Below are positions 1 through 38,982 of a stretch of DNA of 38,982 nucleotides, in pieces (the first letter of the stretch is position 1; each line of letters opens with the position of its first letter). Under the pieces are notes generated by a model. That model did not search any database and was not told the origin of the DNA. It was given only the letters and a program-made list of their open reading frames with translations. The translations under genes and the position numbers were made by a program. The stretch comes from Deltaproteobacteria bacterium (GTDB lineage Bacteria > Myxococcota_A > Polyangia > HGW-17 > SLPX01). Location of the stretch: positions 1 through 38,982 of the forward strand of contig JAGGXR010000075.1 in assembly GCA_021162935.1 (NCBI GenBank), in the 5' to 3' direction.

Positions 1-582
1 ATGACTGACCCAAACCGTTTTGCCGCCGAAATGCGCCTGCACCTTGGATGCATAAGACGTGTTGTTCCGCTCTCGAATCGGCACCCCGTCCATGGCGGCC
101 AGCAAAGCGACCGCCGGCCCGGGCCGGGCCCCCTTGAGTATGCCGACCACGCCGGTCAGGGCAACCGAAGTGCGGACATCGAGCCCAAAGCCCTTGAGAA
201 CGGATGCCACGTAGGCCGCCGTCTTGGTCTCACGATTCGCCAACTCCGGTCTCCTGTGGAGATGCCGACGCCACCTGACGAGTTGGTCTTCAAGCGCCTC
301 GACCCGCCGCCAAATCCCCGCCGAATACGGCGACGGGCGCACAGTCTCCTTGGACTGCGTCGCACGAGAAGGACGCCACTGTGGCAAAACCGGTGTCTCG
401 GCAGAAGCCGTACCAGAACCGCCACGCCGATTCGTCACATCCACCTTTTTCTTCGTGGAAGACGGTCTGGTGCAGATGAAGACCCCCGCCGCCGTCCCCC
501 CCAAGACCAACAGCGCCAGAACCACTCGCCCGAAGACTCCATGACGCTTTTCCTTCATACCTTCGATGGGAAGAGGGCTCAT
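1..582 (-). CDS. Membrane-anchored M20-family metallopeptidase/amidohydrolase, N-terminal part (runs off the left edge)
   Basis: The visible 194 residues start with a short cytoplasmic tail and one hydrophobic segment (about residues 16-37), then a Ser/Thr-rich linker, then the beginning of an M20 (hippurate hydrolase/aminoacylase type) catalytic domain. The recognisable parts are RRHLHRRPEL, the TAAYVASVLKGFG helix, the VGILKGARPGP strand-turn and LLAAMDGVPIRE, equivalent to the usual RADMDALPI. The window ends at a His that probably begins the metal-binding HACGHD motif. Family members hydrolyse N-acyl amino acids or small peptides with two metal ions; the substrate here is unknown. The membrane anchor suggests a periplasmic catalytic domain. 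The ATG at 582 overlaps the pyrD stop as ATGA, which supports this start and translational coupling. A second ATG lies eight codons downstream. A link to pyrimidine metabolism is not evident from the protein itself. Confidence 0.8.
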   Translation of the reverse strand, partial: MSPLPIEGMKEKRHGVFGRVVLALLVLGGTAAGVFICTRPSSTKKKVDVTNRRGGSGTASAETPVLPQWRPSRATQSKETVRPSPYSAGIWRRVEALEDQLVRWRRHLHRRPELANRETKTAAYVASVLKGFGLDVRTSVALTGVVGILKGARPGPAVALLAAMDGVPIRERNNTSYASKVQAHFGGKTVWVSH

Positions 583-1523
583 GCATCACCATCCAGTCGA
601 CAGGCCCCACGAAGCTGCCCGACCGAGGTCACTTTCTGCTCGATGCAGTAAGCTCTCAGTTCGTCGCGTATCCTGATGCAGGCGTTGGGCTCCACCAGCG
701 TCTGGGTGCCCACCTGGACCGCCGAGGCGCCCGCCAGAAGGAATTCGGCGGCATCGAGCCCGGTCCTGATGCCACCGATGCCCACCAAGGGCACACCGAG
801 TTCGGCTCGATGGACCACGAACACGGCTCGCACGGCGACCGGATGGATCGCTGGGCCGGACAGACCACCGGTCAGGGCACCGAGCCTGGGACGACGCGTC
901 CTCGGGTCGATGGCCATGGCGGGGATCGTATTCCCCAGGCAGAGCACGTCGGCACCGGCGTCCACGCAGGCACGGGCAACTTCGACCACCGGCCCCACAA
1001 GACTCAACTTGGCCCACAATGGCTTGCTGGTAGCCCTACGACAGGCCGCTACGAGACGACCCGCCATGGAAGGATCCTGGCCGAACTGCAGGCCGCCCGC
1101 CTGGACGTTCGGGCAGGACAGATTCATTTCGAGCGCATCCACGCCGTCTGCAGCGTCGAGTGTGGCAGCACAGACGACGTAGTCCTGCTCCGTCTGACCG
1201 AAGAAATTGACCACGACCCGGGTGTCGTAGCTGCGAAGTACGGGGAGATACTCCTCACAAAAATAATCCACGCCCGGATTCTCCAGACCGATGCTGTTGA
1301 TCACTCCGGCTTGGGCCTCCCAGATGCGTGGAGCACGGTTTCCCTCCTTGGGTACGGGAGACAGCCCCTTGGTCACCACGGCGCCCAGTTCCGCCAGGTC
1401 CACGAGGTCCTTGGACTCCACCCCGTACCCAAACGTCCCAGAGGCTGTCATCACCGGATTCGCAAGGGCAAGGCCAGTCAGATCCACCCCCATGTCCACG
1501 GTACTGTCCGCACGGATCTCCAT
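579..1523 (-). CDS. pyrD: Dihydroorotate dehydrogenase, class 1B catalytic subunit
   Basis: A 314-residue FMN TIM barrel that oxidises dihydroorotate to orotate in pyrimidine synthesis. Visible motifs are ANPVMTASGTFGYG near residues 21-34, the KGLSP/NRAPR/INSIGLENPG block (52-84), VNFFGQ (105-110), MNLSCPN with the class-1 catalytic Cys at about 137, and the C-terminal FMN phosphate loops GGLSGPAI and GIGGI. Cys rather than Ser as base, and the adjacent pyrK, point to the NAD-linked heterotetramer (PyrDB-PyrK). The ATG at 1523 follows GAGGGAG and fits the family N-terminus; the open frame extends upstream only into pyrK. It lies 23 bases after pyrK and its TGA overlaps the next gene's ATG. 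Cytoplasmic. Confidence 0.96.
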   Translation of the reverse strand: MEIRADSTVDMGVDLTGLALANPVMTASGTFGYGVESKDLVDLAELGAVVTKGLSPVPKEGNRAPRIWEAQAGVINSIGLENPGVDYFCEEYLPVLRSYDTRVVVNFFGQTEQDYVVCAATLDAADGVDALEMNLSCPNVQAGGLQFGQDPSMAGRLVAACRRATSKPLWAKLSLVGPVVEVARACVDAGADVLCLGNTIPAMAIDPRTRRPRLGALTGGLSGPAIHPVAVRAVFVVHRAELGVPLVGIGGIRTGLDAAEFLLAGASAVQVGTQTLVEPNACIRIRDELRAYCIEQKVTSVGQLRGACRLDGDA

Positions 1524-1546
1524 GGCGCTCCCTCGATGCTCGAAAC

Positions 1547-2323
1547 TCACACCAACACCTGCTCCCAATCCACGTGGCCGGCAGGCAGGACCGGCCCATC
1601 CCGACAGACGAGCAACGGTCCGGCAACCCCCGGCACGGCGCAACCCAAGCAGATGCCGCGGCCACAGGCCATGCGGGCCTCTAGACTCACATGGCAGGAG
1701 ACTCTGGCCTCGCCCGCCAGACGGGCCACATGTGCCATCATACGCGTTGGCCCACAAGTCAGGACTTCGGCACATCCATCCAGCAGAGAAACCATCTCAT
1801 CGGTGACCAATCCCTTGCGACCGAACGAGCCGTCCTCGGTGGTCACCACGACCGCAACACGTTGTGAAAGTTCATCGAGAAACACGAGGTCGTCGGCCGT
1901 CCTGGCCCCATAGATCAACGTGGCGTCGGCCCGCATCCCATCGTCCGCACGATCGATCCACAGACCGATGGGCGCAAGACCAACCCCACCGGCAACCAAA
2001 ACCGTCGGGCCATGGGATGGACTCGGAAATGCCGTGCCCACCGGGCCCAGAACATCGATCCGTTCCCCCGCGTTACAGCGCACCAAAGAATCTGTGCCTC
2101 GCCCCACGGTCCGAATGAGAAAATCAACTCGGTCACCACTAGTCCGAAAAATCGAAAAGGGGCGAGCAAGCACCGGATCGACCTGCCACGAACGAGGACG
2201 CAGCATAGCGAACTGCCCTGGCTGACTGGAAGCCAAAGCCTCGCAGTCTCTCAGACGAAGCAGATACAAATCGCCTGTCACATGCTCCACGGTCTCGACC
2301 GTTGCGTCGAAAAACTCCACCAT
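1547..2323 (-). CDS. pyrK: Dihydroorotate dehydrogenase electron-transfer subunit (FAD/2Fe-2S)
   Basis: 258 residues with the PyrK layout. A ferredoxin-reductase-type FAD-binding barrel carries RPFSIFR at 54-60. The nucleotide-binding domain has LVAGGVGLAPIG at 109-120 and the LTCGP motif at 188-192. A C-terminal [2Fe-2S] site is formed by Cys220, Cys225, Cys228 and Cys240 in CX4CX2CX11C spacing. PyrK passes electrons from the PyrD FMN to NAD+, which makes orotate synthesis independent of the quinone pool. The start at 2323 gives the usual PyrK length; it lies five bases after the kinase stop, with a GAGG just upstream. Gene order kinase-pyrK-pyrD predicts one transcript. Confidence 0.95.
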   Translation of the reverse strand: MVEFFDATVETVEHVTGDLYLLRLRDCEALASSQPGQFAMLRPRSWQVDPVLARPFSIFRTSGDRVDFLIRTVGRGTDSLVRCNAGERIDVLGPVGTAFPSPSHGPTVLVAGGVGLAPIGLWIDRADDGMRADATLIYGARTADDLVFLDELSQRVAVVVTTEDGSFGRKGLVTDEMVSLLDGCAEVLTCGPTRMMAHVARLAGEARVSCHVSLEARMACGRGICLGCAVPGVAGPLLVCRDGPVLPAGHVDWEQVLV

Positions 2324-2328
2324 CAACC

Positions 2329-4143
2329 TCAGTGACCTTCGCCTCGACGGATGGCCGCCATCTTGACCCTGAACCGATCCAACATGGCATCGAGACGCTT
2401 GTACTTGGATGCCCCACGGTAGACCGCAGCATGCAGGATCGACTGCCACTGATTTTCGAGACGCCTTCCATACATCTGCCGAAACCGCCGATACTGGGAC
2501 GAAACACGACGAAACTTCCGCTGGACGGCCGCCGCCAATTGTGCCTCATGGTCCACGGCCGGCCGGGCCGGAACCACGCGGGTCGGGTGTTTGCGCGTAC
2601 GCGGTTGGGGCCGATGCCTCGCGGTCGCTCGGCCTCGCCTGGGCCGTGTCGGTCTGGGTCTTGTCGAGACTCGACGCGCCACCCCCCGACGAGGTTTCAT
2701 GACGCGGGGCATCTGTGCGTCCCTGCCATCTGCAACAGCCCCGGATCGACGCAACCCTGCATCCGCCTCCGCATGGACCACCGGCTTGGCCGTCTCGCCG
2801 GAACCACGCGACGAGCGCCCCCCGTGAAGCACCACTGCCAACACGATTCCCACCCCGGCAAGGACACCGAAAACCGCCAGGATCACGAACAGCCACGGGG
2901 AACGTCTCTTGGGCATGGCCAACATCGAAGGTGCCATGGCCGGCGTGGTCTGTCCCAATTCTCCAACCACGGAAGGTTGGGCAAGCGCTGGAAGGAGGCC
3001 GTCGTTCCCAAGAGATGGGGCCGGCGGCGCGGGGGGCCGGTCGTCCGCCGAGCCGGTCGGTGCCTCGGCCCCCTCCCATAACGTGGTCACGGCGTAGGAA
3101 ACCGTCGCCTCCATGGCCCCGTCGAGTTCGTCCCGATACCGTTCGATGTCCGTGGTCCGAGCATCCAGAAGCAACTTGCGGTCCTCTTGGAGTTCCTCGG
3201 CGAACAGCTCCCGCAGGAACGCGGCCACGTCGTCGGCGCTGATGGTGGGATTGAGGTCGGCCAGAACCCGCTGGATCTCATCCCTCAATTCAGAAGTCCT
3301 CTGGAATCGATCATCGGGATTCTTTGCAATCGCCTTGGCAATGACTGCATCCAGCCGCGGGTCCAACCCAGTCACCCGCTGACTGGGCGGCTGAACTGGA
3401 TCCAACACGATCTTGCGGACGTTGGTTCGATGGTCTGCCTCTGGATCGAGATCCAACATCCGGTCGCCCACCAACATCTCGTAAAGCACCACTCCCGCAG
3501 AATAGATATCCGTCCGCTGGTCCACGGTCCGCCCTTTGAGGAGCTGCTCAGGAGCCATGTATCCCAATTTTCCAAAGCCAGTCACAGGCTCGGACTCATG
3601 GGCCCCGATGGCTGACCGGGCCACCCCGAAGTCGATGACCTTGACCTCGCCCTCGAAAGATACGAGCACGTTCGGTGGGCTGATGTCGCAATGCACGAGA
3701 TGGAGCGGCGTGCCTTCTTCGTCCACCCGACGATGGGCATATGCAATGCCGTTGCACATCTCGCGAGCCATGAACAGGGCCAAATCTTGGGGAATCGTGA
3801 TGCCGAATCGATGGCAGGTGCTCAAAATCCGGCGGACATCACGACCTTCCAGGTATTCCAGAGCCAAGAACAGGTCCTGGCCCACCATGCCCACTTCGAA
3901 CACGTGGGCGATGTTGATGTGATTGAGCTTGATGGCGATCTTGGCTTCTTCGACGAACCGACTTCTGAATTGTTCGTCACGAGCCAACGAAGGAAGGATC
4001 TTCTTGATCACGAAGAGGCGCTCGAAACCCTGCACGTCTCCGGTCTTGGCCAGGAATACCTCGCCCATCCCCCCCCTGGCCAACAATTTCAGCAGCAGAT
4101 ACCGGCCAAGCACTGCCGGCAACTGGAGCTGTTCCTGATCCAT
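2329..4143 (-). CDS. Eukaryotic-type Ser/Thr protein kinase with one transmembrane segment
   Basis: 604 residues. The N-terminal Hanks kinase has a glycine loop ARGGMGEV (22-29), the ATP-anchoring Lys in VIKK (47/48), a catalytic loop HCDISPPN (151-158), DFG (171-173) and MAPEQ (196-200). Catalytic Asp and Asn are present, but the Arg of HRD is Cys, so control through the activation loop may differ from classical RD kinases. A Pro/Ala-rich linker follows, then a single membrane segment at about 416-440 and a basic, Arg/Pro-rich C-terminal region of about 160 residues, presumably extracytoplasmic and without a domain I recognise. This resembles myxobacterial-type receptor kinases. The kinase is the first gene of the pyrK-pyrD unit; whether it controls pyrimidine synthesis is open. 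Confidence 0.93.
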   Translation of the reverse strand: MDQEQLQLPAVLGRYLLLKLLARGGMGEVFLAKTGDVQGFERLFVIKKILPSLARDEQFRSRFVEEAKIAIKLNHINIAHVFEVGMVGQDLFLALEYLEGRDVRRILSTCHRFGITIPQDLALFMAREMCNGIAYAHRRVDEEGTPLHLVHCDISPPNVLVSFEGEVKVIDFGVARSAIGAHESEPVTGFGKLGYMAPEQLLKGRTVDQRTDIYSAGVVLYEMLVGDRMLDLDPEADHRTNVRKIVLDPVQPPSQRVTGLDPRLDAVIAKAIAKNPDDRFQRTSELRDEIQRVLADLNPTISADDVAAFLRELFAEELQEDRKLLLDARTTDIERYRDELDGAMEATVSYAVTTLWEGAEAPTGSADDRPPAPPAPSLGNDGLLPALAQPSVVGELGQTTPAMAPSMLAMPKRRSPWLFVILAVFGVLAGVGIVLAVVLHGGRSSRGSGETAKPVVHAEADAGLRRSGAVADGRDAQMPRVMKPRRGVARRVSTRPRPTRPRRGRATARHRPQPRTRKHPTRVVPARPAVDHEAQLAAAVQRKFRRVSSQYRRFRQMYGRRLENQWQSILHAAVYRGASKYKRLDAMLDRFRVKMAAIRRGEGH

Positions 4144-4270
4144 CGTTTCCGAATTCCCGCCCTGCTAGGCACCAACCGGCCTTGACCGATGCCAAGCCCC
4201 ACTACGACTCGGGCACCCGTCCAGACCGCCGTCCATGAAACGTCCTGGCCACAGCGGCCAACGCGTGATT

Positions 4271-4299
4271 CCTATACAATGAAGCATCCTTGGATGCAA
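4271..4299 (-). promoter_or_regulatory. Candidate sigma70-type promoter of the kinase-pyrK-pyrD operon
   Basis: On the minus strand TTGCAT (4299-4294) and TATAGG (4276-4271) are separated by 17 bases, about 130 bases before the kinase start. Each hexamer matches the consensus in four of six positions. No transcription data are available; this is a sequence match only. Confidence 0.45.
4284..4297. promoter_or_regulatory. 14-bp perfect palindrome inside the operon promoter (candidate operator)
   Basis: GCATCCTTGGATGC is perfectly self-complementary. It overlaps the candidate -35 hexamer and part of the spacer, a position where a bound dimeric regulator would block RNA polymerase. The binding protein is unknown. 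Confidence 0.35.
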
Positions 4300-4406
4300 C
4301 GGAATTGCAGAACACAAAACAAAATCTGTCCAATCATGGCCAGTCCGCCAAAAAAACGACTTCCCCCCTGGACACATCGAACAAGGATCCGAAAAAAAAC
4401 CGACCG

Positions 4407-5984
4407 CTAGAACCGAGCCTGGAGGTTCACCCAAAGCTGATGAATCAGCGTTTCCTGGACACGGTATCGATGTCCAGGCGTATCCACGACCGGGCGATGC
4501 CAGGGATTCTGTTCCCTACTGGGGATATTCACCCGACCATCGGCACAGGCCTGGCCCGACTGACAGCCATCGTTGCCCGCCTGTACCGTACCGCTGTCCT
4601 GCCCAGCGTCGGTCATGGTCACGAAATGCTCCTGCTGATGGGCGAACCCATAGCTGACCTGGAGCTTGATGTACTTATAGATGAGAAAATCGATGCCGAG
4701 CTGCCCGCCGAAAATGGCGTAATCCTGAACCATGGTGACGCCCGGGTAGTACGTCATGGCTTTGCGAATGCCCGTATCGCCGCACATGGCGCTATACAGG
4801 GCAGAAGGACTGTCACAGTTCATATTCATCACAGGAGACCCGGCAAGCAACTCATAGGCCTCCGAATAGTCCCGGCCCTGGAACCGATATTTGATCAGAC
4901 CCAAGACCGAAATTGCCAACCGGAAATGATCGGCTGGCCGCTTCCATGCCACGATCTCCGTGCCGAATCGAATGCCCGCAACCTTGGGCGCCTTGTTCAC
5001 CACGGATGTGTTGTCCTCGCCCCAGCCCCCTGAAAAATCATACTTCGAGCTGTAGAACGACCCACTGCGATATGCAAAGGGCATCTTAAAGGAAATTTCG
5101 ATGAACGAATCCGTGGGTCCCACCCGCTTCGACATGGTCGTGTAGAACCGCAGCTCGTGCACCCCACGACTGACGGCCTTGTTCAACTGGGGACGGCAGT
5201 TCCAATCGTTCGTCGAATAGGCGTCGCAGCCCTCGGGATCTCCAGCCGCGTTGCGCTTGAAATCCATGACCTTTCCGACGCTGAGGCGAAATTCAGCTCC
5301 AATCAACCAGTTCGGCATAACCGGATTCACGTCTTGGTTGAATCCATAGACGAGCCAACGCAAACCAAAATGAAGCTGATCGAGGCCGGCTCGCTTCGGG
5401 CCCTTGAACAGGGTCCGCGGCCCGGCGCTCCCGTCCATGGGCACGGCCCAGGCCCCGTCGAGCCCGACGCTCGGTCCAGTAGGGTCGTAGGAAATACCCG
5501 TGCCGGGCAGACCGGCCGCAATGCCATCTCGAACGGTTCGTGAGTTGTTCACGTTGACCCCGTCAGGATTGCACACGGACGGATCGTCTGCATGATCTTT
5601 GCGACAGTTTTCTTCGCCGCTGTATCCAGGATACCGGTTGCCTGAAGCGAACGAGTAGGTCGACTGCTGGCTCAAGATAATGGGCAACGAAACGTAGAGG
5701 GCGAGATCCTTGAAAATGGCGAACTCGCCACGCACGTCGAGTTCCATCTTGACCTGCTTGAACCGTAGGTCCTTGACCACCTCGATCCCCTTGTTGTTGC
5801 CCATGTACTCACGGTTCAGGGAAGCCGTTTTCCACGTGGAGCGAAACCCGACAGACAAACGTGCATCGTAGGGATTTTTGGGACGCAACATCGTGGCCAC
5901 GTCCGTCAGGTCATGGGCAAACGCCCCGCTGGGGAAAACGACCATGAGCCCCAGCAACCACAGTCCAGCGACCAAGCGCTTCAT
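4407..5984 (-). CDS. Putative outer-membrane beta-barrel protein, function unknown
   Basis: 525 residues. A clear Sec signal peptide (basic start, hydrophobic core, cleavage probably after AFA at about residue 23) is followed by long alternating polar/aromatic stretches, such as DARLSVGFRSTW, LDVRGEFAIF and LRFYTTMS, typical of beta-strands in outer-membrane proteins. The chain ends in VNLQARF, a C-terminal Phe as in many Gram-negative barrels. Central loops contain paired Cys (the ENCRKDH region and others). I cannot assign a family or substrate. The ATG at 5984 is preceded by GAAGGAG at suitable distance. It stands alone between two kinase genes, and no co-transcribed partner is evident. 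Confidence 0.75.
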   Translation of the reverse strand: MKRLVAGLWLLGLMVVFPSGAFAHDLTDVATMLRPKNPYDARLSVGFRSTWKTASLNREYMGNNKGIEVVKDLRFKQVKMELDVRGEFAIFKDLALYVSLPIILSQQSTYSFASGNRYPGYSGEENCRKDHADDPSVCNPDGVNVNNSRTVRDGIAAGLPGTGISYDPTGPSVGLDGAWAVPMDGSAGPRTLFKGPKRAGLDQLHFGLRWLVYGFNQDVNPVMPNWLIGAEFRLSVGKVMDFKRNAAGDPEGCDAYSTNDWNCRPQLNKAVSRGVHELRFYTTMSKRVGPTDSFIEISFKMPFAYRSGSFYSSKYDFSGGWGEDNTSVVNKAPKVAGIRFGTEIVAWKRPADHFRLAISVLGLIKYRFQGRDYSEAYELLAGSPVMNMNCDSPSALYSAMCGDTGIRKAMTYYPGVTMVQDYAIFGGQLGIDFLIYKYIKLQVSYGFAHQQEHFVTMTDAGQDSGTVQAGNDGCQSGQACADGRVNIPSREQNPWHRPVVDTPGHRYRVQETLIHQLWVNLQARF

Positions 5985-6078
5985 GACGACTCCTTCAACA
6001 TAGACGGCTCACGCCGGGAACTTCACATTCGCAACAACGACGAACGCAGTGCCTTACAATCAGTCAAGACGTTCTACG

Positions 6079-6108
6079 ACACTAGCGTCATAGGAGCTTT
6101 CCTGTCAA
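6079..6108 (-). promoter_or_regulatory. Weak candidate promoter of the outer-membrane protein gene
   Basis: On the minus strand a perfect -35 TTGACA (6108-6103) is followed after 18 bases by TAGTGT (6084-6079), a poor -10. It lies about 95 bases upstream of the start at 5984. Confidence 0.25.
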
Positions 6109-6204
6109 GGGAAGTGCCGTCAACGAATGTGGATCAAAATTCTTGGAGGAACGAAAAGGCAAAGAATCAAGTCGCCCAAAGTTCGGTATGAAAGAATGGC
6201 AGCT

Positions 6205-7701
6205 TCACGACCGATCGAAGAGCGATTGCGCGCGCTCCACAATCGACCAATCCAGACCCGAAGCCGCCGCCTCGGCACGGATGGACATCAGACCTGCGAC
6301 CAATGCCTGGACTTTTCTGGCCAACGCCAATTGCAATGGTTCCATGGCGGCGCGCTGTTCAGCCAGCCTCTTTTCGATCTGTTCGAATTCCCGATCGCGA
6401 TCCCGCTCCACGGTCGCCATAGCCACGTCGAGGCGATCGAGCACGTCTTCGGTGCGCGCCAGGCCGGACAACGCCTCGTCGTGCTCCATTTTTTGAGCCG
6501 ACACACGAACCCGCTCGACTCGCAGGTCGGCCGCCGCCCGACGAATCATGGCAACCCGTTCGCGAGCCAGATTTTCCGTCCATCGACGATGCCGCAGCAG
6601 CGCGCAATCCATGGCCCGCCTGCTGAATAGATCCTCTTCGATGAGCACCATTTCGGTCACCAACTGCGTCAACCCCATCTCCCCATATCCCTGATCCCGA
6701 AGGTCGGCCACAAAGCCATACAGGGGCCTGAGCCCGTCCTGTTCCTCCGACCACTTCCGACGACACAGCTCGTGCACTGCCTGATCGCTCCGGTCGGCAC
6801 CCTCGTCCTGGCCGTTGAGCACGATCTGATCCGTGGTCTCCTCAGTCATGTCCGACAGCACATTTTCGAAAAGATCCGCAACGTCACTGGCCCGCTGATA
6901 GCGATCGTTTGGATCCTTAGCCAAACACCTGACCACGAGGTCGTCGAGGGCTTGCGGCAGATCCGATCCCGGCAACGAATCCGAAGGCCTCGGCGGCGGA
7001 TGTCGTCGATGCGCGGTCAATTGCTCGACGAATCCGCCCTGAAACGGCGTCTTACCCGTGAGCAATTCATGCGTCACGGCACCAAGCGCATAGATGTCAA
7101 CCCGATGGTCCACCTCTTCGCCGGCCACCTGCTCGGGCGCCATGTACTCGGGCGTCCCGAACACCTGCCCCTTGAAGGTGATCGGGCTGATGCGATCTCG
7201 AAGAAACTTGGCCAAACCGAAATCCAGAATCTTCGGTGTCACGTGCTTCCGATCGTCCTCCACGAGGATGATATTCTCCGGCTTGAGATCTCGGTGCACG
7301 ACGCCCTGCTCATGGGCATAGTCCAAGGCTCGGGCAATCGGGGCCAGAATCCGACAGGCCTTGACCACAACCATGGCCGTCTGATGGATCTCCATGTCGA
7401 GGCCGCGCCCCGGCACGTACTCCATCACGAAATAGAAACGTCCATCGTCCAAGGTGCCGAAATCGGAGATCGAAACGATGTTGGGGTGCTCGAGCCGCGC
7501 CGCTGCACGCGCCTCCCGCCGAAACCGCTCCACCGCGACTCGGTCGCCCTGGAGATTGGGTTTGATCACTTTGACAGCGAAAAGCCGTTCCAGAACCGCG
7601 TGTTCCGCGAGGTAGACGAGACCGACCGCGCCCTCGCCCAGGACGGAGAGCACCTGCAACTTGCCGCCAATCAACGATCCGACCAAGTCACCACCCACCA
7701 T
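6205..7701 (-). CDS. Ser/Thr protein kinase with C-terminal coiled coil
   Basis: 498 residues from the ATG at 7701. All kinase motifs are canonical: LGEGAVGLVY loop (21-30), FAVKV Lys44, HRDLKPEN (136-143), DFG (160-162), GTPEYMAPE (182-190). The kinase ends near residue 275. The rest is highly charged and helical, with heptad-like stretches (about 360-480, for example ATVERDRDREFEQIEKRLAEQ) predicting a coiled coil. No transmembrane segment is visible, so it is probably cytosolic, unlike the kinase at 2329-4143. The start was chosen because GGGGG precedes the ATG; the frame also opens at a GTG 13 codons upstream (7740) without a better ribosome site. The target is unknown. Confidence 0.93.
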   Translation of the reverse strand: MVGGDLVGSLIGGKLQVLSVLGEGAVGLVYLAEHAVLERLFAVKVIKPNLQGDRVAVERFRREARAAARLEHPNIVSISDFGTLDDGRFYFVMEYVPGRGLDMEIHQTAMVVVKACRILAPIARALDYAHEQGVVHRDLKPENIILVEDDRKHVTPKILDFGLAKFLRDRISPITFKGQVFGTPEYMAPEQVAGEEVDHRVDIYALGAVTHELLTGKTPFQGGFVEQLTAHRRHPPPRPSDSLPGSDLPQALDDLVVRCLAKDPNDRYQRASDVADLFENVLSDMTEETTDQIVLNGQDEGADRSDQAVHELCRRKWSEEQDGLRPLYGFVADLRDQGYGEMGLTQLVTEMVLIEEDLFSRRAMDCALLRHRRWTENLARERVAMIRRAAADLRVERVRVSAQKMEHDEALSGLARTEDVLDRLDVAMATVERDRDREFEQIEKRLAEQRAAMEPLQLALARKVQALVAGLMSIRAEAAASGLDWSIVERAQSLFDRS

Positions 7702-8156
7702 GAACCCCCAAAGCCCAGACAAATGCAAAAGCCTCGGCACGAATCAGCTCAAAAAACAGGGTACACCATCATACCGAAAGCCCAAAATAGAGTACCATGT
7801 CACCGTTTGAGACACAACTCACAAAAGCAACAACTCTCACAACAATCGCTCCATCATCGGGTAGGCCGGCCGTCACGCCCCAACCATGTCGTCTGTCCGC
7901 GAACCACAGAGACGGCTGCCCGAACAGACCATCAGGGCCGGACCACCACATCGACCGCACTAGGCTCCAGAATCAACCTTCAAAAAACGAATCGGATATG
8001 GAAAAGACGGCTCCGACGCGATCTCGTCACCCTGGGTGCTGCAGACATCAGCCTTGACGGGAACCACTGGTCGACTATCCTGACCATGGTAGTATTCTCT
8101 TTCAACGAACGGGATGGACGGCGTTTCGAACGTCGGGCCCTGCATGGAGAAACGAC
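7702..8156. other. Divergent intergenic region (455 bp)
   Basis: Lies between the kinase (minus) and the TerB-like gene (plus), so it must hold promoters for both. I see no convincing -35/-10 pair, tRNA or terminator. A TTGACG at 8054-8059 lacks a good -10 at 17 bases. Short open frames here show no family resemblance. Confidence 0.5.
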
Positions 8157-8738
8157 ATGGCATTGCTCATCGAACCCCTGCTCAGAAACGTCGATCTGAC
8201 CGAACGACAACGGGACGTATGTCTGCGTGGTATTGCACAAATGGCCATGGCAGACGGCGTTCGAGACCAACGCGAACTCGCGTTCCTCGCAAAGTTCGTG
8301 GATGAATTTTTCGAGGGGGCTGACCCCACCAACAAAGCATTCGACAAACCGGTCACCGACGAGGATCTCGCAATGCTCGACTCCGACCGGGTTCGTGACG
8401 TGTTCGTGGCGTATCTTTATCTAACGGCGTACATGGATGAAGACTTCTCGGAACCGGAGGTGGCGCTCGCCACGCGTCTGGGAGACCAACTCGTGGGAAA
8501 CGAACGTCGGGAAGAAATCCTGGAGGCCGTCCGACAGTTCCTCTACCGACGAACGGTCTTCGCCTTTGCATTCAAGAACAACCGATTAGACGAGGACTTC
8601 GCCAGAGCAGCCTCCGCCCGATTCGGCGTTCCCATCGAAACGGCCCTCAAAATCAACGCATCGGTGTTCAATGCCGTGATGGCCCTCAAAGCACCGACGG
8701 ACGATGCCACCAACCAGCCAACGGAAGGGACCAACTGA
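8157..8738 (+). CDS. TerB-like helical protein
   Basis: 193 residues, cytosolic, mostly helical. The segment MAMADGVRDQRELAFLAKFVDEF (about residues 24-46) matches the acidic TerB pattern, where MADG and a following Glu form a possible metal site. A second acidic helix pair, AYMDEDFSEPE, follows at about residues 90-100. TerB-like domains occur in tellurite-resistance and membrane-stress proteins; the precise role is unknown. The ATG is preceded by GGAG at seven bases. The gene is followed after 72 bases by another small cytosolic protein on the same strand, so the two may be co-transcribed. Confidence 0.65.
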   Translation: MALLIEPLLRNVDLTERQRDVCLRGIAQMAMADGVRDQRELAFLAKFVDEFFEGADPTNKAFDKPVTDEDLAMLDSDRVRDVFVAYLYLTAYMDEDFSEPEVALATRLGDQLVGNERREEILEAVRQFLYRRTVFAFAFKNNRLDEDFARAASARFGVPIETALKINASVFNAVMALKAPTDDATNQPTEGTN

Positions 8739-8810
8739 TCCGGCACCTTTCAAGCCGAATCCGCCCCATGACAGACCACAGTCTCAGCCACGTCCAGCGA
8801 GGAGGCCGCG

Positions 8811-9362
8811 GTGAGCGACGAAAAACGAAAACGAAGCTGGCGCGAAATCGACAGAAAACGGGATCGTGGATCGGCAGGATCATCGAATGACGCTCCTGCC
8901 GGGCCCAGGCGCGACGGCCGAAGCTCGCAAAGATACAAGGCCATGCTCGAAAAGGCCTTCGATCGTGGGGACATGGGCGCCATCGTCGAACGGTTGGACC
9001 AATCCAGTCCAACCTCGACACCCGGCCAGGCATCCAAGAAAAATGCCAAGGGGCCAGGGCCCCAAAAATTGCTCCACCAAGTGAAAAATGCATCAGAGCG
9101 GACAACGGCCCTCGACGCCTTCGACCAATACGTTGAGCGATACGGCATGCCCAACGATTACGACGTCCTGACCCGCGCCCTGGAGCATCCCAAGCAACAG
9201 GTACTGCTGGCCGTCATGGAGCACATCATCCACCTTCTCGAAGAAAGCCGACCACGCCGCACAAAAACCCTGGCCGCACGCGTCAGACTCATCATGGAAG
9301 ACGACTTCGAGATGGACGAGGACGTGCGGCAGAAAGCCGCCGAACTGGCACAGCACCTCTGA
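8811..9362 (+). CDS. Small helical-repeat protein, function unknown
   Basis: 183 residues starting at GTG, with a strong GAGGAGG ribosome site seven bases upstream; no in-frame ATG near the N-terminus is as well placed. The first about 50 residues are very basic and probably disordered (KRKRSWREIDRKRDR). Residues about 85-183 are helical, with a HEAT-like feel (LTRALEHPKQQVLLAVMEHI, then an acidic helix). A basic tail before a helical scaffold suggests nucleic-acid or protein binding, but nothing specific can be assigned. It converges on the next minus-strand gene across a 37-base gap. Confidence 0.65.
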   Translation: MSDEKRKRSWREIDRKRDRGSAGSSNDAPAGPRRDGRSSQRYKAMLEKAFDRGDMGAIVERLDQSSPTSTPGQASKKNAKGPGPQKLLHQVKNASERTTALDAFDQYVERYGMPNDYDVLTRALEHPKQQVLLAVMEHIIHLLEESRPRRTKTLAARVRLIMEDDFEMDEDVRQKAAELAQHL

Positions 9363-9399
9363 CCGCCGGCGAGCCACACGATTCGCTGGTGCCCTGTGG

Positions 9400-11058
9400 C
9401 TATCGCTCGATACCCACGATTCGCATGCCCCGACCAGATGACACGACGTGAACCCGGACATGCCCTCCAGGACCGCCCCGCCGGGCGACCGAGAGGATGG
9501 AATACCGATACCCCTTCAGATCGAGCGTCCCGCAGACCCGACTGCCCTTTCCCGCCCATTGCGCACGTCCGACGCGACGGCCCCTGCCGTCCATGATCCT
9601 CACATCATAGTGATGCCGAGTTGATGAGAAGCCCATCCGACTCCACAGGTCCACGAAACAGAAACGAACGATGCGCCCCTGGCCGGGACGCCGTACGTGA
9701 GCCCGTTCCTCGATCGAAAACCGCACCAGTGGAGCCGAATGCGACAACCCCCACCTGGCAGCAAACCTGGCCCGACGCACAAGGCGATGGACCAGCCGGG
9801 ACGCCACATGTTGCTTCAGAAAACAAGCCTCCACGGCTCGGCTGATCGTCGCGACATCGAAACCGGCCAGGATGCGCCCCGCCCAGAACAGATCCTGCGG
9901 CGTCGCCGATTCGAAGGCAGGATGTCGCATCCTCGGCCTCCAGGCAGAAGGAGAGAACCCGCCCCTACCGCCGCGCCCAACACGGACTCCTGAATGCCCC
10001 GCATGCCAGCCTGCCATGCCAACGAACCACAAGAAATGCGTGACCAGCCCACCACGGATCAGATCCACTCCAGAAAACTCATCCAGACCCGTCAGATCCA
10101 GCCAGGCCGCGATCATGCGCAACCCTCGCAACGAACGTCGCTGGTCATGTGCCAATCGATCTGATGGATCGCCCGGCCTCGTCCCGGTCAAAGCAAAGGG
10201 GCCTAGAGCCCGACCGGCCTGGAGTCGAATCGCCACGGCAGGCCCCGCGAACCGAAGCCACGTCCCCATGCGTCCCGCATCCGGCTCTGTTCGACAGCCA
10301 CGAGGCTGCCAGTTGAGGCTCACAGGCGGTCGATGGTTCGGGCAACGACTCACGATCGACGACCCACGAATACGCCCTGGGTCGACGAACACCATGTACG
10401 TCCTGGGCACCCAGTATCCGGCGGCCCAAAGCAAACGTGATGCGACCACCGGATAGGCAACTCTGATCGGATCCGATCCAAACGGTCCATGACGCGGCCG
10501 AGTCAGCACGAACTGATGGCCCAACAGGTCCCCGACGAGCGCCCATTCCATGACACGCCAACTGCCTTGGGCCACGAGGCGCCAGGGACCGAATATGGAC
10601 GGGCCACCATCCAGATTACCCACATCCAGACGACGATCCCGCCGATACGGACCGCCGTAAGACTCCACGTCCCGACCAAGGCCCACCGAACTGACGAACC
10701 AGGTGGAATCGGGCACGAAATCCAAGGCGTTCACATCCCCCGAAGGCGCCGAATCCTCCAGGCTCAACCATCGATCCCAAAAACCGGTGAACCTCCTTTG
10801 AAACGTCAGCCCCCATCGACTGGGATGCCGAGCCGCCAGCACGCGCCGAACGGGTCGGCGGCATTCGGTCCAGGCAATCGGTTGGTCCCGGAAGTGATGC
10901 GGACCGCAGGAAGCAAGAACGAACAACGCTCCGTTGAAAACGCACGATGCGACCCCACGCCGACAAAACAGCATCCAGAACGTGACGTGCGACCCACGCC
11001 CGATCGATCGGACCACTGGTCGTGGCTGGACCTGTCGCGGACGCAGCAGGATCCTCAT
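9400..11058 (-). CDS. Putative lipoprotein coupled to the Omp85-like gene, function unknown
   Basis: 552 residues if started at 11058, where the ATG overlaps the upstream gene's TGA as ATGA. A second ATG at 10974 would give a textbook lipoprotein signal: a basic start, a hydrophobic stretch and the lipobox LASC (Cys51 of the long form). The long form places 28 basic residues before that, unusual for an exported protein, so the shorter start is a serious alternative. The mature part is rich in Trp, Arg and Gly (for example GFWDRWLSLED, YVVPRTYMVFVDPG) and matches no family I know. The coupling suggests a function with the barrel encoded just upstream. Confidence 0.65.
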   Translation of the reverse strand: MRILLRPRQVQPRPVVRSIGRGSHVTFWMLFCRRGVASCVFNGALFVLASCGPHHFRDQPIAWTECRRPVRRVLAARHPSRWGLTFQRRFTGFWDRWLSLEDSAPSGDVNALDFVPDSTWFVSSVGLGRDVESYGGPYRRDRRLDVGNLDGGPSIFGPWRLVAQGSWRVMEWALVGDLLGHQFVLTRPRHGPFGSDPIRVAYPVVASRLLWAAGYWVPRTYMVFVDPGRIRGSSIVSRCPNHRPPVSLNWQPRGCRTEPDAGRMGTWLRFAGPAVAIRLQAGRALGPFALTGTRPGDPSDRLAHDQRRSLRGLRMIAAWLDLTGLDEFSGVDLIRGGLVTHFLWFVGMAGWHAGHSGVRVGRGGRGGFSPSAWRPRMRHPAFESATPQDLFWAGRILAGFDVATISRAVEACFLKQHVASRLVHRLVRRARFAARWGLSHSAPLVRFSIEERAHVRRPGQGRIVRFCFVDLWSRMGFSSTRHHYDVRIMDGRGRRVGRAQWAGKGSRVCGTLDLKGYRYSILSVARRGGPGGHVRVHVVSSGRGMRIVGIER

Positions 11059-12644
11059 CGCAACATCCCCATGCCCACGGCGCATAGCCAACTCCGCCGC
11101 CCCAGTCCAAACTGGACGTACGGTGCCCACGGTCCCAATCGCCCCCACTCTAACCTTGCCCCCAGCGACCACAGCCCCTGACTCCAGCTCCACCCCTCCA
11201 GATCTTGGCCCGCCGTCTGGGCCCAATCGAAGAACGCCAAGGCATCGAACCCGAAGGGAAGCGCCTGACGATATTCCAGGGAAGCGAAACCAAGGAACGG
11301 ACCGGACAACGCCCCCTCCCGCCATCCGCGAAGCAGCCGTTGCCCACCAGCAGAAGGCCATTCGGCGGGCGCCAGCGACCGACCGGCTCGTCGATCCCGT
11401 TTGCTCGTAAGGCTCGGCTGATAGGCTAGTTCGACCCAGGCGGTCACGAGCGCCCGAGCCCCGATGGGCAAGCCGTACCACAGATCCGCCGTGGCCCGGA
11501 TCGTACTGGCCGGACGGCCGGGGGCAAACCACCACAGATCCGCGCGCAGGCCCAAACCGGCCTGGCGTCGATCCGCCGCACGCACCTCGCTCCAAGGACG
11601 AATCACGGCTCCGGATCGGTGCCTCGACGAATCGATCCGACTCTGATATCCGACCCCGGCACGCAGAAGCATTCCGGATGCATGGGGCCAGGGCCACGGG
11701 TTGCCAGCGGCCTGCCGGCCGTCCGACAACCCGTCCGAGCCCACTACGACCGGAATCGGATGGGACGGAAGGCCGTCCGCACCACCCCACGACAGATCCT
11801 GCCAACCAACGCCCCCCGCGACCATCCAGGGTCCACGGCGCCACGATGCGGCGCCAGCCACCTCATAGCGGCGGCGCCACAGCATCACGCCGTCGCGAAA
11901 TCCGATCTGAAGCCCATACGGGCCTGTCACGGCCCAAGGCGCCGCGTGAAACCGCAGGTCATCACGTTCGTCCGCCCCTGACGCGACGGTCACCAACACC
12001 TTCTTGCCCAGGTCCACTCCAAACAACGCCCTTCCACCAAACACCCGACGGCCTCCACCCCATCCGGTCACGAGCAAACGACACCGATCGCAGGGCTGCA
12101 TCCGCGGCAGCAACACCATCCCGCCAGCACGGGGACGACGATGGTTTTCCCAATGCAGGAAAGGAATGAACCGGCCGCCTCGCCCGTCCAGATTGCGGCG
12201 AACCCATGCACCGAACCCACTTTGATCCGCCCAGGACACGACTAGGGCGGCAGGCGTCCACAGTAGGCGCATTGCGGTCGCCACGGGCCAGAGCACCACC
12301 TGTCCAATCCGTGCCGCCCATCCAGGACGGCTCGTCCTGGGCGCCAGGCACCGTTGCCCAGAGTGAGGCTCAGGCGACGCACTGCGGCGTTTTGCATTCG
12401 CTCCAGAGGGAGGCCCCTGCGATCCATCGCGCTTTTCTTCCTGACCAAAATCGCTCCTCGAACCCGTTCGGGCGCCCTGTCGGATCGCTGCACGGTTGCT
12501 TCCACTCGTCGTACGCACAGAGCCCGATCGCCCCACCGACGCCGACGAATCGGTCGGATTGGCGACGAGAGACTCCCAGGACCACCCAAATGAGCCAAGC
12601 CCGAGCAGCCAGAACAGCAACACGTATGCTCTGTGACGAACCAT
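11055..12644 (-). CDS. Omp85/BamA-like outer-membrane barrel protein
   Basis: 529 residues. The N-terminus is a signal peptide (VRHRAYVLLFWLLGLGSFGWSW), then about 90 low-complexity Ser/Arg/Gly residues, then beta-rich sequence. The C-terminal third carries the surface-antigen pattern of Omp85 barrels: GGQRLLRGWREG (like the GG..LRGY motif of strand loops), then EYRQALP, ALAFFDWA and GARLEWG. No POTRA domains are recognisable, so it could be a short Omp85 relative or an unrelated barrel. The ATG at 12644 has AAGGA eight bases upstream; an ATG three codons earlier overlaps that site. Its stop overlaps the next gene's start by four bases. Confidence 0.7.
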   Translation of the reverse strand: MVRHRAYVLLFWLLGLGSFGWSWESLVANPTDSSASVGRSGSVRTTSGSNRAAIRQGARTGSRSDFGQEEKRDGSQGPPSGANAKRRSASPEPHSGQRCLAPRTSRPGWAARIGQVVLWPVATAMRLLWTPAALVVSWADQSGFGAWVRRNLDGRGGRFIPFLHWENHRRPRAGGMVLLPRMQPCDRCRLLVTGWGGGRRVFGGRALFGVDLGKKVLVTVASGADERDDLRFHAAPWAVTGPYGLQIGFRDGVMLWRRRYEVAGAASWRRGPWMVAGGVGWQDLSWGGADGLPSHPIPVVVGSDGLSDGRQAAGNPWPWPHASGMLLRAGVGYQSRIDSSRHRSGAVIRPWSEVRAADRRQAGLGLRADLWWFAPGRPASTIRATADLWYGLPIGARALVTAWVELAYQPSLTSKRDRRAGRSLAPAEWPSAGGQRLLRGWREGALSGPFLGFASLEYRQALPFGFDALAFFDWAQTAGQDLEGWSWSQGLWSLGARLEWGRLGPWAPYVQFGLGRRSWLCAVGMGMLR

Positions 12645-12846
12645 TTCGTTCATCCTTGCGTGATACCAACTCCGCTCCGACTGGGCAACAAGCGATCCCG
12701 AAAGTCCCCAAAGACGCCAGGCAGGATCGGCACGACATCGTTGTCCATGTGAAGCAATCCTGACGCGTATGGGCCGACCGGCCTTGGAATTTGTAGTTGA
12801 CAGGAACAACTGAGCGAACACCATACGCCCAAGCTGGAGGTGTTCC

Positions 12847-15840
12847 ATGGCACACAGGATCGAGGTACGACTCAGGCCAGGCGTTCGAGATCCCCTCGGG
12901 GCAAAGGTGGCTCGCGCAGCGGCCACACACCTTGGTTTTCAGGATCTCGCCGTCTCCACCGTCGAGGTCTATGTCGTCGATGGAGACCTGACATCCAATC
13001 AACTCGAACAATTCGCGAAGGGCCCTCTGTCCGACCCAATCGTGCAACGACCGGTGATCGACGAATCGGCGGCCCTACTCGATCCAGACGCTCCGCATGC
13101 CCGTCCCTTCGACTGGCTCGTGGAGGTGGGCTACCGCCCCGGCGTAACCGACAACACCGGAAGAACCGCGACCGAAGCACTTGACCTCCTGCTGGGCCAC
13201 GAGGGACCAAAGGTCTACAGCGCCCGACAGTACCTGCTGTCGGGTACGTTGACCGAAACCGACGCACAGCGCCTGGCATCAGAACTTCTGGCCAACGACC
13301 TCATTCAAACCACCGTCATCCTGTCACGTGATGCATTGGCGCGCCGTGGACGCATCACCGCCCTGGTGCCGAAGGTCATCGAGACCGCCCGGATCCAGGT
13401 AGAACGCATCGACCTGGAACGGTCCGACTCCGATCTGATCGACCTGAGTCGCACCCGCGTGTTGGCGCTCAACGTGGACGAGATGAAAACCATCGCCGCG
13501 CATTTCCGAAATCCGTCCGTCCAAGCCGATCGTGAGCCATTCGGCTTGGATGCCCGCATCACGGACGTGGAGCTGGAATGCCTCGCCCAAACCTGGTCCG
13601 AGCACTGCAAACACAAGATTTTCAACGCCATCATCGAATACGAAGACCGCAGCGGTGAAAAGAAAACCATCGAATCCATCTTCGATACCTACATCAAAGC
13701 AGCCACCAAGGAGGTACGTCGGTCCCTCGCGGACCGGGACTACTGCCTATCCGTGTTCAACGACAACGCCGGAGTCATCGAGTTCACCAAAGACTGGAGC
13801 CTGGTCTTCAAGGTCGAGACGCACAACAGCCCTTCGGCACTGGACCCGTACGGCGGCGCACTGACCGGTATCGTCGGAGTCAACCGCGACCCGTTCGGCA
13901 CTGGCATGGGTGCCAGGCTCCTGTTCAACACGGACATCTTCTGCCTGGCCCCACCGAAGCAACACAGCGACTTACCTCCTCGACTCCTCCAACCCATCAG
14001 AGTCCTCGAAGGCGTTCGAGAAGGGGTGGAACACGGAGGAAACAAGTCCGGTATTCCGACGGTCAACGGGGCGGTGGTGTTCGACGAGCGGTACCTCGGC
14101 AAGCCTCTGGTCTACTGTGGAACCGGAGGGATCATGCCGTCTCGAATCGCTGGCAAGCCGTCCCACGAAAAGGCCGCACGGCCCGGCGACCACGTGATCA
14201 TGGTGGGAGGACGCATCGGCAAGGACGGCATCCATGGGGCCACGTTCTCTTCTGAACAGCTCCACGAAGGCTCGCCTGCTACGGCCGTGCAGATCGGAGA
14301 TCCCATCACGCAAAAACGCATGTTCGACATGCTCCTGCTGGCACGAGACGAGGGCCTCTACCACTCCATCACGGACAACGGAGCAGGAGGCCTGAGTTCC
14401 TCGGTGGGTGAGATGGCGCAACAAAGCGGGGGCGTGGACCTGGATCTTGCCAAAGCCCCCCTCAAGTACAGCTCCCTGCAGCCCTGGGAAATCCTGGTTT
14501 CGGAATCCCAAGAACGGATGACGCTCGCCGTACCGTCCGAAAAGATGGAGCGCCTCCGATCGTTGGCCCAACGATACCAGGTGGAGCTGTCCGACCTGGG
14601 AACCTTTGATGCATCTGGATGGTTCACGGTTCGATACGAGGGCGACGTGGTGGCACGACTCGACATGGACTTCCTGCACGACGGTCTGCCCGCGATGCGT
14701 CTTCGCGGCAAGGCCGCCGCCGTTTCCGGCCAGGATCCCGCCCTCGAAGATCGCGACCCGAACCGGACCCTCATCACCATGATGGGACGCCTCAACGTGG
14801 CCTCGAAAGAATACTGGATCCGCCAGTACGACCACGAGGTGGGGGGCGGCTCGGTGGTCAAACCGTTGATGGGCCGCGACCAGCAGGCGCCGAGCGATGC
14901 CGCAGTCATCCGCCCTGTCCTCGGACGACCGGAGGCCGTGGTCGTGTCCAACGGCCTCTGTCCGAGGTACTCCGATATCGACGCCGGAGCCATGGCGGCG
15001 GCCGCTCTGGATGAAGCTGTTCGCAACGCCGTCTGCGTGGGAGCCGACCCGGATCGTCTGGCCGCTCTGGACAATTTCTGCTGGCCCGATCCGGTCGAGG
15101 GCCCCGACAATCCAGACGGTGCGCACAAGTTGGCACAACTCATCGAGGCAAACGAGGCACTCTACAACCTCTGCGTAGCCTATGGTATCCCGCTCATCTC
15201 GGGCAAAGATTCCATGAAAAATGACTACCGTGCAGGCGACGTAAAAATATCGGTTCCGCCAACCCTGCTCGTCTCCGTGGTGGGTCGGATGCTCGACGCC
15301 GCCAAAGCGGTCACATCCGATGCCAAGAAGCCCGGTGACTCCGTGTTCGTGGTGGGCACCACCCTCCGGGAACTGGGAGGAAGTGAATATCTGGCGGCCA
15401 TGGACGAAATCGGGGCCTCGGTACCAAGGGTCCGACCGAAAGAACACCAGGCCTGCTACCGAGCTATCCACCAGGCAATAGACCGAGGCCTGATCCGTTC
15501 CTGCCACGACTGCAGTGACGGAGGCCTTGCCGTGGCACTCGCCGAAACAGCGTTGGGAGGACAGCTCGGCATGGACATCGATCTCCGCTCCGTACCACAA
15601 CAAGGTGAACAGAACGAAGTGTCCCTGCTCTACGCGGAATCCACGGGGCGATTCGTGCTGACCGCAGCACCGGACGCCGAACGGGAACTGGCGGACCTGT
15701 TCGAAGGCCTCCCGTTCTCCCGAATTGGCACCACACGATCGAAACCACGCTTCTTGATCACGGGTCTGGCCGGGGCTTCGGTCGTGGACCTGGATCTGGA
15801 CGCAGTCGGTGCTGCGTGGAGGACCACCCTGAACCTCTAG
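12847..15840 (+). CDS. purL: Phosphoribosylformylglycinamidine synthase, PurS-PurL fused subunit
   Basis: 997 residues. Catalyses the ATP-dependent conversion of FGAR to FGAM in purine synthesis, using ammonia from PurQ. Residues 1-75 look like a PurS domain (RIEVRLRPGVRDPLG and VEVYVVDGD). The synthase part follows: QTWSEHCKHKIF near 248-259, ETHNSPSALDPYGGA near 324, the Gly-rich GVEHGGNKSGIPTVNGA, DNGAGGLSSSVGEMA, and a second half with ISGKDSMKNDY and CHDCSDGGLAVA. There is no fused glutaminase; that is supplied by the next gene. The start has GGAGG six bases upstream. A perfect TTGACA at 12797-12802 lies upstream, but no clear -10 fits. Confidence 0.96.
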   Translation: MAHRIEVRLRPGVRDPLGAKVARAAATHLGFQDLAVSTVEVYVVDGDLTSNQLEQFAKGPLSDPIVQRPVIDESAALLDPDAPHARPFDWLVEVGYRPGVTDNTGRTATEALDLLLGHEGPKVYSARQYLLSGTLTETDAQRLASELLANDLIQTTVILSRDALARRGRITALVPKVIETARIQVERIDLERSDSDLIDLSRTRVLALNVDEMKTIAAHFRNPSVQADREPFGLDARITDVELECLAQTWSEHCKHKIFNAIIEYEDRSGEKKTIESIFDTYIKAATKEVRRSLADRDYCLSVFNDNAGVIEFTKDWSLVFKVETHNSPSALDPYGGALTGIVGVNRDPFGTGMGARLLFNTDIFCLAPPKQHSDLPPRLLQPIRVLEGVREGVEHGGNKSGIPTVNGAVVFDERYLGKPLVYCGTGGIMPSRIAGKPSHEKAARPGDHVIMVGGRIGKDGIHGATFSSEQLHEGSPATAVQIGDPITQKRMFDMLLLARDEGLYHSITDNGAGGLSSSVGEMAQQSGGVDLDLAKAPLKYSSLQPWEILVSESQERMTLAVPSEKMERLRSLAQRYQVELSDLGTFDASGWFTVRYEGDVVARLDMDFLHDGLPAMRLRGKAAAVSGQDPALEDRDPNRTLITMMGRLNVASKEYWIRQYDHEVGGGSVVKPLMGRDQQAPSDAAVIRPVLGRPEAVVVSNGLCPRYSDIDAGAMAAAALDEAVRNAVCVGADPDRLAALDNFCWPDPVEGPDNPDGAHKLAQLIEANEALYNLCVAYGIPLISGKDSMKNDYRAGDVKISVPPTLLVSVVGRMLDAAKAVTSDAKKPGDSVFVVGTTLRELGGSEYLAAMDEIGASVPRVRPKEHQACYRAIHQAIDRGLIRSCHDCSDGGLAVALAETALGGQLGMDIDLRSVPQQGEQNEVSLLYAESTGRFVLTAAPDAERELADLFEGLPFSRIGTTRSKPRFLITGLAGASVVDLDLDAVGAAWRTTLNL

Positions 15841-15849
15841 GAGGAAGTC

Positions 15850-16722
15850 ATGTCACGGGTCCAATGCCTCGTGCTGTCGGGAAATGGTACAAACTGTGAG
15901 CGAGAAACCGCACATGCATGCACTCAGGCTGGGGCCGATCGGGTGGATGTCGTTCCGATTTGGGATCTCTTGGCGGGACAGCATCAACTCGACGCCTACA
16001 ATTTCCTCTGTCTTCCAGGAGGTTTCCTGGATGGTGACGACCTGGGAGCCGCCAAGGCCATGGCCTGGCGTCTGACCATGGCCCGGACGCCTTCGGGCCA
16101 AAGCATTGCGGAACAACTCGCCCGATTCGTCACCGAACCAAGGCTCGTCCTGGGCATCTGCAACGGATTCCAACTCATGGCAAAACTGGGTCTCATCCCC
16201 AATCCCAGTCCTATTGACGGAGGGGATGCGCAGGGGAAAGCAGCCATGACCCACGAGGGCCACGAACCTGCGCCCCAGCAACAAGTCACGATCTGGGCAA
16301 ACGACTCGGGACGATTCGAGGATCGATGGGTCCGTCTGACCTTCGACCAGGACTCCCCCTGTATCTTCACCAAGGGCATCGAGGACATGTGGCTGCCTAT
16401 CCGGCATGGCGAGGGCAAGGTCATCTATCGAGGCAGCCAGGAGGAGGCCTTCGTGACGGACAATCATCTGATTCCCTTACGCTATGCCGACCCGCAGACC
16501 GGCAGCCCCACTGAAATCTACCCGGCCAACCCAAACGGCTCACCTGGAGGCACGGCCGGTCTCTGCGATCCAACCGGCCGCTTGTTCGGGCTCATGCCCC
16601 ACCCAGAAGCCTTTCACGACGCCACGAACCACCCCGCATGGACGAGCCTCGGTCTGAAAGGACGCGGAGATGGACTGGCATTGTTCGACAATGCCGTCTC
16701 CTGGCTCAAGCGAAACGGCTGA
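15850..16722 (+). CDS. purQ: Phosphoribosylformylglycinamidine synthase, glutaminase subunit
   Basis: 290 residues of class I glutamine amidotransferase. The nucleophile is Cys104 in LGICNGFQLM and the His-Glu pair is in MPHPEAF (His251, Glu253). The oxyanion-loop LCLPGGF is at 53-59. It releases ammonia from glutamine for PurL. It is longer than the about 225-residue PurQ of Bacillus type and closer to the glutaminase domain of large PurL proteins. It starts nine bases after the purL stop with GAGGA between them, so the two are one operon and presumably one complex. Confidence 0.95.
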   Translation: MSRVQCLVLSGNGTNCERETAHACTQAGADRVDVVPIWDLLAGQHQLDAYNFLCLPGGFLDGDDLGAAKAMAWRLTMARTPSGQSIAEQLARFVTEPRLVLGICNGFQLMAKLGLIPNPSPIDGGDAQGKAAMTHEGHEPAPQQQVTIWANDSGRFEDRWVRLTFDQDSPCIFTKGIEDMWLPIRHGEGKVIYRGSQEEAFVTDNHLIPLRYADPQTGSPTEIYPANPNGSPGGTAGLCDPTGRLFGLMPHPEAFHDATNHPAWTSLGLKGRGDGLALFDNAVSWLKRNG

Positions 16723-16916
16723 CCCAATCCTTGCCGAATCACGGCAGGAACAACGCCAACCACACGCATCGAGCGACATCGCCACAACAGAGATCGACGC
16801 GACGCACATGGAACCATGCGACGGAGGCTGCCCCTTGAACGATCGAGCAACGGTGGATTGGAGAAAAGAGATGGCCCTGCCGAATCAGCAAGGCACGAGG
16901 CCAAAACGCAGGAGCA

Positions 16917-19253
16917 TCAGTTGGAGGCCCGGACCTCGATGCTGTCAATGAACCAATACCAGGCCCATGTACCGCCATCCACGTACCGGAACCGAATCTG
17001 TGCGTTGGCTTGGTTGCGCAACGACGCAGAAACATCAATGAGCGTGTGACCAGACGTGTCCTTGCCGTAGGTCGCCACGTTCGTCCAGGTGGACCCATCG
17101 GTGGTCACGTCGACATAAGCGAAGTCCGAAGCGTCCTCGGTACTGAGGTTGTTGAACTCCTGGTCGAACGCCACCCAGACATGGGTGTAGCTGCTCAGGT
17201 CGATGACGGGGCTCACGAGGCCTTCATCCATGGTCACGTTCTGTCCCGCCGCATCCGAGTCCACGATAGCAAAGGGGCCGTCCGCGGCAGCCAGGCTCGA
17301 CCCACAGCCATTGGACGGGTCGCACTGTTCCCACGTGTTGCTGTCATCCGAGCCATCTGCGATGGTCCAGCCGGTGGGAGGCCATGTACTGAACCCCTCT
17401 GTGAGCACGCTCGTAGCGGTGCAGAAAGGATCGGCAGTGCAATCCGAATCGGCGCAGTCCACGTCGCCGTCAGCGTCATTGTCCTGCCCATCGGTGCAAT
17501 TGGCCTCGGAGGTGCAGGGAGTCTGACCGAAACAGCTTGGATCGTCGCAATCCACCAGTCCATCACCATCGTCGTCCTGGCTGTTGTTGCAGACCTCACC
17601 GGGTTCACAGGCCACAGCCAGGTCGAACAGGGACGTCGCATCGTCGTACCCATCAAGCACAACATAATAGGTATATCCTGGATTCGCCTCGAAATGAACC
17701 TCTTCGCCGTCACCTTCGTCAGGCTGAATGTTCATGGACGCCGTGTAGCAGAAAATCGGGTTACAGCCCATGGTTCCATCGTCGCGCAGCACCAACATGT
17801 CGAGATCGCCTGTCAGGCCGCTGGCGGTCACTGTCACGAGCGTGTTCGTGTCCACCGAAAAGTGATACGTGTACTCGGGTCCGGTCCAGCCGCCGTCTGC
17901 ACCGGGAGTACACCAATTATCCACCTTGTCTGTGGAATTAGCCTGGTCATTCGACTCGTCGGTCAGACTATCGGAACAGGCAAGGGCCGCATCCGGGGTG
18001 CAGGAAATGTTCGTGCAGGCGATGGCGGTCAGGCACTCGCCATCCTCACAGTCCGTGAGGCCGTCGCTGTCATCATCCACATTATTGTCGCAGATCTCGC
18101 CGGTCGGGCAGGAATCCGATTTGTTGCAGTCCATGTCGCCACAGTCCGTCCTGCCGTCGAAATCGTTGTCCAGATTGTCGCTGCAATCCTCTGGTGGAGT
18201 CAGGCAGAAGCCGGTCGCATCGGCCGTCGATCCCGTCACGTCACACAGGCCCGTCGTCTCGCACTGATCGTTCGAGGTGCAGCCGGCCCAACACGCCCCT
18301 GCACCGTCTCCCAAATCCACGCACCTGTAACCGTCGCGGCAGCCAGAAGGATTGGCCGTCGGATCGCACGCCATGACACACAGTTGTGAGAACCCAGCAG
18401 TGACGCAAATGCCGTTCGGGTCGGTACAACTCCCATCCTGCTGACAGGCGTCGATGCAGGACCCACCGGGCAGCCCGGTGCCATACCCATCTCCTAGTGG
18501 CTGTGACACCTCCGGCGCGCACTGCCCCGACTGACAGCCGTCATTGGTCACACAGGGCCCACCAAGTGCAGACTGTGTTATTGTACATTGACTGACGTCG
18601 AAGGTGCAATCGTCACTGCAGCTCAGCGTACCAGAATCATAGACAAGGTCCGCACAGGTCTGGTCGCCAAGGTCGGTGCCGTCACAATCCTCGCCGGTTT
18701 CCTTGACCCCGTTGCCGCAACCACCGGTGCAACCGCTCACGTCCAACGTGCAGTCCGTGGCGCAGCCAAGCGTCCCGCCGGAAAAACCCTGGTCCGCACA
18801 GGTCGCGTTGCCGACGTCGGAGCCGTCACAATCCTCACCAGTCTCCAACGTGCCGTTGCCGCACCCGCCTGTGCAACCACTTGTATCCAACGTGCAGTCC
18901 GTGGCGCATCCAAGCGTCCCACCGGAAAAACCGGCGGACGAGCAATCCTTCCCGTCCAGGTCCGTGCCGTCACAGGCTTCGCCCGTGTCCACGGATCCGT
19001 TTCCACAGTTGTTGCCGCCGGTACAGCCGCTGGTATCCAACGTGCAATCCGCGGCACAGGAGAGCGTCCCACCGGAAAAGCCCTCGCTTTGGCAGGTCTT
19101 CTGCCCGAGGCTCTGACCGTCGCAGGCCTCTTGGCCCTCGAGGACACCGTTGCCACAATACGCCTTTTCGTTGTCATCGTCGCTGCAGCCCAAAAGGCCA
19201 CCGCCAACAGCAAGTAGGGCAATCGCCCAAAAAATCATCGTTCGTCTCATCAT
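16917..19253 (-). CDS. Secreted cysteine-rich repeat lipoprotein with PPC-like and adhesion-like C-terminal domains
   Basis: 778 residues. The lipoprotein signal ends at LLGC with Cys23. Four Myxococcus-type cysteine-rich repeats (CGNG..E.GE.CDG...C....F..GTL.C..DCT.D.S.C) occupy about 33-78, 83-128, 131-175 and 179-223. Next come further Cys-rich segments and several Asp/Asn-rich motifs of the form DNDFDGRTDCGD that look calcium-binding. A PPC-like beta-sandwich (YTYHFSVDTNTL to FDLAVAC) follows. The C-terminal about 160 residues (FSTWPPTGWTI to WYWFIDSIEVR) resemble jelly-roll domains of cleaved adhesins. It is likely displayed on the surface, held by disulfides and metal. AAGGAGG precedes ATGATG; the first ATG was chosen. 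Confidence 0.85.
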   Translation of the reverse strand: MMRRTMIFWAIALLAVGGGLLGCSDDDNEKAYCGNGVLEGQEACDGQSLGQKTCQSEGFSGGTLSCAADCTLDTSGCTGGNNCGNGSVDTGEACDGTDLDGKDCSSAGFSGGTLGCATDCTLDTSGCTGGCGNGTLETGEDCDGSDVGNATCADQGFSGGTLGCATDCTLDVSGCTGGCGNGVKETGEDCDGTDLGDQTCADLVYDSGTLSCSDDCTFDVSQCTITQSALGGPCVTNDGCQSGQCAPEVSQPLGDGYGTGLPGGSCIDACQQDGSCTDPNGICVTAGFSQLCVMACDPTANPSGCRDGYRCVDLGDGAGACWAGCTSNDQCETTGLCDVTGSTADATGFCLTPPEDCSDNLDNDFDGRTDCGDMDCNKSDSCPTGEICDNNVDDDSDGLTDCEDGECLTAIACTNISCTPDAALACSDSLTDESNDQANSTDKVDNWCTPGADGGWTGPEYTYHFSVDTNTLVTVTASGLTGDLDMLVLRDDGTMGCNPIFCYTASMNIQPDEGDGEEVHFEANPGYTYYVVLDGYDDATSLFDLAVACEPGEVCNNSQDDDGDGLVDCDDPSCFGQTPCTSEANCTDGQDNDADGDVDCADSDCTADPFCTATSVLTEGFSTWPPTGWTIADGSDDSNTWEQCDPSNGCGSSLAAADGPFAIVDSDAAGQNVTMDEGLVSPVIDLSSYTHVWVAFDQEFNNLSTEDASDFAYVDVTTDGSTWTNVATYGKDTSGHTLIDVSASLRNQANAQIRFRYVDGGTWAWYWFIDSIEVRASN
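18585..19157 (-). repeat. Four tandem cysteine-rich coding repeats (about 45 codons each)
   Basis: Four in-frame copies encode the CGNG...CDG...DCT.D.S.C unit inside the lipoprotein gene. The first three are nearly identical over the GFSGGTL-DCTLD segment in both protein and DNA, the fourth is diverged (VYDSGTL). Such similarity invites unequal crossing-over and copy-number change. Confidence 0.85.
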
Positions 19254-19691
19254 CTTCGTCCTCCTTGTTCTGACATTATCCTGTTCGTTCACACCATCCC
19301 GAAGGAAAGGCCAACGCATCGCTGGACGACGGTCGGTCTCCAAATTCCCAACGTCGGCAGCAGGGTGCGCGAGATGCCCACAGTGCCCCTCTTCTCAACG
19401 GTCAAATGGCAAATTCCACGGCCCCCTTTTGACCCTACAATCCTACGATGCCCGAGACGGACCCCGACGGTTTGCAATCTTTTCTTCAATTTCTATTTCG
19501 AACGCAACCTCCAATCTGTTTTTATCGCTTAGATGCACAAACCCGGTCAAGAAAAAAATCAGCATGGGAGCGTTGCCAGGAAAACCGTTTCATCGTACAA
19601 CGCGCTTCTGGCCATGCACCTCGTTGGAGGGGCCCCGTTCAGGCATACATGGCGTGAGCCGCTTCAGCGTCACGCCCAGGCAGGAGTCGAC
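19254..19691. other. Divergent intergenic region upstream of the shell-protein gene (438 bp)
   Basis: Separates the repeat lipoprotein (minus) and the BMC gene (plus). The part at about 19480-19560 is clearly richer in A+T than its surroundings. A candidate promoter for the plus gene is listed separately. GATAAT on the minus strand (about 19284-19289) could be a -10 for the lipoprotein, but no good -35 accompanies it. No gene of recognisable family is seen here. Confidence 0.5.
19573..19601 (+). promoter_or_regulatory. Candidate promoter of the BMC shell gene
   Basis: TTGCCA (19573-19578) and TACAAC (19596-19601) with a 17-base spacer, five of six and four of six matches to sigma70 consensus. 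It lies about 90 bases before the start at 19692. Confidence 0.45.
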
Positions 19692-20093
19692 ATGCGATCG
19701 ATTGGTCTCATCGAAACAAAAGGGTTCGTGGGCCTCGTCGAGGCCGCCAATGCCATGGCCCATGTGGCTGAGGTGGAACTCGTCCATTACGAAAAAATCG
19801 GGGACGGCATGGTCACCATCGTGGTCCGCGGGCCCCTTGAGGAGGTCCGTCGCGCGGTACGCACCGGCGTGGCCGCGGCGCAGCGGGTCGGAGAACTAGT
19901 TTCCGCCCATGTCCTGCCGCGCATCCATCCCAAGGCGGACAGGCTCCTTCCCCTCGGGGGAACCAGATTCGCCATCGATCCTCCGGACGGAACTCCATCG
20001 AAACGCAGTGAAGAGGAACCAACCTCGAATCGTCCACTCCATCAGGGGCCCGACGGCCAATCGAACGAGACGGCATCCGGTTCAAACATCTAG
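19692..20093 (+). CDS. Bacterial microcompartment shell protein (BMC-H, PduA-like) with C-terminal extension
   Basis: Residues 1-88 form one BMC domain: GLIETKGFVGLVEAANAM, then YEKIGDGMVTIVVRG, then GELVSAHVLPRIHP. Such proteins form hexamers that tile the shell of protein organelles. Compared with PduA, the pore-loop Ser (KIGSG) is Asp38 (KIGDG), and the conserved inter-hexamer edge Lys of the AMVKSANV region is His24, while the Arg of PRxH (Arg77) is kept. Residues 89-133 are a polar, probably disordered tail not found in minimal BMC-H proteins. AGGAG precedes the ATG by six bases; the frame is open further upstream but without homology. No other shell or cargo gene lies nearby, so the role is unclear. 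Confidence 0.93.
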   Translation: MRSIGLIETKGFVGLVEAANAMAHVAEVELVHYEKIGDGMVTIVVRGPLEEVRRAVRTGVAAAQRVGELVSAHVLPRIHPKADRLLPLGGTRFAIDPPDGTPSKRSEEEPTSNRPLHQGPDGQSNETASGSNI

Positions 20094-20111
20094 CAACCAG
20101 GAGCATGCACC

Positions 20112-21395
20112 ATGACCTCCCTGATTCTCATTTTGACGCTAACGATTCCGACCCGACCCGCCGGTTCGTTGCCCCTCCATCGCGGGAACACCCTCTGCAA
20201 ACAGGGACGATTCGAACAGGGCCTCGAACAGATCTTTCGTGCCGTGATTACGGTGGAGCAGGTCCCGGCCAAGGTGCCGGCATCCAAATGGCGCCCTGCC
20301 GCCCGCCGCTGCCTGCTGGGATGGATCCGAAGCCTGAGCCACTGCCGGGCCGATCGCTCCGTCGTAAAGCAACTCGATGACCTCAAACGCGTGGAGGAAA
20401 GAGCGAACAAAATCTCCATGCCGGACGTGGCCCGGAAGGCCCGGACCCGCCGCTCGGCCTGCCTGAAACGTCTCCCTGGTCTCGTACAGAAACGCTGCCG
20501 AAGGCAGGCGGGACCGGATAGCACGGCGGTTGCACGGACCCTGCACAAAACTCTGGCCAGCCAGACTGTTCTCTCAAAGGCGGCCTGGTCCTCCTCCCTT
20601 GGCACATGTCTCGACTCCTGGCACAAATCCATCCAAATTCGCTGCCGGGCCCAACCAACACTGGACATCCTCAAGGAGGCGGGGCGACTCGTGACCAGTT
20701 CTCCGAAAACGTTCAAACCGAGGGCTGAACACCTCTATGAATCCTGTGCCCAGGCCCTTGGAAAACGAGGTTGGCACATGTGCCTGAATCGGCGTTTCAA
20801 ACAAGGGCGATCTCTTCTGGTGGAGGCCTTGGGGAGATACAACTTCTACAACGCCAAAGACCTCCACACCTTCCGAAGAATGCGCCTCGAAATGCTTCCG
20901 GACTGCGGCCATTTTCGCCTTACCTTCACAGGAAAAACCGCCGTCCAGACTGGCGCTCTCAACGCGACGCTGCGCCTCGACGGTTCCATGATTTTGGGTG
21001 GCCAGTCCAAACTCCAAGGCGTCTTCGAACTTCGGGCAAGAACCATCTCGGCCCACGCCAAGGGAGCCACGTCCGTACTGATCACCCAGGATCGGCCCTG
21101 TCGAATCTTCGTCAAAGGCCGATATAATCCGAAAACAGGAAACGTGGCATGGTGGCCTGATCGCATCCCGGCCAAAATGTGTCACGAAACCATTCAAGTA
21201 ACCAAACGCGGCAAAACTGCGAGCCTGTTCAAAGAAACCCTCATCTGGTCCTTGATCCAAAAAACCAAGCTCATGAAGAGTTGGATGGCCGCGCAGAACC
21301 ATTCGAGCCTCAAGGTCCGATTCTCGAGTCCCCTGCCCGGCAATCGCTCTGCCGACATGCACGCCAGATGGACGATCGAGACGTATCGAAAATAA
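20112..21395 (+). CDS. Exported hypothetical protein
   Basis: 427 residues with a short hydrophobic N-terminus (TSLILILTLTIPTRPAGS) that could be a signal peptide. The first half is helical, very basic and contains several Cys, and looks like diverged TPR-type helices (GRFEQGLEQIFRAV, FKQGRSLLVEALGRYNF). The second half (about 265-427) alternates hydrophobic and polar residues as in a beta-sandwich (FRLTFTGKTAVQTGALNATLRLDGSM). I do not recognise a family. It starts 18 bases after the shell-protein gene with CAGGAG nine bases upstream, and ends 11 bases before queC, so the three may form one transcript. Confidence 0.6.
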   Translation: MTSLILILTLTIPTRPAGSLPLHRGNTLCKQGRFEQGLEQIFRAVITVEQVPAKVPASKWRPAARRCLLGWIRSLSHCRADRSVVKQLDDLKRVEERANKISMPDVARKARTRRSACLKRLPGLVQKRCRRQAGPDSTAVARTLHKTLASQTVLSKAAWSSSLGTCLDSWHKSIQIRCRAQPTLDILKEAGRLVTSSPKTFKPRAEHLYESCAQALGKRGWHMCLNRRFKQGRSLLVEALGRYNFYNAKDLHTFRRMRLEMLPDCGHFRLTFTGKTAVQTGALNATLRLDGSMILGGQSKLQGVFELRARTISAHAKGATSVLITQDRPCRIFVKGRYNPKTGNVAWWPDRIPAKMCHETIQVTKRGKTASLFKETLIWSLIQKTKLMKSWMAAQNHSSLKVRFSSPLPGNRSADMHARWTIETYRK

Positions 21396-21406
21396 GGAGA
21401 ACATGG

Positions 21407-22135
21407 ATGGACAGGAATCCAGACATGCCCGACATCTCCAGCATGCCCGAGCCGGAGGCTCCAGGACAACGAGCCGTCGTGCTCCTGTCGGGAGGGCTCG
21501 ACTCGAGCACCGTCACCGCCTACGCTTCCAGCAAAGGCTGGAAAATCGTCGCTGTCAGCTTCGACTACGGCCAAAACCACCCCACCGAACTGGAGGCAGC
21601 CAGGATCCAAGGCGCCAGACAGGAAGTGGTCGAACACATCATTGCCCACGTGGACCTCCGGCCGGTGGGAGGTTCGGCTCTGGTGGGTTCTGCACCGGTC
21701 CCAAAGGATCGCGACGGCGAAACCATGGCCGAAGACATCCCGATCACCTATGTACCCGCACGGAATGCCATATTCTTGGCCTATGGCGTCGCCGTTGCCG
21801 AAGCGCGTGGCCTGACCCACCTTTTCATCGGAGCCAACTCGGTGGACTACTCTGGATATCCAGACTGTCGTCCCGGATTCCTCCAATCTTTCCAACGGAC
21901 AGCGGCGCTCGCGACCAAGACCGGTGTGGAGGGACACCCCGTCCATATTCACGCCCCACTCCTATCGCTGTCCAAGGCAGACATCGTGCGACTCGCAAGT
22001 CGACTTGGCGTGGATCTCGCCCACACGTGGACCTGCTACGACCCGATAGATGGACACCCCTGCGGCCACTGCGACGCCTGTCAACTTCGAGCCAAGGGAT
22101 TCGCCGAGGCTGGAGTGATCGATCCGCTCCAATAA
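21407..22135 (+). CDS. queC: 7-cyano-7-deazaguanine (preQ0) synthase
   Basis: 242 residues. ATP-dependent conversion of 7-carboxy-7-deazaguanine to preQ0 in the queuosine tRNA-modification pathway. The PP-loop SGGLDSS is at 28-34; FDYGQNHPTE and VPARNAIFLAYGVA are family blocks; the zinc site is Cys210, Cys219, Cys222 and Cys225 (CX8CX2CX2C). The ATG at 21407 follows AAGGAG by seven bases; an out-of-frame ATG at 21403 lies between them. The N-terminus has about 20 extra, Pro/Glu-rich residues before the first strand. Other queuosine genes are not in the window. Confidence 0.95.
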   Translation: MDRNPDMPDISSMPEPEAPGQRAVVLLSGGLDSSTVTAYASSKGWKIVAVSFDYGQNHPTELEAARIQGARQEVVEHIIAHVDLRPVGGSALVGSAPVPKDRDGETMAEDIPITYVPARNAIFLAYGVAVAEARGLTHLFIGANSVDYSGYPDCRPGFLQSFQRTAALATKTGVEGHPVHIHAPLLSLSKADIVRLASRLGVDLAHTWTCYDPIDGHPCGHCDACQLRAKGFAEAGVIDPLQ

Positions 22136-22236
22136 GATGGGACACCGTCTGGAACGAACACAAGAGAAGCCACCCCATCCACAAGCAGCCATTTCCGACA
22201 CGGACCTTTTCTTCCCACCACAAGAAGCCCCAAATC

Positions 22237-22276
22237 AAAAAAAAGAAAGCCCCAACCCACAAGGGATGAGGCTTTC
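22237..22276 (-). terminator. Rho-independent terminator of groEL
   Basis: On the minus strand GAAAGCC (22276-22270) pairs with GGCTTTC (22251-22245), followed at once by eight T (22244-22237). It lies about 50 bases after the groEL stop. On the plus strand it lacks the T run, so it serves groEL rather than queC. Confidence 0.85.
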
Positions 22277-22326
22277 TTCAGGTCATGGGACCTTGCTTGC
22301 AAGGCGGAAGACTTGCTTGGACGACA

Positions 22327-23991
<1,665 letters not shown>

Positions 23992-24220
23992 CTATCCCTC
24001 CGTTTTCGCTTCGAGAGCAAGGTGTTTCGCGAAGAGCCTCGCTCTCCCAGAGTTGTTCGAGTGTTTCCACGACTCCCGGCACTGCTCCATTTCGAGCCAG
24101 GCTGTGCCGGCAGCCACGCTCATTTTCCTGGTCAAGGTAAGACGGATCCCTTCGAAGACAAGGGGCATGCGGAAAAAAAGTGAAGGGATTCAGACGACAG
24201 AACGAATGTGGCAGCAACCC

Positions 24221-25396
24221 CTAGAAGTCGAGGCGCATGTTCAGGCCCGCTTCGCGGCGACCAAATGCCGGTGCGATGGTAAACCGAGGAAGAGAAGGAG
24301 CCGATAGGGCTTCGCCTGTCTGCTCCTCTTTGGGATAATGCTTGATGAAAGCGAAATAGGAGAACACCCCGGCAGCGGCAGCCAACAGGCCACCGGTCAC
24401 GAACATAGCCGTGGAAATGTTCGCCATTTTCTTACCGTCTTTGCACCAACCGGACATGTTTGGATCCACAGATCCGTCACAGGGCTTCGTCACCCAATTA
24501 TCCTTATCCACGTATGCCTGCTGATGTGCGTTCGTGTCGTCTTCCTTCTGTTTGACCTTCATGCCGTACACGATCCCGGTCACGAGCAGAGCGACACCGA
24601 GGCCAGCCGACGTGTAGAATCCGATCTGCCAGCCCAGACGCGGATTGGATGATTTCTTTTTGGGCTGGGTCTCCACCAAGCTCGACTTGGGCTTCGTCGC
24701 ACGAGGCGTCACCACAGTGGCCACCCCGGCTGTGCGGTCCAGTTCCACGTGGATCGACTTCGTACCTCCGAGACGGATGACAATTCGGATGGTCCGCGAT
24801 ACGTATCCGTCCTTGCTCAGGGAAACCACGTGTCGCCCAGGCATCAGGTCCAGGGAGAGTTGCCCCGATTCGGGAAGCGGCCCGGCAACCTTACCGTCTA
24901 CGGTCACCGTCGCCCCCACAGGGCTGCCCTCCAGCACCAACTTACCACTGGTCGCCCCACTGATGAGTTCGGACAACCATTTCAATGCCGCGCGGCGCAC
25001 CATGGCCTGATTCACGCCCGAAACAGGCAACCGGTGGCTGACAGTATCGATATTGCCCGAACGACGCATGTCCAAAATCCGAACGGTCACCACGTATCGG
25101 GAACCACGCCTACGGACCTTGCCGAAAATGAGACGACGCACGCCCATGCTCTTCGCCACCTGGGCCATGCAGGAAGCCTGCTCACTGTCACAGCCGAACA
25201 ACAGCTTCATTTCGGTCAGCGTCTTGTGCGACCCCAGGCTCATCCCTCGGGCAACCACCCAATGCCGCAGCGCCTCGGTCGTCCAACGGGCCACGTTCCT
25301 CCCGCCGGTGCTCGACTCGAACCCCAACACGCCCACCTTGGCCTGTGCAGGTACACTCGTCAGCAAGACCACTCCCAGGACAAGTACCCTCCTCAT
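24221..25396 (-). CDS. PEGA-domain protein with signal peptide and two membrane segments
   Basis: 391 residues. A signal peptide (cleavage probably after AQA, residue 19) precedes an about 130-residue domain starting VGVLGFESS, like the family of proteins that measure or bind via TolB-like N-terminal regions. A PEGA domain lies at about 151-220 (GSPVGATVTVDG, LMPGRHVVSLSKDGY). A basic linker follows, then hydrophobic segments at 257-278 and 326-349 flanking a loop with two Cys. PEGA domains are usually surface or envelope modules in kinase-rich myxobacteria-like genomes. The ATG is preceded by AAAGGAG at six bases. Function unknown. Confidence 0.8.
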   Translation of the reverse strand: MRRVLVLGVVLLTSVPAQAKVGVLGFESSTGGRNVARWTTEALRHWVVARGMSLGSHKTLTEMKLLFGCDSEQASCMAQVAKSMGVRRLIFGKVRRRGSRYVVTVRILDMRRSGNIDTVSHRLPVSGVNQAMVRRAALKWLSELISGATSGKLVLEGSPVGATVTVDGKVAGPLPESGQLSLDLMPGRHVVSLSKDGYVSRTIRIVIRLGGTKSIHVELDRTAGVATVVTPRATKPKSSLVETQPKKKSSNPRLGWQIGFYTSAGLGVALLVTGIVYGMKVKQKEDDTNAHQQAYVDKDNWVTKPCDGSVDPNMSGWCKDGKKMANISTAMFVTGGLLAAAAGVFSYFAFIKHYPKEEQTGEALSAPSLPRFTIAPAFGRREAGLNMRLDF

Positions 25397-25418
25397 GCGG
25401 CTCTCCTTTCACAGCCCA

Positions 25419-25435
25419 ACGGTGCCCAGCACCGT
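25419..25435 (-). promoter_or_regulatory. Short perfect hairpin in the leader of the PEGA gene
   Basis: ACGGTGC and GCACCGT are perfectly complementary around a 3-base loop, just upstream of the ribosome site. It could affect mRNA stability or translation. Confidence 0.35.
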
Positions 25436-25570
25436 CAGCTTCCACTTTGGTCTCCAGGACATTTCCAAAAAGAGTACTCCAAGGCGGAACCCGTTGCAAG
25501 TCTTGCGAACCTCAACTGGTTGGGGTTGGCGTCGCCTGTGCGATCACCCGAGCGAACGAGAAAACGCCCC

Positions 25571-25599
25571 TTGTGCCGAAGTGTCTTCGCGGCTATGAT
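25571..25599 (+). promoter_or_regulatory. Candidate promoter of the PfkB-family kinase gene
   Basis: TTGTGC (25571-25576) and TATGAT (25594-25599) separated by 17 bases; the -10 matches in five of six positions, the -35 in three. It would give a leader of about 44 bases. Confidence 0.45.
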
Positions 25600-25649
25600 A
25601 ATGTAGTTGTAAAAAACAGCGGTTCAAAAAACAGATATCAGCAACCCAC

Positions 25650-26561
25650 ATGAATAATCGCATTTTTGGAATAGGTCTCGCATCGATTGATTTCCTTGGT
25701 GTCGTGGACCACATCCCCAGGCCCGACTCGGTCGTGGAAATGGGCCAATTCAGCATCCAAGGAGGCGGCAACGCCGCCACAGCCCTGGTGACCGCAGCCC
25801 ATCTCGGCCTCGAAACCCGATTCTGCGGCAAGATCTCTGATGACATGTTCGGCACCTTCATTCTGGACGGGTTGACGAACATGGGTATCGACACGTCTGG
25901 GGTGGTCGTGGAACCAGGCCGTGTATCCCCGTTCACGTTCGTGGGCGTGGAGGCCACGGATGGGCACCGCGTCCTCTACCACACCAGAGGCAACTGTTCC
26001 CCGCTGGTTCCCGATGAGATAGACCTGACATCCATCGAGTGGGCGTCCTGCCTCCTGGTGGACGGCTACCAAATCAAGGCCCAGGTGACGGCGGCGCGAC
26101 AAGCGGCCGCAGCGGGGATCCCGGTCGTCTTGGACGCCTCGCACATCCAGGAAAAGGGCATGGGAGAACTGCTCTCCGATGCAAACATCCTCATTGCGAC
26201 GGAACGATTCGCCGCTGAAGTAGCCCCAATGGGAGAGGTTGAGGACTCTCTGCACGAACTGACCCGCATGGGCCCCCATACCGTGGTTGTCACCCTCGGC
26301 GAAGAAGGCAGCATCGGACTCGATGCAACCGGCATCGTTCGAGTTCGCGCCCTTCCAATAGACTCCACGGATACCACCGGGGCAGGAGACGTCTACCGAG
26401 GTGCATTCCTCTATGCACATCTCCAGGGCTGGCCCCTTGGCCGCTGCATGGAATTCGCGTCAGCGGCTGCCGGACTGTCCTGCCAAACCCTGGGCGGACG
26501 AGCGGGGATCCCCAATCTGGAGCAGATCACCGAAACCCTGGCGGCCCACAAAACGTCTTGA
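25650..26561 (+). CDS. PfkB/ribokinase-family carbohydrate or nucleoside kinase
   Basis: 303 residues, the usual family length. The N-terminus IGLASIDFLGVVDHIP, the substrate-side glycine pair GGGNAATALVTAAHLG and the C-terminal DTTGAGDVYRGAFLYA (from residue 241, catalytic base Asp247, anion hole GAGD) are PfkB signatures. It transfers phosphate from ATP to a sugar, sugar acid or nucleoside; the substrate cannot be told from the sequence. No convincing Shine-Dalgarno precedes the ATG (CAACCCAC), yet the N-terminus aligns well with the family. A membrane protein gene starts nine bases after its stop (or directly, if a TTG is used). Confidence 0.9.
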   Translation: MNNRIFGIGLASIDFLGVVDHIPRPDSVVEMGQFSIQGGGNAATALVTAAHLGLETRFCGKISDDMFGTFILDGLTNMGIDTSGVVVEPGRVSPFTFVGVEATDGHRVLYHTRGNCSPLVPDEIDLTSIEWASCLLVDGYQIKAQVTAARQAAAAGIPVVLDASHIQEKGMGELLSDANILIATERFAAEVAPMGEVEDSLHELTRMGPHTVVVTLGEEGSIGLDATGIVRVRALPIDSTDTTGAGDVYRGAFLYAHLQGWPLGRCMEFASAAAGLSCQTLGGRAGIPNLEQITETLAAHKTS

Positions 26562-26570
26562 TTGGTTCCC

Positions 26571-27329
26571 ATGGAGAGCATCCGCTACGGCTTGTTGCAT
26601 GACGTCCTGATCGTCCTCGCATCGGGCCCCGCGGCTTGGTTGCTCTTCAGACACCTCCAAATGGATCCAAACCAGGCAGCATGGGCGACCGTCATGGCGG
26701 TCACGGTGTTGCTCATCGGCGATCTCCTGGCCACGCCTCGCCGCGTGCAACACGACTTCGCGTCGGGCCGATTCCATGGAGCCATCCAGGGCACACACAC
26801 CCTCTTGCTCATGACGATTCGACCCAAACGCCGTGCTGCTTTGCGGCTCAACCTGGCCAGCGCATCCCTCGCAGCCGGTGACCTCGACTTGGGCGGCGCC
26901 CAACTCAAACGGGTGGACCGCGGGCGCCTCTGCGAACGGCTCCAGTGGGTCTGGGACATGAACTACGCCTATTACCTCTTGGCCGGCGACGGCAGCTCCG
27001 CCGAAGCCCTGGCCATTTGCGATGAGGCCCCATCGGCCAGAACGGCTGGGTGGGGTCCAGCCTTCATAGGAACCAGAGGTCTGGCCCTGTTGGCCCTCAA
27101 CCGACTCGACGCCGCCATTGCCGAACTGAATCGCATCATCGAATCGGGGCATCTCGGACCTGGCGGATTGGCCGAGGTCCACTACCACCTGGCTGAGGCC
27201 TGGCGCAGGAAGGGACAGGACGCCTTCGCCCGGGACCATCTGATCCGTGCGTATGATGCGACTCCCTGGTCCCCATATCACTCCCGGGCACGGGCAGAGT
27301 TGGAAGCCGTGGCAAATGGAATCACCTAA
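26571..27329 (+). CDS. Membrane-anchored TPR-like protein
   Basis: 252 residues. Two hydrophobic segments near the N-terminus (about 9-27 and 36-53) are followed by a helical region with TPR-like periodicity (AALRLNLASASLAAGDLDLGGAQL, ALLALNRLDAAIAELNRII, AEVHYHLAEAWRRKGQDAFARDHL). TPR domains bind partner proteins. I used the ATG at 26571 (no strong ribosome site); a TTG at 26562 directly after the pfkB stop is an alternative. Its stop overlaps the region of the next gene, so the three genes from 25650 look like one operon. Confidence 0.7.
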   Translation: MESIRYGLLHDVLIVLASGPAAWLLFRHLQMDPNQAAWATVMAVTVLLIGDLLATPRRVQHDFASGRFHGAIQGTHTLLLMTIRPKRRAALRLNLASASLAAGDLDLGGAQLKRVDRGRLCERLQWVWDMNYAYYLLAGDGSSAEALAICDEAPSARTAGWGPAFIGTRGLALLALNRLDAAIAELNRIIESGHLGPGGLAEVHYHLAEAWRRKGQDAFARDHLIRAYDATPWSPYHSRARAELEAVANGIT

Positions 27330-27354
27330 CGCACAACCCGATTGCAAAGGCACG

Positions 27355-29196
27355 ATGACGAACCAGATCATGCCGATCGGCACCACGGCAACGGGACGAT
27401 CCCGTTCCTTGCGCTTCTTGGCCGCCTGCCTCTTGGTGGCGTTGGTCGCCGCGGGGACGAACCAAGCCTGTCACCCACGTTCCCACGAACCGCGGCTTCC
27501 TGCAATCTTTCGCCAGCGGTCTCAATCGGCAAGACCTCACAGCAGAAACCGAATCACCTATCTGATCGATCTCTACGACTACGCGCGTCTCATGCAGGAC
27601 GAGACGGCCTGGCTCGCCCTCCTCAAGAACCTCCGCATGACCAGGAACAGCACGCAACGCGACGTGCTCGATGCCATGGCTGCCGAAACCCGTAGCCTCC
27701 CTCCTCGCGATGCAACCTTCGCAAGACAGGCCCTGTCCCTGCTCCTCCTGGACCAATCGCGTCTCGTCCGCCCCTGGAATTTTGATGCTATGCGCCACCG
27801 AGCAAACACTCTGTTCGCATTGATCCCCACCAGAGTCGGCGTCAACGCCGCCTTGAGACTCTACGTATGGTGTGGCCAGGCCCTCCGTGCCGCACTGGAA
27901 TCCTCACCCTGGAATCGGCCACACATGCTCACATCCTGTCCTCTGGGCTGGCAGGATCTCAATCATCACGCCACCATCCCCTGGCACGGCATCAGACATC
28001 GTGGCACAGCGAACGGCAGGCTCCAAACCATCATGTCCCGCATGCACCAAACTCTGGCGTTCGTCTCCAGAACCAGTTCCTGCCTGGCTCCGGTTGCACG
28101 CCGCCTGGCGAAACAGGCTCAGACCCTGCGACCGGCCATACTGCGCCGGCTCGATGATCACCCTGACGATTGGCTCCCTCGAGTCCGACGGGCCCCGCCC
28201 CTACCAAGCCTCCCCCTGCTCAAACTCGACGGCAGTGCCATCACATGGAAAGGCAGACGGTTTCCAACGGACAAGGGAACCCTGCGTCGCCTGCTCACCA
28301 AAATCCTCGAATCGAACCCAAGCCGTCGACTCTTGATCGCGGCCCCGGCCAGGCTGCCATTCCGCACGGTCTGGCCCATCGTCAAGGAGGCAGTCTACAC
28401 CGGATTCGGCGCCATAGACCTGGTCGTGGCCATCCAAGAGAACCGCCCAAAAAAACGACGCAGCACTAGGCAAAGTCGCCGAGCCGACCAGGCAACCGAA
28501 GGACCGACGCCTCGAACGGGCACCAAAATCGGCGCCATCCCGATCCTGTTGGGAATCATCGCTCCCTGGCCGAAACCACCGCCAGCCCGATTCTTTCGAC
28601 ACACCTGTTCCAGGCCACCGAAGCTGCCTGTGTGGAATTCCAAGGATCGATATCTCACCGTGGTCCTGTCACAGGAAGGCGTCCTCTTCAATGACGGTCA
28701 AACCTGCACCCAGGTACTCGCCTTTCCCGGAGCGCCCTCGTTGCACAAGACAGCGCCCAAGAGCCAACCATCGTCCGACCACGGAAACAACGCCGATGCT
28801 CCTACGGGCGATTCTGCCCCAACGCACAGGACGTCGACTCAGTCCCCCGACCACGACCTGGACACCTATCACGTCACCCACCCAAGGGCGCCCTTGAGGC
28901 CCAAAGACATCACAAAGGTCGAACGAGCCCTGTCCGACTGGCGCCACCGATTCCCTCGACAGCGCGGTATCCTCATCTTTCTTTCCGATGAGATCCCCAT
29001 GGCGGTGGTGGCCCAGGTCCTGGCGGCAGCGACGAAAACCAAACGAGGCACGGGCTGGACCATCGCCCTCCGGACGGATCGCCCCACATGCCCGCCTCCA
29101 GCCCCACAGCTACCCACCCCGTCGGCCCCATCCAACACAACACCTGCCCAGCATCCTAACCAACCATCCGGAATCACGCGACCGACCGGACCGTGA
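27355..29196 (+). CDS. Exported protein with two possible ExbD/TolR-like segments
   Basis: 613 residues. The N-terminus has one hydrophobic stretch (SLRFLAACLLVALVAAGTNQAC) that acts as signal or anchor. Residues about 295-365 read like a TolR/ExbD periplasmic domain: LPLLKLDGSAITWKGRRFP, then RRLLIAAPARLPFRTVWPIVKEA and DLVVAI. A second, weaker copy appears near the C-terminus (LTVVLSQEGVLF ... GILIFLSDEIPMAVVAQVLAAA ... WTIALRT), separated by an Ser/Thr/His-rich insert. The tail is Pro/Thr-rich. The TolR assignment is by pattern only. AAAGG precedes the ATG at 27355; an in-frame ATG at 27316 would overlap the previous gene. Confidence 0.6.
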   Translation: MTNQIMPIGTTATGRSRSLRFLAACLLVALVAAGTNQACHPRSHEPRLPAIFRQRSQSARPHSRNRITYLIDLYDYARLMQDETAWLALLKNLRMTRNSTQRDVLDAMAAETRSLPPRDATFARQALSLLLLDQSRLVRPWNFDAMRHRANTLFALIPTRVGVNAALRLYVWCGQALRAALESSPWNRPHMLTSCPLGWQDLNHHATIPWHGIRHRGTANGRLQTIMSRMHQTLAFVSRTSSCLAPVARRLAKQAQTLRPAILRRLDDHPDDWLPRVRRAPPLPSLPLLKLDGSAITWKGRRFPTDKGTLRRLLTKILESNPSRRLLIAAPARLPFRTVWPIVKEAVYTGFGAIDLVVAIQENRPKKRRSTRQSRRADQATEGPTPRTGTKIGAIPILLGIIAPWPKPPPARFFRHTCSRPPKLPVWNSKDRYLTVVLSQEGVLFNDGQTCTQVLAFPGAPSLHKTAPKSQPSSDHGNNADAPTGDSAPTHRTSTQSPDHDLDTYHVTHPRAPLRPKDITKVERALSDWRHRFPRQRGILIFLSDEIPMAVVAQVLAAATKTKRGTGWTIALRTDRPTCPPPAPQLPTPSAPSNTTPAQHPNQPSGITRPTGP

Positions 29197-29356
29197 GATG
29201 CTGTCTCGTCCAGCCCGATCAGATCACCTCAAGATGCGGGAACAAAAAGGGCCCTGCCAGAGTTGAAGGGATGTTGGTTGACAGAAGGAACCGACGCCCT
29301 GGTCACACAGCTTGAAAAAACGACAAAATCCTTCTAAGAACCATAGAGGTCGCGCC

Positions 29357-29443
29357 ATGCAACGCACCAAACGTCCGACATCCGAGAACCCCGGGCACGC
29401 TACGTCCCCAGAGGACGAACCGCATTGGAAAGGAAAGACATGA
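29357..29443 (+). CDS. Possible 28-residue small protein or leader peptide
   Basis: A short frame with GAGG about eight bases before its ATG. It ends TGA overlapping the ATG of the lipoprotein gene (ATGA). The product is hydrophilic and charged, with no family. The ribosome site and overlap suggest translational coupling rather than chance, but the length makes a chance frame quite possible. The rest of the gap (29197-29356) holds no gene; TTGACA at 29278-29283 and TTGAAA at 29312-29317 could be -35 elements, without a good -10. Confidence 0.35.
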   Translation: MQRTKRPTSENPGHATSPEDEPHWKGKT

Positions 29444-29952
29444 CGTCTCGACAGGTCACCACACCACTTCTGATAGTCCTCCTGGCCGCATCGACGGGGG
29501 TGACAGCCGGCTCTCTTTCGGGCTGTAGCCGCGTCAAACTCATTCCGGGCACAGGAATTCCCGACAACAAAAAAAACCGTGAGGTCATTGCCGTGGTGGA
29601 ACGGTATCGCCGGGCCATGATCCGCAAACAGCCAGGTGCCCTCATGGCCATGGCGCATCCGAACTACTTCGAGCATTCGGGCACGCCCAAAGGCAAAGAC
29701 GACTACGGATACAAAGGGCTCCTCTTGGTGTTGCGCAAGCGGCTCCACCAACTGCAGTCCATTCGGTACAGCATCAAGTATCGCAAGATCCACTGGTTGT
29801 CGCCCATCCAGGTCCAAATCGAAATTTATGTGGACGCCAGTTTCCAACTCGCCCTGCCAAGTGGTTCATCCAAGTGGTCCAGGTACACGGACTACAACGA
29901 AATCGTACTGGCAAAACACAAGGGACGTTGGCTCTTCTTGCGCGGTATGTAG
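29440..29952 (+). CDS. Small lipoprotein, possibly NTF2/SnoaL-like
   Basis: 170 residues. The signal peptide ends in LSGC (lipobox, Cys29). The mature part begins with a helix (NREVIAVVERYRRAMIRKQPGALMAMAHPNYFEH) followed by strands (IRYSIKYRKIHWLSPIQVQIEIYVDASFQL and EIVLAKHKGRWLFLRGM). Helix then curved sheet ending in a W-x-F strand is the usual pattern of SnoaL/NTF2-type proteins, but no catalytic residues can be named. AAGGA lies about six bases before the ATG; a TTG five codons upstream is less likely. Confidence 0.75.
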   Translation: MTSRQVTTPLLIVLLAASTGVTAGSLSGCSRVKLIPGTGIPDNKKNREVIAVVERYRRAMIRKQPGALMAMAHPNYFEHSGTPKGKDDYGYKGLLLVLRKRLHQLQSIRYSIKYRKIHWLSPIQVQIEIYVDASFQLALPSGSSKWSRYTDYNEIVLAKHKGRWLFLRGM

Positions 29953-30061
29953 GAAGCGGCCCACGAAAGAAGCCAACGGCTTCGACCCGAGGCACAGTCT
30001 CCCCGCCGTCCGCTGATATGAAAGTCTGTCTGGCTGAACAACAGACAGCAGGACGATTCGG

Positions 30062-32476
30062 TCAGTGAACGATGATCCGCCTCGCCACGTCCGCGCCCTC
30101 TGTCTGCATCCATCGACATCGTTCGAGCCAGTCGGCTGCCTTTCGTTGGATCCAAACGGGAACATTCGCGGTCCGCAGGTGATCGAAGGCACGAGCAGCA
30201 CGATCGAATCGCCCAGCCAGGTATCTGGCCTTGGCCATACGCAGATACGCTTCCCACCGAATCTCCGGGATCGGCAAGACCCGCCTCAACGCCTGTTCGA
30301 GCACAAACGCTGCCTGCCCCGGACGATCGTTGTTCAGCAGCCACGACCCGAGCAGATAATATCCCACCCCCCACTGGGCATGCGAACGCAGCATCACCGT
30401 CAGGTCGTCGACCGCTGATTGATCCTGGTCCAACAGTAATCGACGGACCACGGAGGCCTGCTCGGGATGTCCCATGGCCGAAATCCGCACGGCGGCGGCC
30501 CGCCGCACCCAATCGGCGGCCCGATGTCTCTGGTCCGACACAACCCTGCGGTAGTAGCGAAGCGCCTCGAAGCCTCGGCCCGCGCGCCAATCCAGATCCC
30601 CTGCCTCCAGGAAAAGCCTAGCCCGATCCGGTTCGGTCAGCCCCGGATGCCCGGCAAGTAGACGAACCACATGCCAGGCTGCGGCCCATTGTTTCGCCCA
30701 GACCAGGGCGTACAACCAGCCCCACAGATGGGCCGGATCCCCCCGATCCATGTCGCAAATGGACGCGTAGATCCGTGCGGCACGCTCCCCCCAAACCTTG
30801 GAGGCCCGATACTCCAGAGCCGCCACCTTGTGGGCGCACCGAGATTGGAACACGCTGGGCCGACTCAAGCTCCGACGAGCCATCTCCACCGTGCCTTTGG
30901 GCAAAGGGAGACTCTCGACGAACTTCTTCCACTGAGCGTCCAACTTGGCGAATGAGACTCCGTAGACACGATGGAACGCCCCGCCGGTTCCATAGAGCCG
31001 CTCGAATCGCTCCACGCCATATCGATCGATCAGGAACCGACAGAACGAACCGGCCATTGCATAGCTACGAACCGCGGCACTGCCGAAAAATGCATAGCCC
31101 ATGACCGATGAAAGGGGCGGCGCCCAGCCGAGCCGCAGCAGGACCGCCGCTTTCTGATGGGGCGTCAAACGACCTGGTCGCCAATCAGCCGCCACAGCCA
31201 CCCCTTCGATCAACCCAGGATTGAAGCTCGGCATGGGCACGAATCCGCCAAGCCAGACCCAATGGAAGGCGACTCCGAACAAACGGTCACCGAACGAAGA
31301 CGCGAAGACGTGTGCCAACTCGTGTTTGAGCACAGGATGTGGAAACCCACCCGCCGTGACGTACACCTCGTGACGCCAGGGTTTGGCCATCTCTACCTGG
31401 TACGCACCAAAAAGTCGCTTCTTCTGGATCGAATCCGAAAAAACGTAGATCCCAATCTTGCCTTTGGGTGCCCGACCGAAGAACCGAACGAGTTGGTGGT
31501 ATCGAAACTCCGCATCCAACGCTAACAGCCGAATGTCCGACCGAACCTGGCGATTCGCGTCGTAATAGACTCGAAAATGGGGCGAATCCACCCGGCCGCC
31601 CAACCGACGAGCCAGATCCGCGCCATCGAGGTCGAACCCGAACCAGCCCGACCAGAGACGCATGGCCAGAGCTGCACACCACAGTCCGACCGCCAGAAAC
31701 GTGACGGACCTTCGACGGTGCAACCCACGATCTGCCAGCGTCAATCTCAAAGACTCGACGGACAGAAACCAAAGCGCCGTGGCGAGCAGAGCCAGGGCAA
31801 GAAGCAAGTGAAACGCTCGGGCCCAGAGCAGGGGCGCATCCAACAAAAGGAGTTCGTCGTAAAGGTTCCCAGAAAAATACCCAACAAAAGGATCGTAGAT
31901 GTTGACCGGAGGTTGGAAGTAGAATGAAAAAAAGCCGGACAACCAACTTGCGGCCACCACGAGCAGACCCACGATGATTGCCGAAACCGTCCGTCTCATG
32001 GCGAGACCCGCCGTGACGGCGACGGCGGTGGCGACCAGCGCGGTCACGCCGGGCAGGAGAAGATAGTAGAACAATCCCTGCCAGGAATTGCAATCTTTGG
32101 GCCCCACGGACAGCGCCCACAGCAAATTTCCGACCTCGAACACGAGGACCAACACCGGCCACAGGGCTCGCCAATAGAGCCTGAGCAGCACAGACATGGC
32201 CGAATCAGACAGTCGACGCTCCTCGTCGGCCCGGCAACGAGCCACCGTGATGGGGCCCAGGTGCATGGCGGCCAATGTCACGATGAGGGCCGTAACGAAG
32301 CCCGCCTCGTAGGACAAAACATGTAACAGCGGTTGTCGACTCAACACCAACGCATAGACCGCCAGGCCCAAGGCCCACAGGAGCCAAGGCAAAGCCCGTC
32401 GCAGGGTTCCGTCCTTGCACAGAGCCAATCGGATCGTCATCCACATGGAGTCATCATTCTGCTTCATAGGAAACAT
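30062..32476 (-). CDS. Polytopic membrane protein with zincin (peptidase-MA-like) and TPR domains
   Basis: 804 residues. The first about 275 contain seven or eight hydrophobic segments. A gluzincin-type domain follows: HELAH at 385-389 gives two zinc-ligand His and the catalytic Glu, and the third ligand is probably Glu424 in LIEGVAVA, the peptidase-MA arrangement. The C-terminal third (about 520-800) is helical with TPR-like units (FLEAGDLDWRAGRGFEALRYYRRVV, GSWLLNNDRPGQAAFVLEQAL, YLRMAKARYLAGRFDRAARAF). The domain order suggests a membrane-bound protease that binds a partner protein; substrate and topology are unknown. An AAGG lies seven bases before the ATG. An ATG three codons later lacks a ribosome site. 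Confidence 0.8.
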   Translation of the reverse strand: MFPMKQNDDSMWMTIRLALCKDGTLRRALPWLLWALGLAVYALVLSRQPLLHVLSYEAGFVTALIVTLAAMHLGPITVARCRADEERRLSDSAMSVLLRLYWRALWPVLVLVFEVGNLLWALSVGPKDCNSWQGLFYYLLLPGVTALVATAVAVTAGLAMRRTVSAIIVGLLVVAASWLSGFFSFYFQPPVNIYDPFVGYFSGNLYDELLLLDAPLLWARAFHLLLALALLATALWFLSVESLRLTLADRGLHRRRSVTFLAVGLWCAALAMRLWSGWFGFDLDGADLARRLGGRVDSPHFRVYYDANRQVRSDIRLLALDAEFRYHQLVRFFGRAPKGKIGIYVFSDSIQKKRLFGAYQVEMAKPWRHEVYVTAGGFPHPVLKHELAHVFASSFGDRLFGVAFHWVWLGGFVPMPSFNPGLIEGVAVAADWRPGRLTPHQKAAVLLRLGWAPPLSSVMGYAFFGSAAVRSYAMAGSFCRFLIDRYGVERFERLYGTGGAFHRVYGVSFAKLDAQWKKFVESLPLPKGTVEMARRSLSRPSVFQSRCAHKVAALEYRASKVWGERAARIYASICDMDRGDPAHLWGWLYALVWAKQWAAAWHVVRLLAGHPGLTEPDRARLFLEAGDLDWRAGRGFEALRYYRRVVSDQRHRAADWVRRAAAVRISAMGHPEQASVVRRLLLDQDQSAVDDLTVMLRSHAQWGVGYYLLGSWLLNNDRPGQAAFVLEQALRRVLPIPEIRWEAYLRMAKARYLAGRFDRAARAFDHLRTANVPVWIQRKAADWLERCRWMQTEGADVARRIIVH

Positions 32477-32549
32477 GCACAGGCCTTGGACCGTCAGACA
32501 TCGTTCGTCGACGCCGCCCTCATCCTTGTATCTTGTGGTTCAGCCATCA

Positions 32550-32804
32550 TCACCAGGACAGGACCAGTCGGATCCGATCGTCGTCCTCGATCCTTTCCAT
32601 CGCCAACTCCTCGGCCAGGACACCGAACAGGACCAGTGCCTCTTCGAGTCTGGACAGCGGCACCTCCCACACCACCACGTTGCTGCCAGGTCGAGACGTC
32701 TGAGTGGCCAGGCCTTCGTACCCTTCCAAGACGTTCCTGACGTAATGAATCTCCGATTGCGGCAATCGAAACGCCAGCAATCTCGTTCTGCCTGCGTCCG
32801 TCAA
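32550..32804 (-). CDS. DUF4911-like small protein
   Basis: 84 residues from TTG at 32804, overlapping the TGA of the preceding fusion gene as TTGA; a GGAG lies four bases upstream. The sequence RLLAFRLPQSEIHYVRNVLEGYEGLATQTSR, then VVVWEVPLSRLEEALVLFGVLAEEL, follows the strand-helix-strand-helix pattern of DUF4911, in which an NVLEGY-type motif is typical. The family has no known function that I can state. No in-frame ATG or GTG gives a sensible start, so the TTG and coupling to the upstream gene are plausible. It is the last gene of the MBL-MBL-fusion unit. Confidence 0.6.
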   Translation of the reverse strand: MTDAGRTRLLAFRLPQSEIHYVRNVLEGYEGLATQTSRPGSNVVVWEVPLSRLEEALVLFGVLAEELAMERIEDDDRIRLVLSW

Positions 32805-35116
32805 GGTCTCCGACTCTGAATGGCATCGATGTATCCGACGGCACCGGCGGACATTTCGGCGGCATTGGCTTCGTCCGTGTCCACGTGCATCTCCAGCCGA
32901 AACGTCGGCTTGACGCGAATCAGGACGTCTCCAAAAATGAGTTCCCGCTCTCCAGGCACGCGCACCCGCACCATGTCCCGGTCGCGCACCGCCAATCTCA
33001 GTGCGTCCGCCGGACTCACATGCACGTGTCTGAGGGCACAAATAACACCTTCGGACAGCTCGACACGGCCGGCAGGCCCCTCCAAAATGAGCCCCGGCGA
33101 ACCGGCCAAGTCTCCTGATGCCCGAATGGGCGCATCGATGCCGAGCTTGAACTCTTCGGTCCTGGCAATCTCGACCTGGGTCTGCTTGCGCTCAGGCCCC
33201 AGCACCCGCACCCGTTCGATACGAGCTTTGGGGCCGATCAACGTCACCGACTCCTTACAGGCGAACTGACCCGGCTGATACAGGTCCTTGACGGGCGTCA
33301 GACGATGTCCCTCCCCGAAAAGAATCTCGACATGGTCGGACTGGAGATGCACGTGGTGTGCCGAGATACCAATGGGGATAGGAATCTCCTCAGGATGGAC
33401 CGCCTCGGTCAATCGGCTCCGACGCAACGCAGCCACGGTCTCACGCGCGATCATGCCCTCTTCGTCCGTGGGCACCACGAGCACATGGACCGGAGCGCCC
33501 TCCACCGCAATGTTCGCCGCAGAGCCGGCGGCTGGCGCCGCCCCGTGATTCCGCTCCTCGTCCACCTGGATACCGAAGACATCCAACCCCTGACAGACCC
33601 GGGACCGAATCCACGAACTGTGCTCCCCGATGCCGCCGGTGAACACGAGTGCGTCCAACCCACCCAGAGCAGCCACGTAGGACCCAATGTACTTCTTGAT
33701 CCGGTAGCAAAAAACCTCGACCGCCAGGATCGACCTCGGGTCTCCGTCCTCGGCGGCGTCGACCACCTCTCTCATGTCGTTCGATCGGCCGGACAGGCCG
33801 AGCAGCCCGCTCTTGCGATTCAGCAGGTCGTCCACATCATCGGGCGCCATCCCCAGAGACGTGGTCAGATGCAGCACCAACCCGGGATCCACATCTCCAG
33901 ACCGAGTGCCCATCAGAAGGCCTTCGAGCGGGGTCAGGCCCATACTCGTATCGATGACGCGCCCGTGATCCACGGCGGTCACCGATGCGCCATTGCCCAA
34001 ATGACAGGTGATCATCCGCAGCGAACGAGACGACTTCTCCAAAAAAGATGCCGCCTTGAGGGACACGTACTTGTGAGACGTGCCATGAAATCCGTAGCGC
34101 CTCAGGCGATGCTTCTCATACAGTTCATAGGGAATCCCGTAAACGAACGCGCGCTTGGGCATGGTCTGATGGAAGGCCGTGTCGAACACGGCCACCTGGG
34201 GCACCGATGGCAAGAGCTTCTCGCAGATCTCGATTCCGGTCAGGTTCACCGGATTGTGCAGAGGCGCCAGGACGGAACAGGATCGGATCTCGTCCTTGAC
34301 CGCATCATCGATCACCACGGGTTCACTATACCGATCGCCGCCATGGACGACGCGATGTCCGATTCCGGTCAATTCATCCAGAGAATGCAACACGCCCGTA
34401 TCCGGGGCAACCAACGCATCGAGGACAATCTTCAAGGCGGCGGCATGGTCCGGTGCTGCGACCACATCCACGTCCTCACCTGTGCTGCGCCAGGATCGAT
34501 GTTTCTGTTCGGACTCGCCAATCCGCTCCAAGACGCCCCGAAACACGGCATCTGGCCGAGAAGAATCGACAAAATCGTACTTGAGTGAGGAACTGCCCAA
34601 ATTGAGCACAAGGATGCGGTATTCGGCCACCAGGGAACGAGGCCGCATAGACCTGGTCTTTCTCGTACTCCGCCTCGCCCTCTCCACCGCGTCCTGTTCC
34701 GCCTCGTCGTTTTCACGACGGCTCAGTCGTTCGGTGAGAGTACGAGCGAGTTCCTGGATTGCCTCGGGATTCCTGGCGAGTTCCAGCGAAAAGGTCTCTT
34801 GCGGAATCAAGAGCACCCTGCTCGCTCCGGCCGACTGAACGTTCGCACTCGTAGGTTCGCCCGTCAGCAGGCTCATCTCCCCAAAATACTCACCGGCCCC
34901 CAAGGTGGCCAACACCTCGCCGGCCGGCTCACCAGAAACGACCTCGGCCCGGCCCTCCAGGATCACGCCCAAAATCTCGCCCTGACGGCCATAGGGAACG
35001 ACCACGTCTCCATCGGAAAAATCCTTGACCGTGCTATGCTCAATGATCCGATGGAGTGAATCGGGCCGCAACCGACGAAACAGGCTGATCCCCCTTACGA
35101 ATTCCGAAACATCCAT
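32801..35116 (-). CDS. CAP-ED sensor - acetate kinase - PduL phosphotransacylase triple fusion
   Basis: 771 residues. Residues about 10-130 form a cyclic-nucleotide-binding-type (CAP-ED) domain, with FGEMSLLTGEP at 78-88; the residue at the canonical phosphate-binding Arg is Thr89. After a charged linker, 166-570 is a full acetate kinase: NLGSSSLKY (172-180), HRVVHGG (254-260), FDTAFHQTMP with catalytic Asp312, YGFHGTSH (341-348), GTRSGDVDPG (403-412) and TGGIGEHS. Residues 578-768 are a full PduL-type phosphotransacylase with metal ligands in HHVH (587-590), RHVHV (696-700) and His744 of EMHVDTDEANA. One chain could turn acyl-CoA plus phosphate and ADP into carboxylate and ATP, or reverse. 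No microcompartment-targeting peptide is evident. GGAGG lies six bases before the ATG. Confidence 0.96.
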   Translation of the reverse strand: MDVSEFVRGISLFRRLRPDSLHRIIEHSTVKDFSDGDVVVPYGRQGEILGVILEGRAEVVSGEPAGEVLATLGAGEYFGEMSLLTGEPTSANVQSAGASRVLLIPQETFSLELARNPEAIQELARTLTERLSRRENDEAEQDAVERARRSTRKTRSMRPRSLVAEYRILVLNLGSSSLKYDFVDSSRPDAVFRGVLERIGESEQKHRSWRSTGEDVDVVAAPDHAAALKIVLDALVAPDTGVLHSLDELTGIGHRVVHGGDRYSEPVVIDDAVKDEIRSCSVLAPLHNPVNLTGIEICEKLLPSVPQVAVFDTAFHQTMPKRAFVYGIPYELYEKHRLRRYGFHGTSHKYVSLKAASFLEKSSRSLRMITCHLGNGASVTAVDHGRVIDTSMGLTPLEGLLMGTRSGDVDPGLVLHLTTSLGMAPDDVDDLLNRKSGLLGLSGRSNDMREVVDAAEDGDPRSILAVEVFCYRIKKYIGSYVAALGGLDALVFTGGIGEHSSWIRSRVCQGLDVFGIQVDEERNHGAAPAAGSAANIAVEGAPVHVLVVPTDEEGMIARETVAALRRSRLTEAVHPEEIPIPIGISAHHVHLQSDHVEILFGEGHRLTPVKDLYQPGQFACKESVTLIGPKARIERVRVLGPERKQTQVEIARTEEFKLGIDAPIRASGDLAGSPGLILEGPAGRVELSEGVICALRHVHVSPADALRLAVRDRDMVRVRVPGERELIFGDVLIRVKPTFRLEMHVDTDEANAAEMSAGAVGYIDAIQSRRP

Positions 35117-35137
35117 AGGCCACCTCCGCAGGAAAAA

Positions 35138-36004
35138 TCAAAGGTCCATGACCAACCCGTCTCGGGCCACAACGATCTTCAATCCATGATCCCCGGCTTC
35201 CTGTTGTGCTTCGAGCCCCATCCGATCCAGTTCATGATCATCGTGGTCCGGCTTGTGGTGAAACAGCGCCACCTTACGGACTTTGGCGCGCAAAGCAAGG
35301 CGTACCGCATCGATGTGGCTGCTGTGGCCCCATCCGATGTGTCTCGCCAACTGCTCCGGTCGGTACTGGGCGTCCATGATCCACAGGTCCGCTCCACGTG
35401 CCAATTCGACCAACTTCTCGTCGATGGCTTCGTCCCCGATTTCGTGATCCGTGCTGTAGACGATGCTCCGATCACCATATTGGAGACGAATCGAGAGGGC
35501 TCCGCCAGGATGGCGGTTATCCGCCACGCTCACTTCGAATCCATCGACCGTTTCACCGGTCGGGTCCAACTTGCGATACTCGAGTTCCGCAGCAAGATGC
35601 TCCGTCCCTTTGATGGGTGAATAGACCGACGTGAAAAGTCGTTCGATACTGGATTGCACCCGTTGGTCACAGGCTCCGTAAAACGAGACCTTGTTTCCGG
35701 GGATGAACAAAGGAGTAAAGAACGGAAGGCCAATCAAGTGGTCCCAGTGAAAATGCGTCAACATGACATGAGCATGGCCCTTGCCGCGACCCAGGAGTCC
35801 ACGCATCAGGACCGACTGGAGCAGAGCCAGGCCAGTCCCGCCATCCAGGACAACCTGGGGATTATCGGGGTGTGCCCCTGCCCCAGGCTCATGGCTGTCG
35901 TATCCCACCACGTGCACGCAGGCCGTGTTTCCTCCGTAACGGGCCGTTGCGCGGCCGGGCGAGGCCACCGACCCACGGCATCCCCAAAACCGCACCCGAA
36001 TCAT
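35138..36004 (-). CDS. MBL-fold metallo-hydrolase (second of a tandem pair)
   Basis: 288 residues. N-terminal FWGCRGS and YGGNT, then HFHWDH (the HxHxDH metal motif), a later STDHE and LFHHKPDHDDHE, are features of the COG1235-like MBL hydrolases whose members include phosphodiesterases. Two metal ions are expected. The substrate is unknown; a role in degrading a phosphodiester or cyclic-nucleotide-like signal is possible given the following gene, but is inference only. The ATG at 36004 overlaps the TGA of the upstream paralogue (ATGA), which decides the start. It ends 21 bases before the fusion gene. Confidence 0.9.
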   Translation of the reverse strand: MIRVRFWGCRGSVASPGRATARYGGNTACVHVVGYDSHEPGAGAHPDNPQVVLDGGTGLALLQSVLMRGLLGRGKGHAHVMLTHFHWDHLIGLPFFTPLFIPGNKVSFYGACDQRVQSSIERLFTSVYSPIKGTEHLAAELEYRKLDPTGETVDGFEVSVADNRHPGGALSIRLQYGDRSIVYSTDHEIGDEAIDEKLVELARGADLWIMDAQYRPEQLARHIGWGHSSHIDAVRLALRAKVRKVALFHHKPDHDDHELDRMGLEAQQEAGDHGLKIVVARDGLVMDL

Positions 36005-36969
36005 AACGCCCCCTTTTGGCCACCGTCCGCACCCCAATCGACCACGTCCGCCTGCCACTCGCCCGATTGGGGCCGACGAGACCGCCCCAATTCCATAGTC
36101 ATACCTTCACAAGCAGCCTCGACACTCACACCATCCGCCAGGTCCCTCGCCATGGCCAACTTCTCATCCACCACGGCATCCGAATGTTCCGGGGCATGGT
36201 GAAACAAAACCAACGTGCCCACATCAGCCAGATGAGCCATCTCCAAAGCATCTTCGAACGTGGAGTGACCCCAATGGTACCGGCCCACGATCTCGTGCTC
36301 CAAAAAATGGCTGTCGTGCACCAACACGTTGCTGCCCCTCGCGCAATGGGCGAGCCGACTCTTGAACTCTTTACTGAATCCGTCGTCCGGATCCGGCCCA
36401 CCCATCCCATCTCCCAAGCGAGCCTTCGTCACTCGGGCGGTATCGGTGAAAACCGTTGCCACGGCGCCGTCCGCCTCGATCCGGTATCCCACCGTAATGC
36501 CAGGATGGTTGAGTTGGACCGTCTCCACCTTGAAACCTCCAAGCGCCAGGTGTTGGCCCGGACGAAAGGTCAGATACTCCAAATCAGCGCTAAGGTCCTC
36601 GAAAGGAACCGGAAAGTGCATATCCTCGTGCTGGCCCGACAGGATCTCACGAATATGGGCATTGGTTTGGCCCGCAGAAACCACCACGAACCGATTTCCA
36701 GGACGATAGAAGGGGGCAAAAAACGGATACCCCAAAATATGGTCCCAATGCGTGTGTCCGACCAGAATATACGCCCGCCCCTGGCCGGACCCGAATTGCC
36801 GTGTCATCATCTCGTCGCCCAACAACCGAATCCCGGATCCGCCGTCCAGAATCAGGTCGTCTCCAGACGCCGTCTGAAAATGGATGCAGGTGGAGTTCCC
36901 CCCGTATCGAAGTTGGTCCCGTCGAGACAAAGGGTACGAACCCCTGGCCCCAAAGATGGTCATTTTCAT
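36001..36969 (-). CDS. MBL-fold metallo-hydrolase (first of a tandem pair)
   Basis: 322 residues. Motifs FGARGSYP, YGGNST, HTHWDH (HxHxDH), FTDTARV, VHDSHFLEHE and FHHAPEHSD parallel those of the next gene, so the two are probably paralogues from an old duplication. The C-terminus carries about 20 extra residues. The start at 36969 gives the motif-bearing N-terminus MKMTIFGARGS with GGTGA upstream; a GTG five codons earlier is the alternative. It is the first gene of a four-gene unit (MBL, MBL, CAP-ED/AckA/PduL, DUF4911-like) with overlaps or short gaps throughout. The substrate is unknown. Confidence 0.9.
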   Translation of the reverse strand: MKMTIFGARGSYPLSRRDQLRYGGNSTCIHFQTASGDDLILDGGSGIRLLGDEMMTRQFGSGQGRAYILVGHTHWDHILGYPFFAPFYRPGNRFVVVSAGQTNAHIREILSGQHEDMHFPVPFEDLSADLEYLTFRPGQHLALGGFKVETVQLNHPGITVGYRIEADGAVATVFTDTARVTKARLGDGMGGPDPDDGFSKEFKSRLAHCARGSNVLVHDSHFLEHEIVGRYHWGHSTFEDALEMAHLADVGTLVLFHHAPEHSDAVVDEKLAMARDLADGVSVEAACEGMTMELGRSRRPQSGEWQADVVDWGADGGQKGAL

Positions 36970-37283
36970 CGCTTCACCACGCACGCGCCCAGGCCCTCAC
37001 CCCGAAGTCAACCCCAGTCGACCGATTCACACCCAAACTATTCGCCTCGAACATCAGGGACCCAATCTTTGTGAAAACTCCTCAATCGACCCGGTGATGC
37101 TGCCACAAAGCCGGGTTGTCCGTCAACGCACGTTTCTACTCCAATCGATTGGTCGAGTGAACTGGACGGCCTATCCACCCGGCGCCCCAGCAGCGATAGG
37201 ATCAGACATGGAGGAACACACACATCTATACCCTGACATGGCGACCAATCTCCCCCTTCATCCCGATGAAATTCACCCCTCGG
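36970..37283. other. Intergenic region between engB and the MBL operon (314 bp)
   Basis: Must hold the promoter of the minus-strand MBL operon. A perfect 12-bp palindrome CCAATCGATTGG is at 37141-37152, about 170 bases before the first gene. TTGACG and TTGACT on the minus strand lack a good -10. Short frames here look like chance, and no terminator after engB is clear. Confidence 0.45.
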
Positions 37284-37892
37284 TCACTTGGGGCCACAGA
37301 GCCGAAGAATCCGACGCCACACCTCATCCACACCGAATCCCGTCTTGGCACTGAACGCCACGGCCCGACTCGCCGGAATGCCAAGGGCCCGCGCCGCCTG
37401 CCACACGGCTGGTTTGACCTTGCTCTTGGCCAGTTTGTCCGACTTGGTGCAGACCGCGATCCAATCGATGGATCGCTCGTCGAGCCATTCGACGAGGCCC
37501 AATTCTTCATCTTCGGGGCCACGCCTCACATCGCACAACAGGACCACGGCCTTGAGATTGGCGCGATCCTCCAAGTACGAACGCACCAACGGCCCCCACT
37601 GAGCCCGCATCTTGAGGGGAACCGACGCATACCCATATCCGGGCAGGTCCACGAACGCCACGGAGGGGCGATCCACTAGGTCCAGTTCGAACACGTTGAT
37701 CTCACGCGTCCGACCAGGCGTCTTGCTCACCCGGACGGAACACTTTCCACCAGTCAACGCTTTCAACGCGGACGACTTGCCAACGTTCGACCGACCAGCA
37801 AAGGCCACTTCGGACAGATCCCAAACCGGAAACGCCTTGGCGCCCGATGCCCCCACCACGAATTGAGCCTTGCGTACTTGAACGAGTGCCAT
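37284..37892 (-). CDS. engB: Ribosome-biogenesis GTPase EngB (YsxC/YihA)
   Basis: 202 residues. The G1 loop GRSNVGKSS is at 33-41, G2 is in the TPGRT region, G3 is DLPGYG, G4 is TKSD and G5 is SAKTG, the EngB set. It assists late assembly of the large ribosomal subunit and is usually essential. Start: ATG at 37892 behind GGTGG; a GTG three codons upstream is nearly at the stop of the lexA-like gene, 12 bases away. The two genes are therefore likely co-transcribed, an unusual pairing. Confidence 0.95.
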   Translation of the reverse strand: MALVQVRKAQFVVGASGAKAFPVWDLSEVAFAGRSNVGKSSALKALTGGKCSVRVSKTPGRTREINVFELDLVDRPSVAFVDLPGYGYASVPLKMRAQWGPLVRSYLEDRANLKAVVLLCDVRRGPEDEELGLVEWLDERSIDWIAVCTKSDKLAKSKVKPAVWQAARALGIPASRAVAFSAKTGFGVDEVWRRILRLCGPK

Positions 37893-37904
37893 GGAAACCA
37901 CCGA

Positions 37905-38576
37905 CTAAAGACGACGATACAGACCCTGAACCACCCCGACCATGTTCGCCTCGTACCCGGTGGTTGTGCGCCTGCTGTTTTTACCCGACTCGCCGCCTTG
38001 AAACCCTCTCATTTCCGTTGGATGGGACGCAGAAATTGCCGGTTCTACCGCACGAACCTGCTTTTCGGCTCGTCCCGCCACCACGCCGCCTTTCTGTCTC
38101 CTGCGCAGGACCATGCGGCCACCTTCGACGAGCACCATCGTTTCCCCGACCGAGGGCACCCCGCCTCGTCTGACCACCAAATAGTCACCAGGAGCCACGC
38201 CCTCGCAAAGGACAGCCCCGCCGCTCACCCTCACGACGAACAGATCCGCCGAAGGTCCCACGATGAGCCGATCGAGGCTCACCGTCTGAGACGCCCGATG
38301 GGGTGCTTCGAGGTCCTCGTGAGACTGGCTGTGCACCATGGGCACCGTCACGGCCCGGCCGATGGTGGACACGGGCCGAAGGCTTCTGGACTTGCCCCCG
38401 TCCCGCACCAGATATCCCTTCCTCTCCAGTGCCTTGAGATGCAAAAAAACCCCATTTGGAGAGCGTATCCCAAGTTCATCCCCAATCTCACGCAACGTGG
38501 GTGGATACCCCTGTTCCTGAATGCAGTTCGTCACGAAATCAAGCACCTGTCGCTGCCGGTCCGTCAGATCGCGCAT
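37905..38576 (-). CDS. lexA: LexA-like repressor with both catalytic peptidase residues replaced
   Basis: 223 residues. Residues 1-70 are a convincing LexA winged helix (LTDRQRQVLDFV, GYPPTLREIGDELGIRSPNG, HLKALERKGYL). The C-terminal half aligns without gaps to the E. coli LexA peptidase domain from FVVRVSG onward. There Ser119 is Ala121 and Lys156 is Arg158, and no AlaGly cleavage bond precedes the domain. A LexA unable to cut itself could still repress DNA, but not be released by RecA in the usual way. The ATG at 38576 has AGGG upstream. Whether its targets are SOS genes is unknown; the symbol reflects family only. Confidence 0.85.
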   Translation of the reverse strand: MRDLTDRQRQVLDFVTNCIQEQGYPPTLREIGDELGIRSPNGVFLHLKALERKGYLVRDGGKSRSLRPVSTIGRAVTVPMVHSQSHEDLEAPHRASQTVSLDRLIVGPSADLFVVRVSGGAVLCEGVAPGDYLVVRRGGVPSVGETMVLVEGGRMVLRRRQKGGVVAGRAEKQVRAVEPAISASHPTEMRGFQGGESGKNSRRTTTGYEANMVGVVQGLYRRL

Positions 38577-38591
38577 GAGCCCTACCGTCCG

Positions 38592-38615
38592 TTGAATATC
38601 AGATACGCTTTGAAT
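38592..38615. promoter_or_regulatory. Two TTGAAT direct repeats in the lexA-like leader (possible operator)
   Basis: TTGAAT at 38592-38597 and 38610-38615 on the plus strand, 18 bases apart, in an AT-rich stretch just before the start codon, with GAATCATTC (9-bp palindrome, minus strand) overlapping. Suggestive only. Confidence 0.25.
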
Positions 38616-38621
38616 GATTCG

Positions 38622-38651
38622 ATATGAGCACAGACTTCGACCATGCGTCAA
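38622..38651 (-). promoter_or_regulatory. Candidate promoter of the lexA-like/engB operon
   Basis: On the minus strand TTGACG (38651-38646), then an 18-base spacer and TCATAT (38627-38622), about 45 bases before the start at 38576. The -35 is good, the -10 poor. Confidence 0.3.
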
Positions 38652-38779
38652 GTTCCTTGGCTTCCTTCCTTGGCGAAAAAGCGGCACCGAAAGACCAAAC
38701 GAAAAAAGGGCAGGACCGAACCGGGACGCAACCCCATGGACATCACAACGGATGCCCAAGAAACCGTCCATTGGCGGCA

Positions 38780-38808
38780 TTGTATTTTTTCGATTGCACA
38801 TACATAAC
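38780..38808 (+). promoter_or_regulatory. Candidate promoter of the right-edge lipoprotein gene
   Basis: TTGTAT (38780-38785) and CATAAC (38803-38808) with 17 bases between, in an AT-rich part of the 313-base divergent region between the lexA-like gene and the lipoprotein. Modest match to consensus. Confidence 0.3.
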
Positions 38809-38889
38809 TAGGGAGAGAGTCATCGAGGTTTTTTGGGGATGGCATAGAAAAAGGAAAAACTCACGCACAAAGGAAAGGCGAGGTCAGTG

Positions 38890-38982
38890 ATGCAGGAATC
38901 AAAAGTGTTTGTGGTCGTGACCCTGTTGGTTTCGGGGTGGCTGGTCGGCTGCGAGGGAGAGGGCTCGTCGCAGGAGGAGAAC
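38890..38982 (+). CDS. Lipoprotein, N-terminal fragment (runs off the right edge)
   Basis: 31 codons are visible: a short polar start, the hydrophobic stretch KVFVVVTLLVSGWLVG and the lipobox LVGC with Cys21, followed by a Glu/Gly/Ser linker. GAGG lies about seven bases before the ATG. This is a clear lipoprotein signal; the mature protein is outside the window, so function cannot be judged. Confidence 0.75.
   Translation, partial: MQESKVFVVVTLLVSGWLVGCEGEGSSQEEN

Follow-up and report, generated by a model that had tools for sequence, protein, structure and literature searches.

The window, by which we mean the whole 38,982-nucleotide stretch of DNA analysed here, contains an uninterrupted open reading frame with an ATG start that encodes a CAP-ED domain, an acetate kinase (AckA) and a PduL-type phosphotransacylase in a single chain (Table 1). 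The fused gene and the MBL-fold hydrolase gene immediately upstream probably form one transcription unit. The two overlapping MBL-fold genes at this position (35138–36984, reverse strand) are both RNase Z-like, and their co-transcription with the fusion is likewise probable. Comparison of gene neighbourhoods showed that the MBL-fold genes are not kept beside relatives of the fusion, and that no neighbouring gene is shared even with relatives at 67–68% identity; the operon partners thus gave no clue to a ligand. Elsewhere in the window (19533–20093, forward strand) lies a gene for a lone BMC shell-domain protein (PF00936, 1.7e-22) whose 186 aa include an N-terminal extension of 55 residues; no other BMC genes were recognized in the window.

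Table 1. Features of the fused gene, its surroundings and related loci of the same genome (window positions unless a contig is named)
Feature	Position	Strand	Remarks
Whole fused gene	32801..35116	−	771 aa; Pfam and NCBIfam matches
PduL-type phosphotransacylase domain	32846..33382	−	residues 579–757; PF06130, 5cuo alignment
AckA–PduL linker	33383..33436	−	residues 561–578; short, length near-constant in triple fusions
Acetate kinase domain	33437..34621	−	residues 166–560; PF00871, 1tuu alignment
CAP-ED–AckA linker	34622..34696	−	residues 141–165; variable
N-terminal CAP-ED (cyclic-nucleotide-binding-like)	34697..35104	−	residues 5–140; Pfam core 31–110
Phosphate-binding-cassette region of CAP-ED	34838..34885	−	residues 78–93, FGEMSLLTGEPTSANV; position 89 is Thr
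Shine-Dalgarno sequence GGAGGTG	35121..35127	−	just 5′ of the ATG of the fusion
MBL-fold hydrolase gene	35138..36058	−	PF12706, 2.2e-18; stop codon 21 bases upstream of the fusion start
Second MBL-fold hydrolase gene	36001..36984	−	PF12706, 2.7e-12; 58-base overlap with the first
Microcompartment locus (L120)	contig C129:35000-46988		BMC-H, tandem BMC, PduS-like protein, aldehyde dehydrogenase, PduL
Pta-like/butyrate kinase fusion	L219:331-2550, contig C108	−	740 aa; Pta-like 19–349, butyrate kinase 382–735
Butyrate-kinase-like/phosphate butyryltransferase fusion	L006:724-3159, contig C148	+	812 aa; 113–464 and 508–800

Domain architecture and active-site residues

The first-pass annotation had read three domains in one chain, and profile matches bore this out. 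All three domains scored above the Pfam gathering cut-offs: cNMP_binding at residues 31–110 (PF00027; 1e-14, 54.7 bits against a cut-off of 27.5), Acetate_kinase at 168–558 (PF00871; 5e-149, 496.7 bits) and PTAC, the PduL family, at 581–755 (PF06130; 4.7e-76, 254.9 bits). The NCBIfam models for ackA (TIGR00016; 488.6 bits, cut-off 293) and phosphate propanoyltransferase (NF011652; 260 bits, cut-off 209) also matched above their cut-offs. No helix–turn–helix family in Pfam, the mark of a Crp/Fnr transcription factor, was matched after the CAP-ED, which is followed by a linker and then the acetate kinase.

In order to probe the active site of the kinase, we aligned the AckA domain with the Methanosarcina thermophila enzyme (1tuu), in which N7, R91, H123, D148, H180, R241 and E384 are the important residues. 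Their counterparts N172, R255, H287, D312, H344, R405 and E552 are all present. In M. thermophila numbering, N7, R91, H123, D148 and H180 are invariant in all 47 aligned rows, and R241 and E384 are kept in 46 of them.

The PduL domain was compared with rPduL of Rhodopseudomonas palustris (5CUO/5CUP), a microcompartment-type enzyme of the same family that binds zinc through H48, H50, E109, H157, H159 and H204 and contacts phosphate through R103 (PMC4784909). The alignment of 5cuo to the window protein is ungapped, and the zinc ligands (H588, H590, E649, H697, H699 and H744) and the phosphate arginine (R643) are identical; the metal-binding histidines noted earlier are therefore conserved, together with E649 and R643. 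Unlike rPduL, the PduL of the fusion is joined to AckA, lies outside a microcompartment locus and lacks the N-terminal encapsulation extension of the stand-alone form. A distance of 13 kb, occupied by unrelated genes, separates the fusion from the closest BMC-domain gene, and the microcompartment PduL of this genome is a different gene, on contig C129, with an N-terminal extension of about 50 residues. We therefore rejected the fusion as a microcompartment enzyme. That PduL can work outside microcompartments, as the first-pass annotation had noted, has a precedent in Moorella, where it serves as the phosphotransacetylase with AckA (PMC5920165, PMC10823632); in these acetogens the two are separate genes and there is no regulatory domain, whereas here they share one chain with a CAP-ED.

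Mean pairwise identity across 36 triple fusions is 62% for PduL, 53% for AckA and 33% for the CAP-ED. PduL is thus the best conserved part, which argues that it is under constraint and not decaying. The spacing from E552 to H588 is 36–40 residues in 34 of the 36. The structure prediction proposed earlier was only partly informative: in the AlphaFold model AckA and much of PduL are confident but the CAP-ED is poor (pLDDT about 26–60), because the alignment drew on a restricted set of sequences.

Distribution and origin of the fusion

A search for the domain order and its distribution, as suggested in the first-pass annotation, showed that the triple fusion recurs. Counting matches that cover about residues 1–769 of the query with no internal stop, we found it in 22 of the 290 genomes of the class, the present one included, spread over six families; the others are 47–68% identical to the window protein. 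In a second phylum, reached through a locus titled Nitrospirae bacterium (L023), a fused protein occurs in 10 of 246 genomes, a count that includes one protein cut by a contig end, and several of these genomes have two copies. Altogether 35 other proteins have the same domain order with near-constant linkers, so that the three-part form represents a conserved variant.

The fusion of the two enzymes without the CAP-ED is commoner still, and joining them is not rare. Among the matches listed, 53 more genomes of the class encode AckA and PduL in a single open frame that lacks a CAP-ED. In a sample of the phylum, matches spanning both enzyme domains, most without a stop, come from 93 of 331 genomes (72 of 215 genera). 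Two-part fusions with the same order, in one frame, are also found on plasmids of Polaromonas (WP_011798166.1) and Paracoccus (WP_127899590.1), where RefSeq names them ‘acetate/propionate family kinase’; plasmid records gave only bipartite fusions, none covering 80% of the query. The earlier statement that AckA and phosphotransacylase are normally separate proteins must be qualified: Bacillota and others carry them as separate neighbouring genes (L008, L039, L066 and L074), but the AckA–PduL fusion is common in Myxococcota and present in proteobacteria. At the position of residue 587 the PduL motif reads SAHH in 33 of 38 CAP-ED-bearing proteins and SARH in most bipartite fusions.

The AckA tree unites the sampled two-part fusions (99/96), along with one long-branched stand-alone row, and joins a set of stand-alone kinases in another group (100/98). 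The triple fusions fall into three groups, two from Myxococcota and one from the second phylum, a topology that fits more than one sequence of gains and losses. L155 and L195 are apparent exceptions, but in both the gene reaches the end of its contig. In the tree of CAP-EDs the fused domains cluster together, separate from the other 12 that this genome encodes (88/69), a pattern that one acquisition of the domain could explain.

Recurrence also bears on whether the fusion is real. The genome is a draft assembly of 168 contigs, and a sequencing error, a misassembly joining genes or a dead domain might each have produced such a protein. Chance and a sequencing join are excluded by the uninterrupted frame and by the same full-length order in the 35 other proteins of two phyla, one of which sits on a 3.27-Mb contig, and every active-site residue checked is present. 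We therefore rejected an artefact of assembly or frameshift, whose probability we regard as negligible, and the objections of this kind anticipated in the first-pass annotation fall away.

Several variants were encountered in the survey. Two second-phylum paralogues depart from the full arrangement: L197 has a degenerate PduL that has lost its metal residues, and L198 is a CAP-ED–AckA protein of 575 aa with no PduL. They offer natural experiments on the role of the CAP-ED without PduL. In L158 (genome G263, contig C543) the triple fusion stands at the end of an open frame of 2594 aa, which is either a larger fusion or merely a long open frame in high-GC DNA.

The phosphate-binding cassette of the CAP-ED

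In CRP (R82) and PKA-R (R209) an arginine of the cassette grips the cyclic phosphate; compare the EPRSA/EPRTA segments of solved relatives. In the cassette of the window protein (FGEMSLLTGEPTSANV) this position, where cyclic-nucleotide binders have Arg, is occupied by Thr89, and the alignment showed that the arginine is absent from all 38 fused CAP-EDs of the two phyla. The fused domains nevertheless keep the FGE and TG motifs: the Gly-Glu pair of the cassette (G79 and E80) is invariant, and E80 and G86 are each found in 36 of 36 triple fusions. Asp occupies position 92 in 27 of the 36, where PKA-type domains have Thr. The cassette arginine is present in at least six of the genome's 12 other CAP-EDs. 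The lack of it is therefore not peculiar to the fusion in this genome, but its family-wide absence in the fusions is telling.

The first-pass annotation had put forward cAMP, cGMP, c-di-AMP and (p)ppGpp as candidate ligands. For cAMP and cGMP this idea is weakened, although the PF00027 match stands. A true cyclic-nucleotide sensor switching the enzyme would agree with the best solved relatives of the domain, which are cGMP- and cAMP-dependent kinases, with the genome's four hits to the class III cyclase family, and with the adjoining MBL-fold gene, which shows weak similarity to a cyclic-nucleotide phosphodiesterase family in NCBIfam (49 bits, cut-off 400). There is also a precedent in mycobacterial Pat (Rv0998, MSMEG_5458), an acetyltransferase regulated by cAMP through an N-terminal CAP-ED (PMC8556138). 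Functionally, Pat is the closest parallel to the proposed control, as a CAP-ED joined to an enzyme of acetate metabolism, but it binds cAMP and is a different enzyme, whereas the CAP-ED of the fusion lacks the arginine. The Ser/Thr position just after that of the arginine is moreover variable, and the MBL-fold genes, as noted above, are not retained beside close relatives. Because the arginine is missing from all fused CAP-EDs, another ligand or a structural role seems to us more probable than a canonical cyclic-nucleotide switch, and we consider cAMP or cGMP an improbable ligand.

It is conceivable, if unlikely, that the CAP-ED has a purely structural role, for example as a dimerization module without a ligand, while both enzymes work as proposed below. 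Its low conservation would fit, as would the fact that E80 and Asp92 are the only charged pocket residues conserved and the existence of bipartite AckA–PduL relatives that manage without it. However, both phyla have retained the domain, and with it a GE and TG core that never varies and an Ala-Asp signature peculiar to the family, and PduL by itself already oligomerizes (PMC4784909). On balance, the CAP-ED probably provides a regulatory input of some sort.

A proposed cytosolic enzyme of acetate metabolism

The fusion is the only full acetate kinase of the genome, whose remaining PF00871 hits belong to a butyrate kinase or form part of butyrate-kinase fusions. No canonical stand-alone Pta was found in the genome, where PTA_PTB is confined to Ptb-type proteins and the Pta-like portion of a butyrate kinase fusion. 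Since there is no other full acetate kinase, and the other PduL lies in a microcompartment locus, it seems likely that the fusion is the main, housekeeping acetate kinase/phosphotransacylase of the organism, working in the cytosol. The PduL domain would convert acetyl-CoA (or propionyl-CoA) and Pi to acyl phosphate, from which the AckA domain of the same chain would make ATP and acetate. Both steps would be reversible, with the net reaction acetyl-CoA + Pi + ADP → acetate + CoA + ATP, and the enzyme may serve either acetogenesis or acetate activation. Five POR-family proteins, as counted by hits in the genome, are possible sources of acetyl-CoA.

A bifunctional enzyme is very likely. As a whole, the reading we lean towards is that of a cytosolic bifunctional enzyme whose N-terminal CAP-ED acts as a regulatory module, most likely answering a small ligand other than a cyclic nucleotide and altering enzyme output; the copies L197 and L198 count against it, as they show that the full set of parts is not always required. 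An alternative that we hold to be quite possible, if somewhat doubtful, is that fusion merely fixes the stoichiometry of former operon neighbours, with acetyl phosphate equilibrating with the cell and no channelling. Separate genes are the likely ancestor, as the adjacent AckA and PduL genes of Bacillota and others suggest, and the two also lie near each other in Moorella humiferrea (PMC5920165). This alternative leaves the CAP-ED unexplained, however, and the near-constant AckA–PduL spacing is what fixed packing of the domains would give. Channelling of acyl phosphate between the two active sites is possible. The fuller proposal that acetyl phosphate passes from PduL to AckA within the assembly while the CAP-ED senses a non-cyclic-nucleotide ligand, making a protein-level switch common to two phyla, is more speculative and we rate it as rather unlikely.

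AckA, PduL and CAP-ED are all known families, and what appears new is the conserved three-domain architecture. No description of an AckA–PduL fusion, an AckA–Pta fusion or a CAP-ED on an acetate kinase was found in the open-access literature. As to whether the fusion is common or already characterized, the possibility raised at first reading, the two-part form is common in databases under a plain name, but the three-part form is described in no paper found and appears to be undescribed. In databases it is hidden behind an ordinary kinase name, and it recurs in two phyla. The enterobacterial long-form Pta also has an N-terminal regulatory part and resembles the fusion in concept, as a regulatory domain attached to an enzyme of the acetate branch; both its phosphotransacetylase family and its regulatory domain are unrelated to those of the fusion.

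The AckA–phosphotransacylase step determines overflow acetate and acetate-linked ATP, as well as the pool of acetyl phosphate, which can phosphorylate response regulators and acetylate proteins. If the reading we favour is correct, a single polypeptide with both steps and a sensor-like domain would gate the acetate branch directly, placing acetate-linked ATP synthesis under control at the protein level, and a one-chain enzyme might hold acetyl phosphate off the bulk pool. With a single gene, channelling, sensing and the directionality of acetate-linked ATP synthesis become directly testable. At L185, and in part at L195, the fusion is followed downstream by a series of response-regulator and histidine-kinase genes; this was seen in only one lineage of the second phylum, and we base no conclusion on it.

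Fusions of kinase and phosphotransacylase recur in this genome. Besides AckA–PduL there are two of other kinds: the Pta-like/butyrate kinase protein, whose kinase part scores above its cut-off (446.8 bits), and the butyrate-kinase-like/phosphate butyryltransferase protein, which has the opposite order with the kinase part first. The kinase part of the latter falls just under the cut-off, and its N-terminal phosphate motif is degenerate. A MYXO-CTERM protein, in keeping with Myxococcota, is also encoded in the genome.
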